From Pedosphaera sp. (GTDB lineage: Bacteria > Verrucomicrobiota > Verrucomicrobiia > Limisphaerales > AAA164-E04): a DNA stretch of 33,084 nucleotides. Both the position numbers and the translations under genes were made by a program. This document shows positions 1-33,084 of this stretch, in pieces (positions within the stretch are counted from its first letter, which is position 1; each line of letters opens with the position of its first letter). Where the stretch lies: positions 2,302 to 35,385 of the forward strand of contig NYYT01000109.1 of NCBI GenBank assembly GCA_002686885.1, given 5' to 3'. The notes under the pieces were generated by a model. The model saw only the letters and a program-made list of their open reading frames with translations. It had not been told where the DNA came from and did not search any database.

Positions 1-900
1 GACCACCACTCGGGATGAAGGCGCAATGATGCCTTTTTGAACCAGATCCATCAGCCCATAAAGCATTTTGCCCGTGTAGATCACATCGGGCTTAAAATTC
101 CCCTCTCGGGCAATGGCTTGGGTGAAGGAGCGAAGAGCCGGTGTGGAGCGTGCGTAGCCACCGAAATGGTAATCATGATGCAAGTGCCAGGAAGCCCCAA
201 AGGGAGGATGTGAAGTGAGACTGCGCTGGACCTCCTCTGCAAGCCCTTGACCTCCCTTGAGAACCACAAATCCGTGCACCTGACTCCCTGCCCGAGCACC
301 CAGAACCATTCCAGCCAAGGTACAGCCTGTGCCGACGGGGCAACAGCAGAGATCATAGGAAAGTTTGAGCCGCTCCATCATTTCCTTCACCCCTTGCATG
401 GCCAGAGAACCTCGCCCACCCTCAGGAAGGATCAGTTCACCCGATTGCACCACGGGATCTTCATGGATCGCGGATGCCTGAGTGAGAGCGCGATAGTGAT
501 CACGTGCCGTGGGTTTGAGTTCCATGCCCCAAGTCTTGGCCAGAGACAAAACCGGATTCAAAGGGCGCGCCTCGTCTCCCCGAATCCACCCAACGGTACG
601 AAAACCAAAAAGATGACCTGCTGCAGCCACCGCAAGCACATGATTGGAGTAGGGCCCACCATAGGTTTTAAGCGTATGCACCTCCTGTTTTGCAGCGTGG
701 TAAAGGACGTGCTTGAGCTTCCACCACTTGTTGCCGGCAATCATGGGATGAAGCCTGTCATCTCTTACCAAAAAAACCTCCACTCCAAGGGGCTTAAAGA
801 AGTCTGAAGTGAGCCGATCCAGCCGAAGGCTTTCGCATGTGGGATGGAAGAAGGCGTTCAATCTCTGCAATCGCTCAGCATACGCACGTTTTCGCTCCAT
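1..900 (-). CDS. PLP-dependent ACC deaminase/D-cysteine desulfhydrase family protein (3' end cut by window edge)
   Basis: Reading the minus strand from the ATG at 900 gives 300 residues without a stop up to the window edge. The product resembles the fold-type II PLP enzymes annotated as 1-aminocyclopropane-1-carboxylate deaminase or D-cysteine desulfhydrase. Visible marks are an RDD motif near residue 47, then AGNKWWKL at 56-62 with Lys58 as the expected PLP lysine, GGPYSNH at 81-87, and LPEGGRGSLA, the phosphate-side glycine loop region. The C-terminus reaches the YTGKMLYGLMDL segment, so by comparison with the family only a few tens of residues are missing. It starts 24 bases after the ROK kinase stop and is probably its operon partner. 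Members of this family differ in substrate (ACC, D-cysteine, other D-amino acids), and the sequence does not settle which is used. No clear Shine-Dalgarno sequence precedes the start. Confidence 0.85.
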   Translation of the reverse strand, partial: MERKRAYAERLQRLNAFFHPTCESLRLDRLTSDFFKPLGVEVFLVRDDRLHPMIAGNKWWKLKHVLYHAAKQEVHTLKTYGGPYSNHVLAVAAAGHLFGFRTVGWIRGDEARPLNPVLSLAKTWGMELKPTARDHYRALTQASAIHEDPVVQSGELILPEGGRGSLAMQGVKEMMERLKLSYDLCCCPVGTGCTLAGMVLGARAGSQVHGFVVLKGGQGLAEEVQRSLTSHPPFGASWHLHHDYHFGGYARSTPALRSFTQAIAREGNFKPDVIYTGKMLYGLMDLVQKGIIAPSSRVVV

Positions 901-924
901 GGCATCGCCCCATCGCAAAGGATG

Positions 925-1878
925 TTATTGATCTTCTGAAGGAACGCGCGGAAGCGCTCCTTGCCGGGTGGTCAAGCACAAGGCTCCCACCGGCACAGCA
1001 TCCTCACCCAGCTGGGCAACGATCAAATCAGGAACCGGATGAAACACCTCCATGACCCACTGGGGCAACTGGCGCGCCACGGCGTTTAGCAGGGGTGCCC
1101 CCAGCATCGAAAGCCCACCTCCTACCACCAACCGCGAGGGATGAAAAAGGTGTATGACATGCGAAAGGCCAAAAGCCAGCGCCTGCGACGTCTCATCGAG
1201 AATCAGTTTTGCCAGGGGACAACCCTCGCTCAAGGCAACGGACAAGGCCTTGGCCTGACCTTCTTGCATGTGTCGGGTGCATGCAGCCAGTTTGGAATCG
1301 GGATGTTGACGCACACACTCCACAATTTGCCGATCCACCGCCCAGCCAGAGCACACATCTTCCAAGCGCGTCCCCTCTCGATCCAACCGCAAGTGCCCCA
1401 ATTCGCTCTCACCTGGGATGTTCCCATGGTAGATGTTTTCATGAAAAACCATTCCTCCCCCCACTCCACTCCCCAATGTCATGTAAAAGACAGACTCAGC
1501 CCCCCTTCCCGCTCCTGCCACACTCTCTCCTAGGGCCGCCACATTCGCGTCATTTTCTAGATACACAGGACAATGACAGAGCTCGTTCAACCATGCCGCG
1601 AGAGCAAACCCCTCCCAATCTTGGATTTGGTGAGAACAGGCTACCATGCCCTGCTTGCGGTTCACAGGGCCGCCAAACCCCACACCCACGCCTTCGAAGA
1701 GCGCACCCGATGTTTGAAAGCTACGGATGGCCTCCTCTATTTGGGCGCGGATTCCGGCAGCGCCTTGGGATCGATCCACCACAAATCGACGCCGGTCCCG
1801 TATGGTATGGCCAGCATCCCCCAACACCACCTGTATTTTGGTTCCCCCGATTTCGATTCCCAAACGTGATGGCTTCAT
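925..1878 (-). CDS. ROK family sugar kinase-like protein lacking the usual zinc motif
   Basis: This 317-residue protein has the two-lobed ASKHA kinase layout of the ROK family. The N-terminal phosphate loop IEIGGTK lies at residues 8-14, GFGGPV at 67-72, LENDANVAALGE at 107-118 with Asp110 as the likely catalytic base, a glycine-rich SGVGGGMV loop near 137-144, and the ExxxGH sugar-contact motif ending at Gly161-His162. In most ROK kinases a CxCGxxGC zinc cluster follows; here that stretch reads DREGTRLEDVCSGWAV and contains one cysteine only. The family phosphorylates hexoses or N-acetylhexosamines with ATP, or acts as a sugar-responsive repressor. No DNA-binding N-terminus is present, so a kinase is more likely. 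Its ATG overlaps the DUF362 stop by four bases, implying translational coupling. The sugar substrate cannot be inferred. Confidence 0.85.
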   Translation of the reverse strand: MKPSRLGIEIGGTKIQVVLGDAGHTIRDRRRFVVDRSQGAAGIRAQIEEAIRSFQTSGALFEGVGVGFGGPVNRKQGMVACSHQIQDWEGFALAAWLNELCHCPVYLENDANVAALGESVAGAGRGAESVFYMTLGSGVGGGMVFHENIYHGNIPGESELGHLRLDREGTRLEDVCSGWAVDRQIVECVRQHPDSKLAACTRHMQEGQAKALSVALSEGCPLAKLILDETSQALAFGLSHVIHLFHPSRLVVGGGLSMLGAPLLNAVARQLPQWVMEVFHPVPDLIVAQLGEDAVPVGALCLTTRQGALPRVPSEDQ

Positions 1879-3059
1879 GGCCGAACCTTTTCGCTACCTT
1901 TGTTCAGTGGAGAAGATTCCGCACCGGAAGGAAGCCGGTGCAGAAAGTCCATACGAATACGGCTCGTATCCGCGATACCTAATTCGAGTAATTGAGCATT
2001 CTCGTAGAGCGTTTGAACCGACGTCTCTACGGGAAGCGATGCCTGGCGTCTAAGATCTTGCAACTCGCTCAAGGCGCGCACATCCATGGCCACCATATCG
2101 CGGGACATTCTCAATGACTGGAAAGCTTTGGAATACTGTAAAAAACCCCGTTCCTCGCCCTGGTATTGGCAGATCAAGGCATCCGAAAGGGAAAAGGCAA
2201 ACTTGTCAAAAACCTCTGGCAATGCGATGGCCTCCACCACAGCTTGATTGAAGCGATCCTGATCCACCTCAAAACGCAGAAAATTATCAAATGCCCCGCG
2301 AGAGAGGCCCACGAGATTGCCATGAACGCCCCCTCGATAATGATTGATCAATGGATGAATCACCAAAATGCGCGACACTTGCTGCGTGAGAATTTTCGTG
2401 ACAAACGATCGACGGCCGACACCAGCTTCGTTGGCCTTACCGAACTCCAGGTCACCAAACACCAACTGGCCCACCAATGGAGCTTCATAGAAAACCTCTG
2501 AATCATAACCTTCCTCCTGCGCCCCAGCCAAGCGCACCCCAAGTTCCTCCCTCAGACTCCCATAACCACTTGCCAGCATCGGTCCCAGTCGGCGGTCCCA
2601 AACAACCACGCGTGAGGGTGCGACACCTGCTTTACCAAGACTCCGTATGACGGCCTTGACAACAGCAGGTCGGGTTCCACTCAGTCGGCCTGGTTCGCAA
2701 AGGACCTTGATGCCCACCACATCTTCCGGTTGCAAAAATTGTTCCCATGCTTCTTTTGGATGGGCTGTGTTGGTAAAACCCTGAAGAAGGGATTCAAACA
2801 TCAACTCCACCACCCCTTCATTCGGCACGAATCGATCCAAAGCAGCCTCATCGGATACGGCCAGGATGCGCGCCGGTTCCGTCGCACCATCGGGTTGCGG
2901 GGTAGAAAGAACGCCTGTTTGCCCGTATAGGATCTGCGTCAGGAAGAACATCACCAAGGTCAAAAGCCCTCTACGGTCAGGGTCAAGGCCAGAGAGCTTC
3001 CCCCGTGAAACCAGCAGGGTCCGAGAAGGATGGGGCCTTTGATGTTCCAAGATTGCCAT
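1875..3059 (-). CDS. Exported DUF362 domain protein
   Basis: The 394-residue product matches DUF362 proteins by the segment VVGIKVLCEPG near residues 113-123, followed by TRPAVVKAVIRSLGKAG and a VVVWDR strand. The N-terminus carries a twin-arginine-like patch (Arg29-Arg30, DRRGLLTL) and then a hydrophobic stretch to about residue 48, so export by Tat or Sec is likely. I see no ferredoxin-type cysteine clusters, unlike DUF362 members fused to 4Fe-4S domains. The function of DUF362 is not established. It is the first gene of a minus-strand cluster: its stop overlaps the ROK kinase start (ATGA), with a PLP enzyme next. The start is the ATG at 3059, which leaves a 99-base divergent gap to the TPR gene. 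Confidence 0.8.
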   Translation of the reverse strand: MAILEHQRPHPSRTLLVSRGKLSGLDPDRRGLLTLVMFFLTQILYGQTGVLSTPQPDGATEPARILAVSDEAALDRFVPNEGVVELMFESLLQGFTNTAHPKEAWEQFLQPEDVVGIKVLCEPGRLSGTRPAVVKAVIRSLGKAGVAPSRVVVWDRRLGPMLASGYGSLREELGVRLAGAQEEGYDSEVFYEAPLVGQLVFGDLEFGKANEAGVGRRSFVTKILTQQVSRILVIHPLINHYRGGVHGNLVGLSRGAFDNFLRFEVDQDRFNQAVVEAIALPEVFDKFAFSLSDALICQYQGEERGFLQYSKAFQSLRMSRDMVAMDVRALSELQDLRRQASLPVETSVQTLYENAQLLELGIADTSRIRMDFLHRLPSGAESSPLNKGSEKVRP

Positions 3060-3158
3060 GGGCTAAACTTTATTGGTAGGCTATAGGTTCGGAACGGTCA
3101 ATGACCACTGAACCACCTCGAGATGCCGCGACTCATTTTCCATCTTAAAGCTCCAGGC

Positions 3159-4910
3159 ATGTCCCTGAAGGAAAGCGTCCAACGCTGTCTTTGGATGCTC
3201 GTAATCTCAGCGGGCCTGGCTGGCTGCTCAAAACCCGGGGTCAGCGACCTCTACGAAGGGCAAAAAGCTCTAGAAAATGGAGATCTCCAGAAGGCCACAG
3301 CTTCCTTCCGACAAGCCACCCAACTCCTGGCGACTCCAGCTCGTGCGTGGAATTACCTGGGTTTAGCTTACCAGCGAGACGGGCAATATATTCAAGCGCG
3401 CGATGCCTTCATGCAAGCTCTCAAGCATGACGAAAATGCCGCCCAAGCACGTTTCAATCTCGGCTGCCTTCTTCTGGAAAATGACCAATTCTCGCTCGCG
3501 ATTGAACAGTTCAAGACCTTTGGCATGCTGCGTCCGGAGGACCCCAGGGCATTGCCCTACCTCGCACTAGCGCATTTGCGTGAAGGGGATTTACCCACAG
3601 CGCAGGCCATCTGCGAAGGTTTGACAAGCAATGGAAAACAGTCCACGGCACAAGCACTGAACCTCATGGGTTTGATCCAGCAGTCTCAAAAAAAGCCGCG
3701 CGAGGCATACAATTATTTTCACGCTTCCCTCGAGGTGCAGACAGATTATCCGCCGGCTCTCTGGAACCAAGGCATGACCGCCTTCCCAGGCCTCAATCGC
3801 CCCGACCTTGCTGTTAAGAAACTGCGTGAGTTTAATTTCAGAGCGGCAAAACATCCGCTCGGCGGTGTCGCCAAGGAACACGCAAGCATGCTTGAAAAAC
3901 AATTCTTCACAGCAGAAGAATCCAAACCGAAACCCGAGGAGTCAGCAGACCCACCCGCCGCCATCGACGAAGGCGACGTTGCCAAAGAGGATCCCGCTGA
4001 ACAAGAACCACCTTCGAACCCCGAAACACTCTCGCTGACCCCAGAGGAAACTCCCGAAGCGTCCCCATCTGAAGAGGTGGTCGATACAGGTAGCGCCACG
4101 ACAGATCCGGAAGTTCCAGCAGAAACGCCAGAATCCCTCCCTGAGGTGAAAGATGCACCCGTTGTCACTCTGGAGGATGTTGGCAAGCCTCTCGCATCGA
4201 TCGCAAAACCCACAGCGAACCATGAACCGGGTGTGGCCCCTGCGCTGGCCGAACCTAAGGAAACAACTCCCGAGAGTACCATAGCCATAGCTGAACCGGA
4301 CGAGCCACCCGTCGTCGCCGCCAGCGAAACCACAGTCGTTCGCCTGGACGATCTGAACCCGCCACCGGGGGTTACCCCTTTGCCTCGTGGCAGAACAGAC
4401 AACCCTTACCGTTATCTGCTTCCCGGCAGACCCTTGCCAGGCAACCGCGCAGAGGCGCAACCGTGGATCAACCGTGGCAATCAAGCTTTTCAGCGACAAG
4501 ATTTTGCCAAGGCCATCGAATCCTATCAAAAGGCTGTGGATGCGGATGGTAACTTTTTCGAGGCCTATTTTAACATGGGCTTGTCAGCGTTGAGCGGAGG
4601 CGACGTAGACACGGCTCTGCGTGCTTATGAATACGCCCTGTCCATTCGGCCCGATCATCGGGATTCACGGTTTAACCTTTCCCTGGCATTAAAGCAGAGA
4701 GATCATTTGCGCGATGCAGCAAGAGAATTGGAGACCCTTCTCAGGCAGGATAAAACAGATCTTCCCGCACTGCTTCAACTCGGAGACCTTTATTCCGGCC
4801 CTCTGGCACGTCCGGTCCGCACCCGGAGCATCTACCAGCAGATCATTCAACACCACCCTCAAGCCATCGAGGCGTCGACGGCAAGAAGATGGCTGCGCGC
4901 CAATCCCTGA
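3159..4910 (+). CDS. TPR-repeat lipoprotein with an acidic low-complexity linker
   Basis: From the ATG at 3159 the protein is 583 residues. I prefer this start because it gives a compact lipoprotein signal (VISAGLAGC, lipidated Cys23); an upstream in-frame ATG at 3123 would add 12 residues. Residues 25-220 form tetratricopeptide repeats, with typical stretches such as AWNYLGLAYQRDGQYIQA and ARFNLGCLLLENDQFSLA. A region of roughly 160 residues rich in Glu, Pro, Thr and Ser follows, then a second TPR block (EAYFNMGLSALSGGDVDTA). The product probably sits on a membrane facing the periplasm and acts as a protein-binding scaffold; no enzyme domain is visible. The stop lies 6 bases before dnaG, so the two are probably cotranscribed although no functional link is obvious. 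Confidence 0.8.
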   Translation: MSLKESVQRCLWMLVISAGLAGCSKPGVSDLYEGQKALENGDLQKATASFRQATQLLATPARAWNYLGLAYQRDGQYIQARDAFMQALKHDENAAQARFNLGCLLLENDQFSLAIEQFKTFGMLRPEDPRALPYLALAHLREGDLPTAQAICEGLTSNGKQSTAQALNLMGLIQQSQKKPREAYNYFHASLEVQTDYPPALWNQGMTAFPGLNRPDLAVKKLREFNFRAAKHPLGGVAKEHASMLEKQFFTAEESKPKPEESADPPAAIDEGDVAKEDPAEQEPPSNPETLSLTPEETPEASPSEEVVDTGSATTDPEVPAETPESLPEVKDAPVVTLEDVGKPLASIAKPTANHEPGVAPALAEPKETTPESTIAIAEPDEPPVVAASETTVVRLDDLNPPPGVTPLPRGRTDNPYRYLLPGRPLPGNRAEAQPWINRGNQAFQRQDFAKAIESYQKAVDADGNFFEAYFNMGLSALSGGDVDTALRAYEYALSIRPDHRDSRFNLSLALKQRDHLRDAARELETLLRQDKTDLPALLQLGDLYSGPLARPVRTRSIYQQIIQHHPQAIEASTARRWLRANP

Positions 4911-4916
4911 AGTTTT

Positions 4917-6764
4917 ATGAGTGGGTTCATTGGCCCGGAATTGGTGGAACAAATCCGCCAGGCAAACGACATCGTTGAACTCATTCAGTCTTACATACCG
5001 CTCAAGCGCACGGGCGGCACATGGAAAGCGCTGTGCCCTTTTCATAACGAAAAAACTCCTAGTTTCCACGTCAACCCCCAAAGGCAAACCTATTACTGCT
5101 TTGGCTGTAACAAGGGCGGAGATGTCTTCAACTTTCTCAAAGACTATGAAGGATTGAGTTTTTTTGAAGCTGCTCAACGCCTCGCCGACCGAGCCAGTAT
5201 CGAACTGACAACCACCCTTGATCACGGAACCAGTCAGCGATCAGAGCGCAAGAAGGCGCTCCTTCAGCTACACGAACAAATTGCCCATCGGTGGCACCAG
5301 GTTCTCCTGGAGGATCCTCAAGGCGAAAAGGCCAGAACCTACCTCCAGTCTCGAAATGTTTCACTCGAAGCCATCAAGCATTTTCAACTGGGGTATGCCC
5401 CTCTAGGTTGGGATCATCTCATACGCTGGTCGCGGGGTAAAAATTACGATATCCCACTCCTGGAAGAAGGAGGTTTGATCCTTCAAAAACAAACCGGAAA
5501 GGATTATTATGACCGTTTCCGGGGGCGGCTCATGTTCCCCATACATGACGTACAAGGACGTTGCATTGCCTTCAGCGGACGCCTTATTGAGGGAGACACC
5601 AAGGTGGGCAAATACATCAACTCTCCCGAAACACAACTCTTCAAGAAGGGACATACCATCTACGGGCTCGACAAGGCCAAGCGAGCCATCCTGAAGACCA
5701 AATCGGCCATCATTTGCGAAGGACAGCTCGATTTGATTGCCTGCCACATGGCTGGGATCGAAAACGTCGTTGCCCCTCAAGGCACCGCACTGACACTGCA
5801 GCACGCGACCTTGCTCAAACGCTATGCTGAAGAAATTGTCCTTTGCTTTGACGCAGATGAGGCCGGTCAGAACGCCGCCATCCGTTCCATGGATGATCTG
5901 ATTGCATCGGGTCTGAATTTGCGGGTCGTCAAGATCCCTCACCCTCATGATCCCGACAGCTACATTCAGGAGCACGGCCACGAAGCCTTCTCACAACGGG
6001 TCGATCAAGCCGACGGCTTTTTTGATTTCCTTCTTCAACGACTGCGAGCCAGCCACCCGCAAAACACGGACAAGGATCGTATGCTCATCGTTCAATCCAT
6101 GGGACAAGCGGTGGCTAAAACGCGCCACGCCGTAATCATGGACACCTATGCCCAGAAAACCGCTCATTTACTCAACGTGGATGTCGACGCCGTACGCCAG
6201 GAATTCAAGCAAGCTTCGCGCACACCGGCGGCTGCGGTTCAGCTACGAGAGTCTTTGTCTCCGATGGCAAGCGACGAGCCGGAAGCACATCTTTCAGCGC
6301 CCTTGCCTCCACTCCCCCATTGCAATGCCCAGGAATATTGGCTGATGAAGTTGGTTTTGAGTGAAGAGGAAGAAGAGCCTCTGGAGTGGCTTTTCAGCCA
6401 TCTGGACTTGTCATGGATCCAGCATCCCATCGTTCGAACCGTACTCGTAGGGGCACTCGATGCTCATGCGAATCACAAGAAACCGGAAGCACCCGAAATC
6501 ATCCGCCAGTGCGATCACCCGGAAGCTTCCTCCTTCATTACCGAAGCACTGGCCGAGGCACGCAGCATCCCGAGTCGCGAGAGACAATATGAGGAATTGC
6601 TCAAACGGCTTCGGAATCGATTCATCGACCACCAGATTCAAACGCGCAAAAGTCGCCTGGCAACCCTTGCAGACAATTCGGAGGAACAGATTCAAACTAT
6701 GACCGAATTGATGTCCCTGAGGCACTCCAAGAACCAACCACTGACACCTCTGGCGGAAGTCTGA
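4917..6764 (+). CDS. dnaG: DNA primase DnaG
   Basis: This 615-residue protein synthesises RNA primers for replication. The N-terminal CHC2 zinc ribbon is complete, with Cys40, His43, Cys61 and Cys64 (CPFH and CFGC motifs). The catalytic core follows, and its TOPRIM fold shows Glu268 in ICEGQLDLIA and Asp312/Asp314 in CFDADEAG, the expected metal ligands. The C-terminal third, which binds DnaB helicase, is more diverged. Length is normal for the family. The gene starts 6 bases after the TPR lipoprotein stop with no clear ribosome binding site, so translation may be coupled. In many bacteria dnaG is followed by rpoD; here it is followed by a convergent methyltransferase gene only 8 bases away. 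Confidence 0.97.
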   Translation: MSGFIGPELVEQIRQANDIVELIQSYIPLKRTGGTWKALCPFHNEKTPSFHVNPQRQTYYCFGCNKGGDVFNFLKDYEGLSFFEAAQRLADRASIELTTTLDHGTSQRSERKKALLQLHEQIAHRWHQVLLEDPQGEKARTYLQSRNVSLEAIKHFQLGYAPLGWDHLIRWSRGKNYDIPLLEEGGLILQKQTGKDYYDRFRGRLMFPIHDVQGRCIAFSGRLIEGDTKVGKYINSPETQLFKKGHTIYGLDKAKRAILKTKSAIICEGQLDLIACHMAGIENVVAPQGTALTLQHATLLKRYAEEIVLCFDADEAGQNAAIRSMDDLIASGLNLRVVKIPHPHDPDSYIQEHGHEAFSQRVDQADGFFDFLLQRLRASHPQNTDKDRMLIVQSMGQAVAKTRHAVIMDTYAQKTAHLLNVDVDAVRQEFKQASRTPAAAVQLRESLSPMASDEPEAHLSAPLPPLPHCNAQEYWLMKLVLSEEEEEPLEWLFSHLDLSWIQHPIVRTVLVGALDAHANHKKPEAPEIIRQCDHPEASSFITEALAEARSIPSRERQYEELLKRLRNRFIDHQIQTRKSRLATLADNSEEQIQTMTELMSLRHSKNQPLTPLAEV

Positions 6765-6783
6765 ATTGAGGTTTATTTTTTTT
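6746..6783 (+). terminator. Possible weak terminator after dnaG
   Basis: A 5-bp stem (ACCTC at 6746-6750 with GAGGT at 6768-6772) spans the dnaG stop codon, and a run of eight T lies at 6776-6783. The 17-base loop and short stem make this a weak intrinsic terminator at best. The T-run also encodes the last lysines of the convergent methyltransferase, so the run may be there for another reason. Confidence 0.3.
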
Positions 6784-7708
6784 GTAGAACGACGGTTAAA
6801 TTATCTCCTGCCACCTGCGTATTGAGCAGGCTTTCCAGACAGCGATACCCCCACCGGAGCGGCCCCAGGGCAGGGTGTTTTTTCCACCGGTTGGTTCGCT
6901 TGAGCAAACCCGCTCGCTCGCTGTCCGGAACACAGTGCCCACCACGCCACATGTCCTGGAGAAGCACCACCGGATTAAAATGCATGGAACCCAGATGCTT
7001 TACCTCCCATTCTCCCGTGGACTCCACCATGGTTCTCAATGAGCGAGGAGAAAAGAAGTTGATATGCTCCGGCATGACATAGCGATAGCGTGCTCCCAAC
7101 AAACGAATCGCCAGCGAATGCAAGTTGGGCACCAGAACCATGCACATGCCCCCTGGCCGGAGCAGACGGTGTGCGTGCGCCAGAAATGCGTGGGGTTCCA
7201 TCACATGCTCAAGCACCGCCCAAAAGGTCACAGCATCGAATGAATCCCCATACCCCGAGAGTTCCAGAAAAGGGGTGTGAGTGACCCGGATACCAACGCG
7301 TTCAGCCTGTTGCAAGGCGCCAGTCGAGACGTCCTGACCGAGCACTTCAAACCCCAAGGGGATCAACCCCCTAAGAAACCCCCCCGTGGAGCATCCCACA
7401 TCAAGGACACGGCCCGGTGAGACCCATGAACGAAATAGCCGCCATTCTCGTTGAAATCGAACCGGGTCGTAGTCGGCAGTGAGTTTGGTTGCAGAGAGAT
7501 AAAAGTCTTGTGTCCGATCCTGATAGAACTGTCCTGTCACGAAGGTTTTCGGAACCGGATTCGCATACACCATGGTGCAGTGACCACAGCGCATGTAACA
7601 CATACCCGCTTTGCTCCACAGGGAAACCGGGTCGCTTCCGCGACAAACCGGACAGGAACGATCGATGGAGGCTTGCATGGTCGGCTCGGCGTTCAGACTG
7701 ATGTTCAT
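6773..7708 (-). CDS. Zinc-ribbon class I SAM-dependent methyltransferase
   Basis: The 311-residue product begins with a four-cysteine zinc ribbon (CPVC at 19-22 and CGHC at 41-44) and continues into a Rossmann-type methyltransferase domain. Motif I is VLDVGCSTGGFL at 101-112. The later motifs VTFWAVLEHV and LLRPGGMCMVLVPN are typical of the Methyltransf_23 group. Enzymes of this architecture often methylate sugars of cell-surface polysaccharides or small metabolites; the substrate is unknown here and no glycan genes are adjacent. An alternative start is Met11 (7678). The gene stands alone, convergent with dnaG and divergent from the inositol oxygenase gene across 173 bases. Confidence 0.85.
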   Translation of the reverse strand: MNISLNAEPTMQASIDRSCPVCRGSDPVSLWSKAGMCYMRCGHCTMVYANPVPKTFVTGQFYQDRTQDFYLSATKLTADYDPVRFQREWRLFRSWVSPGRVLDVGCSTGGFLRGLIPLGFEVLGQDVSTGALQQAERVGIRVTHTPFLELSGYGDSFDAVTFWAVLEHVMEPHAFLAHAHRLLRPGGMCMVLVPNLHSLAIRLLGARYRYVMPEHINFFSPRSLRTMVESTGEWEVKHLGSMHFNPVVLLQDMWRGGHCVPDSERAGLLKRTNRWKKHPALGPLRWGYRCLESLLNTQVAGDNLTVVLQKK

Positions 7709-7881
7709 TCAAGCACGCGCTTGAGGAGCGCACCACCCTAAAGCACCGAGGGGACAGGAAAACCACCGTTCAAAGCTCCTTTCATGGGTAAATCTCGCTA
7801 CTAAATCTCATTGCTTTTGACCATGGCTCTCTACACAATTGGAAAGGTTCTTCCACCGCACCATCAAAGAGCATCAAGCAT

Positions 7882-8784
7882 ATGGTCAAACTACCCGATG
7901 ATGAGAAATCACACTCCGATCATGAAGTCATGGACCAATGGGAGGATTTTGTCAAAGAGCGCTATCCCAAACCACATTCTGAAGAGGCTTTCAACCCAAC
8001 CGATCCCAACAAGCAAAAGGAGGCGTTTCGCGACTATGAGCAAAATGCCCGCCCCAGCGTTCGAGAGTTTTATCGGCAGAACCACACCCATCAGACCTAT
8101 GATTTCGTCCGAGAAAAGAAGAAGCAGTATTTGAGTTTCAGCCAAAAGGAGATGGGGATTTGGGAAGCCGCAGAATTCCTCAACACGCTGGTCGACGACA
8201 GCGACCCGGACACCAATCTCTCCCAACTGCAGCACCTTCTTCAAACCTCGGAAGCCATTCGCCGTGACGACCGTCCGCGGTGGATGATTCTCACTGGCTT
8301 CATCCACGATCTTGGCAAAGTGCTCTGCCTGTATGGAGAACCGCAATGGGCAGTGGTCGGAGACACCTTCCCTGTTGGCTGCGCCTTTTCAGATCGCATT
8401 GTCTTCCCGGAGTTTTTCGCGGCCAACCCGGATATGGCCCAGGCCGAACTGCAAACGCCTCTGGGGGTTTACAAGGAAGGGTGCGGGCTGGATGCCGTGC
8501 ATCTTTCCTGGGGCCACGACGAGTATGTGTATCAGATTGCCAAGCCCTACCTTCCGGCTGAAGGTCTCTACATGCTACGTTACCACAGTTTCTACCCCTG
8601 GCATCGCGAGGGGCAATACGATTACCTGTGCAACCAAACCGATCGTTCCATGCTGAAATGGGTTCTGGATTTCAATCAATATGATCTCTACACAAAGAGT
8701 CATGAGGCCCCGGACCCGGTGGCGCTCAAGCCCTTTTATGAGGATCTGATTGCCGAATTCTTTCCAGCAACCTTGAAGTGGTAG
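7882..8784 (+). CDS. myo-Inositol oxygenase (MIOX)
   Basis: The 300-residue protein aligns by eye over most of its length with eukaryotic myo-inositol oxygenase, the diiron enzyme that converts myo-inositol and O2 to D-glucuronate. All six metal ligands expected from the mouse enzyme are present: His118 in HLLQTSEAIR, His142 and Asp143 in GFIHDLGK, His212 in SWGHDEY, His235 in YHSFYPW, and Asp263 in VLDFNQYDLYTK. The substrate-loop segment GEPQWAVVGDTFPVGC is intact. There is no signal peptide, so the enzyme is cytosolic. It is a single-gene unit between a methyltransferase and a pseudopilin gene, with no inositol transporter or uronate catabolism gene in the window. The ATG at 7882 has no good Shine-Dalgarno sequence. 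Confidence 0.95.
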   Translation: MVKLPDDEKSHSDHEVMDQWEDFVKERYPKPHSEEAFNPTDPNKQKEAFRDYEQNARPSVREFYRQNHTHQTYDFVREKKKQYLSFSQKEMGIWEAAEFLNTLVDDSDPDTNLSQLQHLLQTSEAIRRDDRPRWMILTGFIHDLGKVLCLYGEPQWAVVGDTFPVGCAFSDRIVFPEFFAANPDMAQAELQTPLGVYKEGCGLDAVHLSWGHDEYVYQIAKPYLPAEGLYMLRYHSFYPWHREGQYDYLCNQTDRSMLKWVLDFNQYDLYTKSHEAPDPVALKPFYEDLIAEFFPATLKW

Positions 8785-8863
8785 TCTGGGCGGCGACGCC
8801 AAACGGATGCGGGATCTGGATAGCCGCTCCCACTAAAGACCAAGCAACGGACTGTTTCCCAGC

Positions 8864-9670
8864 TTACATGAAGCCGGCCTTGCGCTGAAGAGGATCCCAA
8901 AACTCCAGATTCACATCGGTCCCGGAGCGGGCAGGATCACTGGGGGGGTTGATTTGCTCCCCTTTTCTGAATTCGGCGTGGCCATCGTTGAACATCACAT
9001 TGCCACCTCCCTCATGTCGATTCGGGTCGATCCCCTCAAGGGCATCCCCCTGGCTGAAGCCGGAAGTTGGCCACCAAAGGCTGCTGCTCCAGGCACCGTC
9101 GGGTTTGGGCATCGAATCCCCCACCACGAGATTATTGGAAGGGCTTCTCACATTGGAGCGCTTGAAGTTGGGCTTGGAAGAGACATCAATACCCTTGATT
9201 TTAACGGTGCCTCCTCCGTAAGGATGGATCCCCAGAAAATAAGCATTGTATCCATACCCCACCTTGTGAGCATCAAAGGCCCACTCCCATTGAACGTTGA
9301 GGTCCTGTCGCCGCGACTTGAGGCTGTGACAGTGAAACAGATTGGTCAGGTTTCCATCGGGAATGATGGTGGTCCCCCACCAGTTGGTGAGAACCTGAGC
9401 CGTGGAGGTCATGCCATTATTGCGGTGGGGAGGAAAAGTATCCTGATTGTCGTCGGTGTAGAGCTGCATGAACAAACCGATCTGCCTCAAACTGTTAAGG
9501 CAGGCGATTCTTTGCCCTTTCTGCTTCGCCTTACTGAGCGCCGGGAGGAGCATACCGGCAAGAATGGCAATGATGGCGATGACCACAAGTAACTCAATCA
9601 AGGTAAAGGCTCTTTGTCGCCAGAAAGGACTCCAGGCACGACCTGATGAAAGTAACAAGCGCGGGGACAT
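8864..9670 (-). CDS. Prepilin-type N-terminal domain protein with H-X9-DG C-terminus (type II secretion pseudopilin-like)
   Basis: From the ATG at 9670 the protein has 268 residues. It opens with a basic leader and the type IV prepilin motif [20 protein letters not shown], the helix that is cleaved, N-methylated and assembled. The residue before the mature Phe is Ala, not the usual Gly. The globular part ends with [16 protein letters not shown], the H-X9-DG motif found in large paralogous families of Planctomycetes and Verrucomicrobia. The frame is open to 9757, but that longer form would overlap the end of recF by 35 bases and add an unlikely leader, so I chose the internal Met. The role may be pseudopilus or surface filament formation; the many copies such genomes carry make a specific role unclear. 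Confidence 0.85.
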
Positions 9671-9722
9671 AGAGAAAAAGAACCATGAATGAACCGATTT
9701 GGCAATCGCAAAGCACGCTCCA

Positions 9723-10802
9723 TCAATGACCTTTGGAAAGCTGTCCGCTTTGCACATGCCAGCGATAAAGACGCCGACCCAGTTCGCGTGGCCAATTTTC
9801 TTCCGTACAAGTCATGAACACCTGACCATTGGCATGATGAGCACGTTCCAGAAGGGGGAGCAATCCACTTCGTCGCTGCCGATCCAGCTCCCCCATCACA
9901 TCATCGATCAACAAAATCGGCGGCACTCCCATTTGGTGTGTCAACAATTCGGCTTGAGCCATTTTCAGGGCAATGGCCACGCTGCGTTTTTGCCCTTCAC
10001 TGCCGTAGTCACAAACAAACTGGTTATTGAGCTTAAAGAGGCAATCATCTCGGTGTGGCCCGATCAGGGTTGACTTGACCATTTTTTCTCGGATGGCGAC
10101 GCGACGCAACTCAGAGGCAAAATCCTCACGCGCCGAAGGAGCGTATTCCATGCTGAGCGTCTCAGCATCAGGAGCAATTCTTCGATAGGCTGCCTGAGCA
10201 AGGGGCGCCAATCTGGGGATCAGACGAACCCTGGCATCGATCAAGCTTTGGCCGTGAAGAACCAGCTGAGAAGTAAAGGCCTCCAAAGACCCTGCATCGA
10301 CGCGAGCTTGCTTGAGCAAGGCATTTCGGGATCTCAACAAGCGCACGTATTGCTGCAGACTATGGAGGTAAGTGGGCTCGGTTTGAGCGAGCAAGAGATC
10401 CATGAAACGTCGACGCCCTTTAGGGGATCCCTTGATCAGTTGCAGATCTTCGGTGCAGAAGACCACTGCCCTGAGCAATCCAAGATAATCTTCCAGACGT
10501 TTGACCGGCTCCTGGTCCACACTCAAGCGGCGCTGCTGTGAAGACCAATAGTAACGGATTCGGCAACGCTGTTGCCCCCTCAATTCAGCTCCAACGAACA
10601 GTCCTTTGGCCCCGTGACGAACCATTTGAGAGGCCCCCACCCCGCGAAAAGAGCGGAGGGTTGCCAGAAGATAAATGGCCTCGAGAACATTAGTCTTCCC
10701 TTGAGCATTTTGACCAAGCAACAAGTGAAACCCCGGTTCAAAGGCCTGGTCAGCCTGTTGATAATTTCGGAAATCCCGAAGTCTGAGGTAGGATAAATGC
10801 AT
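9723..10802 (-). CDS. recF: DNA replication/repair ATPase RecF
   Basis: The 359-residue product is an SMC-like ABC ATPase that helps load RecA at single-strand gaps with RecO and RecR. It begins [14 protein letters not shown], a characteristic RecF start. The Walker A motif is GQNAQGKTN at residues 30-38, the signature motif is [16 protein letters not shown], and Walker B is [12 protein letters not shown]. The frame runs upstream to 10856, overlapping the preceding gene, but the homologous start is the ATG at 10802. recF is often found with dnaA, dnaN and gyrB; here it lies 50 bases downstream of a secreted haem protein gene and upstream of a pseudopilin gene. Confidence 0.95.
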
Positions 10803-10852
10803 GGTTCCGGCGGAGAGTGCAGGTGCCGTGAAGCATCGATGCGGATCAACCC

Positions 10853-13800
10853 TCAATCTGCCTGAATATAGGCCATCAGGTCGGCGACTTGTTGCTTACT
10901 GAGACCATCCAACAATCCCTCGGGCATGATGGAGGTCGAACTGTGTTCACGTGAAGCAATATCTGCCAACCGAATCACGGTTTCATTGCCACCCAAATCC
11001 TTGAGCGTCAGTGTCTGATCGGCAAGATGCGTCACAAAACCGCTCAAAATCGGTCCCTCATCATCCAGGGGGGCAGGTCGAAGTTGAAGGGTGACCAACT
11101 CATACTCTTCCCTCAAGGCAAGGCTAGGATCGATGATCGCCGGCAAAAGAAAGCTCAAGTTTTTCCGGTCATAACCGGTCAATTCCGGACCCACAGCGTT
11201 CCCCTGTCCATGGAGCACATGACAGAGAGCGCATGTCTGTTGGTAAAGCTCCCTACCGGCATCTGCATGCCCAGCGGTCTCCTGAAGGATCTTTTCCACT
11301 TCCCGCATACGCCGTTGCTTGGTTTCCTCCGGTTGTCGCATTCGTCCCCAGATCTCCCGGATCAAGGTTTGCGCTGCGTTGCCCCCCCCCTGTTCACTCA
11401 ATCGTACCAGAACCTCATAGGGAACATCTTCTTTGGGCAGATGGCCTGCCTGCACCGCCCGAAGGGTCTGAAGCGTCCATGGCATGCGTCCTGTCAATAC
11501 GGCCATGGCGGTTGATTGTAATCTCACTTCCAAGATGGACCAATGCGTCAAGAGCCGGCGGGGAATGTCAGGATGTTCCAACCGCTTGAGCGCGTTCAAG
11601 GCCGCCAGGCGCAACACGACGGGTTGAGCCGCATCGAAAGAAAGTTCCAGCATGGTTTCGACCGACGCCCGATCTCCCAATTCAGAGAGTCGATGCAACA
11701 TGTCAGCTCGTTTTTCAGTGGAAGCAGCATTATCCTGGATCATCTTCCGCCCCAGGGCCAATGCCGAAGGGCTCCCTAACCTCATACCGAAAGCCACCCA
11801 CCGGTCATTGGATGGAAACCGTTTGGAGATGTTAGCAATGGCCTCATCCAGGGAAGGAACCAGCGTTTCTATCCCTGAACCTTGAAGGGCTTTTTCCATA
11901 CCATCCACTATGTGGGAGGTCGCATCCTCATCTGGAGCCAATTGCAGCATGCTGGCAACCCTGGCCATCCCCTCTGAATTCTGAAAGGCCATCAATCTTC
12001 TGGCAGCCCGTTCAAGTAGCTGATCGCGAAGAAGAATATCCTGCCAGGCGGTCGCATCCTGCAACCAATCCATCCATCCTTCGGGGTCCTTGTGAAGATG
12101 CTTTTCAAGGGCCCACCATATTTGTTGAGGAATCCAGGGATCATCCATGAGTTCCTGACGTGCCACTAGCGCTCTTGTCAACGAATAGCCTTGAGAAGCG
12201 GGCAAGCGCGCGGCACTGGCAGCCAGTTGGGAAAGCACTTCCAGATCCTTCTCCTGCCTCGCAAGCTTCACCATTTCATCCAGGGTCTCACTCTCAAGAG
12301 AGGTTGAAGGATCACACAAAAGGCGCGAAGCCCAACGGCGCATATGTGGATTGGGGTGCCACAAAAGTGGACGCAGCATGACCTCCTCTGTGTCACGCAT
12401 CTGAGCCAGGGTCCACAAGGCTTCAAGACCCTCTCGCGCGGTTCCATGCATAAGGAGATGGCGAAGTTCGGCTTGGAGGGCTGGCGTCGATTCATGACTC
12501 AGCAATCTCCGAGCCGTGGCGCGGACCCATTGGTTGTCATCATCCAGCAAATCGAGAAGAGACGCCGGCTTCATCGAGGAGAGCTTCCGCCCGGGATTTG
12601 GTCCGGAGGCATCAGATCGCAGCCGATAAATGCGTCCACGTTGTCGATCCCAGTTGTCTCGTGGATCCACATGCGTGATCCTTGCGTCATACCAGTCGGC
12701 GATGTAGATGGCGCCATCAGGGCCGATCGTGGTATGCACCGGACGAAACCATCGATCCTCGGTTTGAAGGGGCGGATCGGTTTCTACGGTTGAGAACCTA
12801 CTTCCATTGGACGAGACGCTCAGGGCATGCACTCGATTGGCAAGAGAGTTGCCTCCAACAAATTTGCCCTCCAGAGATTCCATGGCACCACTTTCGTAGA
12901 GAATCCATTGATGAACCAATCGAACTTGAGACCCTTGGATGGGTAACCCGAAAAAATGCCCATAGGTGTAGGGATGGGTGTGCGGACCGTGTTTACCAAA
13001 GGACTTTTGATAATAGCCACCCTGGACAAAATAGACAGCTTGCATGTTTCCGTTGGTTCCTGAATAGAGGCGCCCTGCACTGTCAAAGTCGACACCAAAA
13101 TTATTCCACCCACCCTCTGCGAATAGTTCAAATCGCGCTTCCTCCGGGTGATACCTCCAGATGGTTTGACCGAAGAAGGACTGCACTGGGCTGTCGGGAG
13201 TTCGCTCCACTTTGACCCTGGCAGTCACCGTGCTCCCAGTGGCTCCGTAAAGCCACCCATCAGGGCCCCACTTAAGACTGTTGGCAATGGAGTGGGTGTC
13301 TTCCAGGCCAAAGCCCGAAAGATGCACCTCAGGAGGGCCATCCGGGCGGTCGTCCTGATTGCGGTCTGGATAAAAAAGCAGATAGGGCGGATGCATGACC
13401 CACAACCCTTCGGGATCAAAAGCGAAGGAGGTGCACATGTTGAGCCCTTCGAGAAAGGTTTGATCTGTTTCAAAAAACCCGTCCCCATCCTTGTCCTCAT
13501 GAATGGTGATGCGGTCTTGTCCCCTGAATTTCTGGTGCTCCGGCAGAAGGAATGGAGGTGGGGGTGGCACTGCATCAAAGACCTTGCGCAGATGATTGTC
13601 CCAGGTCAGCACCTCAAGCCCTGCCGGATCTGGATACTGTATATACTGAACCACCCACATGCGCCCCTTGGCATCGAAGTCCACATAGAGAGGCTGCCGA
13701 ATGGATGGCTCATGAGCCACCAGATCCACGGCCAGACCTGCGGAGGTTTGAAGCTTTTGGTGCGCGAGCGTCGGATCCAGTGGCTGGCCCTTGCCTTCCG

Positions 13801-15265
13801 TCAATGCGTGGATGTTGGCATTTCCCTTGTAGCGCTCATAAACCTCCTGAATGCGACGTTGCCGACCTCCCAAATCCGCTTCCACAACCCCTAAGTGTCC
13901 TGCAAAACGATCTCCCACAAGGCGGCGAAAGGCCTGCGCTTCTTCGTGACCTACTGTGGCATCTTCACCTGCATGCCATTGGGACCATGCGGGGGAATCA
14001 CCCGCACGAAACAACCAGGTTCCCTCCAGAGAAAGTGCATCATCCAGGCGGCTCAGGTGCACAGGGCCTTTGAGGATACCGCCTTGCCCACCTTTGTCGT
14101 AAACCCTCCAGGCAACAAGATTCTCTTTGCCGTAACGAATCCATTCAGGATGAATCACAAAGGGACGCCGAATATCACTGGAAGGATCTCCATAGAGGGG
14201 TGGCATCGATCCATTGGCCCCTACCTGAACACCATTGAAAAAAGCCTCATCGACGTCATCGATGCCATCAGCGACCAATAGCAACCGACTGCCTCTCCAT
14301 GATTCAGGTATCGTGAAATAAGCTCGATACCATCCAAATCCATCCAGCTGAGCCCAGCGGCCCGATGGGTCGGATTCCCAGGAACTGGGCACATTCACTG
14401 GGCTCCACCCTTGATGCCAGGAAGCCTCGGATTCTGGCTTTGGCGTTTTGATCTCCGGTACAAGAGAAATCGCATTTTCCCGAAACCCCGCCCAAAGGAT
14501 GGCGTTGCCCAGCATGCGCTGAAAGGGAGCAAGCTGAAAATCCTGCGGGTGGCCGAGCGAGGTGTAAAACACCCTGCTACCGCTATCGAGCTCGCGCACC
14601 CAACTCACCGGCTCCCGTTCCTCAGCTCCCTTGAGATGTCCATGCATCAAAACGCGCGTATCTGCACTCATGTCGCGGTTGCGATAAAGATGCGAGACGG
14701 AAACAAACCCCTCACCTTCGAGTCCCGCCAGGATGGGATGGGATCGATGTTTTTCAACGTAATCAATGACCGACGGTGGGTCGTTGGGTGGCTTGTTACC
14801 GTAATGCCCCTGATAATCGCACCCCAGGATTTCCTGATCAAAATCCTCCCAGCGCACGTGCCCCTGATCGGGAGGGTCACGGTCAAAGGCATGACTGGCA
14901 GTGCGAATGCCTACGACACTTCCACCGCGCTGAAGAAAGGCACGAAGATGGTTCATCTGTTGAGACGGAGGGGTCCGCCGCCGGACACTGATGACGCAGA
15001 CATCGGCATCTTCCAGAGTCTCCAGCCCAGGGAAATCGTCTGGATCATCTTGAGAAACGAGGACAAAAGTGGCGCGAACCAGCGCCGGATCGATGGAAGA
15101 TTGAACAAAAGCTGGCAAGGTGCGAGCCGTCTCATACTCCTGCTCTCCAATCATGAAAACGACCCGAATGGGATCGGAAGGTTCTTGAGCTAGGGCGAAG
15201 GGCGCCAGGTGAAGTGAACAGCACAACCCATAAATCAGGACATAACAGGAAAGTGGAAAGCGCAC
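10853..15265 (-). CDS. Secreted ThuA / beta-sandwich / beta-propeller / HEAT / PVC-type cytochrome c protein
   Basis: This 1470-residue protein starts at a GTG (15265) and has a Sec signal peptide ending near Ala26. Roughly residues 33-265 form a ThuA-like domain (starting RVVFMIGEQEY, with WAGF near its end). About 280-425 looks like a galactose-binding beta-sandwich (DGFGWYRAYFTIP). About 500-890 is a six-bladed propeller of the membrane-bound dehydrogenase type (GRMWVVQYIQYPDP, LKWGPDGWLYGATG). About 895-1310 holds HEAT-like helical repeats. The C-terminus is the Pirellula/Verrucomicrobium-type haem domain, with the haem-binding CALCH motif from Cys1345 and a later SIMPEGL that could give the methionine ligand. 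Such proteins are thought to oxidise sugars or other carbohydrates outside the cytoplasm and pass on electrons, but substrates are mostly unproven. Confidence 0.9.
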   Translation of the reverse strand: MRFPLSCYVLIYGLCCSLHLAPFALAQEPSDPIRVVFMIGEQEYETARTLPAFVQSSIDPALVRATFVLVSQDDPDDFPGLETLEDADVCVISVRRRTPPSQQMNHLRAFLQRGGSVVGIRTASHAFDRDPPDQGHVRWEDFDQEILGCDYQGHYGNKPPNDPPSVIDYVEKHRSHPILAGLEGEGFVSVSHLYRNRDMSADTRVLMHGHLKGAEEREPVSWVRELDSGSRVFYTSLGHPQDFQLAPFQRMLGNAILWAGFRENAISLVPEIKTPKPESEASWHQGWSPVNVPSSWESDPSGRWAQLDGFGWYRAYFTIPESWRGSRLLLVADGIDDVDEAFFNGVQVGANGSMPPLYGDPSSDIRRPFVIHPEWIRYGKENLVAWRVYDKGGQGGILKGPVHLSRLDDALSLEGTWLFRAGDSPAWSQWHAGEDATVGHEEAQAFRRLVGDRFAGHLGVVEADLGGRQRRIQEVYERYKGNANIHALTEGKGQPLDPTLAHQKLQTSAGLAVDLVAHEPSIRQPLYVDFDAKGRMWVVQYIQYPDPAGLEVLTWDNHLRKVFDAVPPPPPFLLPEHQKFRGQDRITIHEDKDGDGFFETDQTFLEGLNMCTSFAFDPEGLWVMHPPYLLFYPDRNQDDRPDGPPEVHLSGFGLEDTHSIANSLKWGPDGWLYGATGSTVTARVKVERTPDSPVQSFFGQTIWRYHPEEARFELFAEGGWNNFGVDFDSAGRLYSGTNGNMQAVYFVQGGYYQKSFGKHGPHTHPYTYGHFFGLPIQGSQVRLVHQWILYESGAMESLEGKFVGGNSLANRVHALSVSSNGSRFSTVETDPPLQTEDRWFRPVHTTIGPDGAIYIADWYDARITHVDPRDNWDRQRGRIYRLRSDASGPNPGRKLSSMKPASLLDLLDDDNQWVRATARRLLSHESTPALQAELRHLLMHGTAREGLEALWTLAQMRDTEEVMLRPLLWHPNPHMRRWASRLLCDPSTSLESETLDEMVKLARQEKDLEVLSQLAASAARLPASQGYSLTRALVARQELMDDPWIPQQIWWALEKHLHKDPEGWMDWLQDATAWQDILLRDQLLERAARRLMAFQNSEGMARVASMLQLAPDEDATSHIVDGMEKALQGSGIETLVPSLDEAIANISKRFPSNDRWVAFGMRLGSPSALALGRKMIQDNAASTEKRADMLHRLSELGDRASVETMLELSFDAAQPVVLRLAALNALKRLEHPDIPRRLLTHWSILEVRLQSTAMAVLTGRMPWTLQTLRAVQAGHLPKEDVPYEVLVRLSEQGGGNAAQTLIREIWGRMRQPEETKQRRMREVEKILQETAGHADAGRELYQQTCALCHVLHGQGNAVGPELTGYDRKNLSFLLPAIIDPSLALREEYELVTLQLRPAPLDDEGPILSGFVTHLADQTLTLKDLGGNETVIRLADIASREHSSTSIMPEGLLDGLSKQQVADLMAYIQAD

Positions 15266-15267
15266 AT

Positions 15268-15559
15268 GGAAAGATTAGGCTCTTTTCGGTCAAAACCAAT
15301 GCTTTTTTAGGTCACCCTTCCGGATGCATTTCATCCAAGGGTAACCAACATTTCGACCTCTTTTAGGATGGCATTGAACTCCTGGGGAACTGAGGCATCG
15401 TCAATCTGAGACGTGCAACATCGCGGTGTGCCGAGCGGCCTCGTGCCTGCCCGACGCACCCCTGATCCACCTGCTGGCATGAAAGAGAATTCGATGCGCA
15501 TCATGGGCAGAGAAACCTCCACCCACTAATCGTGCATGGGCTCTGAGAAGATGCCTGGC
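15268..15559. other. 292-base region between the haem protein and hydrolase genes
   Basis: Both flanking genes are on the minus strand. Apart from the hairpin at 15310-15346, I see no recognised element. A 63-codon minus-strand frame at 15331-15522 has no recognisable motif and I do not count it as a gene. TTGGTT and TAATCT on the minus strand just before the haem protein start could be a poor promoter, which would make that message nearly leaderless; this is weak. Confidence 0.4.
15310..15346 (-). promoter_or_regulatory. Hairpin upstream of the haem protein gene
   Basis: GGTCACCCTT (15310-15319) pairs with AAGGGTAACC (15337-15346) with one mismatch, and inside it GGATG (15322-15326) pairs with CATCC (15332-15336) around a 5-base loop. 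The structure lies 45-81 bases before the GTG of the large haem protein. No T-run follows on the minus strand, so it is not a normal intrinsic terminator. It could be a leader element, a transcription-factor site, or a processing signal after the hydrolase gene. Confidence 0.45.
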
Positions 15560-16435
15560 TCAAAGAAAGCCATTTTCCTTGAGCCAGAAGAGACAATCCT
15601 TGGTCCAGGCATGCCCGTTGGCCAAACCAATGCCATGCCTGCCATTTTGATACACATGCAAATCAAAGGGCACTCCTGCTTTTCGGAGCCCGTCAGCAAA
15701 TTGAAGACTATTCTCCACAGGAACAGCTTTATCTTCCCAGGTATGCCAGACAAAACAGGGTGGAGTGTTTGGGCTGACCTGCAGTTCATTGGAAAGAGAC
15801 CAAACCAAGGATGGGTCGGGCTTTTCACCCAGCAAATTTTTCTTGGACCCTTGGTGAGTAAAGGCTCCCAGACTCACCACAGGGTAGCACAAGATACCCA
15901 ATGCAGGTCTTGAGCTATGCCTCTCCACAGGGTCTGAAGATGCAGGGTCTCCCGCATCAAAGTGGGTGACGATGGTTGAGGCCAGGTGCCCGCCAGCGGA
16001 GGATCCCATCACCCCAATATGCTCGGGATCTATCCCCCACTCCTTTGCATGGTGACGTGCCACGCGCATCGCCCTGGAAACGTCTTGCCACATGACTGGG
16101 TGCCGATAGCCATGGGTTCCCAATCGATACTTGAGTACCAGGCCAGCAACACCGTTGGAGGCCAACCATTCCGCATAACCCTTACCCTCGTGCTGAGCAA
16201 GATGCCCATATCCTCCCCCTGGACAAATGACCATGCCTGCCCCACTGGCTTGAGCACGCTCAGGAAGGTAAAGCGTGAGGGTTGGCGTATCCTCTTCCTG
16301 CTTACCCAAAGCACCGGGTGCGTCCCCATCCCATAGCCGCACCACTTTTTCCTGGCTTAAGACTGAGCCAGTCTGCGTGAAACACACCACTGCACAAAAA
16401 AGGAGTAGACGGAACATGCACTTTTGGTAGCTCAT
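15560..16435 (-). CDS. Exported alpha/beta hydrolase, acetyl-xylan-esterase-like
   Basis: The product has a signal peptide (MFRLLLFCAVVCF, ending near VLSQ) and a full alpha/beta hydrolase fold. The oxyanion-hole strand is VICPGGGYGHLA, the nucleophile elbow is GVMGSSAGGHL with the central Ser of GSSAG, and the late NGRHGIGL gives the catalytic His; an acid residue lies in TWEDKAVPVE. This pattern resembles the BD-FAE group of esterases that remove acetyl or feruloyl groups from plant or algal polysaccharides. The frame is open from a TTG at 16459; I use the ATG at 16435 (291 residues), and the ATG at 16417 is also possible. It is divergent from the VTT membrane protein. The actual ester substrate is not known. 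Confidence 0.85.
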   Translation of the reverse strand: MSYQKCMFRLLLFCAVVCFTQTGSVLSQEKVVRLWDGDAPGALGKQEEDTPTLTLYLPERAQASGAGMVICPGGGYGHLAQHEGKGYAEWLASNGVAGLVLKYRLGTHGYRHPVMWQDVSRAMRVARHHAKEWGIDPEHIGVMGSSAGGHLASTIVTHFDAGDPASSDPVERHSSRPALGILCYPVVSLGAFTHQGSKKNLLGEKPDPSLVWSLSNELQVSPNTPPCFVWHTWEDKAVPVENSLQFADGLRKAGVPFDLHVYQNGRHGIGLANGHAWTKDCLFWLKENGFL

Positions 16436-16558
16436 GAAAGGTGCAAAGACAACCTTCAATTCATCAGGAGACTGATTGAGTGTGGATCAAAGTATGGACA
16501 GATATCTCACAGGAGTTTACTGACAGAGGCTCATTCAGAAATTAGGGTGGACCATGAC

Positions 16559-17209
16559 ATGCGCCGCATGATGATCCTATTCATTGCGCTGACGATAGCC
16601 TTTCTCATTCCTTTTCTCATTTGGGGACACGCTTGGGAATGGTCTACCGATCAAGCCCTGCAGCAGCTTCACCGATACGGAGCACTGGCTGCCCCCATGG
16701 CTTTCCTGCTCTTGGTAGGTGATCTTTTTCTCCCCATTCCTGCCACCGCCGTCATGGCAGGTCTCGGATGGCTTTATGGCCCATGGTTGGGAGGCTTGGT
16801 AGGTGCCGCAGGATCGTTTTGCTCCGGGTTCCTTGCGTATGCATTGTGTCGACGATACGGTCAGAAGGCAGTCGACGCCTTATTGAGCAAGGATGAGCAA
16901 ACCCGGGGACATCAGCTTTTCCATGATTACGGTGGATGGATTCTTGCGCTTTCCAGGTGGTTGCCCCTCCTACCGGAAGTGGTCGCCTGCATGGCCGGCC
17001 TCTTTCACATGTCGGCTCGGTCTGTGGCCCTTGCCCTTTTAGTCGGGAGTGCACCCATGGCACTCACATTTGCCTGGGTGGGGCATTTGGGCGAAGGAAA
17101 CCCGACCCTCTCCCTTCTGATCAGCGCCCTGGCTCCCCCCATCCTCTGGTGGCTGATAGGAAAAAGACTGACCCGTATTTATGGAACGGAAAGAAAGTCG
17201 ACCCTTTGA
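16559..17209 (+). CDS. VTT domain (DedA/TVP38-like) membrane protein
   Basis: From the ATG at 16559 the protein is 216 residues with about five or six hydrophobic segments, the first at the N-terminus (ILFIALTIAFLIPFLIW). The VTT (SNARE-associated Golgi protein) fold is indicated by GDLFLPIPATAVMAGLGWLYG and GSFCSGFLAYALCRRYG, and by the re-entrant segment SRWLPLLPEVVACMAGL, where an arginine and proline pattern is typical. Members of this superfamily are lipid scramblase or transporter-like proteins of the inner membrane. The frame extends upstream to 16424, but those 45 residues are not membrane-like and overlap the divergent hydrolase start. A GGGTGG sequence 12 bases before the ATG could serve as ribosome binding site. 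Confidence 0.8.
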   Translation: MRRMMILFIALTIAFLIPFLIWGHAWEWSTDQALQQLHRYGALAAPMAFLLLVGDLFLPIPATAVMAGLGWLYGPWLGGLVGAAGSFCSGFLAYALCRRYGQKAVDALLSKDEQTRGHQLFHDYGGWILALSRWLPLLPEVVACMAGLFHMSARSVALALLVGSAPMALTFAWVGHLGEGNPTLSLLISALAPPILWWLIGKRLTRIYGTERKSTL

Positions 17210-17312
17210 CAGGAAGACCAAGCACGCAAAGGGGCTCATCCAGAATAGAGGAAGGTGAAACCACAGAAGGCAGAGCCTTATGTGATTGGCAGGCTCCGGA
17301 AGGATTTCCTGA

Positions 17313-17540
17313 CTACCTGAGGCGGTAGACAATCCGAGCCTTATTCAGATCATAGGGTGACATCTCAATTTTCACCCTGTCACCGATCGTCAGACGAATG
17401 AAGCGTTTTCGCATTTTCCCTGAGATATGGGCAAGCACCACATGCTTGTTTTGAAGTTCGACACGAAACATGGTTCCAGCCAAAACGGCCTTCACCGTAC
17501 CTTCCAATTCAATATGCTCTTCCATCCGACTATGATTCAT
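17313..17540 (-). CDS. infA: Translation initiation factor IF-1
   Basis: The 75-residue protein is a single S1-type OB fold that occupies the ribosomal A site during initiation. The conserved stretches [29 protein letters not shown] and [14 protein letters not shown] are all present. The family is usually about 72 residues. The ATG at 17540 gives MNHSR before the conserved [11 protein letters not shown], so the ATG at 17525 is also a possible start. A perfect hairpin ends one base upstream of the first ATG. The gene stands alone between a convergent VTT gene and a divergent metalloprotease gene, not in the ribosomal protein operon where it is often found. Confidence 0.95.
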
Positions 17541-17541
17541 G

Positions 17542-17559
17542 CCAGTGGTGAACCACTGG
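17542..17559 (-). promoter_or_regulatory. Hairpin abutting the infA start codon
   Basis: CCAGTGG (17542-17548) and CCACTGG (17553-17559) form a perfect 7-bp stem with a 4-base loop. In the infA message this hairpin ends one base before the ATG at 17540 and covers the place where a Shine-Dalgarno sequence would be. It could limit initiation at that ATG, or favour the second ATG at 17525. Confidence 0.45.
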
Positions 17560-17691
17560 AGGTCGAAAGAATGGTCATAAATCGGTAGAAATCAAGTGTT
17601 TTGTCTCGAATAATTTCTGGACCCCCTATCCACGAGCTTTGGTTGCATCCCGGGTTTCGACCTGCTAATTTTTGACGGTCGCACTTAGGCA

Positions 17692-18447
17692 ATGAGCACC
17701 TATCTTCGCTTTCTAAACGGCAGGGCTCCCCAAAAAGAGGATCTTGTCTTTCACATTCAAGGTCAGGCTGTGCCCGTCAAGGTCGCACGGAAACGGATTG
17801 CCAAGCATTACATCCTGAAAGTCACCCACCTTGGGTGGATTCAACTCACCCTTCCAAACAGAGGCAACCTTCGTGAGGGACTGGCCTTTCTTGAAAAGCA
17901 TCGGGTCTGGATCGCTCAACAATGGTTGCAGTGGCTCAAACGCTCTCACGAACATCAGGATCGTCAAGGGCGACTGGAGGTTCTTTATCGTGGCCACATG
18001 GAGCCCATCACCCTCAGCACTGAGGACAAGAACACGATCGCTCACTTTGCGCGCCTGAGCTTTCCCGTGGATTTGTCGCGCATGAGTCTTGGGGATTGGA
18101 TGAACTCCTGGTTACGATATCAGGCCGGCAAAGACTTACCTGCAAGGTTGGCCAAGTGGGCATTGAAATACGATTTCAAATATCACCGGTTAAGCATCCG
18201 CAACCAGCGCACACGCTGGGGATCCTGTTCCTCACAAAAAAACATTTCCCTCAACTGGCGCCTCATTCAATTACCCGACAAACACGCAGACTACGTCATG
18301 CTTCACGAGCTGAATCATCTCCGTCACATGAATCATTCCAAACGATTTTGGGATTCCTTGAGATCTATCTGCCCGTGGATGGACTCGTCGGAGCGCTGGA
18401 TCACCCAACACGGTCATTTTCTGACTGACGGCTGCGGGCCTGTTTGA
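17692..18447 (+). CDS. YgjP-type (DUF45/M48-like) zinc metallopeptidase
   Basis: The 251-residue product shows the YgjP/DUF45 signature: RNQRTRWGSCSS, then the zinc-binding HELNH (His205, Glu206, His209) and a third ligand His215 in HMNHSKRFW. There is no signal peptide or membrane segment, so it is cytoplasmic. Proteins of this family are related to SprT and gluzincin peptidases; their physiological substrates are poorly known. The N-terminal 90 residues contain the usual beta-rich lead-in with KVARKRIAKHY. It starts 151 bases from the divergent infA and converges on the FAD oxidoreductase, with stops 2 bases apart. Confidence 0.88.
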   Translation: MSTYLRFLNGRAPQKEDLVFHIQGQAVPVKVARKRIAKHYILKVTHLGWIQLTLPNRGNLREGLAFLEKHRVWIAQQWLQWLKRSHEHQDRQGRLEVLYRGHMEPITLSTEDKNTIAHFARLSFPVDLSRMSLGDWMNSWLRYQAGKDLPARLAKWALKYDFKYHRLSIRNQRTRWGSCSSQKNISLNWRLIQLPDKHADYVMLHELNHLRHMNHSKRFWDSLRSICPWMDSSERWITQHGHFLTDGCGPV

Positions 18448-18449
18448 GT

Positions 18450-20153
18450 TTAAAGCGGTTCCTGCCAAGCCGTTTCAACGCCTTGTTGCCGCAGGCTTTC
18501 GCAAAACGCATCCACTTTGGAGCTGACCGTGCCGAAGGCTTGAACAGGATCCCCCGAGGCCGCAAGCGTCACCCCCAGAGAGCCCGCCGCCTCTCCGATG
18601 CCCCACTCCACAGGATGCAATCGATAACATCCATTGGTCAGGTGCGTCGTACCGATATTTTTACAGGCAGGTATCAGATTTCGCATCCGCACGGGAATCA
18701 TGGCCCTCAGTGGGAGTTCAAAGGGCAATGTTTCAAAATCGATGTAGTTGTCTCCCCCTGTTGTGGGATGCAAATCAATAGGATAACTGCCCACACCGAC
18801 CGAATCTGGATAGGATTCACCCAGAATCGGAACACGACCTGAAGCCTTGAAGGCTTCCTGGCGTTGCGCTTTACCACAATCCTTTTCGGTTAAGGTATAA
18901 ACGGCCTGAATCCGCCGAGATTCTCGGACGTATGGATAAAGAGCAAGACCATCATCACTTCCCATGATATCCGGCCTGAGCCTGAGCCCTGGATAACCTT
19001 TGCCCCCATCATGGCGAGGTGCCTCGGTTTGCATCCAGTGGAGCAATGAAAGACTCAGTGCCTTTGCGTCAGCTACATGAGCCGCCCATTCATCGACGGA
19101 GACATCTATCAAGGAACCGAGGAAATAATCGTTCTGCGGCCAATTGACTAATGAAATATCTCCACGATAGGTGCCGGGCTGAAAATTGGCTGCTGCAATC
19201 ATACGCCGATATTTCCAGAGATTGATGATCCCATTGAACGCACCCTTGCTCGGGTTGAATCCCAAAAGTCGGGGTTCCAAGGTTCTGGGATGGGTATAGG
19301 TCCAATCGAGCAATCGCCCAGGCCATTTGGGTTGCAGCTCAGGCTCAAATGCTTTCCAAAAAGAGTCATTGTCCGGTGGATCGATCGTGTGATCTTCCCC
19401 TTCCACATAGTCGATGGCGAAACACATGGTGAAGGCCTGATGGTTGGATACCCGAGTGGTGGCACCGGCATGCCATTCCCCCGTGTCCTCCTGAGATTCC
19501 GATCCGGTCACGTATTCCGTTTTGCTGAGGGCCAGAAGATCCCCCAGTTCGGTCGCATCGATGAAGATGGGTGCACTGATCTGCGTCAACCGCCCATCGG
19601 TCACATCCTCCAGCACCACAGTACGAATCTTGTCCGAGTCGACCTCAGCGTTGACCGGACGATGTCTTGTCCATATCACACACTGACCGGAGGAAACAGA
19701 GGGTGCAAGTAGTTCGTCGATCACTGCCTTGGCCACTTTGGGCTCATGGCACAAACGTGACACCGAACCACTGCCAGGATTGAAATGCTCGACAGACTGG
19801 AGCGAAGGACTCACCGGATAATGTCGCCGATAATATTGTCGAATTTGAGAGCGCAAGGCCCGGTAGCTGGCATTGGAGCCTTTGGTCTCGATCCAACGGT
19901 GTTCGTCGGGAGGCACTCCCTGAGAGGTCAGCTGCCCCCCCAGCCATGCAGTTTCTTCAGTTATCAAAACCCTTGCACCGCGCCGCAATGCAGCCAATGC
20001 GGCAGCAACACCCCCGAGACTCCCCCCCACGATCGCCACATCGGGATTCCATGGGCGCTGACTGGCCGCGAGAAACCATGGAGAGTGAGGCATCGACGCG
20101 AGGGCTGCAGCGCTGCCTGCAAATTGTTGGACGAATTTCCGTCTGGAATGCAT
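18450..20153 (-). CDS. Tat-exported FAD-dependent oxidoreductase (FAD_oxidored family)
   Basis: From the ATG at 20153 the protein is 567 residues. The N-terminus MHSRRKFVQQFAGSAAALAS is a twin-arginine signal, so folding with FAD before export is expected. The dinucleotide-binding motif is VAIVGGSLGGVAAALAALRR, followed by ITEETAWLGGQLTSQG, characteristic of the FAD_oxidored family abundant in PVC bacteria. The C-terminal half has DLHPTTGGDNYIDFETLPF and the closing segment LTNGCYRLHPVEWGIGEAAG. Such enzymes occur in secreted carbohydrate-catabolism sets, but their substrates are mostly unproven. A GTG start at 20168 would add five residues. No redox partner is adjacent; the nearest candidate in the window is the large haem protein. 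Confidence 0.9.
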   Translation of the reverse strand: MHSRRKFVQQFAGSAAALASMPHSPWFLAASQRPWNPDVAIVGGSLGGVAAALAALRRGARVLITEETAWLGGQLTSQGVPPDEHRWIETKGSNASYRALRSQIRQYYRRHYPVSPSLQSVEHFNPGSGSVSRLCHEPKVAKAVIDELLAPSVSSGQCVIWTRHRPVNAEVDSDKIRTVVLEDVTDGRLTQISAPIFIDATELGDLLALSKTEYVTGSESQEDTGEWHAGATTRVSNHQAFTMCFAIDYVEGEDHTIDPPDNDSFWKAFEPELQPKWPGRLLDWTYTHPRTLEPRLLGFNPSKGAFNGIINLWKYRRMIAAANFQPGTYRGDISLVNWPQNDYFLGSLIDVSVDEWAAHVADAKALSLSLLHWMQTEAPRHDGGKGYPGLRLRPDIMGSDDGLALYPYVRESRRIQAVYTLTEKDCGKAQRQEAFKASGRVPILGESYPDSVGVGSYPIDLHPTTGGDNYIDFETLPFELPLRAMIPVRMRNLIPACKNIGTTHLTNGCYRLHPVEWGIGEAAGSLGVTLAASGDPVQAFGTVSSKVDAFCESLRQQGVETAWQEPL

Positions 20154-20213
20154 AAGTTTCAATTTCACGCCCCATGGGGCTCATCCCTATAGCAGGGGCC
20201 CACCTGAAGGGAC

Positions 20214-20290
<77 letters not shown>

Positions 20291-20343
20291 GAAGGAATTT
20301 ATCTTTAGCCGAGGCATGCTGCCCCGATCAAGAACACAGTCAC

Positions 20344-20372
20344 AAAAAACCCCACCCGCGAGGGGTGGGGTT
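20344..20372 (-). terminator. Intrinsic terminator after rplI
   Basis: A perfect 10-bp stem (AACCCCACCC at 20348-20357 with GGGTGGGGTT at 20363-20372) with a 5-base loop is followed on the minus strand by a run of six T (20344-20349, partly in the stem). It lies 29 bases beyond the rplI stop and closes the prs-to-rplI operon before the tRNA gene. Confidence 0.9.
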
Positions 20373-20400
20373 GAAAATCATCATCGGGGTAGAACGCCGC

Positions 20401-20883
20401 TCAGGCTTCAGGTGCCGATGGTATAGGAGCACTGCCCTCCACCATGACCTTGAGATGAGCATTCACCTCGGGATGCAGGCGGATTTCCACCAGATGCTCC
20501 CCAGCAACCTTAATGGCCTCGGACAATTGAATTTTGCGACGATCCAACTCTAGCTCGAACTGGCTCATCAATTCGTCTGCAATGACCTGTGAGGTAACCG
20601 ATCCGAACATTTTCCCATCTTCGCCGGTTTTGGCGCGAATGGAGAGCACCAATTTACCCAAGCTGGATTCCAATTCTTTGGCGTGAGCCAATTCTTCAGC
20701 TTCTCGTTTCTGGCGACGATCGCGAAGGCTTTCGACTCGCTTCTTGTTGGCGCCCGTCAGCGGAATGGCATACCCCTGTGGGATGAGGTAATTACGCGCA
20801 TAGCCAGCGGCCACGGTTGCTTGATCTGCTTCTCCACCCAGTCCGTCGACTGGTTTGATGAGGATAACTTCTGTCTTTGCCAT
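20401..20883 (-). CDS. rplI: 50S ribosomal protein L9
   Basis: The 160-residue protein has the two-domain L9 form. The N-terminal rRNA-binding domain contains VDGLGGEADQATVAAGYARN and YLIPQGYAIP, close to the family signature. A long charged helix (about 50-75) links to the C-terminal domain, with MFGSVTSQVIADEL and IKVAGEHLVEIRLHPEV. It is the last gene of the operon, 75 bases after ssb. In many bacteria rpsR lies between ssb and rplI; no frame for S18 is present here. Confidence 0.96.
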   Translation of the reverse strand: MAKTEVILIKPVDGLGGEADQATVAAGYARNYLIPQGYAIPLTGANKKRVESLRDRRQKREAEELAHAKELESSLGKLVLSIRAKTGEDGKMFGSVTSQVIADELMSQFELELDRRKIQLSEAIKVAGEHLVEIRLHPEVNAHLKVMVEGSAPIPSAPEA

Positions 20884-20958
20884 GAATGTATGATTGTTGT
20901 GCGTTTATCGTAGGCGCTTTATGGTCTTCAAGAGCGAAAAAAGCGCCAGGTTTTGAAA

Positions 20959-21429
20959 TCAGAAAGGAGGGTCAAAATCATCTTCCATGCCACTCCCTCC
21001 TTGCGGTTGGCTGGAACGTTTGGTGTGGGGCGCCGGGTGTTGTGGGGCATCAGAATTCCCACCGTCTCCTCCGTAGTTGTCATCGCCTCGGTTGGAACCT
21101 GAATCCAGAAATTGGAAGGACTCCATGACGACGCCGAGACGACTTCGTTTTTGTCCGCTTTGTTTATCTTCCCATTGATCCAATTTCAAACGACCCTCTA
21201 TCATGATCGGACGGCCTTTTTTAAGATATTGGCCAAGCACCTCGGCCTGCCGGCCAAAGGCATCCACATCGACAAAAGTCACTTCCTCGCGACTTTCACC
21301 CGACTCGCTCTTCCATGAGCGATTGACGGCAATACCCAATTTGGCAATCGCACGTCCATTGGGTGTGTAACGCAGCTCGGGGTCGCGGGTAAGGTTACCC
21401 ACCAGAATTACTTTATTGAAGGAAGCCAT
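20959..21429 (-). CDS. ssb: Single-stranded DNA-binding protein
   Basis: From the ATG at 21429 the protein is 156 residues. The OB fold begins MASFNKVILVGNLTRDPELR and includes VTFVDVDAFGRQAEVLGQYL and LKKGRPIMIEGRLKLDQWED. A flexible Gly/Asn/Gln-rich linker leads to the acidic tip MEDDFDPPF, the tail that recruits partner proteins. The frame runs upstream to 21465, but the added residues do not match the family and would overlap rpsF. The gene follows rpsF by 32 bases, in the classic rpsF-ssb order. Confidence 0.96.
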   Translation of the reverse strand: MASFNKVILVGNLTRDPELRYTPNGRAIAKLGIAVNRSWKSESGESREEVTFVDVDAFGRQAEVLGQYLKKGRPIMIEGRLKLDQWEDKQSGQKRSRLGVVMESFQFLDSGSNRGDDNYGGDGGNSDAPQHPAPHTKRSSQPQGGSGMEDDFDPPF

Positions 21430-21461
21430 GATAAAGATTCTCTCGAGCCACGCCCACTGGG

Positions 21462-21746
21462 TCAAGCATTGGTCACCAAAACTCGGTGAACATCGGCTCG
21501 CTCGTTCAACTTATTCTGCAATGGTTTTAAGTCATCTTTGCCACATTCGAAAGGTATGGTTGCATAAAAACCCGATGTCACCTTCTTATCTACGACACGC
21601 GCAAATGTTTTATGATCGTGTTTTTGAGCCTCTCCTACCTTACCACCGAATTCCACGATGGCCTGGCTAACGTCGGCGATCACGGCATCAGCGCCTTCTG
21701 CGTTGCCTGCCGTATTGAGAATGAATAATCCCTGATATTGTTTCAC
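21462..21746 (-). CDS. rpsF: 30S ribosomal protein S6
   Basis: The 94-residue protein starts with GTG (21746). It has the S6 ferredoxin-like fold with YQGLFILNTAG at the N-terminus and the KTFARVVDKKVTSGFYATIPF region around residues 46-66. Length is at the short end of the family, lacking the acidic tail that RimK modifies in enterobacteria. S6 binds S18 in the ribosome, yet the usual rpsR neighbour is missing. It precedes ssb by 32 bases and follows pth. Confidence 0.95.
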   Translation of the reverse strand: MKQYQGLFILNTAGNAEGADAVIADVSQAIVEFGGKVGEAQKHDHKTFARVVDKKVTSGFYATIPFECGKDDLKPLQNKLNERADVHRVLVTNA

Positions 21747-21773
21747 TGATTTATATGATGATTAAGTTTCCTG

Positions 21774-22373
21774 TCACTTGTCGCCCTGTTCAGGCACCTG
21801 GCCATTGAACCAGCTCATAGCTTTCTCCACTCCAACCTCTGCCCATGCTTGCACCTGTTTTTCTGCTCGCAAAAAGACCTGTTCCAACCACTGTTGCTCC
21901 CGCAATGTAAAATCCGACAGGACATAACGCACGACGGCTTTTTCGCCGCGACCGTCACGCCCTATTCCCAATCTTAATCGCGAATAAGGGCAACCTTTGA
22001 GGTGGCTGTCGACGGACTTCAATCCGTTGTGGCCCCCACTGCTCCCGCCTGGCCTCATTCGCAAGGCAGCAAAGGGCAGATCCAGATCGTCGTAGCAAAT
22101 CAGCAGGTGATCGACACTGATCTTAAAATAATCTACAACTTTTCGAACCGAAATGCCACTCCGATTCATAAATGTCAGTGGTTTCACCACCAACCAACGT
22201 GTGTCATTGACCCTCAGCTCAGCGGTCGAAGCTGAGAAGCGTTGGCTGTTTTTATTCCACTCTCCACCCCATCGTCGAACCAAGTGGTCCGCCAAAAGGA
22301 AACCTACATTGTGGCGATTGAGAAGGTATTCCTGTTCTGGATTCCCCAATCCAACAATGACTCTGGTTTCCAT
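21774..22373 (-). CDS. pth: Peptidyl-tRNA hydrolase
   Basis: The 199-residue enzyme cleaves the ester bond of peptidyl-tRNAs that drop off ribosomes. The first motif is VIVGLGNPEQEYLLNRHNVG, with the catalytic His in NRHNVGF (His21). The others are VVKPLTFMNRSG, the Asp-containing CYDDLDLPF, and RPGGSSGGHNGLKSV. Length is normal. The gene lies between rplY (67 bases upstream) and rpsF (27 bases downstream), an arrangement common in bacteria. Confidence 0.97.
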   Translation of the reverse strand: METRVIVGLGNPEQEYLLNRHNVGFLLADHLVRRWGGEWNKNSQRFSASTAELRVNDTRWLVVKPLTFMNRSGISVRKVVDYFKISVDHLLICYDDLDLPFAALRMRPGGSSGGHNGLKSVDSHLKGCPYSRLRLGIGRDGRGEKAVVRYVLSDFTLREQQWLEQVFLRAEKQVQAWAEVGVEKAMSWFNGQVPEQGDK

Positions 22374-22440
22374 GAAAATGACTCATTTGAAGAACTGTTG
22401 CTTTCAACAGCTTTTCTGAGGACACCAGAGCTGACTCTGC

Positions 22441-23052
22441 CTACTCCTTGGCCGCCGCAGCCGCAGCTTTTTCCTGAGCTGCTTCGGCACGTGCCGCACG
22501 ACCCAAGGAGATGGAAAAAGCGGGAATGCCCTTGTTACCCATGACCTGTAAAGTGTCCGGGAGGGGAATTTCGCCCAGATGCATGGTCTGGCCTGAACGC
22601 ATTCCCGAGACATCTACAAAAATGATCTCAGGTAAGTCCTTAGGTAAGGCCTTGATTTTGGTTTGAAAGAGTACGTGCTCCAGCAGGCCACCTTCATTCT
22701 TCACACCATAAGCTTCCCCCTTGGGCTCAACGGGCACGGAGACAATCACGGGCTTGTTTTCAGCGACAGCCCTAAAATCCACATGCAAAATGGCTCCACT
22801 GAGCGGATGCCGCTGAATTTCCTGAACCAGGGCCAATTGTGGATCTCCCGCTACATCCAGTTGAACAAGTATATTCTTAGAGGCGGATGCCTTGATCAAT
22901 TTCGCAAACTCAGCTTCTGCAATCGCCAGAGGGCGGGGTTCTAGAGAGTTGCCGTAGAGCACGGCAGGAACATTTCCTCCGGTTCTCAGTTTCTTGACGC
23001 GAGTGCGCTTCAGATCAGCGCGGCTTTCAACTTTTAGAGCTTGGGCTTCCAT
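22441..23052 (-). CDS. rplY: 50S ribosomal protein L25/CTC family
   Basis: The 203-residue protein belongs to the long TL5/CTC form of L25, which binds 5S rRNA. The N-terminal L25 domain has KKLRTGGNVPAVLYGNSLEP and VQEIQRHPLSGAILHVDF; the C-terminal beta domain has KPVIVSVPVEPKGEA and LPEIIFVDVSGMRSGQTMHL. It ends in an alanine-rich tail (ARAEAAQEKAAAAAAKE). It lies 51 bases downstream of prs and before pth, the frequent prs-rplY-pth order. Confidence 0.95.
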   Translation of the reverse strand: MEAQALKVESRADLKRTRVKKLRTGGNVPAVLYGNSLEPRPLAIAEAEFAKLIKASASKNILVQLDVAGDPQLALVQEIQRHPLSGAILHVDFRAVAENKPVIVSVPVEPKGEAYGVKNEGGLLEHVLFQTKIKALPKDLPEIIFVDVSGMRSGQTMHLGEIPLPDTLQVMGNKGIPAFSISLGRAARAEAAQEKAAAAAAKE

Positions 23053-23103
23053 TGAGTGATATTGTCGTTCAAATACAATCGAGCCTCCACAGAGGGAGGT
23101 TGA

Positions 23104-24048
23104 CTAACTAGTTCTCGCGCCATGGAATTCAAAGAGAGAATTCACCGATAAATTGTGGTGAATGCGCTTGATTGCTTCCCCCAGGAGTTCTGCCACCGAC
23201 AAGGTAGTGATACGAACCCCGTCCACAGCGGAGCGGAGGACTGTATCAGTTGTGATCAGCTCGTCAATATCTGATTTACGCAACCGCTCAATGCCCAAAT
23301 CGTTCAACAATGCATGCGAAACACAGGCCAAAACAGATTGTGCTCCTTGAGCTTTGAGGAGCTTGGCTGCTTCGGTCAATGTCCCTGCGGTTTCTGTGAG
23401 ATCATCCACCAGCAAAACCGATTTACCACCAATGTCCCCGATCACGGTCATGCTTTCTACTTCAGTGGCACTTTTGCGTCGCTTGGCCACGATGGCAAGA
23501 TTCGAGCCGAGGACCTGAGAGTAGGCGTGAGCCATTTTGATACCCCCTGCATCGGGACTCACAACCACCAGATCCTTGATCTGCTTCGACTTGAGATACT
23601 CATACATAACAGGCGCCGCGTATAGATGATCGACTGGAATATCGAAAAACCCCTGGATCTGCTGGGCGTGTAAATCCATGGTCAAAACACGATGAGCACC
23701 GGCAGCAACGATCAGGTTGGCCACGAGCTTGGCTGTAATGGGGACCCTGGGCTGATCCTTACGATCCTGCCTTGCGTAACCGTAAAAAGGTAGCACCGCA
23801 GTAATTCTCGAAGCGCTGGCACGCTTGAGTGCATCAATCATGATGAACATCTCCATCAGATGGTGATTGGTGGGAGGAGAGGTACTCTGAAGGACATAGA
23901 CATCCTGACCGCGCACGTTCTCCTCAATCTTTACGAACGTTTCGCCATCGGGAAAGGCACTCACCTTGCACTGACCGAGTGGAATACCAATGTAATCGGT
24001 AATTTTGTTGGCCAGAGGTAAGTTGGACGTGCCACTAAAAATTTTCAC
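23104..24048 (-). CDS. prs: Ribose-phosphate pyrophosphokinase (PRPP synthase)
   Basis: The 314-residue enzyme makes PRPP from ribose 5-phosphate and ATP. It starts at GTG (24048) with MKIFSGTSNLPLANKI. The flexible loop region shows FYGYARQDRKDQPRVPI, the metal-site His lies in LTMDLHAQQIQGFFDIPVDH, and the PRPP loop is VDDLTETAGTL, a slight variant of the common VDDMIDTAGTL. SPDAGG at 188-193 is also conserved. Length matches class I enzymes. A promoter candidate lies within 100 bases upstream, so it may be transcribed both from the holin operon and on its own. Confidence 0.97.
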   Translation of the reverse strand: MKIFSGTSNLPLANKITDYIGIPLGQCKVSAFPDGETFVKIEENVRGQDVYVLQSTSPPTNHHLMEMFIMIDALKRASASRITAVLPFYGYARQDRKDQPRVPITAKLVANLIVAAGAHRVLTMDLHAQQIQGFFDIPVDHLYAAPVMYEYLKSKQIKDLVVVSPDAGGIKMAHAYSQVLGSNLAIVAKRRKSATEVESMTVIGDIGGKSVLLVDDLTETAGTLTEAAKLLKAQGAQSVLACVSHALLNDLGIERLRKSDIDELITTDTVLRSAVDGVRITTLSVAELLGEAIKRIHHNLSVNSLFEFHGARTS

Positions 24049-24076
24049 TTACGGATAATGGTTGAGATGAACATGT

Positions 24077-24141
24077 CTTGAACCGAATGAAACTGCCTCG
24101 AGAGAGGGCGAGTATGAACAGATTCGAAAAAGCGGTTCAAG
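24077..24141. repeat. 9-bp inverted repeat bracketing the prs promoter candidate
   Basis: CTTGAACCG at 24077-24085 and CGGTTCAAG at 24133-24141 are exact reverse complements 47 bases apart. The right arm contains the proposed -35 hexamer of prs and the left arm lies in the transcribed leader. It could be a looped operator, or chance. Confidence 0.35.
24111..24140 (-). promoter_or_regulatory. Candidate prs promoter
   Basis: On the minus strand TTGAAC (24135-24140) is separated by 18 bases from CATACT (24111-24116), a fair sigma-70-type pair. Transcription would start near 24104, giving a leader of about 55 bases before the GTG of prs. Confidence 0.4.
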
Positions 24142-24176
24142 TGCGATTTTCAAGGTAAGACCAAGCCAGCCTCTTC

Positions 24177-24479
24177 TCAGCGCCGCGCGAAGAATGACAA
24201 ACATTCCATCAGTCGGGTCATCCAATACCACCTTTTGCCATCGGGGCTTGGTGCTCCGGATGAAGCGTCCTTGCCACGGTTTCGCCCCCAAAGCCCTGCA
24301 GCCACAGTGAACCAATGAGCCCACTGTCCCCAAACAGACAGGGAGGGGCCGCCAGGGTTTTTGAAGCGGCCGATGAAATGATCCCACTGAACTTTTAAAA
24401 TCCAGCGCTTGGTCTCGCATTCCATTAAGACCAACCGTTTTCGGACGGCGATTTCGTTCAAGTGGGATCTGAAAAGCAT
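24177..24479 (-). CDS. Small basic protein of unknown function downstream of the holin-like gene
   Basis: This 100-residue frame starts inside the end of the holin-X gene (22-base overlap) on the same strand. It is rich in Trp, Arg and Lys, with an N-terminal amphipathic-looking stretch (EIAVRKRLVLMECETKRW) and an aromatic central part (VWGQWAHWFTVAAGLWG). I do not recognise a family; the position and the EI-x-x-RK start recall the small YqjK-like proteins encoded next to holin-like YqjE in other bacteria, which is only an analogy. A competing frame at 24049-24420 on the same strand has less plausible composition. Codon choice looks ordinary. The gene ends 128 bases before prs. Confidence 0.5.
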   Translation of the reverse strand: MLFRSHLNEIAVRKRLVLMECETKRWILKVQWDHFIGRFKNPGGPSLSVWGQWAHWFTVAAGLWGRNRGKDASSGAPSPDGKRWYWMTRLMECLSFFARR

Positions 24480-24907
24480 GCCTGATCTTTTTTGAGTTGA
24501 TTCATGGTCTCAGCAAACATGGGGCTGGACTGCTGAGCGTACTTTTTGACCCGATACACCCCCAATCCGATCGTTCCAAACCCCACGATCACCCAGAAAC
24601 ACAGCCCCACAACCCGCCACCCTGGTGGAAGAACCAGCACCGAGAGTGCGACCAAAACCATCAGTAGCAACAACAAAACAACGGCCATGAACAGCAGCCA
24701 AATGAAGATTTCCACCAAGCGCCACTTCTGCTCTTCTGCTTCGGTGAGAAAAAGTTCGAGCCGGGATCGGATGACATCAAAAAAACTTGCCACGAGATGT
24801 TGGCGAGACGGCTGACCCTGCTCATTGGGGGAAGCATTTGAATCGGATGAAGGGTCCATAGCAACAGAGTTTGCGAAAATACCAGTCGTAGGCAGGATGA
24901 CAACCAT
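24458..24907 (-). CDS. Phage holin-X/YqjE-like (DUF1469) membrane protein
   Basis: The 149-residue frame has two adjacent transmembrane helices (IFIWLLFMAVVLLLLLMVLVALSV region split by the scan limit here, about 68-91, and VVGLCFWVIVGFGTIGLGVYRV, about 98-119) after an amphipathic segment SFFDVIRSRLELFLTEAEEQK, the layout of DUF1469/holin-X family proteins. Despite the name they are common chromosomal membrane proteins, often with envelope-stress genes. The ATG at 24907 has AGGAGG 13 bases upstream; the ATG at 24859, giving MDPSSDSNASPNEQ, is an alternative without a ribosome binding site. It is the first gene of the minus-strand operon that includes a small unknown protein and prs. Confidence 0.75.
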   Translation of the reverse strand: MVVILPTTGIFANSVAMDPSSDSNASPNEQGQPSRQHLVASFFDVIRSRLELFLTEAEEQKWRLVEIFIWLLFMAVVLLLLLMVLVALSVLVLPPGWRVVGLCFWVIVGFGTIGLGVYRVKKYAQQSSPMFAETMNQLKKDQACFSDPT

Positions 24908-24987
24908 TGAAATCGCCGTGCCTCCTGAACAGGCTTTTGAAAGAAGAGAGGACCTTTGAACGATCGGACGTCATACTCGTAAAGGAA

Positions 24988-25017
24988 TTCTTACCTGCAT
25001 GATGGTTTTTTTGTCAA
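24988..25017 (-). promoter_or_regulatory. Candidate promoter of the holin-prs operon
   Basis: On the minus strand a consensus TTGACA (25012-25017) is followed by an A-rich 18-base spacer and TAAGAA (24988-24993). The start would be near 24981, giving a leader of about 75 bases that carries an AGGAGG at 24921-24926. Confidence 0.5.
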
Positions 25018-25133
25018 CCCCGAGTCCTCAAGCCTTGGCACGCGGCAGAAATCTTTCTAAACGGTCCGATGATTGCGATCTTTGCGAACCCATCGGAACG
25101 CCATAAGGATGGGGGAAATACACCAAATCAAAC

Positions 25134-25163
25134 TTGACGTTAACTCCGGGCATATTCTAACAT
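25134..25163 (+). promoter_or_regulatory. Candidate nusA operon promoter
   Basis: TTGACG (25134-25139), an 18-base spacer and TAACAT (25158-25163) form a plausible sigma-70-type promoter. Transcription would begin near 25170, just before the first leader hairpin, with a leader of about 85 bases. Confidence 0.45.
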
Positions 25164-25177
25164 ATCAATACAGATAG

Positions 25178-25227
25178 CTGTCGTTGAGGACGACAGGTGT
25201 AGGTCGGCGATCAATGCCGGCTTTTTT
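25178..25227 (+). promoter_or_regulatory. nusA leader with two hairpins, the second terminator-like
   Basis: Hairpin 1 is a perfect 7-bp stem (CTGTCGT 25178-25184, ACGACAG 25190-25196) with a 5-base loop. Hairpin 2 pairs AGGTCGGC (25201-25208) with GCCGGCTT (25216-25223) with two G-U pairs, and runs into six T (25222-25227), the form of an intrinsic terminator. It ends 28 bases before the nusA ATG. The arrangement suggests attenuation in which NusA itself could take part. Confidence 0.6.
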
Positions 25228-25255
25228 ATTCTCTTTAACGAGAAAGGAATCGCGC

Positions 25256-26560
25256 ATGAATGCGGATTTATTGACTATATTAGAATATTGGGAGCGAGAA
25301 AAGGGCATCAGTCGTGACATTCTGCTGAACGCGGTTGAGGAGGCCCTCATCTCAGCTGCCAAAAAAGCAGTCGGCCCCGCCCGGGATCTAAGGGTGCAAA
25401 TCGACCCCAAAAGTGGTGACATCCGAGCCTACGCCACCTTACTCATCGTCGAACACGTTGAATCCAAACACGATCATATTTCCCTTCAAGAGGCCAAACG
25501 ACGTAAACCCGATGCCCAAATCGGGGAAGAGGTCGAAGTCGAAGTGACTCCGGAGAATTTCGGGCGCATAGCTTCTCAAAACGCCAAACAAGCTCTTTTG
25601 CAGCATCTTAGAAAGGCTGAAAAACAGCTTATTTACAGCGAGTTCAAGGATCGCACGGGCGACATCGTGAGTGGCATTGTGCGCCGTTTTGAGCGGTCTG
25701 ATGTGTATTTGGATCTTGGTAAATTTGAGGCTCTTCTGCCCAACAGAGAGCGTGTTCCTACTGAGGAGTATCAACTTGGGGAACGAGTCCGCTGTTTCGT
25801 CAAGGCGGTTGATACTAGTTCTTATGGCCCTGAGATCATCCTTAGCCGAGCGGACCCCGATTTTGTCATCAAATTATTCCGACTGGAGGTCTCCGAAATC
25901 AACGATGGCACCATCGAGATCAAAGCGATTGCGAGGGAACCTGGTTATCGCACCAAACTTGCTGTTTACTCCACAGACAGCAAGGTGGATCCGGTGGGAG
26001 CTTGCGTCGGGTTGAGAGGTCAGCGGGTCAAGAACATTGTTCGCGAGCTCAACAACGAAAAAGTGGATATCATTCCTTGGGACCCAGATATCTCTGAGTT
26101 TGTGGCCAACGCCCTCAACCCCGCGCAGCTCAGGGCCATCAACATTGACGAGGAAAGGCGCCGACTCAATGTGGTCGTCGACGAGGATCAGCTTTCTCTA
26201 GCCATTGGTAAGAGAGGGCAAAATGCAAGACTTACTTCCAAGTTATGTGGATGGCATGTGGATATCCAGGCTCGTGAGGAAAAAGTCCTCGGTTTCGAGG
26301 AGAAAGTCGCCGAGGCCATCCACGCCTTTGCTGCCATCGAGGGCATTTCAGAAGATCAGGCTGGCGCTCTTGTGAATAGCGGATTCCACACCCTGGAGGA
26401 CCTGAGCTCGGTGGAGATCGAGGATTTGGCAGAAATACCCGGGATTGGTGATGCAGCTTCGGACATCATGCAAGCCGTTCACAGCGAAACACAACGCCGC
26501 TTGGGGCCTGCCGAAAACGACTCTCAGGAGTCGGTGGATGCTCAGGAGCAAGAACCTTAA
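25256..26560 (+). CDS. nusA: Transcription termination/antitermination factor NusA
   Basis: From the ATG at 25256 the protein is 434 residues. The N-terminal RNA polymerase-binding domain begins MNADLLTILEYWEREKGISR. An S1 domain follows (GDIVSGIVRRFERSDVYLDL, about 135-200). The two KH domains contain VDPVGACVGLRGQRVKNIV and DQLSLAIGKRGQNARLTSKL. A C-terminal helix-hairpin-helix-like region (LEDLSSVEIEDLAEIPGIG) closes the protein. The frame is open from 25184, but the extra residues lie in the leader hairpins, and AAAGGA 7 bases before 25256 supports the chosen start. It is the first gene of the plus-strand operon with infB 68 bases downstream. Confidence 0.97.
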   Translation: MNADLLTILEYWEREKGISRDILLNAVEEALISAAKKAVGPARDLRVQIDPKSGDIRAYATLLIVEHVESKHDHISLQEAKRRKPDAQIGEEVEVEVTPENFGRIASQNAKQALLQHLRKAEKQLIYSEFKDRTGDIVSGIVRRFERSDVYLDLGKFEALLPNRERVPTEEYQLGERVRCFVKAVDTSSYGPEIILSRADPDFVIKLFRLEVSEINDGTIEIKAIAREPGYRTKLAVYSTDSKVDPVGACVGLRGQRVKNIVRELNNEKVDIIPWDPDISEFVANALNPAQLRAINIDEERRRLNVVVDEDQLSLAIGKRGQNARLTSKLCGWHVDIQAREEKVLGFEEKVAEAIHAFAAIEGISEDQAGALVNSGFHTLEDLSSVEIEDLAEIPGIGDAASDIMQAVHSETQRRLGPAENDSQESVDAQEQEP

Positions 26561-26628
26561 ACCACCTATCAACTCATACCAAAACAGCTGATCAGTGCCC
26601 AAGGATTGATAGCTGACAAGCTTATTTT

Positions 26629-29169
26629 ATGCCCGTTCGTATTTATGAAATCGCCAAACAGCTTGGCATACCAAACAAGGAGGTCATAGCTCGTGCCAAG
26701 GAATTGGGGATTTCCAATGCCAAAGTTCCTTCCAGCTCCATTGACAAGATTACTGCCGAGTATCTGATCAAGGAAATGGGTGGCGGCGATACTCAGGAGA
26801 CACCCGCCCAGGAAGCCGCTCAGGAAGCCATTGTGGTGGTCAAAGATGAGTCTGAAACGATTTCAGATGCGTCTTCGAGTTCAGAAGATGTTCCCACCGA
26901 GCCGACCGAGAGCGAAGCCTCTGAGGAAGGTAGCATCAAGGTCATTCACGCGGACGAGCCTGTGGAAGCAGAGACCTCTGAAGACGTTGCTGAAGAGACT
27001 ACGATCACGGAGGCCGTGGACACAAGTCAGGGGGCCCCACCCCAAGGTGCGGACGCATCAGACTCGCAAGAAGAATCCACTCAGGAAGTTGCTCAAAATA
27101 CCGCGGATGCAACACCCGCAACCGAACCGGAGGCAAACGCGTCCGATGAGCCCTCTGCTTCCCCAACTTTGGGAGCTAAAATTGGTTTTATTCAACTCCC
27201 TACCAAACCAGCCGGGGCTTCCAGCCGCCCGGGAGACCGCAGAAAAGAGAGGGATCAAAAGCGCAAGTTGAAGCAAAGGGAACAAGACGGACCCCTTACA
27301 GAAAGTGCGCAACCTGCTGCAGCGTCAACCGAGCCCAAGCCCAAGCCCAAATTCATTCAGAAATACAAGATCCCCGAGGATGGCGAACAGATTACCCTCA
27401 AGCCACCTATCATCATCCGAGATCTGGCACAGCTAATTCGGCGCAAGCCATTCCAGCTGATTGCTGACCTGATGGAATTGAATGTCTTTGCGACCGTCAA
27501 CCAGGCCATTGAAGAGCCGGTCGCCAAGCAGGTCTGCGCCAAACATGGCTTTCGTTTCGAGGTTGAAAAAAGGGAAAAGGGAGCTGGGTTCACCAAGACA
27601 GAGGAGGCCATCAAGCTCGATCATCGCGACAAAGACGAAGACCTGGATTCGCGCCCCCCTGTCGTTACCATCATGGGACACGTCGACCATGGGAAGACCA
27701 CTTTGCTGGATGTCATTCGGAAATCCAATGTGGTCGACCGCGAGGCGGGTGGGATCACTCAGCACATCGGAGCCTACACGATACACTTCCCCCACCCTGA
27801 ACGTCCAAAGGACATTCAACAAATCACCTTCCTGGACACACCGGGACATGCTGCTTTCAGCGCCATGCGGGCACGCGGAGCCAATATCACGGATATTGTC
27901 ATTCTCGTGGTTGCCGCTGATGACGGGGTCATGCCTCAAACCGTGGAAGCCCTGAACCATGCCAAGGCATCGGGAGCACCGATCATTGTTGCCGTCAACA
28001 AATGCGATCACCCATCGGCCAACCCAATGAAACCGAGACAACAATTGCAGGATCGCGGTTTGATGTGCGAGGAATGGGGTGGTGAAACCATATACGTCGA
28101 TGTTTCAGCCATTACCAAACAGGGTGTCGATACCCTGCTGGAGATGGTGCTCCTACAAGCAGAAGTACTCGAACTAAAAGCCAACCCCAACCGCAAGGCC
28201 ACAGGAAATGTCATTGAATCAGGCATGGCTCAAGGAGGACCTACAGCTACCATTCTGGTGCGCAAAGGGACACTTAAAGTAGGCGACACCATGATTTGTG
28301 GACCGTACTACGGAAGGGTCAAGGCATTGATCAATGCTGAAGGGGAGCGTCTCAAACAAGCGGAACCATCGGTCGCCGTCAAAGTGCTCGGGCTCAATGG
28401 CGTTCCGGAGGCAGGCGTCGAGTTCAACATCGTCAAAAACGAGAAGCAGGCGCGCAAGTTGGCGGAGGAGAGAGAAGAAGATGCCAAACAGCAATCGGCA
28501 GAGCGCCGCAAGGCGGTCACGTTGGAAAACCTCTTCAACACGCTCAAGGAGGGCGCGGCCAAGAGTCTGAAAGTGGTCATCAAGGCTGACACTCAGGGCT
28601 CCACAGAAGCCATTGTGGACTCTCTCAGCAAAATTGAATCTGACAAAGTCGACCTGGAAGTCATCCACAGCGGCGTTGGATCCATCACCGACTCGGATGT
28701 CATGCTCGCCGCAGCCTCACAGGCCATCGTCATCGGTTTTCATTCCAAACTCGACACCGGTGTGACGGACACAGCCAAGCGCGAAGGCGTTCAAGTCAGG
28801 CTTTACAGCATCATTTATGAGCTGATCGACGAAGTTCGTGACTCCATGGTTGGGCTCCTAGATCCGGTCACCAAGGAGAAAACGACCGGCAAAGCGGAAA
28901 TTCGAAAAGTGTTCAATCTTTCCAAGGGAGGGGCCGTGGCCGGAAGTTACGTGACAGACGGAAAGGTTGTTCGCTCCAGAGCGCGGCTTTACCGGAAGGA
29001 AAAACTCGTCTACGAGGGAATCATTGCATCCTTGCGCCGCTTCCAAGACGAAGTACAGGAGATCGGCAATGGTATGGAGTGCGGTATCCGTATCGAAGGC
29101 TTCAGTGACTACCAGGAGGGTGATGTGATTGAAACCTTCCAGCTGGAAAAGGTGACACAGGAGCTGTAG
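26629..29169 (+). CDS. infB: Translation initiation factor IF-2
   Basis: The 846-residue GTPase delivers initiator tRNA to the ribosome. The N-terminus [20 protein letters not shown] is the IF2_N domain. Residues of about 53-200 are acidic and low in complexity, a variable linker. The G domain has GHVDHGKT at 350-357, [17 protein letters not shown] for switch II, and NKCD for guanine recognition. The remaining IF-2 domains follow, with [20 protein letters not shown] and [16 protein letters not shown] near the C-terminus. Length is normal. A small palindrome beginning at its TAG stop separates it from rbfA. Confidence 0.97.
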
Positions 29170-29181
29170 GGGAAGCCCCTA
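29167..29181 (+). promoter_or_regulatory. Compact hairpin at the infB stop
   Basis: TAGGGG (29167-29172) and CCCCTA (29176-29181) form a perfect 6-bp stem with a 3-base loop, starting at the infB stop codon and ending 9 bases before the rbfA ATG. There is no T-run, so it is not a terminator; it may affect message stability or rbfA initiation. Confidence 0.35.
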
Positions 29182-29190
29182 AGTGACTGC

Positions 29191-29550
29191 ATGCAATCTT
29201 TGAGACACCAGCGCGTTCGAGAGCTGATCAAGAGAGAGTCGGGAGACCTTCTTCGCTCCCATCTCCCACTGGAGAGTTTCGGATTGGTCTCGGTTCATGA
29301 AGTTTTTGTTTCAGGCGATCTCAAGCACGCCAAGGTGCTGCTTGGCCATGTCGGCAAGGTAGAACAACGATCAAAGGCCGAAGGCTACCTCCAACAACAT
29401 CGCGGCACCCTACAACAAGAAATGTCCCATCGCGTGCAGCTCAAATACTCACCTCTTGTTCGCTTTACGTTTGACGATTCCATTGCGATGGGAAACAACG
29501 TGCTGGACATCATTGAAGAGATCGAGCAAAGCGGGGATCTTGAGACATGA
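29191..29550 (+). CDS. rbfA: 30S ribosome-binding factor RbfA
   Basis: The 119-residue protein is a KH-type factor for late 30S subunit maturation. Family marks are RHQRVRELIKRESGDLL at the start, LVSVHEVFVSGDLKHAKV in the middle, and LVRFTFDDSIAMGN near the end. Length is typical. It sits between infB (21 bases) and the DHH gene, whose ATG overlaps its stop by four bases. Confidence 0.95.
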   Translation: MQSLRHQRVRELIKRESGDLLRSHLPLESFGLVSVHEVFVSGDLKHAKVLLGHVGKVEQRSKAEGYLQQHRGTLQQEMSHRVQLKYSPLVRFTFDDSIAMGNNVLDIIEEIEQSGDLET

Positions 29551-30542
29551 AGGAGACACCCAAATCCATCCTCAAGATTCTTGAAGCCATCAAGGGCATG
29601 CAACAGTTCTGTGTTGTCGGCCACATCCGGCCGGATGGAGACTGCATTGGCTCTCAACTGGCATTGACACTCGCCCTGCAATCGCAGGGATTGGATGTGT
29701 GTTGCTGGAATCAGGATCCCGCCCCAGCCAAACTCCAATTCATGGATGCCGAGGGTCTTTTGAAAGCCCCTGAACCACCCGACCGAGCATTTGATTGTGT
29801 CATCGCCGTTGATGCGGCCTCTTATGAGCGCCTGGGAACGGTGGCCGATCATATTCAATCCCGCAAACTTCTCATCAACATCGACCATCATCCAAGTAAT
29901 ACGCGATATGGGGACATCAACTGGATTGCTTCGCATTCGGCTTCCAGTGGTGAAATGATTTACCAGCTTATTCAGGCAGCACGATGGCCATTGAGTCGTC
30001 CCATCGCCGATTGCCTTTTCACGGCCATTTCGACCGATACCGGCTCTTTCCAATACCCCTCGACGAGTCAAAGCACTTTCGAAACAGCTGGCCAACTGGT
30101 GAAAAAGGGGGCTGATCTCGGAGCGATCTGTGATGAAGTGTACCAGTCCTATTCCCTTTCACGAGTGCGATTGCTCAAGCGTGTCTACAATCAATTCAAA
30201 CTCACCGAGGAGAACCAGATCGCTTACCTCTGGCTTAAAAAGACGGACTACGCTAAGAGTGGCGCAACCCGTGAAGACACCGAAGGACTGATCGACCATA
30301 TTCGCGCCATTGAACCGGTTCTGGTCGCTTGCCTTTTTGAAGAAATCGAACCGGGCGAAACACGCATCAGCCTTCGGTCCAAGGACCCCGCGGTCAATGT
30401 CGATACGATCGCCAGACAGTTCGGGGGTGGTGGACACAAGGCGGCTTCAGGAGCCCGGGTGGAAGGCAAACCATTAACCATTCAACGCCGCGTCATTTCT
30501 GCCATTCGGAAGGCCCTCCGGGCATCGCACCCCCCCGCTTGA
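29547..30542 (+). CDS. DHH/DHHA1 phosphoesterase, NrnA type
   Basis: The 331-residue protein has the DHH domain with GHIRPDGDCIGS (His26, Asp30, Asp32) and the name-giving INIDHHPSN, and the C-terminal DHHA1 domain with QFGGGGHKAASG at about 289-300. NrnA-type enzymes degrade short oligoribonucleotides and dephosphorylate pAp. Its place between rbfA (ATGA overlap) and truB is a common bacterial order and fits a role linked to RNA processing. Close relatives differ in whether linear or cyclic nucleotides are preferred; that is not resolved here. Confidence 0.92.
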   Translation: MKETPKSILKILEAIKGMQQFCVVGHIRPDGDCIGSQLALTLALQSQGLDVCCWNQDPAPAKLQFMDAEGLLKAPEPPDRAFDCVIAVDAASYERLGTVADHIQSRKLLINIDHHPSNTRYGDINWIASHSASSGEMIYQLIQAARWPLSRPIADCLFTAISTDTGSFQYPSTSQSTFETAGQLVKKGADLGAICDEVYQSYSLSRVRLLKRVYNQFKLTEENQIAYLWLKKTDYAKSGATREDTEGLIDHIRAIEPVLVACLFEEIEPGETRISLRSKDPAVNVDTIARQFGGGGHKAASGARVEGKPLTIQRRVISAIRKALRASHPPA

Positions 30543-30557
30543 GGAAGCTGCACTGAT

Positions 30558-31286
30558 ATGATGCCCAAGTATACCGGCCCGGACGGGGTTCTTTTGGTGG
30601 ACAAACCCAGCGGACCCACCTCTCACGATGTGGTGAACGCCGTTCGACGTCACTTTGGCGTCAAGAAGGTGGGCCATTGTGGCACACTGGACCCCAACGC
30701 CACCGGACTTTTGATACTCGTGTTGGGCAAGGCCACCAAACTGTCCGATTCTCTGATGGGCCAGGACAAGGTCTACGAAGGGGTGATCACCCTTGGGAAG
30801 GAAACCAGCAGTTTTGATGTCGACGGAGACATTCTATCCGAGACACCCGTCCCTCCCCTCTCGTGTGAGGAGCTTACCACCATGGCACTTGATTTCAAAG
30901 GGGATCAGATGCAAACGCCTCCCATGGTCTCTGCGATCAAGAAAGACGGTGTTCCGCTTTACAAGCTGGCCAGAAAAGGCATCGAAGTCGAGAGACCTCC
31001 ACGATTGATCCATGTCTACTATTTTAAGATCACTCAATTCCAGACACCGGATTGTGAGTTTGAGATTGCTTGCACCAAGGGTACCTACATTCGCAGCATC
31101 GCTCACGATCTAGGACAGAAGATTGGATGCGGAGCCCATTTAAAAACGCTTAGGCGAACGGTCTCGGGATCCTTCAACGTCCGAAAAGCCTATCGGCTGG
31201 AAAGGATTCTCGAGATGGAGATAGCAGATCTGTCAAAGGCTTTGATTCCCTTGGATCAGCTGCGTGAAAGCACCTTAACCGGCTAA
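30558..31286 (+). CDS. truB: tRNA pseudouridine(55) synthase TruB
   Basis: The 242-residue enzyme makes pseudouridine 55 in the T loop of tRNAs. The N-terminus has LLVDKPSGPTSHDVVNAVR, and the catalytic Asp45 is in GHCGTLDPNATGLL. The later CTKGTYIRSIAHDLG and HLKTLRRTVSGSF motifs are conserved. It is at the short end for the family and lacks an obvious C-terminal PUA domain. The first two codons are both ATG, and either could be the start. The stop shares one base with the ribF ATG (TAATG). Confidence 0.96.
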   Translation: MMPKYTGPDGVLLVDKPSGPTSHDVVNAVRRHFGVKKVGHCGTLDPNATGLLILVLGKATKLSDSLMGQDKVYEGVITLGKETSSFDVDGDILSETPVPPLSCEELTTMALDFKGDQMQTPPMVSAIKKDGVPLYKLARKGIEVERPPRLIHVYYFKITQFQTPDCEFEIACTKGTYIRSIAHDLGQKIGCGAHLKTLRRTVSGSFNVRKAYRLERILEMEIADLSKALIPLDQLRESTLTG

Positions 31287-32251
31287 TGGCCATGCAATTC
31301 CACCGCACCTTTGATCGCTTACCCTCGCTTGGGCGTCCCGTGGTCTGCGCCATCGGTATGTTTGACGGCTTTCACCTGGGGCATCAAAAAGTCATCGAAA
31401 AGACCCTCAAGCTGGCCCAAGACCATGGAGCCATGGCAACGGTTCTGACCTTCCAGAATCACCCCGAATCCATTGTGGGAAAGGGGTCTCCTCCACCCCT
31501 GATTCACCCCTCCTTCATCCGCGAAAGACTTTTTGAAAGGGCCGGCTTGGACCTGGCTTGGGTGGTTCCCTTTGATGCCGCCATGAGTCAAGTCAGTGCC
31601 TTGGATTTTGCCAACCATATGGCTACTTACGCGGAACCTCTCAAGGGAGTGGTTGCTGGGGCCGGTTTTCGTTATGGCCGCGGCCGCGAGGGAAATCTCG
31701 CCTTGCTGGAAGAGCATCTTCGCAAGATGCAGCCAAAGGCCTGTGTGAGGGCAGTTCCGCCCTGTGAACACTCAGGAGAGATCGTGAGCAGCACCCGCAT
31801 CCGTCGACTCATCACCGAAGGAAAGCTGGAAGAAGCCCATCAGCTACTGGGACGCACCTACCTCATGCATGGAACGGTCATCAGAGGAGACGGTCTTGGC
31901 AGAACGCTCGGGTTCCCCACAGCCAACCTGGACATGCAGGGCCTGGTGGCTCCGCCAAACGGCGTTTATGCCGTGCGCGCCAAGATAACCTCCAGGGTCT
32001 TCAACGGCGTCATGAACATCGGATATCGACCGACATTGAAGAAAACCAAGCCCACGCGACAAATCGAAATCCACTTTCCAGGTGAAACCCTGGATCTTTA
32101 CGACCAGCCTCTTCAAGTGGCCGTTCTGAAGCAGATTCGCCAGGAAAAGGCATTCCCTTCCATGGAGGGTTTGAAGCACCAAATTGCAAACGATCTACTT
32201 GCTGCCAGTCCCATCCAAATTGAGCACAGGACTCCGCTCGATTTCCTCTAG
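31286..32251 (+). CDS. ribF: Bifunctional riboflavin kinase/FAD synthetase
   Basis: The 321-residue protein converts riboflavin to FMN and then FAD. The N-terminal adenylyltransferase domain shows GMFDGFHLGHQKVI (residues 24-37) and SSTRIRRLITEGKLEEAHQL. The C-terminal kinase domain has LMHGTVIRGDGLGRTLGFPT and GVMNIGYRPTLKK. Length is normal. It is the last gene of the nusA operon; rpsO, which often follows, is absent here and a convergent gene lies 10 bases beyond the stop. Confidence 0.96.
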   Translation: MAMQFHRTFDRLPSLGRPVVCAIGMFDGFHLGHQKVIEKTLKLAQDHGAMATVLTFQNHPESIVGKGSPPPLIHPSFIRERLFERAGLDLAWVVPFDAAMSQVSALDFANHMATYAEPLKGVVAGAGFRYGRGREGNLALLEEHLRKMQPKACVRAVPPCEHSGEIVSSTRIRRLITEGKLEEAHQLLGRTYLMHGTVIRGDGLGRTLGFPTANLDMQGLVAPPNGVYAVRAKITSRVFNGVMNIGYRPTLKKTKPTRQIEIHFPGETLDLYDQPLQVAVLKQIRQEKAFPSMEGLKHQIANDLLAASPIQIEHRTPLDFL

Positions 32252-32261
32252 TGAGGGTCCC

Positions 32262-33084
32262 TCAGCGAAGGTCGCTCAAGCGACGCTTATTCAATGTATA
32301 CCAACCGATCGGATTGGTGAGTGGCCGCCCGCTTCTTGACTGCATGCCATTGAGCCTGAACTGATAAACCTTACCTTCAAGCTGAGGCATCTGGCAATGA
32401 ACGCGCATTCCGTCATGTGTCACTTCAATGCGTTCTGGAACGACTTTAGTACGATCTGCCTTCGGCGAACCATATTCAGGGCGATAAAGATAATGCCAGT
32501 GTTCGATTTCATAATGAGACGCATCCGCCAGCGCTTTCATATCCATGGGTTGAGTAAATCGAATTTCAAACCCTCGGGTCGTCAACCCAATGGATAACAT
32601 TTCCACTGGTGTGGTTTGCCGATCCCACCGGACGGTTTGAAGACCAAAAATCTTATCTCCTGCCGAGCGCCAACCTCGACCCGTCTGACCTACATAAAGC
32701 ACGCCTTGTTCGTTGAACTGATTGCGCACCACGCCACTTTGGAGACCCTCAATGAAATTGAAGATCGCCCCCTGATAGGCACCTTGAACTTTCTCAAGGA
32801 CAATGCGCATGAGATTGGACCGGGTCTGATCCCCCACAAATATCTGATCTTCAAAAGGACCGAATTGGCCGGCTGTTTCATCAAAAACCGGCTCACCCGG
32901 TGAATTTGCCAAGTCGCCATGGATGAAGTAGACCGCCGGAGGAGTGCGCATTTCACGGTATGCATCCACAGAAATGGCATTGAGATCCTTACCAGCAAAC
33001 TCCGGGTGATCCATCAAGGAGGATGGATGCCCGTGAAAGCGTCCCTGGACCACCTGTTGCAAGGTGGAGGATCCATTCCAATCA
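32262..33084 (-). CDS. C-terminal part of a secreted PVC-type beta-propeller (haem-binding family) protein
   Basis: The frame continues through the right window edge without a stop, so the 5' part is missing; 274 residues are visible. They include propeller blades of the type GPFEDQIFVGDQTRSNLM and SGVVRNQFNEQGVLYVGQT with GRGWRSAGDKIFGLQ, and then a C-terminal domain with FTQPMDMKALADASHYEIE and HYLYRPEYGSPKADR. By memory these segments match large secreted proteins of Planctomycetes and Verrucomicrobia that often also carry a cytochrome c domain. No CxxCH is in the visible part. A TTG at 33062 is not a credible start. Confidence 0.75.
   Translation of the reverse strand, partial: DWNGSSTLQQVVQGRFHGHPSSLMDHPEFAGKDLNAISVDAYREMRTPPAVYFIHGDLANSPGEPVFDETAGQFGPFEDQIFVGDQTRSNLMRIVLEKVQGAYQGAIFNFIEGLQSGVVRNQFNEQGVLYVGQTGRGWRSAGDKIFGLQTVRWDRQTTPVEMLSIGLTTRGFEIRFTQPMDMKALADASHYEIEHWHYLYRPEYGSPKADRTKVVPERIEVTHDGMRVHCQMPQLEGKVYQFRLNGMQSRSGRPLTNPIGWYTLNKRRLSDLR

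Follow-up and report, generated by a model that had tools for sequence, protein, structure and literature searches.

A predicted secreted protein of Pedosphaera sp. joins ThuA, jelly-roll, propeller, HEAT and c-type haem parts that suggest carbohydrate oxidation

Can a ThuA domain and a beta-sandwich stand on the same exported chain as a dehydrogenase-like propeller and a c-type haem, and what would such a chain do? The question is raised by a gene at positions 10853-15265 of the window (the whole stretch of 33,084 nucleotides that was analysed); like all features described below, it lies on the minus strand. The ORF list and the orthologues support a GTG start and a product of 1470 amino acids, and a stop codon lies in frame four codons 5' of the GTG. 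Residues 1-26 (15188-15265) resemble a signal peptide, with a hydrophobic stretch and an AxA-like site judged by eye, from which export of the protein is predicted. The original prediction had read the product as ThuA, beta-sandwich, propeller, HEAT repeats and haem, with a possible carbohydrate module and an electron-transfer module on one exported polypeptide. Domain search and structure prediction found both the ThuA domain and the beta-sandwich, and each of the five parts was backed by profiles, models or both. The models reached a pLDDT of 91.2 over residues 28-895 and of 91.8 over residues 495-1470. A helical linker (approximately residues 406-495, 13781-14050) was placed from the secondary structure of the model. 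The pairing of the two modules is likewise supported, at the level of domain matches, the jelly roll and haem homology.

Five-part orthologues with closed frames were found in G387, G388 and G396 at 58-62% identity, and truncated or frame-broken copies in G390, G392 and G394. The intact orthologues come from independent MAGs of the same genus and a sister genus. Since these share the fused frame, the fusion is not an assembly artefact, and a chimaera was ruled out.

The results showed that the five-part exported protein is real, and its parts suggest extracytoplasmic carbohydrate oxidation. Sequence and model together place an sGDH/AA12-like propeller, a HEAT scaffold and a c-type haem of the His/Met kind in one chain. 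We give roughly even weight to the reading of the protein as a secreted modular PVC 'dehydrogenase' (DUF7133/TIGR02604), in which a glycan is held, its sugar is oxidised and the haem receives the electrons. The glycan would be held or presented by the ThuA domain and the jelly roll, one of its sugar units would be oxidised by the propeller, and the haem (H1349/M1447) would hand the electrons on to the respiratory chain. Sugar oxidation is what we infer for the protein; the link to carbohydrates is drawn from the CE20-type jelly roll, the fusions of its paralogues, the glycan-binding ThuA-like domains and the lactose-active relative Lac161_ORF7. The PVC-type heme-binding CxxCH proteins (TIGR02604/TIGR02603, DUF7133) have the same core of propeller, HEAT repeats and haem, whereas the five-part protein adds an N-terminal ThuA domain and a CE20-type jelly roll to this known, poorly understood family, which is what is new here. 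No description of a ThuA-propeller-haem fusion was found in the literature searched, whose reach did not extend to subscription journals.

The ThuA domain (approximately residues 30-262, 14480-15178) matches PF06283 with an E-value of 1e-19 (72.1 bits, cut-off 33.4); it is alpha/beta in the model, and Foldseek matched it to the ThuA-like structure 4e5v. A PDB sequence search with this ThuA domain alone gave no significant match. Its elbow is GIRTASH-like. The catalytic Cys of class I glutamine amidotransferases is absent from the elbow in all 14 subfamily members, and the position after the elbow G-[IL] is Arg in 14/14, against His in the seven other ThuA domains compared (7/7). Because Arg replaces His and the Cys is missing, glycan binding or altered chemistry seems likelier for this domain than classical ThuA catalysis. 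The ThuA-like domains with a tested function, those of Agd3 and a levan-binding surface protein, act as glycan binders in the accessible parts of the reports. As described there, the N-terminal domain of Agd3 likewise has a ThuA-like fold, lacks the amidotransferase triad and belongs to an enzyme acting on carbohydrate; its partner is a deacetylase, however, and its residues differ from those of the present ThuA.

The beta-sandwich (approximately residues 283-405, 14051-14419) was expected in the original prediction as a galactose-binding-like domain. The domain is present, and Pfam, the family profile, the model and Foldseek refine it to a jelly roll of the CE20/sialate O-acetylesterase/GH2_N type. 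The single-sequence Pfam match is weak (GH2_N, 21.6 bits, under the cut-off of 28). A search with the family profile gave the sialate O-acetylesterase 9ega (2.4e-7) and the carbohydrate esterase FI8 9h4u (3.3e-7). Foldseek aligned the model with 9ega_A at 2.3 A across 139 columns. Both enzymes have the jelly roll in common with the five-part chain, whereas the latter carries no esterase domain; an esterase is encoded by its upstream gene.

A catalytic ThuA that acts on an oxidised product, such as a 3-ketoglycoside, would make a chain that oxidises and then cleaves the glycosidic bond. A DUF7133 paralogue in the same genome bears a 3-keto-disaccharide hydrolase (PF06439), so the N-terminal slot can hold a product-processing enzyme, and PF06439 proteins have been linked to 3-ketoglycoside cleavage beside the LacABC dehydrogenase in the accessible part of PMC9007349. 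Residues R95, R96, R121, H125, W139 and Y151, specific to this ThuA family, are also invariant in 14/14 members. The changed elbow and the glycan-binding precedents speak against catalysis, and we consider this reading unlikely.

How did ThuA come to the propeller? This genome contains 27 DUF7133 ORFs, and three of its propeller proteins bear three unrelated ThuA types. ThuA and the propeller-haem unit have been joined repeatedly: at the N-terminus, once at the C-terminus, and as neighbouring genes. Among 80 relatives, ThuA was fused in 14 and adjacent in seven; these relatives were chosen with a query containing ThuA and the sandwich, so the shares of both are inflated. One 'adjacent' locus (L162) has a weak ThuA (local profile E 6e-5) that groups with other ThuA types in the ThuA tree, and another (L168) lies 2 kb distant. 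Other paralogues are fused to F5/8 C, LamG or GDSL esterase domains. In the propeller tree (109 rows, without L097, a duplicate of L056, the frame-broken L059 and the partial L065), the ThuA state switches between present (fused or adjacent) and absent at least 10 times, and the sandwich state changes seven times. In the ThuA tree (60 rows), the fused or alone state changes 10 times. Both trees were made quickly and leave several forks open, and the ThuA tree brings long branches together. With these repeated changes on both trees, a single ancient ThuA fusion is unsupported. In the ThuA tree, the fused domain stands closest to a separate ThuA-isochorismatase-NPCBM gene of the sister genus (L207), and no propeller gene turned up in the 11 kb that were read around that gene.

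At the other end of the chain, residues 1332-1469 (10859-11272) match TIGR02603 (2.4e-32, 111.8 bits, cut-off 68.15), and the last 130 residues match the diheme cytochrome c Kustd1711 (PDB 7zs0) at 2.2e-27. The single CALCH haem attachment motif (residues 1345-1349, 11219-11233) is predicted to bind haem, as had been proposed, by homology to this solved His/Met cytochrome. M1447 (10925-10927), the predicted axial ligand, aligns with Met292 of Kustd1711, which is recognisable as the residue exchanged in the M292C chain 7zs1. The CxxCH motif and the family Met (M1447; M953 in the alignment) are invariant in 66/66 alignment rows. Kustd1711, for which high-potential His/Met haems were measured according to the accessible part of PMC11791136, shares the haem domain with CxxCH and the SxMP ligand; unlike the present protein, it is a stand-alone diheme carrier without a propeller. 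A text pattern, SxMPxG, missed 27/112 units, two of them truncated, despite the invariance of the aligned Met in the 66 rows; so strict a pattern probably passes over relatives in which other letters flank the MP. An azurin/plastocyanin domain occupies the C-terminal carrier slot in two proteins, L198 of G223 and the own-genome paralogue L226. The latter has a cupredoxin and no CxxCH, which suggests that the C-terminal slot of DUF7133 proteins is a place for an electron carrier.

This bears on the reading of the protein as a glycoside hydrolase, which assigns hydrolysis of glycosidic bonds to the propeller and a secondary role to the haem domain. E. coli BL21(DE3), the expression host in the work concerned, is lac+. 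In the accessible part of the report on Lac161_ORF7 (AGW45552), which comes from a verrucomicrobial clone and is described as TIGR02604-HEAT_2-cytochrome c, the protein is reported as a beta-galactosidase that releases glucose from lactose with a Km of 1.8 mM, which counts against a dehydrogenase. The same part gives expression in BL21(DE3) and reports no ThuA. The Km is like that of LacZ, and co-purified LacZ may account for the activity; the likeness to the present protein is drawn from the described domain order. The CxxCH motif in 110/112 units and the cupredoxin swap argue that electron transfer matters, and hydrolysis as the main activity is improbable.

The propeller (approximately residues 496-885, 12611-13780) matches DUF7133 at 3.9e-63 and TIGR02604 at 4.9e-77 (259.8 bits, cut-off 122.2). 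With the TIGR02603 match, this bears out the expected 'standard' PVC chain of propeller, HEAT and haem. In the HEAT solenoid between them (approximately residues 890-1320, 11306-12598), the PF13646 match is weak (23.5 bits, under the cut-off of 27.7), and the model is all-helical with high pLDDT. Two acidic loops of the propeller, DKDGDG (residues 591-596, 13478-13495) and DRNQDDRPDG (residues 634-643, 13337-13366), resemble calcium sites, and calcium may be bound there. D591, D595 and G596 of the former and D634 and D638 of the latter are conserved in at least 90% of 27 paralogues.

Whether the propeller is a genuine sugar dehydrogenase that depends on PQQ and obtains it by scavenging was weighed on its fold, its residues and its genomes. 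PQQ enzymes are the closest folds: 3a9g (Z 28.5, rmsd 3.1, 292 aligned), AA12 6i1t (Z 28.5) and 1c9u (Z 26.3). Searching PDB sequences with the propeller profile brought up no PQQ enzyme, and the sGDH/AA12 link rests on the fold and profile-profile comparison. In the profile alignment with GSDH (94% probability), the Asn and one Arg are kept and the His is one column off; invariant H658 and N721 and nearly invariant R841 lie near the GSDH His, Asn and Arg. The GHRN Arg is replaced by Gly/Trp, and the acidic GPxGGDE loop is absent. We take this Arg, this loop and the catalytic His to be PQQ/Ca site residues of sGDH/AA12. GSDH enzymes are present in these genomes, one with an N-terminal cytochrome. 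In the 11 genomes of the five-part family there was no match to pqqC and none to pqqE above the cut-off, and both genes were above it in only 3/58 relatives' genomes (G404, G406 and G415). PQQ synthesis genes are not strictly required, as PQQ can be scavenged. Because the PQQ-site Arg and GGDE-type loop are not kept and pqqC/pqqE are rare, PQQ is not assigned as the cofactor; the propeller, judged from its residues, probably does not use it canonically, and PQQ dependence is distinctly improbable. Soluble PQQ glucose dehydrogenase, Asd and AA12 pyranose dehydrogenase share the propeller fold at the top of the structure list, whereas most of their PQQ-site residues are not kept here and a c-type haem follows the HEAT solenoid. 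Cytochrome fusions also occur in AA12 enzymes. A glycan-binding cytochrome of the surface or periplasm that is not an enzyme and uses the propeller as binding scaffold is very improbable: ligand binding without any redox chemistry occurs in propellers of this fold, for example HHIP (Z 24.9; role from entry titles), but the 51 invariant columns in 40 propeller rows, with acidic, His and Asn positions among them, suggest a catalytic or metal site.

Each PVC genome encodes dozens of such cytochrome proteins. In the accessible part of PMC5615132, their functions are called unknown, some have carbohydrate-binding modules, and their number is inversely related to that of glycoside hydrolase genes. 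Extending the dehydrogenase reading, we tentatively propose, while doubting it ourselves, that the DUF7133 proteins form a so far unrecognised class of enzymes that process glycans oxidatively, that their cofactor is something other than canonical PQQ, and that they are built as a kit, onto which this genome has put ThuA at least three times. The kit would comprise an exchangeable N-terminal module that reads the glycan or processes the product (ThuA, CE20 jelly roll, F5/8, 3-keto hydrolase, esterase or isochorismatase-like), the propeller core, the HEAT arm and an exchangeable electron carrier (c-haem or cupredoxin). The recurrent joining of ThuA and the haem/cupredoxin swap make this testable through the glycan bound by the N-terminal modules and its reduction of the C-terminal carrier.

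The neighbourhoods were read at 21 ThuA-linked loci, which gave 113 neighbour ORFs; 102 of them were scanned, after the four of L097, five that were the ThuA genes and two of great length had been set aside. No conserved sugar operon was found around these loci, the commonest Pfam family occurring in 5/102 ORFs, and this counts against a dehydrogenase. As for 3-ketoglycoside neighbours, GFO_IDH_MocA occurred in 2/102 ORFs, and PF06439 is absent from the 25 of 150 families listed. Upstream of the five-part gene, a secreted hydrolase like BD-FAE/acetylxylan esterase (15560-16459; Pfam and TIGR profiles) is a possible partner and adjoins the orthologue in G387 and G394 only. The downstream neighbour is recF (9723-10802; TIGR00611, 2.3e-96), which is found at all tested loci of the gene's family (f1) with enough flank.

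The five-part gene occupies 10853-15265(-) of the window and encodes 1470 residues. A Pfam/NCBIfam scan of the protein placed ThuA at residues 64-259, the DUF7133/TIGR02604 propeller at residues ~498-884 and the Cytochrom_C/TIGR02603 haem domain at residues 1332-1469. The HEAT_2 match was weak, and the beta-sandwich gave a sub-threshold GH2_N match when the protein was scanned alone. The sandwich family profile matched the jelly rolls of the sialate O-acetylesterase 9ega (2.4e-7) and the carbohydrate esterase FI8 9h4u (3.3e-7), and Foldseek aligned 9ega_A with the sandwich at 2.3 A over 139 columns. AlphaFold models, built with the window sequence and relatives from the genomes' contigs, had a mean pLDDT of 91.2 (residues 28-895) and 91.8 (residues 495-1470). 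G387, of the same genus (62%), carries the same five parts in a closed frame, as do G388 and G396 of the sister genus. The domain chain of the original prediction was borne out by the scan, family profile, Foldseek, models and orthologues, and its beta-sandwich by the 9ega/9h4u profile matches and the 9ega_A alignment. Because orthologues share the five parts in closed frames, an artefactual gene was ruled out.

Between the window and G387, domain identity was 60% for ThuA, 76% for the sandwich, 79% for the propeller, 46% for HEAT and 70% for the haem domain. The gene copies in G390, G392 and G394 were truncated or frame-broken. The other sister genus (G389, G391, G393, G395) and G431 carry sandwich-propeller-HEAT-haem without ThuA. 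Wherever the flank suffices, recF lies downstream in both the ThuA-bearing and ThuA-less groups, which indicates one locus with and without ThuA. Some 50 bases separate the end of the window gene from the probable start of recF (frame 9723-10856(-)), and this linkage is family-wide. In G393, of the ThuA-less genus, the nearest ThuA lies in a frame of its own, 795 residues long, that also encodes isochorismatase-like and NPCBM domains.

In the phylum sample, where no more than four candidates were scored in each genome, the N-terminal part of the protein was found in 14 of 387 genomes (E 1e-20), and ThuA of any type in 278. A GTDB scan with profile A2 yielded 582 relatives. The best 80 of them were analysed; by record title, these came from Verrucomicrobiota, Planctomycetota and Bacteroidota. 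ThuA and the sandwich were scored in them with profiles built in this analysis. Among these best 80 of 582, ThuA was N-terminal in 13, C-terminal in 1, in a nearby same-strand gene in 7 and absent in 59; the sandwich was present in 27, and ThuA, sandwich and core (propeller-HEAT-haem) shared one chain in 4 (L097, L098, L103, L110). These ThuA and sandwich shares are biased upwards, because the query itself held both. Records that carry ThuA, either fused or in an adjacent gene, include those of Gimesia, Singulisphaera, Gemmata and Aquisphaera. The C-terminal case, L153:6785-10603(+), has the reverse order, with ThuA after the haem domain. The ThuA type of the window protein is repeatedly fused to an isochorismatase-like domain (also in L207-L210), which lies ahead of ThuA in L103, L110, L119, L120, L128 and L152, but after it in the separate sister-genus gene L207. 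In L124, L142 and L168, where ThuA is encoded by a separate gene, that gene is an isochorismatase-ThuA fusion.

The window's own genome has 27 DUF7133 ORFs, some of them cut frames or fragments; 22 have CxxCH. A scan of all 27 found ThuA in 3, GDSL lipase in 6, and 3-keto-disaccharide hydrolase and cupredoxin in 1 each. Besides the window protein, the ThuA carriers are two: L085 is ThuA-propeller-CBM_4_9-cytochrome, and L086:4063-8592(+) is ThuA-F5/8 C sandwich-propeller-HEAT with CQMCH. In the ThuA tree, both fall outside the ThuA group of the window protein. This indicates that ThuA joined the core at least three times in this genome, once with a different beta-sandwich, and L086 is an independent look-alike with an unrelated ThuA type. 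The predicted architecture holds, and ThuA-propeller joining recurs across relatives and within this genome. No description of a ThuA fusion with the propeller-haem core was found in the literature searched; the architecture is a little-studied, recurrent variant within a known family.

Eleven residues (R95, R96, R108, R121, H125, W139, D143, Y151, Y194, W222 and D242) are invariant in the 14 members of the window ThuA type, which argues that the domain is not decaying. R121 occupies the position of a His in all seven other ThuA domains of this genome, and none of the 14 members has the elbow Cys. Judged by these residues, the domain is conserved but non-canonical. The ThuA-like domains of Agd3 and of a levan surface-binding protein are reported to bind glycan. 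With these precedents, binding would be the likelier role here.

CxxCH was found in 110 of 112 units; the other two are truncated. Profile A4 (66 rows) shows no variation at the two Cys, the His or M953, which corresponds to M1447 of the window protein. The haem domain matched Kustd1711 (7zs0, 2.2e-27), and the changed letter of its M292C variant chain, 7zs1, aligns exactly with M1447. In Kustd1711, Met292 is a distal haem ligand and the haems lie near +350 mV with calcium bound (PMC11791136). Own-genome L226:2439-5312(+) has an N-terminal GDSL lipase and a C-terminal azurin/plastocyanin domain, and no CxxCH. L198:1702-5097(+) of G223, a DUF7133 protein with N-terminal GDSL lipase, has a C-terminal cupredoxin in place of the c-haem. 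The best explanation for finding c-haem or blue-copper domains in the same position is that this C-terminal slot serves as an electron carrier. In G310, the corresponding locus L197:6816-10211(-) encodes a DUF7133 protein with a putative N-terminal GDSL lipase. Another propeller-haem arrangement was seen in a sister genus, where L181:1045-2532(+) is a GSDH (PF07995) with N-terminal cytochrome c.

PQQ enzymes head the VIA-align list for the propeller (3a9g and AA12 6i1t, both Z 28.5; 6jt5, 28.3; 1c9u, 26.3), followed by HHIP (24.9) and other propellers near 22. The profile-profile match to the GSDH of these genomes had 94% probability. In that alignment, the Asn of GHRN is retained as N721 (invariant in 40/40 rows) and the Arg ahead of the last PDG as R841. 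The GHRN Arg is replaced by Gly/Trp, the GPxGGDE loop is absent, and the catalytic-type His (H658) is shifted one column. Among 58 relatives' genomes, pqqC and pqqE were above cut-off in the same three (G404, G406, G415), of which only G415 is also one of the 39 genomes where the window protein had a match; neither gene was above cut-off in the 11 family genomes. Since the PQQ-site residues and pqq genes are mostly missing, the propeller is best described as sugar-dehydrogenase-like in fold, with at most a putative PQQ site.

PMC5615132 describes the function of PSCyt and related PVC cytochrome proteins as unknown, and some bear carbohydrate-binding modules. Lac161_ORF7, a relative by domain content, was purified, and glucose release from lactose was reported (PMC5342196). 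This result ties the family to glycans, though as a hydrolase, and co-purified LacZ from the expression host is a concern. A redox-glycan function is the best-supported reading for the window protein, with the chances for and against it about equal.

Elsewhere in the window, the ARAGORN tRNA-Gln at 5184-5278(-) is probably spurious, since it lies antisense within the frame of the dnaG primase (4917-6764). The frame 7882-8784(+) encodes a myo-inositol oxygenase (PF05153, 1.2e-111), an enzyme described mainly in eukaryotes.
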